Source: Clostridium sp. (GTDB lineage: Bacteria > Bacillota > Clostridia > Clostridiales > Clostridiaceae). From it: a stretch of 35,458 nt of DNA. Each line of letters begins with the position of its first letter. The first letter of the stretch is position 1. The DNA is taken from NCBI GenBank assembly GCA_031292145.1, contig JARLHR010000235.1:1-35458 (forward strand), read 5' to 3'. The notes under the pieces are model-generated. The model had not been told where the DNA came from. It made no database searches and saw nothing but the letters and a program-made list of their open reading frames with translations. Shown in pieces: positions 1 through 35,458 of the stretch. The translations under genes were made by a program, and so were the position numbers.

Positions 1-111
1 CTCATCCTTTGAATTTAAAGAAAGAAGTTCTGATATAAGATTATTTGTATAAGTACCAATTCCAGTTCCTTGATGTAAAGTAGAACTACGAGCATCAATG
101 GCAATTTTCAT
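1..111 (-). CDS. Glycosyltransferase, N-terminus only (runs off the window)
   Basis: The first 37 residues are visible on the minus strand, starting at ATG 111 after a GAGGTG ribosome site at about 117-122. The sequence begins MKIAIDARSS and continues with a GTGIGTYT loop, the typical start of GT-B fold family 1/4 glycosyltransferases, where the glycine-rich loop of the first Rossmann domain follows a short beta strand. It is transcribed divergently from a CotS-family gene. In Bacillus the glycosyltransferase-like CotSA is encoded beside CotS, so a role in spore surface glycosylation is likely but inferred. The catalytic domain lies outside the window. Confidence 0.75.
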   Translation of the reverse strand, partial: MKIAIDARSSTLHQGTGIGTYTNNLISELLSLNSKDE

Positions 112-180
112 ATGAACACCTCAATAAATACATATATAGTACAAGGTATTAATTGATTTTAATTTTTGTGAATATAAATC

Positions 181-208
181 ACAATAAATTATTCAAATAC
201 ATATAATG
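181..208 (+). promoter_or_regulatory. Possible sigma-K-type promoter for the cotS operon
   Basis: An AC dinucleotide at 181-182 is followed 17 bases later by CATATAATG at 200-208, close to the mother-cell sigma-K pattern (AC, about 16 bases, CATANNNTA). The sequence also contains a vegetative-looking TATAAT. The assignment rests mainly on the coat gene downstream and is weak. Confidence 0.3.
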
Positions 209-238
209 AAAATAAATAATGGCTGGTAGGAAAGTTTT

Positions 239-1255
239 ATGGAGAATAGTAAGGAGATACCCAAAATTAAAAGCTATGTTGAAGAAAATTATAGCTTAAA
301 TGTAGATAATATAGAAAAGGTGAAGAACAGTTATAAAGTTACTACCAAAGATAATAGATATTGTTTGAAGATGATAAAATATGAGTTTCCTCATTTTTAT
401 TTTATTTTATCTGCAATAAAACACCTACAAAGAAATGGGTTTACTAATATTCCTGAATTTATTATAAATAAAGAAAAAAAAGAATATGGGAGCATAGATG
501 GAAGACATGTTTATTTAACAAAATGGATTCCGTCGAGGGTAAGTAATTATGATAATCCTTTAGAACTATCTGTGGTGTCAAGTAATCTTTCAAGACTACA
601 CCAATATAGTAAAGGTTTTACCTTAGAAAAAGGAATGATGCCTAGGATTGGATGGTTCTCTTGGCCTAAGGTTTTTGAAACAAGAAAAAATGAAATACTT
701 GATTTCAAAAATAGAATAAGTCAAAAGGCACATAAATCTAATTTTGATTTATTGTATTTAGATAATATTGAAGAAGAAGTTAAAAGGGCGGAAAAAAGTA
801 TATCAGGTCTTCAAAAAAATAATTATGTAAAGATTATGGAGAAAGAAGTTTTTAAAAGAGGTTTTTGTCATCATGATTATGCTCACCACAATATTTTGAT
901 TGATTGTAGAAATGAGATCAATGTTATAGATTTTGATTATTGTATATTAGATTCGCACCTCCATGACTTGGGTTCTTTGTTAATAAGAACTATGAAGGAT
1001 GGAAAGTGGGAAAAGGAAAAAGCAGATTTGATATTGAAAGCTTACAAGGAAAATATGGAGGTAAGCCAAGAGGAGATGCCTATAATGAGAGAATTTATAA
1101 GATTTCCTCAGGCATTTTGGCAGATAGGGCTACAAGTTTATTGGGAGCAACAGCCTTGGGGAGAAGACTTTTTTATTAATAAATTAGAAAAATATTTAGA
1201 TGATTGTGAGCTTAGAGAAAAGTTTATTGATAGTTATTTTGTTGGAGGAAATTAA
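239..1255 (+). CDS. CotS-family spore coat protein (kinase-like fold)
   Basis: This 338-residue protein belongs to the CotS/CotI family, spore coat proteins with an aminoglycoside-phosphotransferase/choline-kinase-like fold. The catalytic-loop equivalent is CHHDYAHHN (about residues 211-219) and the metal-binding motif is VIDFDY (about 230-235), so the Asp and Asn residues needed for phosphotransfer are present. The early region carries the expected strand and Lys pattern (YCLKMIKYE). Length matches the family (330-350). AGGAAAG at 228-234 precedes ATG 239. The stop is followed by one base and then the GTG of the next gene, so translation is probably coupled. CotS proteins are deposited in the coat; some relatives phosphorylate coat proteins, but activity here is not shown. 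Confidence 0.88.
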   Translation: MENSKEIPKIKSYVEENYSLNVDNIEKVKNSYKVTTKDNRYCLKMIKYEFPHFYFILSAIKHLQRNGFTNIPEFIINKEKKEYGSIDGRHVYLTKWIPSRVSNYDNPLELSVVSSNLSRLHQYSKGFTLEKGMMPRIGWFSWPKVFETRKNEILDFKNRISQKAHKSNFDLLYLDNIEEEVKRAEKSISGLQKNNYVKIMEKEVFKRGFCHHDYAHHNILIDCRNEINVIDFDYCILDSHLHDLGSLLIRTMKDGKWEKEKADLILKAYKENMEVSQEEMPIMREFIRFPQAFWQIGLQVYWEQQPWGEDFFINKLEKYLDDCELREKFIDSYFVGGN

Positions 1256-1256
1256 T

Positions 1257-2060
1257 GTGGAAGAATTATTAATAAATCAGTATTTAAGAAAAAAGGGAAT
1301 CACCATTAATGGAAAGTATTTTAGTTCTGATAAAAAGATAGAGTTGAAGGATATTATTTCTCAAATTGAACTTATTGTGGAGCTTCATAAGACTTTAATA
1401 GGATGCAGGTTTGACGATGCGAGTAGAATAAGAAGTACAATAGGCAAAGAAGTAGAAGCTTATAAAGTGCAAATAAAGAAATTGCAAAGGCATTATGACT
1501 ATATAGTTAGTAAAACCAGTACAAATGAAGTGGAAAAATTAATCTTATCAGAAGGAAAGATAATGCTAAAGCAAGCTAAAAAAGCACTAAACCATATTTA
1601 CGAACATGATTATTTTGGTGTTATAAAGCGTAGTATGAATAGGGAAGAAATTTGTATTGGCAGGATTGATAGAAGCAATTTAAGAAAATTTGAAGGAGAA
1701 TTTCAAATAGGAACGCTTAAAGGTATGTCATACAATTTAGTGGAAGAGGATTTATATAATTACATTAAGAAATTACAAAGAAAAGAAGCAAATATAGATG
1801 AAGAGGAACTAATAAGAACCTTTGTATATAGATCTCATTTATCATTTAATAGTCTGGATTATTTGAAGGGGTTATGTAGTTATCCAAAGGATTTTTTGAA
1901 AACATGGGAGAGGTATAAGGAAAGAAACAAAGATAAGAGTCTTATTGATTTAAATTGTATAGATAATAAAGAGGATAAAAAGAAAAAAACTGATGAAGAA
2001 GTATTATTAGAACTAAAGAGAAGTTTAAATTATGAGAGTAAAAGTTTTATCAAGGTATAG
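1257..2060 (+). CDS. Unknown protein of the spore coat locus
   Basis: The protein has 267 residues from GTG 1257, chosen because GGAGG at 1244-1248 lies at correct spacing; an in-frame ATG at 1200 would overlap the cotS gene by 56 bases and has no good ribosome site. I do not recognise the family. It is soluble, highly charged, rich in Lys, Glu and Ile, and predicted mainly helical, with a Lys/Asp-rich stretch near residues 235-250. There is no signal peptide or membrane segment. It lies one base after one CotS-family gene and about 100 bases before another, so a spore coat role is likely by context only. Confidence 0.7.
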   Translation: MEELLINQYLRKKGITINGKYFSSDKKIELKDIISQIELIVELHKTLIGCRFDDASRIRSTIGKEVEAYKVQIKKLQRHYDYIVSKTSTNEVEKLILSEGKIMLKQAKKALNHIYEHDYFGVIKRSMNREEICIGRIDRSNLRKFEGEFQIGTLKGMSYNLVEEDLYNYIKKLQRKEANIDEEELIRTFVYRSHLSFNSLDYLKGLCSYPKDFLKTWERYKERNKDKSLIDLNCIDNKEDKKKKTDEEVLLELKRSLNYESKSFIKV

Positions 2061-2163
2061 GCAATTTGTGAAATTTCTAGTCAAATTAGAGGTGCGAAAG
2101 GATCTCAAAAGTTACAGCAAATTTTCTATAATGCCCAAAGCTTAATTAGTTAGGAGGAAAAGT

Positions 2164-3216
2164 ATGAATAAAACTAAGTATTCAGAAAAAGATTATTTAT
2201 GTGAGTATGACTTAAGTTTAGATTTCTTTGAGGATTTGGGTATGAAGGTAAATGATATTGTGCCACTTAGAAAAGTATTTGTCATATATACAGATGAAGG
2301 TAATAAGATTTTGAAGAAAGTTAATTGTAATATTGACAGAATAAATTTAATAAGTGAATCCTTAGATTATGTAAAAAAGAGTTATAGCAATATAGTAACA
2401 TATAATAAATTTAAGGATGGATTAAGTTATAGGAGATGGAAGAATCAAATCTATATTGTTATGGATATTTTAGATGGGAGAGAAGCATCCTTTGCAAATC
2501 CAATAGAAATTAGCCTTTGTGCAGAAAATATAGCATTAATGCATAAAGCATCTAAAGGATTAAGGCAGTATTTAAAAGGAAAATATAATAAGGATTTTTT
2601 AGATATATCTTTAAAAGATAAGGTTCAAAAGGCATATGATGAATTAATTTCTATGAAAGATTTGGTGGATAGTTATAAATTCAAGAATGAATTTGATAAA
2701 CTATTTATGGATAACATAGATAAATATTTGATTGAGATCAAAGAGGTACAAGTACTACTTGAAGGAAGTAAATATGATGATTTAATGTCTAGTGGGGATA
2801 CAGTCTGTCTTTGCCATAATGATTTAGCTTATCATAATTTTTTAACCAAAAACAATGAAGTAAATATAATAGATTTTGATTATATGACTTTAGATTTAAG
2901 AATTATGGATATTGAAAATTTTATATCAAAGTCTATAAAAAATGCAGCTTTTGATATAGAGAAAATGTTAACATGTATTAATGGATATGAGAATATTTCA
3001 CTTTTAAAACAAGAAGAAAAAGAACTATTATATATACTTATAAAATTCCCAAGAGATTTTTATGTTCTTTCTAGAGATTATTATCATAAGAGAAAGAAAT
3101 GGGAATATGAAGTTTATTTAAATAGATTTGAGACAAAATTAAACAATGAGGACTTTAGATACGAATTTTTAGAAGCATACAAAAATCAAGTTTTAGATAG
3201 ACAAAACGGGAACTAG
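2164..3216 (+). CDS. CotS-family spore coat protein, second copy
   Basis: This 350-residue protein is a diverged paralogue of the CotS-family protein at 239-1255. It keeps the kinase-like motifs CHNDLAYHN (about residues 218-226) and IIDFDYM (about 237-243). A second shared block comes near the C-terminus (IKFPRDFY here, IRFPQAFW in the first copy). The start is ATG 2164 after TTAGGAGG at 2151-2158. The 103-base gap from the preceding gene holds no convincing terminator, so the three genes may form one sporulation operon. A long palindromic repeat follows the stop and may end the transcript. Confidence 0.86.
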   Translation: MNKTKYSEKDYLCEYDLSLDFFEDLGMKVNDIVPLRKVFVIYTDEGNKILKKVNCNIDRINLISESLDYVKKSYSNIVTYNKFKDGLSYRRWKNQIYIVMDILDGREASFANPIEISLCAENIALMHKASKGLRQYLKGKYNKDFLDISLKDKVQKAYDELISMKDLVDSYKFKNEFDKLFMDNIDKYLIEIKEVQVLLEGSKYDDLMSSGDTVCLCHNDLAYHNFLTKNNEVNIIDFDYMTLDLRIMDIENFISKSIKNAAFDIEKMLTCINGYENISLLKQEEKELLYILIKFPRDFYVLSRDYYHKRKKWEYEVYLNRFETKLNNEDFRYEFLEAYKNQVLDRQNGN

Positions 3217-3217
3217 A

Positions 3218-3374
3218 TTTTGGTGGTAGCTTACCGAAATTAAATATATTTTTGTTCCACAGTACTATGAAAATTCTGCTGAAAGCACTAAATGAAAGCT
3301 TGCACCCACTTTAGCTTGCTCTGAATATTCATTCAGACAAGCTAAAGTGGAACAAGCTTCCATTAAGTGCTTTC
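3218..3374. repeat. Dispersed palindromic repeat, family B, copy 1
   Basis: A head segment at 3222-3241 (GGTGGTAGC, TTACCGAAATT) is followed by ATATATTTTTGTT. About 40 bases later comes a near-perfect inverted repeat: arms about 3281-3318 and 3338-3374, loop about 20 bases, containing GAAAGCACT, GAAGCTTG and CACTTTAGCTTG-type blocks. The same head and a different long palindrome occur in reverse orientation at 34838-35125. It sits between the converging ends of a cotS gene and a tetR gene, so it may also terminate transcription from both sides. Confidence 0.75.
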
Positions 3375-3376
3375 AA

Positions 3377-3913
3377 TTATTTATTTGCAAAACTGCAAAT
3401 AGTTTTAGCCATATTTTCATCACTTTCTTCCAATCCATTATCTATCCATTGTATTAAAACTTTATAGAGACCTCCAGCTATATAATTAATCTCATATTTA
3501 CTTATTTTTTCAGAAGAATCATTATGAAGAATTTCTTCAAATATCAAATGGAGATATTTATCAAATCTTTCAAGTATCAGAATAGATAAATTTGCTTTAA
3601 TTAAGTTTGTAATTAATTTTTTATGTCTTCTGAAATAGACAAAGTACATATATGTAAATTGATAAGTGTCAATTTTTTCGTAGTTTGTTATCTCATTTAA
3701 ATACGCTTCAAATAATTCATCAAGATAATTAGTAATAATATCTTCTTTAGATTTGTAATTTCTATAGTAAGCCATACGGGATACCCCTGCTTTATTTGTT
3801 ATATCTGTTATTGATATTTCTTGAAAATTCTTTTTCTCCATCAATATCATGAGTGAACTAAAAATACATTCTTTAACCAATTTATTTTGTGAATTATTAT
3901 CCAATCTTTTCAT
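3377..3913 (-). CDS. TetR-family transcriptional regulator
   Basis: This is a 178-residue TetR/AcrR-type repressor. The N-terminal helix-turn-helix reads ISITDITNKAGVSRMAYYRNY (about residues 34-53), the family signature including the Tyr-Tyr/Tyr-Phe recognition helix. The C-terminal ligand domain is diverged and resembles the TetR_C_33-like group. ATG 3913 is preferred over a TTG six bases upstream because GGGAG at 3924-3928 is correctly spaced for ATG. It is divergent from the membrane protein gene at 4035, and the 120-base gap contains a promoter and TGTAAC half-sites. It probably represses that gene and itself. Inducer unknown. Confidence 0.88.
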   Translation of the reverse strand: MKRLDNNSQNKLVKECIFSSLMILMEKKNFQEISITDITNKAGVSRMAYYRNYKSKEDIITNYLDELFEAYLNEITNYEKIDTYQFTYMYFVYFRRHKKLITNLIKANLSILILERFDKYLHLIFEEILHNDSSEKISKYEINYIAGGLYKVLIQWIDNGLEESDENMAKTICSFANK

Positions 3914-3954
3914 AAACAAAATACTCCCTTTTGTAACAGTATGATGATTACATA

Positions 3955-3983
3955 TTGATAATACTGCTATAAGATAATATAAT
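3955..3983 (+). promoter_or_regulatory. Vegetative promoter of the membrane protein gene
   Basis: TTGATA (3955-3960) and a perfect TATAAT (3978-3983) are separated by exactly 17 bases. Transcription should begin near 3990, about 45 bases before the ATG at 4035. Confidence 0.75.
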
Positions 3984-3997
3984 TATACCACAGTGAT

Positions 3998-4011
3998 GTT
4001 ACAAGTGTAAC
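3998..4011. promoter_or_regulatory. Probable TetR operator (GTTACA-AG-TGTAAC)
   Basis: This is a perfect 6+6 palindrome just downstream of the predicted start site of the plus-strand promoter, also covering a possible minus-strand -35 (TTACAC, with TATAAT 17 bases on). Two more half-sites, TGTAAC at 3932-3937 and ATTACA at 3947-3952, lie near the tetR start. The arrangement suits repression of both divergent genes by the adjacent TetR protein; binding is inferred. Confidence 0.6.
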
Positions 4012-4034
4012 ATGAAATGCTAGGAGGAATTTAT

Positions 4035-4724
4035 ATGGTACTTTTTTTAACTTTGCTAAGTGGAATTTGTTGGACAATAGTGTACATTGAATCAATACAT
4101 ATCGGATTTAAGAATAAAACTTATGCAATGCCACTTTTTGCACTAGCATTAAATGTTACATGGGAAGGGTTGTATGCATTTATTGGTTTAAACAGCAACT
4201 TAGGAAGTCCACAAGCTTGGATTAATCTATGCTGGTTTCTTTTAGACATGATAATTGTTTATAGTTATTTTAAATTTGGGAGAGATGATTTTTCAAAATA
4301 TGTAAATAAAGAATACTTTGTTCCCGTCTCTTTGTTTATATTTATAATGTCTTTTGCTATTGAATACTCTTTCTATGTAGAATTTGCAGAAAATGGTCCT
4401 GTGTATTCAGCATATGTTCAAAATCTGATTATGTCCATATTATTTATTTTCATGCTCATTAATAGGAAAAGTACAAAAGGACAAAATTTAATAATTGCTG
4501 TTAGTAAAGGTATTGGAACGCTTGCACCTACAATTTCTACAGGAATTATCATAGGAAATCAGTTTGTTTTAGTTCTTGGTATATTCTGTGCAATATTTGA
4601 TATTGCATATATAGTATATTTGAGTACTTTAAATAAAGTATCTATCAGTAATTCAGATTCTTTTATATTAAAATCAAATTCACAAATGGATTCAAGTTTT
4701 AACAGTCAAGATTTGTTTCAATAA
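4035..4724 (+). CDS. Polytopic membrane protein resembling the Pyr4/PaxB family
   Basis: The protein has 229 residues from ATG 4035, chosen because AGGAGG at 4020-4025 precedes it; the upstream in-frame ATG 4017 would place the ribosome site inside the gene. About seven hydrophobic segments fill most of it. The motifs NVTWEGLYAF (about residues 40-49) and WFLLDMIIVYSYFKFG (about 67-82), with a late Asp in FCAIFDIAYIVYL, resemble the integral-membrane Pyr4/PaxB/AtrE terpene cyclases of fungi and their uncharacterised bacterial relatives. In Pyr4 a Glu in helix 2-3 and a late Asp are catalytic; acidic residues occupy similar places here. Function is not established. Divergent TetR control suggests an inducible role. 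Confidence 0.75.
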   Translation: MVLFLTLLSGICWTIVYIESIHIGFKNKTYAMPLFALALNVTWEGLYAFIGLNSNLGSPQAWINLCWFLLDMIIVYSYFKFGRDDFSKYVNKEYFVPVSLFIFIMSFAIEYSFYVEFAENGPVYSAYVQNLIMSILFIFMLINRKSTKGQNLIIAVSKGIGTLAPTISTGIIIGNQFVLVLGIFCAIFDIAYIVYLSTLNKVSISNSDSFILKSNSQMDSSFNSQDLFQ

Positions 4725-4753
4725 AAAATAAAATGTCTAAAATTGTGTACTAG

Positions 4754-4785
4754 CAGGTAGTTCAAAATTGGACTGCCTGTTTTAT
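4754..4785 (+). terminator. Intrinsic terminator after the membrane protein gene
   Basis: CAGGTAGTTC (4754-4763) pairs with GGACTGCCTG (4770-4779) across a six-base loop and is followed by TTTTATGATT. Confidence 0.7.
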
Positions 4786-4833
4786 GATTATTATATCAAC
4801 AATTCAGTTTAACACAGAGCCTACTATATTTTC

Positions 4834-4868
4834 TTTAAAGGGGTGCGTGATTTACGTATCCCTTTAAA
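4834..4868. repeat. Strong short hairpin
   Basis: TTTAAAGGGGTGCGT and ACGTATCCCTTTAAA form a 15-pair stem (two G-T pairs) around a five-base GATTT loop. There is no T-run after it, so it is not a classic terminator. It lies at the left edge of the small-ORF region. Confidence 0.55.
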
Positions 4869-5017
4869 TGTCTTGAAATTTATCCTAAATTTATGCAAGC
4901 ATTTCTGCAGGGAAAGCGAATCTAAAAAAAACTTAAAAACTATGTATAATGAAAATAAATTTGGAAATAATATAGACATGTTAATAAAAGAGACAAGCTT
5001 AAAGGAGAGGTTGATTT

Positions 5018-5146
5018 ATGAATAAAACTTTTAGAATAAAAGGAGAAAGTTATAGAGTGATTAAAGAATATTGTGATAGTTATTTAGCAGTTAGTGAGAT
5101 TGGATTTAATTATAAAATGATACCTCGATTAGTAAGGATAAAATAG
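5018..5146 (+). CDS. Small hypothetical protein, 42 residues
   Basis: ATG 5018 follows the strong ribosome site AAAGGAGAGG (5001-5010). The product begins MNKTFRIKGESYRVIKEYC and is basic and soluble, with no signal peptide or membrane segment. No family is recognised. It is 13 bases upstream of a second small ORF of equal length that also has a good ribosome site, which is the main reason to believe both. Confidence 0.4.
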   Translation: MNKTFRIKGESYRVIKEYCDSYLAVSEIGFNYKMIPRLVRIK

Positions 5147-5159
5147 TAGGAGATAAGTG

Positions 5160-5288
5160 ATGGGAACTATTTTAGATGTTTTAAAAATTATAGACAAGCT
5201 TAGGATAAAGAAAATAAAAGATAATAATGATCAGGAAAATAGAAAGTTCAAAGAAATTTTGAGTGAAGAAATGAAAAAGTTAAATTGA
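5160..5288 (+). CDS. Small hypothetical protein, 42 residues, helical and charged
   Basis: ATG 5160 follows TAGGAG at 5146-5151. The product begins MGTILDVLKIIDKLRIKKIK and ends KFKEILSEEMKKLN; it looks like one amphipathic or coiled helix. No family is recognised. It is followed 10 bases later by a family A repeat (5299-5342). Confidence 0.4.
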   Translation: MGTILDVLKIIDKLRIKKIKDNNDQENRKFKEILSEEMKKLN

Positions 5289-5298
5289 TAAAAAAGTA

Positions 5299-5342
5299 TA
5301 AGGCACATGAAAGAAAATAGTAGGTTCAAAAAGACTGCCTTA
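5299..5342. repeat. Family A hairpin repeat, short degenerate copy
   Basis: TAAGGCACATGAAAGAAAAT starts at 5299 and is nearly identical to the left arm of the copies at 30499, 32708, 33771 and 34006. TAAGGCA (5299-5305) pairs with TGCCTTA (5336-5342). The canonical right arm (GAATGTGCCTAA) is absent. Confidence 0.65.
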
Positions 5343-5464
5343 TTGTAAAGGTGTAGAATGTGTATTATATGTTTTTATAGAAGAATATATCTTTACATTA
5401 CTATTTTCAAAATGTATAATTGATTTATATTTTGTGAATACTATGATTTAAAATATAATTGAAG

Positions 5465-5740
5465 AAAATAAGTGCGTTGAAAAAGAAGAGTAAATGGTAT
5501 TTTAATTTTAAGAGATCTAGGGATGGTGTAAGCCTAGAATTTAAAGCTATTGAAGGAAGCTTTGGAGCAATAAATAGAAAGTTTGTTAACGTAGTATATT
5601 TATGGGGTTATTCCCTTAAAGATAGATGAGTGGATTAGTATAAAGTGTATTTTAAAGGGCATGCTTGGATTAATCAATTTAGGTGGTAACGCGGAAGTCA
5701 GCCTTTCGTCCTAGGTATTTTTAGGATGAGAGGTTTTTTT
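5465..5740 (+). promoter_or_regulatory. T-box leader (tRNA-sensing riboswitch)
   Basis: The parts appear in order. A GA-rich base and AGTA S-turn lie at 5481-5492, and the stem I distal region AGAGATCTAGGGATGGTGTAAGCC at 5511-5533. The specifier segment GAA-GGA-AGC is at 5552-5560, GGAGC at 5564-5568, the T-box core AGGTGGTAACGCGG at 5681-5694, and a terminator at 5702-5740. By the usual GAA-NNN-A/GC layout the specifier codon is GGA (Gly). Read one codon earlier it is GAA (Glu), which would fit gltX two genes downstream and the TGGT core, which should pair with an A73 discriminator. The first gene after it is thyX. Uncharged tRNA should permit read-through. Confidence 0.93.
5702..5740 (+). 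terminator. T-box attenuator terminator
   Basis: CCTTTCGTCCTA (5702-5713) pairs with TAGGATGAGAGG (5722-5733), followed by seven T. The left arm overlaps the sequence that pairs with the T-box core in the antiterminator. Confidence 0.93.
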
Positions 5741-5816
5741 ATATTTAAGATCAAAAATTTTAAGTGTTAAATTGTAAATTAAGATGAAAAAGCTTATGTG
5801 GTAGGAGAATTAAAAA

Positions 5817-6479
5817 ATGATGAAAGTAAAAATTTTAGAACACACAAAGAAACCATTAACCAGAATAGGTACCAATGCAAGCTATTGTTATAATACTAAA
5901 TTAAAAGATGAAGAACATGCAAAAAGAATAGCAATTAGCTGCATTAAGGATGGACATGGTAGAAATGAAGAATTTGCTGATGTTACACTTCATATATCTG
6001 GGGTTAGTGCAAGAATGGCAAGAGAAATGTACACACATATAGGTGGTAGTCCAACAAGAGTGCAAGCATCTACTAGATATATTACGTATAAAGAGTTTGA
6101 TTATGTTATTCCAAGTGGGCTAACTGAAGAACAAAAACAAGTATATGTTGATACCATGAAAGCAATTCAAGAAGGGTATGGAAAATTAAAAGAATTAAAC
6201 TGTGAAAATGATATTACTGGATATGTTTTACCATTATGTATGACTACAGAATTCATTTGGAAGGGCAATATAAGAACTCTTGAAAATATGTTTAATCAAC
6301 GTTTATGCAAAAGAGCATTACAAGAATATCAGGATTTTATGAAGTTATTAAAGAAGCAGATATCTGAATTAGATGATGAATGGAAATGGATTGCTGATAA
6401 CTTATTTGTACCTAAATGTATAAAAGATGGAGGTGTTTGTAAAGAATCTAGAGGTTGTGGAATGTTTTCTAATAAATAA
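5817..6479 (+). CDS. thyX: Divergent flavin-dependent thymidylate synthase (ThyX-like)
   Basis: This 220-residue protein has the ThyX size and layout, with an N-terminal helix pair, GHGRNEEFADVTLHISG (residues 46-62, like GHxSxxEHxxFTF) and ending STRYITY. ThyX makes dTMP from dUMP with methylene-tetrahydrofolate and FAD. The hallmark RHRxxS is changed to T73-H74-I75-G-G-S78: both arginines are lost while His and Ser remain, and two extra residues precede Ser85-x-Arg87. The C-terminal Cys pattern (CIKDGGVCKESRGCG) is seen in many ThyX proteins. AGGAG at 5803-5807 precedes ATG 5817; ATG 5820 is also possible. It is the first gene after the T-box. Thymidylate synthase activity is uncertain given the motif change. 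Confidence 0.82.
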   Translation: MMKVKILEHTKKPLTRIGTNASYCYNTKLKDEEHAKRIAISCIKDGHGRNEEFADVTLHISGVSARMAREMYTHIGGSPTRVQASTRYITYKEFDYVIPSGLTEEQKQVYVDTMKAIQEGYGKLKELNCENDITGYVLPLCMTTEFIWKGNIRTLENMFNQRLCKRALQEYQDFMKLLKKQISELDDEWKWIADNLFVPKCIKDGGVCKESRGCGMFSNK

Positions 6480-6568
6480 AAATATTGTAATACATTTATA
6501 AATTTAAGATAAATAATTGTGACTAAATATAAATATTATTTTTGATTTTGTGAGGTGAAATTATAACA

Positions 6569-7024
6569 ATGGCTGAAGTAGAATTAACCAATATGTGTAT
6601 GGTTTATGATAAAATACATAACAGAGTTTTAGTTCAAGATAGGATTAAGTCTTGGAAAGGAATTTCATTTCCAGGAGGCCATGTAGAAGATGGGGAAAGT
6701 TTAATAGAATCAACTATAAGAGAAATCAAAGAAGAAACAGGGTTAACAATATCAAATTTAGAGCCATGTGGAATTATATATTGGTGTAATAATGAAACTG
6801 GTGATAAATATTTTGTATTTAATTATAGAACAGATGTATTTAGTGGTAAATTATTAGAAAAAACTGATGAAGGTAAGGTATTTTGGGTGGATAAAGATGA
6901 TTTGTTAAGTCTTAATCTATCAGATGGTCTTAAAGAGAGGCTACCTATGTTTTTAGAGAAAAAGTATTCAGAAGGATTTGGAACTTGGAATGAACAGGGT
7001 GAAAGTCAATTGAAATTTATATAA
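6569..7024 (+). CDS. Nudix hydrolase, MutT/8-oxo-dGTPase-like
   Basis: The protein has 151 residues. A perfect Nudix box GX5EX7REUXEEXGU is present (GHVEDGE, then REIKEETGL, about residues 38-60), so Mg-dependent pyrophosphohydrolase activity is expected. The remainder (YRTDVFSGKL, DEGKVFWVDKDDL) matches the 8-oxo-dGTP diphosphatase-like group of Firmicutes. GAGGTG at 6552-6557 precedes ATG 6569. It lies between thyX and gltX in the same direction, so it could be read from the T-box leader. A nucleotide-pool role next to thyX is plausible. Exact substrate unknown. Confidence 0.9.
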   Translation: MAEVELTNMCMVYDKIHNRVLVQDRIKSWKGISFPGGHVEDGESLIESTIREIKEETGLTISNLEPCGIIYWCNNETGDKYFVFNYRTDVFSGKLLEKTDEGKVFWVDKDDLLSLNLSDGLKERLPMFLEKKYSEGFGTWNEQGESQLKFI

Positions 7025-7085
7025 ATGGCCATGACAAGGGGCAGAAAATACCTTGTGCATAAGAAATTTAAAGGAGAGATAAATA

Positions 7086-8747
7086 ATGAGTTTTGAAAAA
7101 TTAGCTGATATGATATTGGGAAATGTAGAACATACAACTGAATATTATATTGAAAAATATCCAAAGAGAAATCTTAAAGAAGGTGCAAGAGTTACAAGAT
7201 ATGCACCAAGTCCAACTGGATTCCAACATATAGGTGGAGTATTTTCTGCATTAATAAATGAAAGAATAGCAAGTCAAAGTGGAGGAGTATTTTATTTAAG
7301 AATAGAAGATACTGACCAAAAAAGAGAAGTTGAAGGTGCAATAGAAGATACTATACAAACTATGCATAATTTTGGCTTAGATTTTAGTGAAGGTATGACA
7401 GGCCAAGATACTTATAAAGGTGAGTATGGCCCATATAAACAAAGTGAAAGGGCTGATATATACAACACTTTTGCAAAAGATTTACTTGTAAAAGGTTTAG
7501 CTTACCCAGATTTTTGCACTCCAGAAGAATTAGCAGAATTAAGAGAAAGACAAATGGCTAATAAAATAACTCCAGGTTATTATGGAGAATATGCTAAATT
7601 CAGAAATATAACTGAAGAAGAAGCAATAAAGAGAATTGAAAATGGAGAAAAGTATATCATAAGATTAAAATCGCCTGGAAACCCTGAAAAGAGAGTTGAA
7701 TTCCACGATTTAATAAAGGGTGATATATCATTCCCAGAAAATAATCAAGATGTAGTACTTATTAAAGGTGATGGACTTCCAACATATCACTTTGCTCATG
7801 CAATAGATGATTATTTAATGAGAACTACAGATGTAATAAGAGGGGAAGAATGGTTATCATCACTTCCTATACATGTTCAATTATTCGAAGTTTTAGGTTT
7901 TGAAGCTCCAAGATATGCTCATATTCCAGTAATAATGAAGCAAGATGGAGGATCAAAGAGAAAGCTTTCAAAGAGAAAGGATCCAGAAGCTGCTGTTTCT
8001 TACTACAAGGAAGTTGGATTCCCAACTATAACAGTAATTGAATATTTACTCAATATAGTTAACTCTACTTTTGAAGAATGGAGAGCTGAAAATCCTACAG
8101 CTGATTATCATGAATTTGAAGTGCATTTAGAAAAGATGGGTAAGAGTGGAGCATTATTTGATTTAGTTAAATTAAATGACGTAGCTAAAGATCGTATAGC
8201 TGCTATGAAAGCTACTGATGTTTATGATAGCTATGTAGCTTGGGCTAAAGAGTTTGATGAAGAAATGTATAAGTTAGTTACAGGAAATGAAACTATGGCA
8301 AAAGAAATGTTCAATATAGATAAAGAAGGTCCAAAGCCAAGAAAAGACTTTGCTAAATGGGATGAAGTAAAAGATAAGGTGTTCTATTTCTTTGATGAAT
8401 TATTTGATAAGGAAACAGCAGAACAAATTGAATTACCAAAGGGAGTTACATTAGAAGCGGCTAAGGCTGTAGTAGAAACTTATAAGAATGAGTTTAACTT
8501 TAATGTAGAAAGCCAAGAGGCTTGGTTTGAAGATTTAAAAGAAATCGGACTTAGACTTGGATATTGTGCAAATAGAAAAGACTTTAAAGCAAATCCAGAT
8601 CAATATAAAGGTATGATTTCTGATGTTGCAGGAGCAGTTAGAGCAGCATTAACTCACAGGACTAATTCACCTGATATTTACACTATTATGCAAATAATTG
8701 GTGAAGAAAAAACTAGAAGCAGATTTGATAAATTCTTAAATATATAA
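7086..8747 (+). CDS. gltX: Glutamyl-tRNA synthetase, clostridial long form
   Basis: This 553-residue class I aminoacyl-tRNA synthetase attaches Glu to tRNA-Glu (and possibly tRNA-Gln, if non-discriminating). The HIGH-type motif is [11 protein letters not shown] (about residues 41-51) and the KMSKS-type motif is KLSKRKDP (about 293-300). The protein is longer than the usual 480-500 and starts [20 protein letters not shown], a form I associate with Clostridium. AAAGGAGAG at 7071-7079 precedes ATG 7086. It is the last gene of the run that begins at the T-box and is closed by a terminator at 8753. Confidence 0.96.
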
Positions 8748-8752
8748 ATAGA

Positions 8753-8795
8753 AGGCATAGAAACTGAACTTACTTCAGGTATCTATGCCTTTTTC
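8753..8795 (+). terminator. Intrinsic terminator after gltX
   Basis: AGGCATAGA and TCTATGCCT form the outer stem, ACTGAA and TTCAGGT an inner stem, followed by TTTTTCC. Confidence 0.88.
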
Positions 8796-8909
8796 CGTTG
8801 TAATTATAATAAAGTTTACTTAAGAAGTTTTAAAATCAAAAATACAAACATATTATTAATTAAATATTTATTATGTTCAAATAAAATGTATTTTTGATGA
8901 AGGGTATAA

Positions 8910-10310
8910 ATGGATATGAAGACCATTAATATAAAAGAACTTCTTAAAAGTGAGGCTATAGGAAAAAATATCATTTTAATAGCTTCAAGTGTACTAATAT
9001 ATTTACTTGTTTCATTATACTTTACTAATCATTACTTTTTTAATACGGTAATAAATGGAGTAAATGTCTCATTAAAAGCACATGATGATGCAAATAATAT
9101 AATTAGAAGTTATATTAAAGATTATGGGTTACAGTTAATTGAAAGAGATGGAGAAATAGAAGAAATAAGAGGACAAGATATAGGAATGCAATACAATGAA
9201 AAAAATAGTATTTCTAAAGTTTATAAAATACAAAGTTCATTTAAATGGATAAGCTCATTATTAAAAGAACAAGAATATTATGTAGATGATTTATTTTTCT
9301 ATAATAAAAATAATTTAGAAAATAAAATAAATCAATTAAATTGTTTAAATAAAAATATTATAGAACCGAAAAATGTAAGTTTTAAGTATTCGAATGGTTC
9401 GTATGAAGCGGTTAAAGAAGTATATGGAAATAAGATATACACAGATAAACTAAATGAAGCTATAAAAAAGAGTATATTAGAAGGAAAAGAAAAATTATAT
9501 TTAGATGTAAATCTATGTTACGAGAATCCAAAGTACACTTTGAGTTCAGATAAAACTATCGAAACTAAGAATTTGCTAAATAAGTATGTATCAACAAGAA
9601 TAAATTATATATTTGGAAGTCAAAATGAAATATTAGACGAAAGTATAATAAATCAATGGCTTAGTGTTGATGATAAATTAGAAGTAGTAATAAATGAAAA
9701 AGCAGTTAATGAATATGTGAGAGGATTAAGTAAAAAATATGACACAGTTGGCATAGCAAGAAAAATTAAATCATCTACAAATAAGTTAGTAGAAGTTAAA
9801 GGCGGATTTTATGGATGGAAAATTAATTGTGCCGCTGAAACAAAAGCATTATTAGAAAATATAAAACTTGGCGAAATACTTCAAAAAGAACCTATATATA
9901 TTCAAAAGGCTTTATTTAGAGATGAAGATGATATAGGGGATACTTATGTAGAAATTAATATAACAATGCAACATTTATGGTTTTATAAAGATGGAAAACT
10001 TATAACTCAAGGAGATGTAGTAACAGGTGACCCTAATAAGGGAAATTCCACTAGTGTTGGAGTCTATATGCTTAATTATAAAGAAAAAGGATCAACTTTA
10101 AATGGAGCAAATTATGAAGCTGAAGTAGCTTATTGGATGCCATTTAACGGAAATATAGGAATACATGATGCAAGTTGGCGATATTCTTTTGGCGGCGATA
10201 TATATAAGAGAAATGGAACTCATGGATGCGTAAATGCCCCATTATATTTGGCTAAAAAAATTTTCGAGAATATAGAAGATGGAACTCCCGTTATTTGCTA
10301 TGAAGAATAG
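8910..10310 (+). CDS. Membrane-anchored L,D-transpeptidase (YkuD) with VanW-like peptidoglycan-binding repeats
   Basis: This 466-residue protein makes 3-3 peptide cross-links in peptidoglycan or otherwise processes the peptide stem. One membrane segment (about residues 18-38) anchors it with the bulk outside. Two PG_binding_4-type regions follow (about 55-160 and 190-310), then the YkuD domain (about 345-465). The catalytic signature is complete: GIHDASW, then GTHGCVNAP with Cys440 as nucleophile. GAAGGG at about 8899 precedes ATG 8910. It has its own gap after the gltX terminator and no partner gene, as is usual for clostridial Ldt proteins. Confidence 0.93.
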   Translation: MDMKTINIKELLKSEAIGKNIILIASSVLIYLLVSLYFTNHYFFNTVINGVNVSLKAHDDANNIIRSYIKDYGLQLIERDGEIEEIRGQDIGMQYNEKNSISKVYKIQSSFKWISSLLKEQEYYVDDLFFYNKNNLENKINQLNCLNKNIIEPKNVSFKYSNGSYEAVKEVYGNKIYTDKLNEAIKKSILEGKEKLYLDVNLCYENPKYTLSSDKTIETKNLLNKYVSTRINYIFGSQNEILDESIINQWLSVDDKLEVVINEKAVNEYVRGLSKKYDTVGIARKIKSSTNKLVEVKGGFYGWKINCAAETKALLENIKLGEILQKEPIYIQKALFRDEDDIGDTYVEINITMQHLWFYKDGKLITQGDVVTGDPNKGNSTSVGVYMLNYKEKGSTLNGANYEAEVAYWMPFNGNIGIHDASWRYSFGGDIYKRNGTHGCVNAPLYLAKKIFENIEDGTPVICYEE

Positions 10311-10378
10311 GAATATAGTAAAAAAAGAATAAAATGAAAGTTTAAATTGAAAGGTGCAATAATCTACGTTTAGTGATT

Positions 10379-10537
10379 CATAAGTCAAGCAAAAACAAAA
10401 AACTAACTTATGATAAGGTGAACAGTACCATAAGTGAGAGGGAAATTTATCAAAGTTATACAAAATGGTAGAAGACCATGTCTGCCATCTAATTCCTTGC
10501 TGATGCTGAATATAAGTAGCGGTGAGGAATTTTTTTA
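10379..10537 (+). ncRNA. Candidate structured RNA ending in a terminator
   Basis: CATAAGT (10379-10385) can pair with ACTTATG (10406-10412), which can instead pair with a second CATAAGT (10429-10435): mutually exclusive hairpins. A separate hairpin ATGGTAGA/TCTGCCAT follows at 10465-10488, then a terminator at 10491-10537. No gene starts within 420 bases downstream, and gpx has its own promoter at 10703. It matches no riboswitch class I can recall. It could be a small RNA or the 3' end of the L,D-transpeptidase mRNA. Confidence 0.4.
10491..10537 (+). terminator. Intrinsic terminator
   Basis: AATTCCTTGC (10491-10500) pairs with the GCGGTGAGGAATT side ending at 10531, followed by a T-run to 10536. 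It is the first terminator after the L,D-transpeptidase gene. Confidence 0.75.
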
Positions 10538-10702
10538 TTCTAATACGAGGAATTTATAATGTAGTAAAATTTGTGGATAACTTTTAAAACAGACCAATTA
10601 ACTAAGTTTAGTGTTTTAAAAGAATAAAAAATAAATCATATTCGTCTGCCAAATTTTTCTCACATGCGTTCGAAAAGGCAGATGCGTAAAAAAAGTTTTA
10701 TG
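10538..10702. other. Gene-free stretch before the gpx promoter
   Basis: No gene is seen. The only structure is CGTCTGCC and GGCAGATG (about 10643-10684) pairing across a 26-base loop without a T-run on the plus strand. Confidence 0.4.
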
Positions 10703-10731
10703 TTGACAGCTAGAATAATAAAGTATATACT
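10703..10731 (+). promoter_or_regulatory. Strong vegetative promoter for the gpx pair
   Basis: A perfect TTGACA (10703-10708) is followed after 17 bases by TATACT (10726-10731). The predicted start near 10738 leaves a leader of about 225 bases before the GTG at 10966, long for a simple promoter. I see no known peroxide-regulator box. Confidence 0.8.
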
Positions 10732-10965
10732 AAATTTAATTGAATACAATTGAATTTATGTAAATGTATATTAAAGAGTTATTTTTGAATAGACATTGAA
10801 GTTAATTTTATTAATAAAAATTTATGAAGTAATATTCTTAATCACATACTCGATATTTTAATATAAAAATTTTATCTTTAGAAGTAGCACTAATTTTTTT
10901 AGTGATATTGATTGTGCAAAATTAAATTTATATAAATATTAAAGTGACGGGGGAGAGTAACTAGT

Positions 10966-11439
10966 GTGAAGTTTTATGATTTCTCAGCAAAGAAAATAAA
11001 TGGTGAAGAAGTAAAAATGGAGGAATACAGAGGTAAGGTGGTTTTAGTTGTGAATACTGCAAGTAAGTGTGGCCTAACTCCTCAGTTTAAGGAATTGGAA
11101 GAATTGTATAAAGAATACAAAGAAAAAGGTTTTGAAATTTTGGGATTTCCTTGCAATCAATTTGCAAAGCAAGATTCAGCAAGTAATAAAGAAATTAGTG
11201 AGTTTTGTCTAATAAATTATGGAGTTAGTTTCACCATGTTTGAGAAAATAGATGTAAATGGCGAAAACGCTCATCCATTATATAAATATTTAAAAAATGA
11301 AGCTAAAGGGCTATTAAATAAAGAAATAAAATGGAACTTTGCTAAGTTCTTAATTGATTCAGAAGGAAATGTTGTAAAAAGATATGCACCTATAACAAAT
11401 CCATCAAAATTAAAAAATGACATTAAAAAATTAATATAA
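10966..11439 (+). CDS. Glutathione-peroxidase-family thiol peroxidase
   Basis: This 157-residue protein has the compact GPx fold. The active-site Cys35 lies in NTASKCG, the Gln in FPCNQF and the Trp-Asn pair in WNFAKF, completing the Cys-Gln-Trp-Asn tetrad. It is a Cys rather than selenocysteine form; such bacterial enzymes usually take electrons from thioredoxin and remove hydroperoxides. The start is GTG 10966 after GGGGGAGAG (10949-10957); another GTG overlaps at 10964 out of frame. It is followed 16 bases later by a paralogue, so the two are co-transcribed. Confidence 0.92.
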
Positions 11440-11455
11440 TAAGGAGAGATTTAAT

Positions 11456-11995
11456 ATGATATACGATTATAAGGTGAAAAATATACAAGGTAATGAAGTT
11501 TCAATGGCTGATTATAAGGGAAAGGTACTTTTGATAGTAAATACAGCTACAGGATGTGGCTTTACACCTCAATATGAAGGTCTTCAAAAGATTTATGATA
11601 ATTATAAAGGAAAAGGATTAGAAATATTAGATTTTCCATGTAATCAATTCTTTGAGCAAGCACCTGGAAGTAATGAAGAAATTGCAAGCTTCTGTCAACT
11701 TAAATATAATACTACATTTGAAACATTTGCTAAGGTAGATGTAAATGGTGAAAATGCATCTGAATTATATAGGTTTTTAAAGAAGGAAGCACCAAAAGCA
11801 GTTGAGAATGAGGCAGCAGAAGGTTTATATAAGTTTTTATCAGAAAAAGGCTTTAATACAAATGGAGATGATATAAAATGGAATTTTACAAAGTTCTTAG
11901 TAAATAAGGATGGAAAAGTTGTCGTAAGATTTGCTCCAACATATGAACCTGAAAAATTAGAAGAAACAATTGCAAATTTACTTGATGAAAAATAG
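11456..11995 (+). CDS. Glutathione-peroxidase-family thiol peroxidase, second copy
   Basis: This 179-residue paralogue of the preceding gene keeps Cys34 (NTATGCG), FPCNQF and WNFTKF. It differs by about 20 extra residues before the WNF motif, the length seen in many classic bacterial GPx/BtuE-type proteins, while the first copy is shortened there. AAGGAGAG at 11441-11448 precedes ATG 11456. Its role is peroxide detoxification in an anaerobe facing oxygen. The tandem arrangement suggests division of substrate or reductant use, which the sequence cannot settle. Confidence 0.93.
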   Translation: MIYDYKVKNIQGNEVSMADYKGKVLLIVNTATGCGFTPQYEGLQKIYDNYKGKGLEILDFPCNQFFEQAPGSNEEIASFCQLKYNTTFETFAKVDVNGENASELYRFLKKEAPKAVENEAAEGLYKFLSEKGFNTNGDDIKWNFTKFLVNKDGKVVVRFAPTYEPEKLEETIANLLDEK

Positions 11996-12065
11996 ACTTA
12001 TTTCACAGATATAGGTTAATACATTAAATAATTAATTTTATATAAAGGTATGATTGATAATGGAC

Positions 12066-12099
12066 AAGCTCGTGCTAGTGATAGTATGAGCTTTTTACT
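12066..12099 (+). terminator. Intrinsic terminator after the gpx pair
   Basis: AAGCTCGTGCTA (12066-12077) pairs with TAGTATGAGCTT (12082-12093), 12 pairs with two G-T pairs and a four-base loop, then TTTACTTT. Confidence 0.88.
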
Positions 12100-12254
12100 T
12101 TAAGGTTATATATCTAAACCGAGAAATTTAATATTTTAAATAAGGTTTCTATATTACTTCTTTGGATTTTGGAATAATAAAAGTATAATAAAGTAAGAAT
12201 AATTGTATTTATTATACATTTTAAACTAATATCATTTATGCAGAGGTAATACAC

Positions 12255-12617
12255 ATGAAAATAAGAAATGAATATACATGTCCGCTGGAACTTACTCATG
12301 ACATGATTAAAGGTAAATGGAAACCAATAATTTTGTGGAGGCTTAGGCTGGGAAGAACATCTCTTTCAAAGCTTGAAAAAGATATTAATGGAATTACACA
12401 AAAGATGTTATTAGAACAGTTAAAAGAATTAATGGAATTTGGACTTGTTGATAAAATTACATATGATGGATATCCGCTAAGAGTTGAATATTTTTTAACT
12501 AAAGATCGTGGAGAACCTATGTTACAGGCATTAAGTATAATGCAGAAGATTGGCACCGAATTTATGTTGTCAAATGGACAAGAAGATATATTAAAAGAAA
12601 AAGGAATTATAAAATAA
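12255..12617 (+). CDS. HxlR-family transcriptional regulator
   Basis: This 120-residue winged-helix protein of the HxlR/YodB type carries the family start YTCPLELTHDMIKGKWKPII with the conserved Cys at about residue 9. The recognition helix region is GITQKMLLEQLKELMEFGLV and the wing is YDGYPLRVEYFLT. Members often sense electrophiles or oxidants through the N-terminal Cys. GAGGTA at 12243-12248 precedes ATG 12255. It is followed by a YbhB-like gene in the same direction with an inverted repeat over the promoter between them, so it probably controls that gene. Confidence 0.92.
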   Translation: MKIRNEYTCPLELTHDMIKGKWKPIILWRLRLGRTSLSKLEKDINGITQKMLLEQLKELMEFGLVDKITYDGYPLRVEYFLTKDRGEPMLQALSIMQKIGTEFMLSNGQEDILKEKGIIK

Positions 12618-12635
12618 TACATTAATAAAATTTTA

Positions 12636-12665
12636 TACCCACAAAAAAGTGGGTAATTTACCCAC
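12636..12665. promoter_or_regulatory. Three-arm inverted repeat: terminator/operator at the HxlR-YbhB gap
   Basis: TACCCAC (12636-12642), GTGGGTA (12649-12655) and TACCCAC (12659-12665) can form either of two exclusive stems. The right-hand pair is a perfect palindrome GTGGGTAA-T-TTACCCAC (12649-12665) that contains the -35 (TTTACC, 12657-12662) of a promoter with TATACT at 12680-12685 after 17 bases. It is a likely HxlR operator for the downstream gene. Confidence 0.6.
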
Positions 12666-12742
12666 TGAGTAGAGTTATATATACTGTAAATAATTAATAC
12701 ATAGAAGGTATATAACAATTGAAATTTGGAGGTACAAACAGT

Positions 12743-13240
12743 ATGAAAGTAACAAGTGTAGGTATAAAAAATGGTATTATTCAAGATAAGTATGGAAAAA
12801 GAGGTACTCAGTTTAATGAAGCTAATATACCAACTTATTCATTGCCAATTAAAATTGAAGATTCTCCTAAAGGAACAGTATCATATGCATTAGTTTTAGA
12901 GGATAAGGATGCTGTACCAGTGTGTGGTTTTTCTTGGATTCACTGGTTAGCTGCCAACATTACGAAAACAGAAATACAAGAAAATGAAAGTATTTTGAAA
13001 AAAGATTTTCTTCAAGGTGTAAATAGTTGGTGTGGAGTAGCAGCTAATGTCGAGAAGGAGTTAGCAATAGGATACGGAGGTATGACCCCACCTGATGCAC
13101 CTCATAGTTATGAATTACATGTTTTCGCATTAGACGATAAATTAAATTTACAGGATGGGTTTTATATGAACGAACTTTACAAGGCTATGGAGGGGCACAT
13201 TTTAGATCAAACTGTATTAAAAGGATGTTATACAAATTGA
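12743..13240 (+). CDS. YbhB/YbcL-family PEBP-like protein
   Basis: The 165-residue protein belongs to the phosphatidylethanolamine-binding / Raf-kinase-inhibitor-like family. The ligand-pocket strands are seen: YALVLEDKDA, then FSWIHWLAAN, then a GYGGMTPPDAPHSYEL segment (residues about 113-127) equivalent to the GPxPPxGxHRY motif. There is no signal peptide, so it is cytoplasmic. The start ATG 12743 follows GGAGG at 12728-12732. The biochemical role of bacterial members is unclear. HxlR plus PEBP neighbours recur in Firmicutes, suggesting induced expression under electrophile or redox stress (inference). Confidence 0.9.
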   Translation: MKVTSVGIKNGIIQDKYGKRGTQFNEANIPTYSLPIKIEDSPKGTVSYALVLEDKDAVPVCGFSWIHWLAANITKTEIQENESILKKDFLQGVNSWCGVAANVEKELAIGYGGMTPPDAPHSYELHVFALDDKLNLQDGFYMNELYKAMEGHILDQTVLKGCYTN

Positions 13241-13402
13241 ATATAAATCCTGTAGTAAATTTTTTAGAGAAACCAACATATATGTAGTTGCGAATATATT
13301 GTCCTTAAACGAATAAGAGATAATGTGTTAAATGAAAGATAATTGTATATTATTAATTTGGAATTGATATAAAACTATATTTAAGATCATATTGAAACAA
13401 AG

Positions 13403-13442
13403 AAATTAGACAATCTGCATGAAATGCAGATTGTCTAATTTT
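13403..13442. terminator. Bidirectional intrinsic terminator
   Basis: A perfect 18-pair stem (13403-13420 with 13424-13441) closes on a GAA loop. A-rich and T-rich flanks allow it to end both the YbhB-like gene and the converging tetR gene. Confidence 0.9.
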
Positions 13443-13458
13443 AGTTGATTAGGATTAG

Positions 13459-14097
13459 CTATGCCTTCAATGAATCTACTAACATTTCAATTGTAAATTT
13501 AATAAATCCTTCTTTGTCTAAACCAAAATGATTTGTATAGGTATTGCCTGATAAAGAAAGCATTTGGAAAAAGCCTGTAGCAACAAAAATTGAGGAAAAG
13601 GCAAGTGTGGATATCTCTAAATCAGAGCGAATACTTCCATCGGTTTTTCCTTCGTGAAACATCTTTATTAATTCTTCAAATAGGCACTTATCCAAATTCA
13701 TGAATTTCTCACGATAAGGAACGTTCATACTTACAGAGTTAGATTTTATAACTCCGCACATATTTGTTAGTTGTAACAAATCGGGAAATTTACAGAAATA
13801 ATCATAATAGGCATAGTAAGATAAACGAATTTTTTCAAGACCTGTATTGCCTTTCTGACTTTCGTTTTTTATCATATCAAAAAGACGCTTATAACCTCTT
13901 AATGAGGTAGCAAAAAATAGGTCTTCTTTGCAGGTGAAATATCTATAAATTGTCCTCTTAGTAAATTCACATTCCTTAGCTAGATTATCCATAGATGTTT
14001 TTTCGAATCCATGATTACAAAATAGTTCTTCAGCTTTGGAAACAATGGCTTCTTCTCTCTCTAACTGTTCACGTTGGCGTTTTGTTAATTCCGTCAT
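13459..14097 (-). CDS. TetR-family transcriptional regulator
   Basis: This 212-residue TetR/AcrR repressor has its helix-turn-helix at about residues 35-58 (TSMDNLAKECEFTKRTIYRYF). The N-terminal extension is basic and helical (KRQREQLEREEAI). The C-terminal domain resembles those of regulators placed beside EFR1-type operons. GGGAGA near 14106-14111 precedes ATG 14097. It is divergent from the membrane protein/EFR1 operon, with a 38-bp perfect palindrome covering both promoters, so autorepression and repression of the operon should be coupled. Effector unknown. Confidence 0.92.
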   Translation of the reverse strand: MTELTKRQREQLEREEAIVSKAEELFCNHGFEKTSMDNLAKECEFTKRTIYRYFTCKEDLFFATSLRGYKRLFDMIKNESQKGNTGLEKIRLSYYAYYDYFCKFPDLLQLTNMCGVIKSNSVSMNVPYREKFMNLDKCLFEELIKMFHEGKTDGSIRSDLEISTLAFSSIFVATGFFQMLSLSGNTYTNHFGLDKEGFIKFTIEMLVDSLKA

Positions 14098-14116
14098 AAA
14101 ACATATCTCCCATCTA

Positions 14117-14145
14117 TTGACAAATAAATAAGTAATAAGTATACT
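14117..14145 (+). promoter_or_regulatory. Promoter of the membrane protein/EFR1 operon
   Basis: A perfect TTGACA (14117-14122), 17 bases, then TATACT (14140-14145). The -10 lies inside the left end of the palindromic operator. Confidence 0.85.
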
Positions 14146-14175
14146 ACAAGTATATATGTATACTTGTAGTATACT
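14138..14175. promoter_or_regulatory. 38-bp TetR operator palindrome
   Basis: The arm AGTATACTACAAGTATA (14138-14154) is perfectly repeated in inverse at 14159-14175 around TATG. Each end also contains the self-complementary octamer AGTATACT. The length fits two TetR dimers. Confidence 0.88.
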
Positions 14176-14196
14176 TTAGTGGATAAATTTAGTCAA
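14168..14196 (-). promoter_or_regulatory. Promoter of the tetR gene, facing the operon promoter
   Basis: On the minus strand TTGACT (14196-14191) and TATACT (14173-14168) are 17 bases apart. Its -10 lies in the right end of the operator. The two promoters point towards and through each other. Confidence 0.78.
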
Positions 14197-14237
14197 GTAA
14201 TTGAGAGTGAGGGAAGGAGTAAAATGAAAAAAACATT

Positions 14238-14771
14238 ATGCTTAGTAAAACTTGCATCTTTAGATTATTAGTTATACTGATTTTTATTTCAGCGTTGATG
14301 ATTATGAGAAAAATTGAACCAGATTTTCTAGCCCATAGTAATGGAGCAAAGGTGTTGGACATGCGGTTTGGATATGATGTTGCCGATGTATTACGATTGT
14401 TTATGACTTTGGACGTATTGGGTAGATCAATTTATGTAAGGTACTTGTGCATTGATTTTGTATTTATTGCTAGCTTTGCTATAGTGCAGAATTATATATT
14501 AAAATTCATCATGGGCCAAGTTATGCTAAGTAGTAAGTGGCGTGTTTTATTGGCTATAGCCTATTTACGTGCTTTTTTTGATGTTACTGAAAATATTATA
14601 ATACTTATCCTATTAACTAGTTTTCCAACGATGCTATCATCTCTTGTAACAGTAGCAAGCTGTGTAACCAGAATAAAGTATATATTATTAGGAATATGGC
14701 TGCTTGTCATACCTACTTCATTTGTTGTAGGGGTAATGATAAGAAAAAAGAAAAAAGTGGAGGTGCTATAA
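14238..14771 (+). CDS. Membrane protein of a TetR/EFR1 operon (start doubtful)
   Basis: This 177-residue protein has about four or five hydrophobic segments (near residues 7-23, 68-88, 100-122, 128-142 and 148-167) and a basic C-terminus (RKKKKVEVL). The stretch AKVLDMRFGYDVADV is outside or between the first two. I recognise no named domain, but similar proteins sit before EFR1-type genes. The best ribosome site, AAGGAG at 14215-14220, is tuned to ATG 14224, which is one base out of frame through a run of seven A; eight A would join the frames as MKKNIMLSKT. So the true start may be lost by a frameshift, or translation begins weakly at 14238. It ends one base before the next ATG. Confidence 0.72.
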   Translation: MLSKTCIFRLLVILIFISALMIMRKIEPDFLAHSNGAKVLDMRFGYDVADVLRLFMTLDVLGRSIYVRYLCIDFVFIASFAIVQNYILKFIMGQVMLSSKWRVLLAIAYLRAFFDVTENIIILILLTSFPTMLSSLVTVASCVTRIKYILLGIWLLVIPTSFVVGVMIRKKKKVEVL

Positions 14772-14772
14772 T

Positions 14773-15636
14773 ATGAAATCAGTTGTGATTTATTACTTTT
14801 CAGGCACAGGAAATACTGAGATTGTTGCAAACAAGGTTAGTGAAGAACTCTCTAATTATGAATATAATGTGACTGTAATACGTATTGAAGAGGTTCTAAA
14901 GAACAAGCTTAAAATAGACCTTGAAAAATACGACTTGGTTGGAATTGGGTGTCAAGTTATTGGTTTTGGTATTCCTAATATTGTACGTGATTTTATTAGT
15001 TTTCTTCCTAAAGTAAAATACAAAAAGGTATTTATTTTTCGAACTGCTGGTGGTGTAGCACCTATAAATTACAATGCCTCAAAGCCAATGATAAGAAAGC
15101 TTTCAAGAAAAGGTTATGAAGTTTTCTATGAGAGAGTATTTTCCATAAGCAGTAACTGGATAGCGAAATTTGATGATAAGATTACCAAACAACTCTATGA
15201 GGCAACAGCTAAGAAGGTTGCTATCATGTGCAGCGATGTGATTCATGGCGAAAAACGAATACTTAAAACTAGCATTGGACTTAGGGTGTTTATGGAAGGT
15301 GTGATGTTTATAACTCCATGGATGTTTTCTTTTATAGGAAAAGATTTGAGGGTTAATGAAGCATGTTCTCATTGTGGACTTTGTATACAGAATTGCCCTG
15401 CTAAAAATATATATGAAAAGAGCGGCAAAATTAAGTTTAGACTTTCTTGTAACAGCTGCATGAGATGTGTTTACTCTTGCCCTAAATCTGCTATTAGCTT
15501 CAGGTTATTATCATTTTTCCCTGTATCAGGTGGCTATAATATAAAAAAAATACTTGAACAACCCTCTGATACTTGTAAAATAAAGAATAAGGTTCCACCA
15601 TTTTTTTATAATTATATTGAAGATGATACACTATAA
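14773..15636 (+). CDS. EFR1-family flavodoxin/ferredoxin fusion
   Basis: This 287-residue electron-transfer protein has an N-terminal flavodoxin-like domain (residues 1-165; FMN phosphate loop FSGTGNTE at 9-16) and a C-terminal bis-[4Fe-4S] ferredoxin domain with CSHCGLCIQNCP (about 197-208) and CNSCMRCVYSCP (about 224-235). The second CP of each motif donates to the opposite cluster as usual. Such proteins pass electrons between flavin and clusters in strict anaerobes; the partner is unknown. GGAGGTG at 14759-14765 precedes ATG 14773. It is co-transcribed with the membrane protein and controlled by the divergent TetR. The conserved pairing suggests a membrane-linked reductase induced by a small molecule (inference). 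Confidence 0.9.
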   Translation: MKSVVIYYFSGTGNTEIVANKVSEELSNYEYNVTVIRIEEVLKNKLKIDLEKYDLVGIGCQVIGFGIPNIVRDFISFLPKVKYKKVFIFRTAGGVAPINYNASKPMIRKLSRKGYEVFYERVFSISSNWIAKFDDKITKQLYEATAKKVAIMCSDVIHGEKRILKTSIGLRVFMEGVMFITPWMFSFIGKDLRVNEACSHCGLCIQNCPAKNIYEKSGKIKFRLSCNSCMRCVYSCPKSAISFRLLSFFPVSGGYNIKKILEQPSDTCKIKNKVPPFFYNYIEDDTL

Positions 15637-15928
15637 ATACAATTTAGCTATTAAATCTTTAAATGAAGCTTGATTTAATAATAACGAGCTTTGTAAATAA
15701 GAGATTTATAAAAGAAGAATTAGACAAATTCTATTTTAGTATTTATTAAAGAAAGTTCATATTTTAACTGCAATATAGTATAATATTTGTTAGAATGTAG
15801 GGGGAGCGCGTTACTCGGCTTAGAAAAAAGTGTTGCTCTGCTCTCTAGAGTGAAGATTATGGGAGTTAAAGTGTACAAGCTTTTTGTATTAAATAATTTC
15901 TAATATATAATAGGGAGGAACAAAAGAT
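15637..15928. other. Intergenic region with promoter and leader
   Basis: No gene is seen. A promoter TTCATA (15756-15761), 17 bases, TATAAT (15779-15784) should drive the methyltransferase gene with a leader of about 140 bases. The leader contains an unusually G/C-rich patch for this genome (GGGGGAGCGCG at about 15800-15810, then GCTCTGCTCTC near 15835) whose GAGC/GCTC blocks can pair. Confidence 0.55.
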
Positions 15929-16705
15929 ATGACAATAGAATTGGAAAAATACTACAATAAATTTTGTGAGGACAAAAGATTAACTAGAAAATATGCACAG
16001 GTTGAGTTTTTAACTTCTATGAAGTATATTCATGAGTATCTAGAAAATAATGAGAACGCAAAAATTTTAGATGTTGGCGCAGGGACAGGGAGATACTCTG
16101 TAAAATTAGCAAATGAAGGATATGATGTTACTGCAATTGAACTTGTGAAGCATAATCTAGGTATTTTAAAGTCAAAGGGAAGTACAGTAAAAGCAATGCA
16201 GGGAACAGCATTAAATTTATCAAGATTTTCGGAAAATACTTTTGACATGACGTTGGTGTTTGGACCAATGTATCATTTATATAAATTTGAGGATAAAGTA
16301 AAAGCGCTACAAGAGGCAAAAAGAGTAACTAAAGTTGGAGGCGTTATCTTAGTAGCATATTGTATGAATGAATATAGTGTATTAACATATGGTTTTAAGG
16401 AAAATAATATTCGTGCATGTATTGATAATGGGAAACTTAATGATGATTTTCATGTTATATCGGAACCAGAAGATTTATATGATTATGTAAGGATTGAAGA
16501 TATTAATAAGTTAAATGAGGAAGTAAGATTGCAAAGGATAAAATTAATTGCAGCAGATGGACCAGCTAATTATATGCGACCTGTTTTGAATGATATGGAT
16601 GAAGATACATTTCAACTTTTTATGAATTATCATTTTTCCACGTGTGAAAGGCCAGAACTGCTAGGAGCAAGCGCACATACATTAGATATTTTGAAAAAGG
16701 AATAA
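15929..16705 (+). CDS. Class I SAM-dependent methyltransferase
   Basis: This 258-residue protein has a Rossmann methyltransferase core. Motif I is ILDVGAGTGRYS (about residues 45-56), the acidic end of strand 2 is VTAIELVKHN (about 69-78), motif II is FDMTLVFGPMYHL and motif III is VTKVGGVILVAY. It belongs to the Methyltransf_11/25 group of broad small-molecule methyltransferases. The C-terminal 70 residues form a substrate cap of unknown specificity. AGGGAGGA at 15911-15918 precedes ATG 15929. It is a lone gene with its own promoter, followed by a hairpin at 16839. Substrate cannot be told. Confidence 0.88.
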   Translation: MTIELEKYYNKFCEDKRLTRKYAQVEFLTSMKYIHEYLENNENAKILDVGAGTGRYSVKLANEGYDVTAIELVKHNLGILKSKGSTVKAMQGTALNLSRFSENTFDMTLVFGPMYHLYKFEDKVKALQEAKRVTKVGGVILVAYCMNEYSVLTYGFKENNIRACIDNGKLNDDFHVISEPEDLYDYVRIEDINKLNEEVRLQRIKLIAADGPANYMRPVLNDMDEDTFQLFMNYHFSTCERPELLGASAHTLDILKKE

Positions 16706-17009
16706 GGAAAAGAGAAGAAGGCAATTCATTATATAAAGAGTTGGAAGATTTTATATAGCTCAATTTTATTTAATCAGGAATGAACAACCGGATTAAAGTC
16801 CTTGTGATGAAAGAGGATACATTATAAAATAAATAATAAATGCTTAGTGCTGGTAGCACTAAGCATTCTTAGAATAAAAGTATATAACCCAAATTTTATA
16901 TTTGATGCTAATCACTTTCATAAAGTGCTTGTCTTACTTCAGCATTATTGGGTTCTAACTATTTTATTTTGTTTAGCTAATCCTAATAAAATATACTACA
17001 ATTCTAGCA
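16706..17009. other. Converging-gene gap with two hairpin structures
   Basis: No gene is credible here. It holds a perfect 13-pair hairpin (16839-16867) and a nested inverted repeat (16886-16954): outer AACCCAA/TTGGGTT, middle ATGCT/AGCAT, inner CACTTTCATAAAGTG. They probably terminate the methyltransferase and DUF975 transcripts. Confidence 0.5.
16839..16867 (+). terminator. Probable terminator of the methyltransferase gene
   Basis: AATGCTTAGTGCT and AGCACTAAGCATT pair perfectly around GGT. The following T-run is weak (CTTAGAAT). Confidence 0.55.
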
Positions 17010-17768
17010 TTACGACATATCATTATTATCATCTAAGATTGGTTGATTTAATAATAAATCTTTATAGCTGCACAAGTTATTATTAATAGCATCGTTTTTT
17101 AACACTAAATATAACTCAGAGTTTGTGGCATTCTCATAAGGCATAACAAAAAATACGCCTACTCCTAGAGCTATTGTGCCTAATAAATACCAACCAATAA
17201 ATGATAAGTCTAATACAAACATATCAAATTTATGTCCCCTAGTCATCTCATTACTTAGGGAAATGGCCTTTAGAACTCCAATGTTTGGATTGTCTGCAAG
17301 AATATATGGCACCATTCTGTACGCATAGTACTTTATGATACCAGGAATGATTAATAGTAGAGTCCAAAGGAAAATAAAAAATTTTGTTAATAACATTGTC
17401 TTTACTATTCCTGCATAATTTTGTCCATCAAATCCAAAGTCAAAGCATTTTTTATTATCTTTGTATTGAGCGGATTGAACAAAATATCTTCTTCCACCTA
17501 CTTCTAAGGAATAACCAATAAAAATACGAAAAGCTATTATTACTATAAATGTAATTAATGAAACTGATATAAGACTCCAATCTATAAAACTGCCATTATG
17601 GATAGTTGAATAAACATAGTCTCTTGAATGCCTAGAGTGAGAATTACCGCCACCCCATCCATTATTACTTCCGGCCAAGGCAATGACTATACTAATTCCA
17701 AAAGCACTCCAATAGATTTTTCGTAAAACCGCTTTCGCTCTGTCTTTCAATTCTTTTCTAGACCACAT
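17010..17768 (-). CDS. DUF975-family membrane protein
   Basis: This 252-residue integral membrane protein has the DUF975 layout: a basic start WSRKELKDRAKAVLRKIYW, a first membrane helix (about 21-38), a Gly/His/Ser-rich loop (GWGGGNSHSRHSRD), then helices near 70-95, 125-150 and 190-215. The family signatures GYSLEVGGRRYF and LLLIIPGIIKYYAYRM are present, and the last cytoplasmic motif includes AISLSNEMTRGHK. The start is ATG 17768 because GGGGGA at 17777-17782 precedes it; the ATG at 17783 overlaps that site. Function of the family is unknown. It is divergent from an MFS exporter, 434 bases away. Confidence 0.9.
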   Translation of the reverse strand: MWSRKELKDRAKAVLRKIYWSAFGISIVIALAGSNNGWGGGNSHSRHSRDYVYSTIHNGSFIDWSLISVSLITFIVIIAFRIFIGYSLEVGGRRYFVQSAQYKDNKKCFDFGFDGQNYAGIVKTMLLTKFFIFLWTLLLIIPGIIKYYAYRMVPYILADNPNIGVLKAISLSNEMTRGHKFDMFVLDLSFIGWYLLGTIALGVGVFFVMPYENATNSELYLVLKNDAINNNLCSYKDLLLNQPILDDNNDMS

Positions 17769-18202
17769 ATATATATCCCCCATTTAAATTATCTATTTAA
17801 TTGCTTTTTGCAAAAATCACAATATATAGTTGTAAAGAATGCATTAAGTAATTAATGTAAATATATTATATGGTATTGTATACTGTATATCAAACTGGTA
17901 AAGTACGCATATTTGTCTTTAGTGAGGGAGTTTCATCTTCTAGGGACAGATAATCTATACATTGCTTCCAATTGCTTGCTCTTTCTCATGATTTTAAAGT
18001 TATGTAAATCTGTAATGAGAATATGTAAGTTTTGTGCAATAAATTATAGTAACTTGATCTATATATCCAAGAAACAGTATCAATAACTAATGAATATAAT
18101 TGAGTTATTATTGTGTTGTATAAATAGGTTATTATATATATAATTATAAAATCCAATTAATAAATGTAATCAAGGAAATTAGTTAAGGAAGTGATTTGAA
18201 GA
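17769..18202. other. Long divergent intergenic region
   Basis: No gene is seen in this stretch between two divergent genes. It contains the overlapping palindrome-like GTATTGTATACTGTATATC (about 17872-17890) and an inverted repeat CAATAACT...AGTTATTATTG (18081-18113) about 90 bases before the exporter start, a possible operator. No regulator gene lies next to the exporter. Confidence 0.45.
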
Positions 18203-19666
18203 ATGGATTCAAAAAAGAGAAAAATAGTAATAGCATTGATGGTAGCAATGTTTTTAGGAGCAATCGAGGGGACAGTTGTAACTACGGCTATTCCAACTAT
18301 AGTAAAGGATTTACAAGGGTTTGAAATAATTAGTTCAGTTTTTTCAGTATATTTATTAACTTCTGCAATTTCTACCCCTATATATGGTAAGTTATCAGAT
18401 TTATATGGCAGAAAAAATATACTCTCTATAGGAATAATAATATTTTTGACTGGAAGCTTTTTGTGCGGGTTATCTCAGAATATGTATATGTTAATTGGAT
18501 TCCGTGCAATTCAAGGAATAGGTGCAGGTGCAATATTTACAGTTACATATACAATTATTGGGGATGTATTTACCATGGAGGAAAGACCTAAGATTCAAGG
18601 AATTATAAGTTCAGTATGGGGGATTGCAAGCCTTGCAGGTCCATTTTTGGGAGGAATTTTAATAGATATGCTGTCTTGGCATTGGATATTCTTCATAAAT
18701 ATTCCTTTTGGAATATTATCTGTTATACTTCTTCAAAGAAATCTAAAAGAAACCTTTGAGAAGAGAAAGCATAACATAGATTTTGCAGGGATTAGTACTT
18801 TATCAGTTGCAATGATAATATTTTTAAATATTTTCATATCAACTGAAAACACAAGCTTTAATCATAATATATTTATTGTAATATCAATGTTATTAACTAT
18901 TATATTGCTATGGGTATTCTATAAAATAGAGAGAAAAGCAAAGGAACCGATTATTCCTTTTGATATATTCACAAAGATAAGTGCAATTGTAAATTTAATA
19001 AGTTTTTTAGCTTCAGCTGTATTGATAGGTGCAGATGTTTATTTACCAATATATATGCAAAATGTACTAGGCTTTAGTGCTAAGGTATCAGGATTAGCTC
19101 TGGCTCCAATGTCAGCTTCTTGGCTTATAGCTTCAGTAGTTCTAGGAAAATGCATAGGAAAGTATGGGGCAAAAGCGGTAATAATAATATCTAATGTTAT
19201 TTTGCTTATGAGCACAATGGTGCTGCCTACGTTAGGAATAAATTCTCCATTATTATTAGTATTAATATATGTTTTTATAATGGGTCTTGGATTTGGTGGA
19301 GCTTTTACTACTTTAACTATAATTGTCCAAGAGTCTGTAGAATATAACAAAAGAGGTGTTGCAATTGCTGCTAATTCGTTACTTAGGACATTAGGGCAAA
19401 CAATAGGTGTAGGTGTATTTGGGAGTATATTTAACTTATACATAATTAAATACTTTATTCATCTAGGCATAAAAGGAGTAGATCCAAGTAATTTATATAA
19501 GTCTTCTGCATATAATGCTGCCGTTACTAGTGAGCAGATAAAGCTTTCATTAAACAGCTCTTTGCATGTTTTGTTTATAATACTTATAATTATATCTATC
19601 CTATCCTTAGTTCTATCAATAGTAATGCCTAAAATAGCGGAGAGGTCTGAAACATCAGAGGCATAA
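18203..19666 (+). CDS. MFS multidrug exporter, DHA2 (EmrB/QacA) type, 14 membrane segments
   Basis: This 487-residue proton-driven drug/H+ antiporter has motif A GKLSDLYGRKN (about residues 62-72), the family's first-helix motif as EGTVVTTAIPT (about 22-32) and motif C GPFLGG (about 148-153). Hydrophobicity suggests 14 helices, with the extra pair in the middle near residues 200-245. The C-terminus is short and cytoplasmic. GGAAGTG at 18187-18193 precedes ATG 18203. It is a single gene with a long leader region and a terminator at 19817. Export substrate cannot be inferred. Confidence 0.93.
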   Translation: MDSKKRKIVIALMVAMFLGAIEGTVVTTAIPTIVKDLQGFEIISSVFSVYLLTSAISTPIYGKLSDLYGRKNILSIGIIIFLTGSFLCGLSQNMYMLIGFRAIQGIGAGAIFTVTYTIIGDVFTMEERPKIQGIISSVWGIASLAGPFLGGILIDMLSWHWIFFINIPFGILSVILLQRNLKETFEKRKHNIDFAGISTLSVAMIIFLNIFISTENTSFNHNIFIVISMLLTIILLWVFYKIERKAKEPIIPFDIFTKISAIVNLISFLASAVLIGADVYLPIYMQNVLGFSAKVSGLALAPMSASWLIASVVLGKCIGKYGAKAVIIISNVILLMSTMVLPTLGINSPLLLVLIYVFIMGLGFGGAFTTLTIIVQESVEYNKRGVAIAANSLLRTLGQTIGVGVFGSIFNLYIIKYFIHLGIKGVDPSNLYKSSAYNAAVTSEQIKLSLNSSLHVLFIILIIISILSLVLSIVMPKIAERSETSEA

Positions 19667-20112
19667 GCAGCAGTTAAAATGCGCTATCTTAAAATTATGC
19701 TTTGAAGAAAATAGAATTTTGAGGCACTTATATTTTCTGAAATAGAAAGTTCGCGTGACTATATAAAAAAGAAAAATCAAAAAATAAATGTAAGAGATGA
19801 ATTTAAATAAAAAATTAGTAGTTTCTAAAGAGTAGGAGCTACTATTTTTTTGAAAATTTCTCTATAAAGATTACTATTAATTGTAAAATGAAAATAAAGA
19901 AAATGAAAAAAATCATTTATTGTTAATGATAAAAAAACAATAAATGATAAATTTACAAAAAAGTTTGTTAAATATTAAATAATAAATGTATACTTTGTAG
20001 AAAAATGATATAATGTTAAAATAGAAAATTATGATAAATATGGATTTTATGTATTAGCGTTGAAGATGATTAATCATTTTTATATACTAATTTTAATAAA
20101 GGGTGGGGTATT
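19667..20112. other. Intergenic region upstream of the chemoreceptor
   Basis: There is no gene. Contents: the exporter terminator (19817-19851), a perfect 13-bp inverted repeat ATCATTTATTGTT/AACAATAAATGAT (19912-19948, 11-base loop), and a promoter-like TTGTTA (19965-19970), 18 bases, TATACT (19989-19994). Confidence 0.6.
19817..19851 (+). terminator. Intrinsic terminator after the MFS exporter
   Basis: AGTAGTTTC (19817-19825) pairs with GGAGCTACT (19835-19843), followed by ATTTTTTT. Confidence 0.8.
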
Positions 20113-22107
20113 ATGAAAAGTATAAAAGCAAAATTAATAGTATTTTTAGGTTTACTAATAGGAGCTGTATGCATGGGGGTAGGTGTAGTTTCATTTATAA
20201 ACGCATCAAATGCACTAAGGTCAAATATAGGAAAAACTATACCTAAAATTGCAGAACAAACATCAAATGGAATTGAAGGTAAAATTAATGGGGAGTTTAG
20301 TTCATTAGAGTCTATTGCAGCAAGAGAAGATATAAAGGATTCTAATAATTCATGGGAAAATAAAAAGGCAGTTCTTTTAGAAGAGGTTAAAAGAAAAGGA
20401 TGCATTAGAATAGGTATTATAGATAAAAATGGGGATCTGAAAAATAGTGATGGAACAACTGCTAATGTTAAAGACAGAGAATATTTTCAAAATGCACTAT
20501 CAGGTAAAAGCAATGTGTCAGATCCAGTGATAAGTAAGGTGGATAATACTTTAAATATTGTGTATGCAGTTCCAATTAAAGATAATAATGAAATTGTAGG
20601 CGTATTACTTGAAACAATAGATGGTAATACATTAAGTGACTTAACTGATCAAGTTAAATTTGGACAAACAGGTAGCACATTTATGGTAAATAAAACTGGA
20701 ACAACCATTGCTAATGCAAATAGAGATTTGATTATTAAAGCAGATAATATAATTGAAGATGCAAAGAACGATACGAATCTTCAATCTTTTGCAGATATTG
20801 TACAAAAAATGATTGCTGGAGAAACAGGAGTGGGCGAATATAAATATAATGGTGCAGATAAATTTGTAGGTTATGCACCAGTAAATGGAACTAACTGGTC
20901 TGTAGGGATTGCCATAACCGAAGGTGAAGTATTATCAGAATTAAACAGTTTACAAGTATCTGTTTTGATATCATCTATAGTATTCATATTAATTGGATTA
21001 GGGATGACTTACATAATTGCCAATAGCATATCTAAAGGTATAAAATCTACTTCAAAACATTTGGAATTACTGGCAGAAGGAAATCTATGTGAAGAAGTTT
21101 CTCCTAAGTATTTAAAACTAAAAGATGAAGTTGGGGATATGACTAATTCAATGAAAATCATGCAGGAATCCCTAGGAAAAATGATTAAGAAAATAAAAGA
21201 AAATTCTTCAAATATTAATATGCAATCAGAAAATTTATCTTCTGTTTCAGAAGAGATAGCAAGTGTATCACAAAATGTGACCGAAGCAATATCTGAAATT
21301 GCTAAAGGGACAAGCGCTCAATCAGAGGATTTGGTAAATATAACAGATATTCTTAATGAGTTTAGCGATAAGTTATCTGGAATGGTTAGGGAGATACAGG
21401 CTGTAGACTCAAATTCTAGAGAAGTAAGTACAATGGCAAATGGCAGCAGTAATGAGATGAATCAATTAAATCAATCAGTAACAAATGTAAGTAATTCATT
21501 TAAAGAGTTTTATGGTAAAATAGTTGGACTTGGAAAAGATATAAATGAAATAAATGAAATTACTAATATAATAAATAGTATTGCAGAACAAACAAATTTA
21601 TTAGCGCTAAATGCTGCCATTGAAGCAGCTAGAGCAGGAGAAGCAGGAAAAGGATTTTCAGTAGTAGCAGAGGAAATAAGAAAACTTGCTGAACAATCAA
21701 AAGATTCATCAGAAAACATTACAAAATTAATTAATGTAATATCTAAGAACACGGATACTATAGTCCAAGAGTCGGTTGTAATGGATGACGAAATGATGAA
21801 TCAAGCTAAGATTATAGATAATTCAATAACATCTTTCAAGAAAATAATACAAGCGGTGGATGAAGTAATTCCTAAAATTGAAACAGTTAAAAATTCTGCT
21901 GAGCATATAGAAAGTGATAAGAATACTATTTTAAATAGAATAGAAGGATTATCTTCAATTTCAGTTGAAGCTTCAGCATCAGCAGAAGAAATTTCAGCAT
22001 CATCAGAAGAAATGAATGCATCCACAGAAGAAGTGGCTTCAGCAGCGCAAATACTTAGCAGTACGACTAATGAAATGATGAAGGAAGTAGATAAGTTTAA
22101 AGTATAA
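20113..22107 (+). CDS. Methyl-accepting chemotaxis protein with Cache sensor domain
   Basis: This 664-residue chemoreceptor has a first membrane helix (about residues 8-28) and a large outward dCache-type domain (about 35-280) with [23 protein letters not shown]-like features that usually bind amino acids or other small ligands. A second helix (about 282-304), a HAMP linker and the cytoplasmic signalling coiled coil follow. The hairpin tip is the highly conserved segment with [19 protein letters not shown] (about residues 494-512). There is no C-terminal CheR-binding pentapeptide. The Ala/Ser/Glu-rich tail fits methylation helices. It is a solitary gene with its own promoter and terminator; GGGTGGGG at 20101-20108 serves as ribosome site. 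Confidence 0.95.
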
Positions 22108-22110
22108 AAG

Positions 22111-22150
22111 AAAAAGTAGAGCCTGAATTTTTAAGGGCTCTATTTTTCTT
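22111..22150 (+). terminator. Intrinsic terminator after the chemoreceptor gene
   Basis: AAAAAGTAGAGCC (22111-22123) pairs with GGGCTCTATTTTT (22135-22147) around an 11-base loop. Confidence 0.9.
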
Positions 22151-22331
22151 CTTTTTTTATTAAGAAAGGTTATGGTAAACTTTACAGATATAAAGTAAGT
22201 GTTTAAATATAAAATGAAATCCTAAAGCCTTGGTAAAACATTAGAAGTATTATGATAAAATAGATATTATTACATTAAAATTTTACATGTTGAGAAAGAT
22301 TTCGGTTTACATGCTATTAGAGGTGATAAAT

Positions 22332-23012
22332 GTGTGCAGAAGAATATATCTTGTAGAAGATGAAAAAAGTTTAAATGTGCTATTGGAGAGGTATTTGCAA
22401 ATAGAAGGCTATGAAGTAACTACTTTTATGGATGGTAGTTCAGTTATAAATAGAATAAAAGATATGCCAGATCTTTGGATATTAGATATAATGCTGCCAG
22501 ATATTGATGGATATGAATTAATAAAAGCCATCAAAAAATATAATAAGAATACTCCTGTTATATTTATGTCTGCGAGAAACGAAGAGCTTGACCGAGTAGT
22601 TGGACTAGAGCTTGGTAGTGATGATTATTTGTCAAAACCGTTTCTGCCTAGAGAACTTGTCATAAGAACGAACAAGCTTTTAGAAAGAATTTATGGTGCA
22701 GAAGATGGTAGGGATTCAAATATGAATTTATATTTTGAAGAATATAAGATTGTTAAATCACAAAGGATAGCATTTCTAAATGATATGGAGTTGGATTTTA
22801 CAAATAAGGAATTTGATCTATTGGTTTACTTTATAGAAAACAAAAATATCTTATTGTCTAGGGAACAAATTTTGAACAAAGTCTGGGGAATCAATTATTT
22901 TGGTTCTGATAGAGTGGTAGATGATACTATTAGGAGGTTAAGAAAAAAAGTGTGCAAATTAAGTATAGAAACTATTTATGGCTATGGTTATAGATTGGTG
23001 CACAAATCATGA
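22332..23012 (+). CDS. OmpR-family response regulator
   Basis: The protein has 226 residues from GTG 22332; GAGGTG at 22320-22325 fits this start, while longer in-frame starts lack a ribosome site. The receiver domain has the acidic pocket VEDE, the phospho-acceptor Asp in WILDIMLPDIDG (about residue 50), the Thr/Ser switch in FMSAR and the Lys in YLSKPF. The C-terminal winged helix (about 130-225) has the OmpR/PhoB pattern DFTNKEFDLLVYF, then RVVDDTIRRLRKK and TIYGYGYRL. It overlaps the kinase gene by four bases (ATGA), so the pair is translationally coupled. Confidence 0.95.
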   Translation: MCRRIYLVEDEKSLNVLLERYLQIEGYEVTTFMDGSSVINRIKDMPDLWILDIMLPDIDGYELIKAIKKYNKNTPVIFMSARNEELDRVVGLELGSDDYLSKPFLPRELVIRTNKLLERIYGAEDGRDSNMNLYFEEYKIVKSQRIAFLNDMELDFTNKEFDLLVYFIENKNILLSREQILNKVWGINYFGSDRVVDDTIRRLRKKVCKLSIETIYGYGYRLVHKS

Positions 23013-24373
23013 AACTTGTAAGGTTTAAATCTTTAGCTATAAAAATCTGGATTACCTATGCCATTATTATTTTAATAATTATATGCAGCTGTTCGTGTTT
23101 GTATATAGATGTTTTTAGTGATATTGAAGAAAAAGCCAAAATAGAAGATTTAAGTTTAGCTCATGATATTTTGCTTGAAGATAATAACTTTAATAATTCA
23201 GAAATTAGGCTAAATGAAATGAAAAATCTAAAGGGTAGTAAGCACATTATACTTAATATACCTAATAATAATGAAATATATGTTAGTGATATAAAGCAAA
23301 AAAATGACAACTATCATGAAGCAGATGAAGATGGAATGAGAACTTGGATGGCTAGCTTTATTAAGGAAGATAAACTTTATGAAAAACAATTTAAAGCATC
23401 TTATAAAAAAAGCCAGGTTATTTTTATAATAAGTTCAATTGAAAGCAATAATGCTGGAAAATCTTATTTGATCTCATATATGAAAGATAGTAAATATAAT
23501 AACTTGATATATATGGTAATGGGAATTGGCATTATTTTTATTATCTTAGGATTCTTTATAGCAAAAATAGTGGCTAATGCCATATCAAGCCCAATAAAAA
23601 AACTAGAGGAATTTACAGTGAGAATAGCCAGAAAAAAATGGAATGAGCCTATAAAAATAAATAGTGAAGATGAAATCGGAAGACTTGCAGAAGCTATGAA
23701 TGAAATGCAAGAAGCATTAAAGCATAATGAGGAAGAAGAACGAGTATTTCTTCAAAGCATCTCCCATGATTTAAAAACTCCTGTTATGGTAATTATGAGT
23801 CATGCAGAAGCTATAATTGATGGTGTGTATATTGAATCTGTAGAAAATACGGCAGAAATAATTAAAAAAGAAACAGTTAATCTTCAAAAAAAGATTAATC
23901 AACTTCTTTACTTAAATACTTTAGATTATGCTTTACAAAATAACAATAAAAGCACTGAGATTAATTTGCAGAATTTATTATTTAATACTATAAATAGATT
24001 TAAATTAGTTAATAGCAAAATTATGTGGGAAGTAGAAACTCGCGAAACTGTTACTTATGGTAATATAGAAAAAATACAAATTGTTATTGAAAATATATTG
24101 GACAACCAACTTAGATATGCAAAAGAAAAAATTGATGTTAGTTTAAAAGAAGAAAATGAATATGCAATACTAGAAATACATAATGACGGTCCTAAAATTG
24201 ATGAAAAACATATAAAACATATTTTTAATAATCTTTATAAAGATAAGACAGGTAATTTTGGATTGGGACTTGCCATTTGTAAGAAAATTATAGATTTTTA
24301 TAAAGGAGAGATACTGGCTATTAATAAAGAAAACGGAGTAAGTTTTATTATTAAGATACCTTGTAGTAAGTGA
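23009..24373 (+). CDS. Sensor histidine kinase
   Basis: This 454-residue membrane kinase pairs with the regulator it overlaps. The order is: membrane helix (about 11-31), an outward domain of about 130 residues with no family I recognise, a second helix (about 165-188), HAMP linker (about 188-240), HisKA with the phospho-acceptor in SISHDLKTP, and HATPase. The N box is altered (ENILDNQLRYA), the G1-like motif is HNDGPKID and G2 is GNFGLGLAI. It is followed 218 bases later by a cysteine phytase gene with its own upstream elements. Whether this system controls that gene is unknown. Confidence 0.94.
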   Translation: MKLVRFKSLAIKIWITYAIIILIIICSCSCLYIDVFSDIEEKAKIEDLSLAHDILLEDNNFNNSEIRLNEMKNLKGSKHIILNIPNNNEIYVSDIKQKNDNYHEADEDGMRTWMASFIKEDKLYEKQFKASYKKSQVIFIISSIESNNAGKSYLISYMKDSKYNNLIYMVMGIGIIFIILGFFIAKIVANAISSPIKKLEEFTVRIARKKWNEPIKINSEDEIGRLAEAMNEMQEALKHNEEEERVFLQSISHDLKTPVMVIMSHAEAIIDGVYIESVENTAEIIKKETVNLQKKINQLLYLNTLDYALQNNNKSTEINLQNLLFNTINRFKLVNSKIMWEVETRETVTYGNIEKIQIVIENILDNQLRYAKEKIDVSLKEENEYAILEIHNDGPKIDEKHIKHIFNNLYKDKTGNFGLGLAICKKIIDFYKGEILAINKENGVSFIIKIPCSK

Positions 24374-24456
24374 AAATTATAATATCAAGGCTGCTATTGC
24401 ATTAATATACCTTAATATTTGTTAACTAGTTAATGAAGCTGCAATTGTTGTCCATA

Positions 24457-24478
24457 ATCACATAATGTTCACATAATT
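24457..24478 (+). promoter_or_regulatory. PhoP-box-like direct repeat upstream of the phytase gene
   Basis: ATCACATAATG is followed directly by TTCACATAATT. The 11-bp phase and the TNACA cores are those of PhoP boxes in Firmicutes (TTMACA repeats). TATATT or TATTAT -10 candidates lie at 24483-24490. Only two repeats are clear. The adjacent gene encodes a phosphate-releasing enzyme. Confidence 0.5.
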
Positions 24479-24500
24479 ATTTTATATTATTAATATATTT

Positions 24501-24556
24501 TTTTACTATAATTTTTAATGAATTGAAGAAAAAACTTCAAAAATTTTATAGTAAAA
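24501..24556. repeat. Long inverted repeat in the phytase leader
   Basis: TTTTACTATAA (24501-24511) pairs with TTATAGTAAAA (24546-24556). An inner stem TTGAAG/CTTCAA (24523-24540) closes on six A. It contains a TATAAT at 24507. It could be an operator, an mRNA 5' stabiliser, or a weak terminator. Confidence 0.6.
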
Positions 24557-24591
24557 ATATATTTAGATATTAAAAGGATTGGTGACATTTT

Positions 24592-25557
24592 ATGAAAAAG
24601 AAAAAAATTATATATATTGTAGGAGCTTTAGCAATCATAGGAGCATTAGCAATTGCATATGGTGTAAAACATTATTATAAAGGCAACGAAACAATAACTT
24701 CAAAAACAGACAGTGCACAAAGCAGTAAAGTAAATCTTGTAATAGACACAGAAAATAAAAATGTGTTGCCGAAAAACTTTAGAACTACCAAGGATGCAGT
24801 TAACAGTGAAAAAGCAGGAAGTGTTAATTTAAATGGACTATCTGACTTAAATGTTTCTGGCAGTGGTGCACTTTCAGAAAAAGGTTTAGCAATGGTGAAA
24901 GAAAAAATTGGTAATAGGCCTATTATGGATATTGATTTGCGCCAAGAAGACCATGGTTTTATTAATGGTATGGGTATAAGCTGGTTCGGAGAAAATGATC
25001 AAGCTAATAAAGATCTTACAAGAGAACAAGTTGTGGCTGATGAAAAAAATAAGCTAAATCAAATATCTGAGGACAAGCACGTTGCTTTTGATCAACTTCC
25101 TAAAGGTAAATCTGTAAATACAATTAAAGAAATTGATAATCCTGAGAGTGTACAAACTGAAGAAGAATTAGCGAAAAGCTTAGGAATGAGTTACTTGAGA
25201 ATTACTGTGACAGATCATGAAAAACCACTAGATGATCAAGTAGATTTATTTGTTGAATCAATAAGAAACCTTCCACAGGATATTTGGCTGCATTTCCATT
25301 GTAGAGGGGGAGCAGGTAGAACTACTACTTTTATGTCAATGTATGACATAATGCATAATGCAAAAAATGTGAGTTTTGAGGATATAATGAAACGCCAAAC
25401 TTTAATTGGAGGCTCAGATTTGTTAAAAGATGAGGATCAAGATGAAAATCAAGCTAGGCCAGATTTCATGAATATGTTTTATAACTATTGTAAAGAAAAT
25501 AAAGATGGATTCCAAACATCGTGGTCTCAGTGGCTTAAGGCGCATTCAAAAGAATAA
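24592..25557 (+). CDS. Cysteine (PTP-like) phytase / inositol polyphosphate phosphatase, membrane-anchored or secreted
   Basis: This 321-residue protein has an N-terminal hydrophobic segment (about residues 5-23, after MKKKK), a signal peptide or anchor without a lipobox. The catalytic P-loop is HCRGGAGRT with Cys237 and Arg243 (CX5R). The general-acid loop is VTDHEKP (Asp at about 205), and the region MDIDLRQEDHGFINGMG matches the substrate-facing block of PTP-like phytases such as PhyAsr of Selenomonas. These enzymes remove phosphates from myo-inositol hexakisphosphate outside the cell. A phosphotyrosine phosphatase role is the alternative. GGATTGGTG at 24578-24586 is a mediocre ribosome site. 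The PhoP-like repeat upstream fits phosphate scavenging. Confidence 0.88.
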   Translation: MKKKKIIYIVGALAIIGALAIAYGVKHYYKGNETITSKTDSAQSSKVNLVIDTENKNVLPKNFRTTKDAVNSEKAGSVNLNGLSDLNVSGSGALSEKGLAMVKEKIGNRPIMDIDLRQEDHGFINGMGISWFGENDQANKDLTREQVVADEKNKLNQISEDKHVAFDQLPKGKSVNTIKEIDNPESVQTEEELAKSLGMSYLRITVTDHEKPLDDQVDLFVESIRNLPQDIWLHFHCRGGAGRTTTFMSMYDIMHNAKNVSFEDIMKRQTLIGGSDLLKDEDQDENQARPDFMNMFYNYCKENKDGFQTSWSQWLKAHSKE

Positions 25558-25572
25558 TAAATAGTAATTTAG

Positions 25573-25611
25573 AATACTGCAAATTCATTTTGATAATGCA
25601 GTATTTTTTTT
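25573..25611 (+). terminator. Intrinsic terminator after the phytase gene
   Basis: AATACTGCA (25573-25581) pairs with TGCAGTATT (25597-25605), then a run of T to 25611. Confidence 0.92.
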
Positions 25612-25781
25612 CATGTGTCTTAAAATTAAAACTATAACTTTAGATGATTTTTTATGTAGGCAATAGATAGACAAATGTCAAATGTAATTCGGGAATTTTG
25701 GCGATAAATGTAATATTTTGAGTGAAATCTTTATGGAAAATTAATTTGATAATCACATACTATGTTGGTAAAATATTCATA

Positions 25782-25790
25782 TGCTATAAT
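25782..25790 (+). promoter_or_regulatory. Extended -10 promoter of the PknG-type cassette
   Basis: TGCTATAAT is a perfect TGN-TATAAT extended -10. No good -35 lies 17 bases upstream. The predicted start near 25797 leaves a short leader before ATG 25822 (ribosome site AGAGGGG at 25808-25814). No other clear promoter is seen until after 33773. Confidence 0.6.
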
Positions 25791-25821
25791 TAAAAAAATA
25801 TGAAATAAGAGGGGAAACAGG

Positions 25822-27096
25822 ATGAAATTTGAAATAGAGAGTTTTTATAATCCGCATTTAAATCTACGAATCAAAAGAATTGATGCAATAGTATCTGTAA
25901 CTTCACAATTTGAAGGATTTGTAACTAATAATTCAGCAATGGAAAAAGCAATAGTATTTGTGCTAGATGTTTCTGGATCTATGATTGGTGGCAAGCTTCA
26001 AATGGGGAAGAGTGCTATTAGTAGATGTATTGAAATGTTAGATGAAAATAGCAAATTTAGTGTAATAACATTTCAAAATAAAGCAAAATTAATAGTACCA
26101 ATGACAAATGCGTCAACAATGGCAAAAAAAGAGGCCTTAAGAGCCATAAATACACTGGTAGCTGGAGGTGGAACTGAGATGTCTAAAGGCTTGAATACGG
26201 CGCTAGACCAGATCAGGGGGCTTGATAATACAATGGGGTTTGTACAATTTGTCACTGATGGAGATAATAATCCGGCAGATTATAATTCATTAGAAAGGGT
26301 GTTAAAAGAATGCGAAGGAAAATTTCAATGTAACTGTTGGGGTGTTGGAACAGATTGGAGGCCTAATGAGTTAAGAGAAATATCTGGAAGGTTACTTGGG
26401 TCAGCAGAGGCGGTACCTAACCCAGATGATTTAGAAGCACACTTTAGAACTGCATTAAATGATGCATTATCAAAGGGAGTTGCGGATGTATATTTAAGAA
26501 TACAACTTCCAAAAACATCAAAATTAGTAACAGTAAAACAAATGAGTCCCGAAATCCAAGATTTGATGATGCTAACAAAGAAGGCTGATGAAAAAAATAT
26601 AGATGTGCCTATAGGTGCATGGGGGGAAGAAAGTCGAGATTACCAATTAGGTTTTGAACTACAACCTCAAGATGAAGGGGAAGAAATGATGGCTTGTAGA
26701 ACTAAGATTGTTTATTCAGTTAATGGCCAAGAGGTAATAGTAGATGGACAAAGAATAATAGCAACATGGACTTCTGATGAATCTTTGACAGCTAGAATTA
26801 ATCCTCAAGTAGCTCACTATACTGGTCAAGAGGAACTTGCTAATTCTATAAAAGAGGGATTAGAAGCAAAATCTAGAGGAGATATTGATGAAGCTACAAT
26901 GTTACTAGGTAAGGCAGTTAAAATTGCTGTTGAATCTGGAAATGAAGAAGTAACTATGAGACTTAAGAAAGTTGTTGATGTAGTAGATGTAGAGCAAGGA
27001 ACAGTTAGATTAAAATCTGGAAATAATAAGGCGGCAGATTTAGAACTAGATATGGGTGGAACAAGGACAATTAGAAAGAGAAAAAATAATGGATGA
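25822..27096 (+). CDS. VWA-domain protein of a PknG-type signalling cassette
   Basis: This 424-residue cytoplasmic protein has a von Willebrand A domain (about 42-225) with a full metal site: D49-V-S51-G-S53, a Thr in GGGTEMSKG (near 117) and Asp in VTDGDNN (near 144). The rest (about 225-400) is a beta-rich domain plus a helical segment (EGLEAKSRGDIDEATMLLGK), as in VWA proteins that lie beside PknG, FHA and PP2C genes in Actinobacteria. The C-terminus ends DMGGTRTIRKRKNNG, a basic tail with two Thr that could be phospho-acceptors for the FHA reader (inference). It is the first gene of the six-gene run; its stop lies 13 bases before the FHA start. A complex-scaffolding role is likely; no enzyme activity is expected. 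Confidence 0.92.
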   Translation: MKFEIESFYNPHLNLRIKRIDAIVSVTSQFEGFVTNNSAMEKAIVFVLDVSGSMIGGKLQMGKSAISRCIEMLDENSKFSVITFQNKAKLIVPMTNASTMAKKEALRAINTLVAGGGTEMSKGLNTALDQIRGLDNTMGFVQFVTDGDNNPADYNSLERVLKECEGKFQCNCWGVGTDWRPNELREISGRLLGSAEAVPNPDDLEAHFRTALNDALSKGVADVYLRIQLPKTSKLVTVKQMSPEIQDLMMLTKKADEKNIDVPIGAWGEESRDYQLGFELQPQDEGEEMMACRTKIVYSVNGQEVIVDGQRIIATWTSDESLTARINPQVAHYTGQEELANSIKEGLEAKSRGDIDEATMLLGKAVKIAVESGNEEVTMRLKKVVDVVDVEQGTVRLKSGNNKAADLELDMGGTRTIRKRKNNG

Positions 27097-27109
27097 TAGA
27101 GGTGATTAT

Positions 27110-27904
27110 ATGACCTATGTATGCCCAAAGGGACATGTTTCAATAGATGCAGATTACTGTTCAGAATGTGGTGCTTTAATTGGACAATCTGTGATTAAAG
27201 CAGTTATGGAAGATTCAAATCTTAATGTAAGCAATGTTTCAAAGATTGCTTCAACTAATGAAAATCAATTATGCCCAGATTGTGGAACACCAAGAACTCA
27301 AGGAAGTAGATTTTGCGAAGCATGTAGACATGATTTTTATGAAGATAAAAAAGTTAATGAAGAAAAAAGTAGTGAGGCTGTTAGTGATTCTCAAAACCTT
27401 TCTAAAAAGCAAGGTAATAGTATAAAAGCAGAAACTCCAGTAGTAGAAAAAGAAGAATTAAAAAGTTCAGTGCAATTAAATAAATCAACATCAGATGAAT
27501 CTCTTAATCAATCAGTTAATATAGCTAATAAAGTAGACAAATTATCTGTAATCATATCAGTGGATAATTCAAGAATAAAGGAGGATCCAGAAATGAGTTC
27601 TGTATGTCCTGCTAATTCATCAGATAGGATATTTCATTTGGATTTAGATGAAAACTTATTAGGGAGAAGATCTATTGCAAAGGGAATTTCTCCAGAAATA
27701 GATGTAAATGATCCAGGAGCATCTCATAGACACCTAAAGTTTATTAAGAATATAAATGGAACTTTTGATGTGTTAGATTTGGGTTCAGCTAATGGAACAA
27801 CATTAAACGGAAAAGAATTAGAGGCAGGAGTACAAACAGAAATAAAAATAGGTGATGAATTATTTGTAGGCTTATGGACTAAAATAAGGGTAGCAAGACG
27901 TTAG
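27110..27904 (+). CDS. Zinc-ribbon FHA-domain protein (phosphothreonine reader)
   Basis: The protein has 264 residues from ATG 27110 (GAGGTG at 27099-27104; earlier in-frame starts overlap the VWA gene without a ribosome site). Two zinc-binding modules come first: C5-x3-H9 with C17-x2-C20, and C55-x2-C58 with C69-x2-C72. A Ser/Lys/Glu-rich linker follows (about 75-165), then an FHA domain (about 175-262). The phosphothreonine-binding residues are present: Arg in LLGRRSIA, Ser and His in ASHRHL, Asn in SANGTTLNG. In Actinobacteria the FHA protein GarA/OdhI is the main PknG target. This one has no GarA-like N-terminal ETTS motif, so it may instead be a docking subunit. Confidence 0.93.
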   Translation: MTYVCPKGHVSIDADYCSECGALIGQSVIKAVMEDSNLNVSNVSKIASTNENQLCPDCGTPRTQGSRFCEACRHDFYEDKKVNEEKSSEAVSDSQNLSKKQGNSIKAETPVVEKEELKSSVQLNKSTSDESLNQSVNIANKVDKLSVIISVDNSRIKEDPEMSSVCPANSSDRIFHLDLDENLLGRRSIAKGISPEIDVNDPGASHRHLKFIKNINGTFDVLDLGSANGTTLNGKELEAGVQTEIKIGDELFVGLWTKIRVARR

Positions 27905-27916
27905 CGGGGGGATGCA

Positions 27917-29317
27917 ATGAATACACAAATTAATAATTATGGTACAAATACCTCTAATAATACAATTAGAAATAGTGTTTTTGTGACTGAAGCAAAGAAG
28001 TACTTAAGAACTACACCAGGGAAAATTATTATTGCATCAATATCTATAATCATTGTGGCAATATTTATGTCTACAATTATATTTGTAGATTATAAAAGTA
28101 CGAGACAAGCAGTTCAGACGGTAGGAAAGGATACAGTACCTTCAATTATTGCTGCTGAGCATATAAGGGCAACTTTGGCAGATGCTAATTCAAATGCTAT
28201 GAATGCACTGATGACAAAGGAAAAAGATAATGGAATGTATTGGGCAACTTATAGAAAAGAGATGGACGAAGCTCATTCAGAGCTAATTGATGCTTCAGAA
28301 AATATCACTTATGGAAATGAAGAAAGAGATCCTATTCAGAAAATAATGTCAAAGATATCCGAATATGAATTTGTATTAGGAAAGGCAAGACTTACAACAA
28401 GTAATAATGTAGCTGATGATTTTGCGGAGGCAAATAAGATTATGAGTGAGGAAATATTACCTGCAGCTTCTGATCTTGATAAAGCAAATTATAGCCATTT
28501 AGATAGCATATATAGTGGTCATAAAGCCAAGTCAGGTGCTTTAACTTTTTCATTAATATGTGTAGTAGTAATAGCAATGGTAGCAATTTTATGGGTTCAA
28601 AGATTTTTATACAAAAAGACAAAAAGAATTTTAAATATAGGTTTTACTGCAGCGTTGGTATTAACTTTTATTTTTGGATGTTACTCATTTGGTGTAATTC
28701 AAGTAGTAGAAAAAAATTTAAAAGTAGCAAAAGAGGATGCATTTGATTCAATTCATAATCTTTGGAAAGCTAGGGCGATAACCTATGATGGAAATGCGGA
28801 TGAAAGTATGTATCTTCTATATTCAGGAAATAATCAGCAGCAGGAAGCATCATTAAAAGCTTTTAAAGATAAGGAAAGTCAAATAACTTCTGTAGAGCCA
28901 GATCAGGCATTAGCATTGTTAAATCAAAATAAAAGTTTTAAAGGTTTTTTAGGAGATGAACTTAGCAATGTTACTTTTGATGGGGAAAAAGATGCTGCTA
29001 CAGAAACACTTAAGTATTGGGATGAGTATATAAAAATGGACAGTAAATTTAGGAGTTTAGAAAATGATGGACACCATGATGAAGCAGTAAAGCTTTGTAC
29101 AGGTACTAGTGAAGGAGAATCAGATTGGTTATTTAATAAGTTTGATAGTGCACTGGGGAAAACTTTAGATATTAATCAAAAACAATTTGATAGCAATATA
29201 AATAGTGCTTTAAGTGCATTAAATGTTTTTCCGTTTATACTAGGAGCGTATTTAATATTATTTATTGCAGCAATATTTTTTGGTGTAAAGCCAAGATTAG
29301 ATGAATATAAATTTTGA
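27917..29317 (+). CDS. GlnX-like membrane sensor with two outward helical domains
   Basis: This 466-residue protein has four membrane helices (about residues 36-57, 206-228, 239-260 and 440-460), leaving two helical domains outside (about 60-205 and 262-438) and short cytoplasmic ends. The first domain has the pattern VGKDTVPSIIAAEHIRATLA and ENITYGNEERDPI, which I associate with the GlnX family encoded beside PknG in Actinobacteria. These domains resemble the four-helix bundles of chemoreceptors, but there is no HAMP or signalling coil, so it is not a chemoreceptor. The start ATG 27917 follows GGGGGG at 27904-27909. It probably transmits an outside signal to the PknG kinase. It ends 8 bases before the next start. 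Confidence 0.87.
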   Translation: MNTQINNYGTNTSNNTIRNSVFVTEAKKYLRTTPGKIIIASISIIIVAIFMSTIIFVDYKSTRQAVQTVGKDTVPSIIAAEHIRATLADANSNAMNALMTKEKDNGMYWATYRKEMDEAHSELIDASENITYGNEERDPIQKIMSKISEYEFVLGKARLTTSNNVADDFAEANKIMSEEILPAASDLDKANYSHLDSIYSGHKAKSGALTFSLICVVVIAMVAILWVQRFLYKKTKRILNIGFTAALVLTFIFGCYSFGVIQVVEKNLKVAKEDAFDSIHNLWKARAITYDGNADESMYLLYSGNNQQQEASLKAFKDKESQITSVEPDQALALLNQNKSFKGFLGDELSNVTFDGEKDAATETLKYWDEYIKMDSKFRSLENDGHHDEAVKLCTGTSEGESDWLFNKFDSALGKTLDINQKQFDSNINSALSALNVFPFILGAYLILFIAAIFFGVKPRLDEYKF

Positions 29318-29325
29318 GGTCTTGT

Positions 29326-30501
29326 ATGGATAGTGCAATAGGTGAACAAATATCATTTTGGAAGGAAAAACTTTTGACAATAAATCAAAATATTATGGAC
29401 TTAAATGATTTATCATCTTCAAAAATGCTTGAAGATAATCTCAATACTGGTAACTATATTGGGTTAACAGAAAAGAAAGCTTCAGAATGTGTAAGGATTA
29501 TTGATAAGCTTTTACAAAACTATTTTACTCTATCTAAGGTAATAGAAAAAGCACAGGATTTATATAATAAATCAACAATTTTTCGAAGCTATGATGACGA
29601 AATCAATTTTTTATTAAATGGAAAGTCTATTACTTTATATAAAGAAGATATACCAATAAATAATAGAGAGTTGCTATATGATAAAAATAAAGGGGATGAA
29701 ATCACTCCAAAGGAAACTTTAGAAATCATGGCTAAGGATTTTGAGAGGGCAAAATTAGATTTAAATTCTATAATTGAAGGTGAAGAAAATACTATAAAGA
29801 TATGTAGCAAAATGAGAGAAGAGATAAACGAATTGAAACTTGCAGCAACGAGTTTGGGAAAGGATGAACGAGTACTAGATAGATATATATCATCTTTAGA
29901 ATATTGTGAAAAAGACCCAATTGTTGGAGTAACTCAAATTCAAGAGATTAGCAAGGAAATATATAAGTTTAGAGATGAACTATATAAGAGTTTAAAGAAT
30001 AGTGAAGAACTAAATAGAGCTATAGAAGAGTATAGCAGTATTATTGAAAGAATTAAGAGAATAGTAGAAGTTAACAATAATTTTATTGTAGATAATAAAG
30101 AAATACTAGGGAAACTTGTTAGTTACAGAATTCCGGAGAAGGATGAAAAGTTACAGGAATTTCATAAGTGCATTGAAGATTTAAAATATAATTTATCTCT
30201 AAAAAGAATTTCTGATGTTAATATTGGAGTAAATAAATTATCACAACAGCTAGAGGCAAAATTAAAAGATGAAACAGATAAGCTTAAGGAGAATAGAGAA
30301 AAAGTTGAGTGTTTCAATGAGCTAAAAGGAAGACATACTGCATTAGAAGCCAAAATAAATATTATGCATATGAAAGGACATGATATACCGCCAAAAGTTT
30401 TAGAAATGCTAATTACAGTAAAAGAAAAACTTCAATCAAGTGAAGTTGATTTGTTAGAAGTAGACGAGTTGTTAAAGAAATTATATATTATGATGAAATA
30501 A
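29326..30501 (+). CDS. Soluble coiled-coil protein in the position of GlnH
   Basis: The protein has 391 residues from ATG 29326 (GAGGT at 29316-29320; the TTG at 29314 overlaps the preceding stop region and lacks a ribosome site). It is almost wholly helical, with heptad-like stretches at about 175-260 and 300-345, and no signal peptide, membrane helix or known domain. It is acidic to neutral and ends LLEVDELLKKLYIMMK. In actinobacterial PknG operons this place is usually held by GlnH, an amino-acid-binding lipoprotein; nothing here resembles a binding protein. A cytoplasmic adaptor between the GlnX-like sensor and the kinase is my inference. The TAA stop is the first three bases of a family A repeat. 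Confidence 0.85.
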   Translation: MDSAIGEQISFWKEKLLTINQNIMDLNDLSSSKMLEDNLNTGNYIGLTEKKASECVRIIDKLLQNYFTLSKVIEKAQDLYNKSTIFRSYDDEINFLLNGKSITLYKEDIPINNRELLYDKNKGDEITPKETLEIMAKDFERAKLDLNSIIEGEENTIKICSKMREEINELKLAATSLGKDERVLDRYISSLEYCEKDPIVGVTQIQEISKEIYKFRDELYKSLKNSEELNRAIEEYSSIIERIKRIVEVNNNFIVDNKEILGKLVSYRIPEKDEKLQEFHKCIEDLKYNLSLKRISDVNIGVNKLSQQLEAKLKDETDKLKENREKVECFNELKGRHTALEAKINIMHMKGHDIPPKVLEMLITVKEKLQSSEVDLLEVDELLKKLYIMMK

Positions 30502-30520
30502 GGCACATGAAAATAAATAG
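30499..30520 (+). repeat. Family A repeat, left half only
   Basis: The left half begins TAAGGCACATGAAAATAAAT and ends at 30520. The TAA is the stop codon of the coiled-coil gene. No right arm follows; the ribosome site of the kinase gene (AGGAGG, 30522-30527) comes at once. Confidence 0.7.
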
Positions 30521-30538
30521 CAGGAGGATTTGTTTTAA

Positions 30539-32710
30539 ATGGGTAATGTTGAGAGATGTCAACGTCCAGGATGTGATGGAATTATAGTTGATGGAATATG
30601 CGAAGATTGTGGTAGGCCTCCCGTTGGGAAAAGTGTCTTATCACAAGTTTTAAATACTAGCACAGTAAATGGAACAGCTACCTTTGCAACAGGTACAGTT
30701 GGTTCATCAAGAACTAGTAGTAGGAGACATACAAGTAGATCGAGTAGAGGGACATCCGCTAGAAGGAAAGCCCTTGGAGGTGGATTAGTATCATTACCTT
30801 CACAGCCAAGTCAAGATCCAATGAAGCTAGTAATGGAAGATCCAGTAGTTCCAGAAAGAAAGCGACGTTGTCCAAAATGTGAGGCTAAGGTAAATAGAAC
30901 AAAAGGTTTTTGTCCTAAGTGTGGGCAAGAATATTCTTTTGAACCTTCCTTAAGCAAAGGGGACATAATTAATGAAAAGTTTGAAGTAAAAGGTGCAATA
31001 GCCTTTGGTGGCTTAGGCTGGATTTACTTAGCTTATGATAATTTATTATCTAGATGGGTTGTACTTAAGGGATTATTAAATGCTAAGGATGAAGCAAGTG
31101 CGGCAGCAGCAGTGGCAGAAAGACAGTTCCTTGCAGCAGTCAAGCATCCCAAAATAGTCGGTATATATGACTTTATTCAAAATGGGAATGAAGGATATAT
31201 AGTTATGGAGTATGTAGGTGGACGTTCCATAGAAAGTATACGTAAGGAGAAAGGTGTTTTGCCAGTAGAAGAAGCTATATCTTATATACTAGGAATACTT
31301 CCAGCTTTTTCATACTTACACTCTAATGGATATATATATTGCGATTTTAAGCCAGATAATTTCATGTTAGAGGGCGAGGATGTAAAGCTAATTGATATGG
31401 GTGGAGTTAGAAAAGTAAATGATGCTGATGGTGATATTTATGGCACAAGGGGATATATGGCACCAGAGGCAGATGATAATCCAGACGAAGTTTCAGATAT
31501 TTATACTATAGGCAGGTCACTTGCAGTTCTAATAATGGATTTTAAATATCAAACAACTTATGAATACTCATTGCCAACTCCTAATGAGCAGCCAATTCTT
31601 GCTACATATGAAGCTTTATATAGATTTTTGCTTAGAGCTGCCCATGAAGATCCAAATCAACGCTTTCAGTCAGTAGATGAAATGAATGATCAGCTTTATG
31701 GGGTTTTAAGAGAGATTGTAGCTATGAATACTTCACCGAAACCTGCTGAAAGCCAAATTTTCACCAGCGATAATCTTTTAGACTCAGAAGATATAGCTGG
31801 AACTAAAAAGCCGGAAATAAGATTATTACCTATGCTAAAGCTTGATTTGAAGGATGCAGCATGTAATGAATTGATGAAATTATCTTCGATAACTAATCTT
31901 GAAAAAAGGATAGAAGCATATAAGAAGGTAGTAGATAAGTTTGGTGAAAAATCTGTAGAGGCCAGATTTAGATTGGCTGATGCTTATATTATGGCAGAAA
32001 AATATAATGAAGCAGAAAAAATATTATCAAAACTAGCAATAGAGGATGAATTTGATTGGAGGGTACAATGGTATAGAGGGAAGGGCTTTCTTAATATTGG
32101 CAATGGACAGAGGGCAAAAAGTGAATTTGGAAGGGTGTATTTTGAAATGCCAGGAGAGATCGCACCAAAGCTCGCAACAGCATTTGCCTGCGAAATTATG
32201 GAGAATATTGATGAAGCTATAAAGTATTATAATAGAGTTGTAAAGGTAGATCCTAATTATACTACTGCTTGTTTTGGACTAGCTAGGTGCCTTGTAAAAG
32301 AAGGCGATATAGAAGGTGCTTCAGATGCATTAAATCAAGTGCCTCAAAGTCATAGTATGTATACACAGGCACGAATTACTTTGGCAAAGGTATTAATGGA
32401 AGATGAAAGTAAAATTAATGAAGGTGTACTAGCTAAGATTAGTGATACTATTGAATCTATAAGTTATGAAGGAGAAGTATTACATGTGCTTGGTGCTAAG
32501 CTGTTAGCTACAGCTGTAAAATTGCTTGGTACAGGAGCTGTAAGCCAAAATTCAAATAGAAGAGTAATCGGACACTCTTTGGAGGAGAATACATTAAGAG
32601 CAGGAGCGGAAGCAGAGTATAGAAAGGCAGCAAAACTTGCAAAGAGTTTTGATGAAAAGGTAGAGCTAGTTAATATGGCAAATGAAATTAGGCCAGTTTC
32701 TTTATTTTAG
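30539..32710 (+). CDS. pknG: PknG-type serine/threonine protein kinase with zinc ribbons and TPR tail
   Basis: This 723-residue protein has the three-part PknG architecture. The N-terminal zinc ribbon C7-x4-C12...C21-x2-C24 (CQRPGCDGIIVDGICEDCG) is followed by a Ser/Thr/Arg-rich linker (about 40-80) and a second ribbon C111/C114/C125/C128. The kinase domain (about 140-395) has AFGGLGWIYLA, catalytic Lys177 (VVLKG), the non-RD loop YCDFKPDN (Asp269, Asn274) and LIDMGGV in place of DFG, all as in mycobacterial PknG. The TPR region (about 455-720) includes repeats such as EARFRLADAYIMAEKYNEAE. In mycobacteria PknG phosphorylates GarA to control 2-oxoglutarate use. The stop TAG is the first three bases of the next family A hairpin. 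Confidence 0.96.
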   Translation: MGNVERCQRPGCDGIIVDGICEDCGRPPVGKSVLSQVLNTSTVNGTATFATGTVGSSRTSSRRHTSRSSRGTSARRKALGGGLVSLPSQPSQDPMKLVMEDPVVPERKRRCPKCEAKVNRTKGFCPKCGQEYSFEPSLSKGDIINEKFEVKGAIAFGGLGWIYLAYDNLLSRWVVLKGLLNAKDEASAAAAVAERQFLAAVKHPKIVGIYDFIQNGNEGYIVMEYVGGRSIESIRKEKGVLPVEEAISYILGILPAFSYLHSNGYIYCDFKPDNFMLEGEDVKLIDMGGVRKVNDADGDIYGTRGYMAPEADDNPDEVSDIYTIGRSLAVLIMDFKYQTTYEYSLPTPNEQPILATYEALYRFLLRAAHEDPNQRFQSVDEMNDQLYGVLREIVAMNTSPKPAESQIFTSDNLLDSEDIAGTKKPEIRLLPMLKLDLKDAACNELMKLSSITNLEKRIEAYKKVVDKFGEKSVEARFRLADAYIMAEKYNEAEKILSKLAIEDEFDWRVQWYRGKGFLNIGNGQRAKSEFGRVYFEMPGEIAPKLATAFACEIMENIDEAIKYYNRVVKVDPNYTTACFGLARCLVKEGDIEGASDALNQVPQSHSMYTQARITLAKVLMEDESKINEGVLAKISDTIESISYEGEVLHVLGAKLLATAVKLLGTGAVSQNSNRRVIGHSLEENTLRAGAEAEYRKAAKLAKSFDEKVELVNMANEIRPVSLF

Positions 32711-32767
32711 GCACATGAAAATAAATAATAGACGAGCATACTGGTCTATTATTTTTTGAATTTGCTT
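32708..32767 (+). repeat. Family A hairpin between kinase and phosphatase genes
   Basis: TAGGCACATGAAAATAAAT (TAG is the kinase stop) leads to AATAATAGAC (32724-32733), pairing with GTCTATTATT (32744-32753) and then TTTTG. The right end is degenerate (GAATTTGCTT instead of GAATGTGCCT) and runs into AAGGAG (32769-32774), the ribosome site of the PP2C gene. The stem plus T-run resembles a terminator. Confidence 0.82.
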
Positions 32768-32783
32768 TAAGGAGTGTAAGATA

Positions 32784-33773
32784 ATGAATTGTAAAAAATG
32801 TGGAGAGCCTTTAAACGAAGGAGATATATTTTGTGAAGCATGTGGAACCAAGGTTAAATCAGAAGAATTATCAAATGGAGTTTCGAAGATTTTAAGGGAC
32901 AAGTTTTTTTGTAACTGTGGTTTAGGCAAGGGAGTACCAGATGAAGATGGATATTGTGAAATTTGCGGAATGAAAATGGTAGAAAAGCCTGAAAGGCAAT
33001 TAGAAGAGAAGGAAGAAGAAATTTCTAAAGAACTAGCTATGGTTTCAAATATAGGAAAAAGGCATATTGATAATGAAGATTCAGGAAGAGTTCTTATTAG
33101 TAAAAAGGGAGCAGAAATTTTAATTGTTGCTGATGGCGTATCTTCATCAATAAATGCTACGAGTGCTTCTAGTAAAGCGGTACAAATTGTAGGAGATATT
33201 TTAATGGAGTATGACTTTGGTCAAGATCCAGAGGAATTAATAATTAAATCCATTGATACTGCTCATAAAGCAATAATGGACTTGACAAGTGATGAGGAAA
33301 CAAAAGAATGTGACGGTCCTGAGACTACAATTGTAGCAGCTATAAATGACGAGGATCAAATTATAATTGGATGGGTTGGAGACAGCAGGGCATATTTAAT
33401 AGATGAAAATAAAGAAATGCAATTAACAGTAGATGACTCTTGGGTTGAAGAAATGATTAGAGATGGACAACTAACAAGAGAAGCAGCTATGCATGATAAA
33501 AGAGCTCATTACATTACTCAGGTTCTTGGAATGAAAGATGATGATATAGATATTCATACTATTAAAATACAAAATAAAACGGAAAAGATGTTATTACTTT
33601 GTTCAGATGGCTTATGGAATTATTTCCAAAGAGAAGGTGAGTTTGCCAAAGTTATAAGTGATTATAAAAATAAAAAAGCCTTAACATTATGCCATTCTTT
33701 GGTTGATAAAGGAAATCTTTGTGGAGGGCATGATAATATAACAGTGGCTATACTTATGTCAAAAGGGAAATAA
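32784..33773 (+). CDS. Zinc-ribbon PP2C-type protein phosphatase
   Basis: This 329-residue protein has two N-terminal zinc ribbons (C3/C6/C17/C20 and C43/C45/C58/C61). The second (GVPDEDGYCEICG) resembles the first ribbon of the neighbouring PknG. An acidic linker leads to a PP2C domain (about 85-328). The metal ligands are in NEDSGRV, VADGVSS (normally DGMGG), GWVGDSRAYLI, CSDGLW and GGHDNITV. Such Mn/Mg-dependent enzymes remove phosphate from Ser/Thr and are the natural opponents of Hanks-type kinases. There is no membrane segment, so it should act in the cytosol. AAGGAG at 32769-32774 precedes ATG 32784. The TAA stop lies inside a family A repeat. Confidence 0.94.
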   Translation: MNCKKCGEPLNEGDIFCEACGTKVKSEELSNGVSKILRDKFFCNCGLGKGVPDEDGYCEICGMKMVEKPERQLEEKEEEISKELAMVSNIGKRHIDNEDSGRVLISKKGAEILIVADGVSSSINATSASSKAVQIVGDILMEYDFGQDPEELIIKSIDTAHKAIMDLTSDEETKECDGPETTIVAAINDEDQIIIGWVGDSRAYLIDENKEMQLTVDDSWVEEMIRDGQLTREAAMHDKRAHYITQVLGMKDDDIDIHTIKIQNKTEKMLLLCSDGLWNYFQREGEFAKVISDYKNKKALTLCHSLVDKGNLCGGHDNITVAILMSKGK

Positions 33774-33844
33774 GGCACATGAAAGAAAATAACAAGTCCG
33801 CAATATGTTTGAAGATGGACTTGTTATTTTTTGAATGTGCCTAA
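33771..33844 (+). repeat. Family A hairpin ending the PknG cassette
   Basis: TAAGGCACAT (33771-33780, TAA is the PP2C stop) pairs with ATGTGCCTAA (33835-33844). Inside, AAAATAACAAGTCC pairs with GGACTTGTTATTTT around a 17-base centre. The long stem with an internal T-run should also terminate transcription. Confidence 0.88.
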
Positions 33845-33957
33845 GAAGGGCTGCCGAAAGATAGATTTTTAGTACAATATAATTAGGTTTTAATCAAAAC
33901 TTAATCAATATATTGTGCTATTTTTTTATGTAATTAAAATATATAAATTGACAACAA

Positions 33958-33993
33958 AACTGTAACATAACTGTGACATTATTATTGTATCAT
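33958..33993 (+). promoter_or_regulatory. PhoP-box-like direct repeat and -10
   Basis: AACTGTAACAT (33958-33968) is followed directly by AACTGTGACAT (33969-33979), an 11-bp phased repeat like the Pho box (CTGTNAC/TTNACA). TATCAT at 33988-33993 could be the -10, with the box in place of the -35. It would drive the lipoprotein gene through the large repeat at 34006-34169. Confidence 0.45.
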
Positions 33994-34005
33994 TTGAAAT
34001 AGTAA

Positions 34006-34169
34006 TAAGGCACATGAAAAAAAATAATAGACCAAAGATGCGAAGTATATTTTGCGCCAGACAAAGAAGCAATTTATGCTCATAGCGGGCCTATTAGGTT
34101 AAATTGCTGATGCAGTATGGTGCAAAATAGGCAAGCATACTAGTCTATTATTTTTTTGAATGTGCCTAA
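34006..34169. repeat. Family A repeat, long nested copy
   Basis: The ends are TAAGGCACAT (34006-34015) and ATGTGCCTAA (34160-34169). Next come AATAATAGAC and a TCTATTATT right arm, then further inward ATTTTGCGCCA/TGGTGCAAAAT and AGCAATTTA/TAAATTGCT, with CCTATTAGG near the centre. The 164-nt unit can fold almost completely on itself. It lies between a possible promoter and the lipoprotein gene. Confidence 0.82.
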
Positions 34170-34202
34170 ACATACATAATATTTTATATTGGAGGAATTG
34201 AA

Positions 34203-34766
34203 ATGAAAAAGGTCATTTATATATTAGCAGGTGTAGCGTTAACAGCTACTTTAATGGTTGGATGTGGTGCTACAAATACTGCAAATACTCAAAGTAAACA
34301 AGATACTCAAAGTGCTTCAACTAATGATGGATCAAATAAGCAAAAGAATTTTCAAAAGGCAGATTTAGAAGGAGAAGTTGCAAGTGTAAATGGAAATAAA
34401 ATAACTCTAAAAGTTATTAAAACTCCTGATAGACCAGCAGGAAACGATCAAAAAAATGCAAGCAATGATAGTAATAAAACAAATTCAGACGCAAATAATA
34501 AAGATAAACAAGCATCTAATGGACAGCAAAAAAGACAGGTAGAGTATACAGGTGAAACTAAAGATATTACAATTGGCGATGGAGTGCAAATAAATACTAT
34601 GAATAGAGGCAAACAAGGTTCAGATGCAAAAAATCTTACTGCTAGTGATATAAAAGTTGGAGATGTACTTCAAGTAACTTATTCAGATAAGGATAAAGAA
34701 ACTGTTTCAAGTATTAATGTTAGACCAGCTGCAAATCAAAATGCAAATACAAATGATAAACAATAA
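34203..34766 (+). CDS. Small secreted lipoprotein, unknown function
   Basis: This 187-residue protein has a lipoprotein signal peptide: MKKVIYILAGVALTATLMVG followed by Cys21 as lipidated residue (LMVGC lipobox). The mature part is a low-complexity Asn/Gln/Lys/Asp/Ser-rich chain with a small repeated beta motif, EGEVASVNGNKITLKV (about 56-71) and KVGDVLQVTYSDKDKETVSS (about 150-170), resembling DUF5666-like outer-surface modules. No enzyme motif. TTGGAGGA at 34190-34197 precedes ATG 34203. It lies after the PknG cassette but has its own upstream elements, so it may not belong to that system. Confidence 0.85.
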   Translation: MKKVIYILAGVALTATLMVGCGATNTANTQSKQDTQSASTNDGSNKQKNFQKADLEGEVASVNGNKITLKVIKTPDRPAGNDQKNASNDSNKTNSDANNKDKQASNGQQKRQVEYTGETKDITIGDGVQINTMNRGKQGSDAKNLTASDIKVGDVLQVTYSDKDKETVSSINVRPAANQNANTNDKQ

Positions 34767-34837
34767 CATGATGAATTTAAAATAAGGGAGTATTATAGAT
34801 ACCCAACATGCATTTTAGATTTGTGTGATGACTCATC

Positions 34838-35125
34838 GAAATAAGTAACATATTGTGTTACGGTTTCTCTGGAATTTTGATGGATGATTCTACGACTAGA
34901 AGTTGTCACCAAAAAGCTTGCTTCAATGACAAGCATTGGACAAGCTTTTTGGGACAATTTCTAGTCAAGAATCATTACCATCAAAATTCCAATGAAACAC
35001 TCCACACAATATGTTACTTATTTCTAGTATAGCAACTTACTAAAAATTGTTCTTGTTTATGCAAAGCATAAGTCAAGCTTATAAATCTAACAAAAATGTA
35101 TGCAATTTCGGTAAACCACCACATA
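34838..35125 (-). repeat. Dispersed palindromic repeat, family B, copy 2 (reverse orientation)
   Basis: Outer arms 34838-34858 and 35004-35024 match perfectly over 21 bases. Inner blocks GGAATTTTGATGG (34871-34883) with CCATCAAAATTCC (34978-34990) and CCAAAAAGCTTG (34909-34920) with CAAGCTTTTTGG (34941-34952) are also perfect. On the minus strand it is preceded at 35120-35104 by GGTGGTTTACCGAAATT and then an ACATTTTTGTT block, the same head as copy 1 at 3222-3255. Confidence 0.82.
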
Positions 35126-35147
35126 AGTTTAGGTTTAAATTGGATAC

Positions 35148-35269
35148 CTATAGGAGGTTGTGATTAACCAATATCTCATAATTGTTAAATCCTCATGTAT
35201 CAATACATTAAGGACTTAGTTTTATCATATTTTTGCGCATAAAATAGACTTTATCACACCCTCCTATAG
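35148..35269. repeat. Inverted repeat with 17-bp arms
   Basis: CTATAGGAGGTTGTGAT (35148-35164) and ATCACACCCTCCTATAG (35253-35269) match at 16 of 17 positions. Between them lies a smaller hairpin with TCCT/AGGA and ATGTAT/ATACAT near 35190-35215. Confidence 0.75.
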
Positions 35270-35378
35270 ATAAACAATTTATGAATTAGATTTATACTTT
35301 AAAATATATACCATAATAGAAAGGACAGGTACTCTTTTGTGCAGTGTTACATTAGAGAATAAGTTGCAGGCATTTCTT

Positions 35379-35452
35379 CATCAGAAGTTGTTCCATTTTT
35401 GCTTGTCACGAGCTTGCCTCGGGAGCATGCTGAAATGGTGCAACTTCTGATG
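35379..35452. repeat. Palindromic unit at the right edge
   Basis: CATCAGAAGTTG (35379-35390) and CAACTTCTGATG (35441-35452) pair perfectly, with a further imperfect CCATTT/AAATGG stem inside. It has the same general design (long arms, GCTTG-containing centre) as the family B units. Confidence 0.75.
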
Positions 35453-35458
35453 TTAGAA

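Follow-up and report, generated by a model that had tools for sequence, protein, structure and literature searches.

A six-gene set on a Clostridium contig was found to link a PknG-type kinase with GlnX, helical, PP2C phosphatase, VWA, and ribbon-FHA proteins, a membership that, GlnH excepted, is that of a seven-gene cassette found in many actinomycete families. We read the set, at roughly even confidence, as a GlnH-less branch of this cassette that forms a self-contained, GarA-independent membrane phospho-switch. By sequence, the set joins a GlnX receptor with two outward four-helix bundles and a helical protein to a PknG, PP2C, FHA reader, and VWA protein whose catalytic residues, metal site, phosphothreonine (pThr) pocket, and MIDAS, respectively, are intact, and these proteins are linked in other genomes as well.

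Gene content and organization

Six intact, co-directional open reading frames (ORFs) occupy positions 25822-33773 (+ strand) of the window, the whole stretch of 35,458 nucleotides that was analyzed. An earlier sequence-only reading had described six same-strand genes with short gaps, and all ORFs were found at the span and strand claimed. Gene order is VWA-FHA-GlnX-CC-PknG-PP2C (CC, helical/coiled-coil), with intergenic distances, 5' to 3', of 13, 12, -4, 37, and 73 bp. Features were assigned as follows:

25746..25774, +, possible sigma-70-type promoter just before the first gene (10/12 consensus matches, TG ahead of the second hexamer)
25822..27096, +, VWA protein, 424 aa, with a VWA_3_C tail (Pfam VWA_3 and VWA_3_C; solved homologue 4fx5, 3.2e-67)
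27110..27904, +, double zinc-ribbon FHA protein, 264 aa (Pfam FHA and Zn ribbon)
27659..27862, +, FHA domain of the FHA protein (PF00498)
27917..29317, +, GlnX-family membrane sensor (Pfam 4HB_MCP_1; NF058618 above cut-off; hydropathy; AlphaFold2; 4HB structural matches)
29314..30501, +, helical scaffold-like protein, 395 aa (no Pfam family)
30539..32710, +, PknG-type kinase, 723 aa (PF16919, PF00069, PF16918; match to 2pzi; tree)
30557..30613, +, kinase N-terminal zinc ribbon (C7, C12, C21, C24; each Cys in 76-78 of 84 rows)
30731..30733, +, Thr65 codon of the kinase, a conserved Ser/Thr and predicted autophosphorylation/FHA docking site (Thr in 49 and Ser in 29 of 84 rows)
30764..30952, +, kinase rubredoxin-like domain (PF16919; four Cys in 83 of 84 rows)
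31841..32701, +, kinase TPR domain, predicted GlnX docking surface (PF16918, 1e-57)
32784..33773, +, zinc-ribbon PP2C phosphatase, 329 aa (PF13672/PF00481)

Pfam assignments of the VWA, FHA, GlnX-like, kinase, and PP2C proteins were far beyond chance. For the FHA gene, a start at 27110 is likelier than the mechanical GTG at 27056. The promoter is a weak candidate because the consensus scan, its one source, returned 58 sigma-70-type sites in the region, near the 48.6 (sd 7.6) expected.

Kinase and membrane sensor

The kinase scored above the cut-offs of the rubredoxin (67.5 bits), kinase (115 bits), and PknG TPR (195.9 bits) domain models and was matched by the solved PknG 2pzi at an E value of 1.7e-122. 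In a tree of 41 PknG and 7 other kinases (four of the latter from the same genome, with a further own-genome kinase, L129, left out as too short), it was placed with PknG and split from the other Hanks kinases at 100/100, the outgroup rows being long branches. The PASTA kinase (PrkC/Stk1) model NF033483 (NCBIfam) gave 129.7 bits against a cut-off of 450. The catalytic loop is non-RD, the K, E, D, K, N, and D-x-G residues are intact in 84/84 PknG rows, and the residue preceding D269 is Cys in 75 of these rows and Asn in 9.

The PknG assignment made from sequence alone is thus upheld, as are the non-RD loop and TPR tail on which it drew (alignment of 84 rows; PF16918). The Cys ribbon, described there as diagnostic of PknG, instead marks mainly cassette-type PknG and is absent from most of the three-gene and solitary PknGs examined: it is missing in L044, L045, L107, and L111 and, by pattern, also in L198-L204, the three-gene PknG L207 being an exception that keeps the ribbon pattern. 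Ser takes the place of Thr65 in 29 of the 84 rows, whereas FHA domains bind phosphothreonine, an observation that counts against docking at this residue.

The sensor exceeded the cut-off of the GlnX subfamily model NF058618 (NCBIfam; 271.4 versus 250 bits), and a trimmed Trinickia GlnX copy fell slightly under it (230.9). Against the equivalog for PknG-activating GlnX (NF041460), the Clostridium protein reached 90 of the 780 bits required, whereas a canonical GlnX copy used as control (L198) scored 835. Hydropathy and an AlphaFold2 model (pLDDT 93.4) gave four membrane helices, two extracellular four-helix bundles, and short cytoplasmic ends, and structure comparison of the model returned 4HB matches. 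A linked GlnH solute-binding lipoprotein was absent from the profile matches in the window. The cassette had been called complete, which is not quite right, because it has no counterpart of the solute-binding GlnH present in actinomycete cassettes.

FHA, VWA, PP2C, and helical partners

FHA genes were located using a profile of the FHA domain only; zinc ribbons are common to the ribbon-FHA and PP2C genes. The pThr-pocket residues G185, R186, S205, H208, and N228 were conserved in 56-65 of 65 rows, position 208 being H in 56 and Q in 8. The MIDAS residues of the VWA protein (D, S, S, T, D) were identical in 70/70 rows, and the PP2C metal-site residues N97, D99, D117, D200, D275, and D317 in 71/71. 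The phosphatase scored 165 bits on the Stp1/IreP model NF033484 (NCBIfam), against a cut-off of 230. Its best matches were actinomycete (L110 and L091; 165 bits), so that it does not follow the kinase in its affinity to L053 and L047; the PP2C is cut off in L053.

By iterated profile, the helical protein family adjoins PknG in most loci; direct BLASTP recovered 6 loci, the Nonomuraea copy not being significant. Foldseek gave no fold for this protein at an E value of 0.001, and EzrA, the best structural match, was rejected since it falls within the noise seen among helical proteins. When the PDB was searched with a profile of this family, the only matches were of coiled-coil type.

Distribution and comparison with related loci

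The nearest related set was a seven-gene cassette, GlnX-GlnH-CC-PknG-PP2C-VWA-FHA, for which no published name was found in the literature searched. All five non-GlnH partners were located beside PknG in 52/59 well-flanked loci, and GlnH was present in 48 of those 52 full cassettes, the exceptions being L077, L113, L122, and L047. The gene set is conserved in other genomes, in favour of the earlier reading. PknG loci with at least two partner genes were found in at least seven phyla besides Actinomycetota. A Streptomyces locus with a GlnX match (L046) was discarded, there being no PknG in its 17 kb. PknG is described as mostly actinobacterial, with Ktedonobacter and Calothrix named outside, and ancestral presence with losses is favoured for the few non-actinobacterial cases known, in the portion available of PMC8546545, a paper that mapped the spread of PknG.

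The Clostridium set shares all six proteins, their domain plans, and their active sites with the actinomycete cassettes (e.g., L055, L058, L063, and L078; PknG 38-41% and GlnX 21-24% identity), from which it differs in the absence of GlnH and in its gene order. That order, again with no GlnH seen, was found in Trinickia fusca (L047) and in the Nitrospiraceae MAG UBA9159 (L053; Nitrospirota). Their kinases are sisters of the Clostridium PknG (48% and 69% identity, respectively), and both organisms belong to other phyla than Clostridium. The L053 cassette stops inside PknG at the contig limit, and both GlnX and PknG of this MAG have broken reading frames.

Mycobacterial and corynebacterial GlnX-GlnH-PknG systems with GarA/OdhI share with the Clostridium set the PknG domain plan (corynebacteria lacking the rubredoxin), an FHA partner, and a GlnX with four membrane helices, two extracellular bundles, and a short tail. 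The Clostridium set differs in lacking GlnH, in four extra linked genes (VWA, FHA, PP2C, and helical), and in the extra zinc ribbon of its kinase. The closest kin are not these systems, with which the earlier reading had compared the set, but the seven-gene actinomycete cassettes. Canonical three-gene PknGs nest inside the cassette tree twice, and the mycobacterial operon may therefore be a reduced form.

Alternative readings of function and origin

One alternative is that the set does the same job as mycobacterial and corynebacterial PknG, tuning glutamate/2-oxoglutarate metabolism with the FHA protein as a functional GarA. The family memberships of the kinase and sensor speak for this, as do distant solved matches of the FHA domain, which include OdhI and GarA (1.3e-4 to 1.8e-3). 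In some actinomycetes the sole PknG is of cassette type, as in Cellulomonas and Nocardioides (one match each), so the cassette may well carry out GarA work there. Against it, the Clostridium FHA protein carries ribbons that GarA/OdhI do not, scored 26.7 bits on the OdhI equivalog (cut-off 200), and lacks the GarA ETTS-type acceptor motif, which was searched N-terminal to the FHA domain as the simple pattern [DE][STV]T[ST] (motif taken from the accessible text of PMC8546545) and occurred in 3/65 relatives; in the alignment, no Ser/Thr position was conserved along the linker of the FHA protein. GlnH is not linked, and Mycobacterium sp. OAS707 holds the canonical operon together with a seven-gene cassette. 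The established enzyme targets were not clearly detected either. The genome had no match to 2-oxoglutarate dehydrogenase and three to the glutamate dehydrogenase family (ELFV), two of them barely above cut-off (24 and 23.5 versus 23.4 bits) and probably partial Rossmann matches (positions 6-93 of 241); such absences are no proof, given a genome completeness of 95.85% over 282 contigs. The earlier statement that a GarA-like target is not obvious agrees with these results, as far as they reach, and we consider the GarA role unlikely.

We regard as similarly improbable a redox or zinc sensor, in which the rubredoxin and the kinase, FHA, and PP2C ribbons would sense metal or redox state and control PknG activity. 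Cys4-type ribbons are present in 3/6 proteins (kinase, FHA, and PP2C) and conserved in most rows. Zinc ribbons also serve widely as protein-protein modules, which weighs against this reading, as does the membrane receptor being the only obvious input. As far as the partial texts of the sources go, the activity of recombinant PknG was altered via its rubredoxin metal site (PMC6069109) and PknG was placed in a redox homeostasis system (PMC4401782), whereas corynebacterial PknG functions without a rubredoxin domain (PMC8546545).

The TerY-P triad consists of VWA, PP2C, and kinase. The same combination in the Clostridium set, sporadic across phyla, would fit a conflict or anti-phage system of this kind, which we think quite improbable; the Clostridium kinase differs in being a PknG with GlnX and FHA partners. 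PADLOC matched the kinase to PD-T4-6 models (best 1.1e-38) and the PP2C to PDC-M21C (5.8e-9), with no matches for the VWA, FHA, GlnX, or helical proteins; the PADLOC reading was rejected, since what the models recognize in the kinase is its general kinase domain. A phage vehicle was not found: no phage record matched at 1e-25, and no viral contig matched in a scan reaching close relatives only. The five plasmid records with matches were all actinomycete. The presence of the cassette in many actinomycete families also argues against a defence role.

Assembly contamination, or a recently acquired and decaying passenger, is very improbable even with the set being rare in its genus (1/68 genomes passes the GlnX cut-off) and an estimated genome contamination of 4.63%, because genes to either side of the cassette, on the same contig, are native to the genus, also at the DNA level (phytase 78% to G023, lipoprotein 72% to G065), the six ORFs are undamaged, active sites included, and third-position G+C is 0.196 in the cassette and 0.197 in the other genes measured in the window. 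In an empty-site comparison, the flanking genes were scattered in regions of seven relatives with no common order.

Proposed mechanism and implications

Under the preferred reading of a GarA-independent membrane phospho-switch, GlnX would be bound by a small molecule or by a solute-binding protein encoded elsewhere, and its conserved inner loop (R237, N240) and RLxEY tail would relay its state to the TPR domain of PknG, a domain proposed as the GlnX docking surface in the sections available of PMC6069109 and PMC8546545. PknG may then autophosphorylate its own basic N-terminal tail in the Thr65 region, and the FHA protein would dock on the phosphorylated tail, a role modelled on GarA/OdhI docking on PknG (PMC8546545, available in part). 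The VWA and helical proteins could hold or extend the complex, and the PP2C would reset the switch. Since the cassette FHA protein lacks the GarA acceptor motif and the GarA/OdhI enzyme targets were not clearly found, the output most likely consists in recruiting or phosphorylating other clients rather than in inhibiting 2-oxoglutarate dehydrogenase.

More tentatively, PknG signalling may have begun as a GarA-independent, seven-part phospho-switch, now spread over Actinomycetota and seven or more further phyla. The mycobacterial operon would then be a stripped remnant without the phosphatase, VWA, ribbon-FHA, and helical partners, redirected to GarA, and the Clostridium branch would have dropped GlnH and read a different signal directly via GlnX.

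Most work on PknG has concerned its control of glutamate metabolism in mycobacteria and corynebacteria. The Clostridium set, without the amino-acid-binding GlnH, tentatively suggests that PknG signalling extends beyond mycobacterial glutamate control. A clostridial PknG with a reader, phosphatase, VWA, and helical protein suggests a larger linked machine, the other parts of which were not described in the literature searched, and supplies candidate PknG partners. The cassette may also help to explain how two PknG operons come to occur in a single Mycobacterium, and the GlnH-less receptor would make the GlnX input accessible by itself.

Gene content of the Clostridium set

All six open reading frames of the set (25822-33773) are intact, closely spaced and on the + strand. 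Their products, in order, were assigned in Pfam as follows:

VWA protein: VWA_3 and VWA_3_C
FHA protein: zinc ribbon and FHA
GlnX-like membrane protein: 4HB_MCP_1
Helical (coiled-coil, CC) protein: no family match
Kinase: PknG_rubred, Pkinase and PknG_TPR
Phosphatase: zinc ribbon and PP2C

Residues 78-723 of the kinase were aligned to solved PknG (2pzi, 1.7e-122). By hydropathy the membrane protein has four membrane helices (37-55, 209-227, about 238-264 and 437-455), the topology described for Corynebacterium glutamicum GlnX (PMC9769921). It exceeded the NCBIfam cut-off for the GlnX subfamily and fell under that for the PknG-activating GlnX equivalog; the canonical copy of Mycobacterium sp. 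OAS707, the control for both models, exceeded both. NCBIfam already includes a broad GlnX family, so its curators are aware of GlnX outside mycobacteria.

Rarity and genomic setting

Genomes of the genus (68), class (391) and phylum (398) were searched, in overlapping sets that each contain the genome of this contig (GCA_031292145.1). PknG_rubred was found in one of 68 Clostridium genomes, namely this one, and above cut-off in 1/398 phylum genomes (three further weak partial matches lay under cut-off). Full-length PknG_TPR was confined to the same genome within the class; weak partial matches occurred in 16 other class genomes, three of them exceeding the cut-off. GlnX was above cut-off in 1/68 genus genomes, with weak matches (≤33 bits) in 17 others, in frames of apparently chemoreceptor length.

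Both flanking genes, for a phytase and a lipoprotein, are native to the genus (78% and 72% protein identity, respectively) and align at 77-85% at DNA level to the best relatives, so this contig is not foreign DNA. Judged by sequence, the six-gene PknG set in Clostridium is real.

Other elements were recorded on the contig. The PTP-like phytase directly 5′ of the set (24592-25557; XopH-like, 199.8 bits, under the 500-bit model cut-off) probably has nothing to do with it, because matches occur in 46/67 genus genomes, this one among them. Directly 3′ of the set lie two copies of a palindromic element (33772-33844 and 34007-34169; ends AGGCACATGAAA ... AATGTGCCT), possibly a small repeat of mobile or terminator-like type. 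Intergenic positions 35254-35458 look like a dispersed repeat, with 72-75% DNA identity to three sites in a 20-kb region of one relative and to one site in another. A T-box leader (5468-5716, 117.5 bits) precedes three genes named from their ORFs as thyX, a NUDIX gene and gltX, and suggests tRNA-dependent control of this operon, which contains thymidylate synthase.

PknG loci and gene order

Named-species genomes were scanned using a four-sequence PknG alignment. The best 80 of at least 585 relatives, three plasmid loci and the window gave 84 loci, and all locus counts are therefore biased toward the window's kin. Every ORF of these loci was searched with profiles from the window proteins and Nonomuraea GlnH. 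Loci with ≥6 kb upstream and ≥5 kb downstream of the kinase gene were considered well flanked (n = 59).

The expectation that the gene set is kept elsewhere was borne out: GlnX, the helical protein, PP2C, VWA and FHA were all linked to PknG in 52 of the 59 well-flanked loci of this best-80 sample, and GlnH was also present in 48 of the 52 (all except L077, L113, L122 and Trinickia fusca L047). The remaining seven well-flanked loci each lacked at least one of these five (L065, L054, L051, L107, L111, L044 and L045). The order GlnX-GlnH-CC-PknG-PP2C-VWA-FHA, that of the seven-gene actinomycete cassette, was found in 48/84 loci, contig ends interrupting many others; five loci (Nonomuraea, three Actinomadura and Actinoallomurus) had CC-PknG-PP2C-VWA-FHA-GlnX-GlnH. 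The Clostridium order is VWA-FHA-GlnX-CC-PknG-PP2C, without GlnH. T. fusca, an isolate, shares this order and the absence of GlnH; the Nitrospiraceae MAG locus L053 matches up to its contig end, MAG names being taken from record titles and foreign contigs being possible in bins.

The sequence-only reading had described a complete PknG-type cassette by reference to mycobacterial and corynebacterial systems. Its core idea stands; the proper reference is the seven-gene cassette, and the set is incomplete for want of GlnH. PMC6069109 gives the PknG operon as three genes conserved across Actinobacteria. Searches of the PMC library and of passages from PMC8546545, PMC9769921, PMC6069109 and PMC1262709 turned up neither a PknG set with VWA, FHA and PP2C partners nor a clostridial PknG.

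Kinase phylogeny and nearest loci

The kinase-domain tree (48 rows) took in every non-actinomycete locus, one in three of the actinomycete loci and at most five additional rows. In agreement with the earlier identification of a true PknG, 41 PknGs separated from seven other kinases, four of them from the same genome (100/100). The window kinase was sister to L053 (100/98), then T. fusca (99/98), within a clade holding Myxococcota, Verrucomicrobiota, Cyanobacteriota, Acidobacteriota and Armatimonadota rows (100/99). Four Hanks-type kinase domains of this genome (L129, L130, L132 and L133, on contigs C104, C97, C198 and C195) sit in unusually long open frames (1735-1975 residues).

By bit score across the 84 loci, the VWA, FHA, GlnX and helical proteins each ranked L053 first and T. 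fusca second. Kinase identity was highest to L053 (69% over a 401-residue piece), in agreement with the tree, and the best full-length scores were to T. fusca and L048. PP2C breaks this pattern, its top matches being actinomycete; in L053 it is cut off. Since the other five proteins are nearest these two loci, most of the set looks jointly inherited; the phosphatase may or may not have come with it.

Functional residues and predicted output

Catalytic residues were identical in 84/84 kinase rows, VWA MIDAS residues in 70/70 and PP2C metal-site residues in 71/71; FHA pocket residues were conserved in 56-65 of 65 rows. Of the 84 kinase rows, 83 have the rubredoxin cysteines and 76-78 those of the N-terminal ribbon. 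The zinc ribbon had been taken as diagnostic of PknG. The window kinase has it, but it is absent from L044, L045, L107 and L111, all without cassette partners, and, by pattern, from seven more canonical or solitary Mycobacteriales copies (L198-L204). The ribbon appears mostly, not strictly, to accompany the cassette, since three-gene L207 has the pattern and cassette copy L206 does not.

In mycobacterial PknG, tail residues Thr23, Thr32, Thr63 and Thr64 anchor the FHA domain of GarA (PMC8546545). Position 65, in the basic tail N-terminal to the rubredoxin domain, is Ser/Thr in 78/84 kinase rows. The natural prediction from these two observations is that the FHA protein would dock, GarA-like, on the phosphorylated kinase N-terminal tail.

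The FHA linker has no conserved Ser/Thr column (65-row alignment), and a simple pattern search found no GarA-type acceptor motif in the window FHA protein. The genome encodes one further FHA protein besides that of the set, in a 150-residue frame at another site. In its incomplete assembly no 2-oxoglutarate dehydrogenase E1 C-terminal domain was found (6/14 control genomes were positive), and three glutamate dehydrogenase-family matches (21-24 bits, frames of 390-411 residues, two barely over cut-off) would be other Rossmann enzymes. The GarA/OdhI route thus appears to have no clear target among these two enzyme searches of the incomplete assembly. Earlier doubt about a GarA-like target is upheld by the missing acceptor pattern and the lack of a clear enzyme target, and the target of the Clostridium set is probably not GarA-like.

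Relation to the canonical operon

In Mycobacterium sp. OAS707 (L198, canonical three-gene operon; L078, seven-gene cassette), three Nocardia species (L200, L202 and L204) and Kibdelosporangium, a canonical copy coexists with a cassette. Each canonical copy had, in the 20 kb around it, GlnX and GlnH without the other four partners. Some of the several Nocardia with both operon types also carry solitary PknG genes (L199, L201 and L203), and a solitary PknG gene on a Nocardia sp. NBC_00511 plasmid (L045) lies near an NAD-glutamate dehydrogenase gene.

In a full-length PknG tree (60 rows, quick method, midpoint root), 12 canonical or solitary PknGs formed two groups, Mycobacteriales and Pseudonocardiaceae, amid cassette PknGs. 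Because canonical PknGs nest twice among cassette PknGs in this otherwise unrooted tree, the canonical operon may most simply be read as a reduced cassette.
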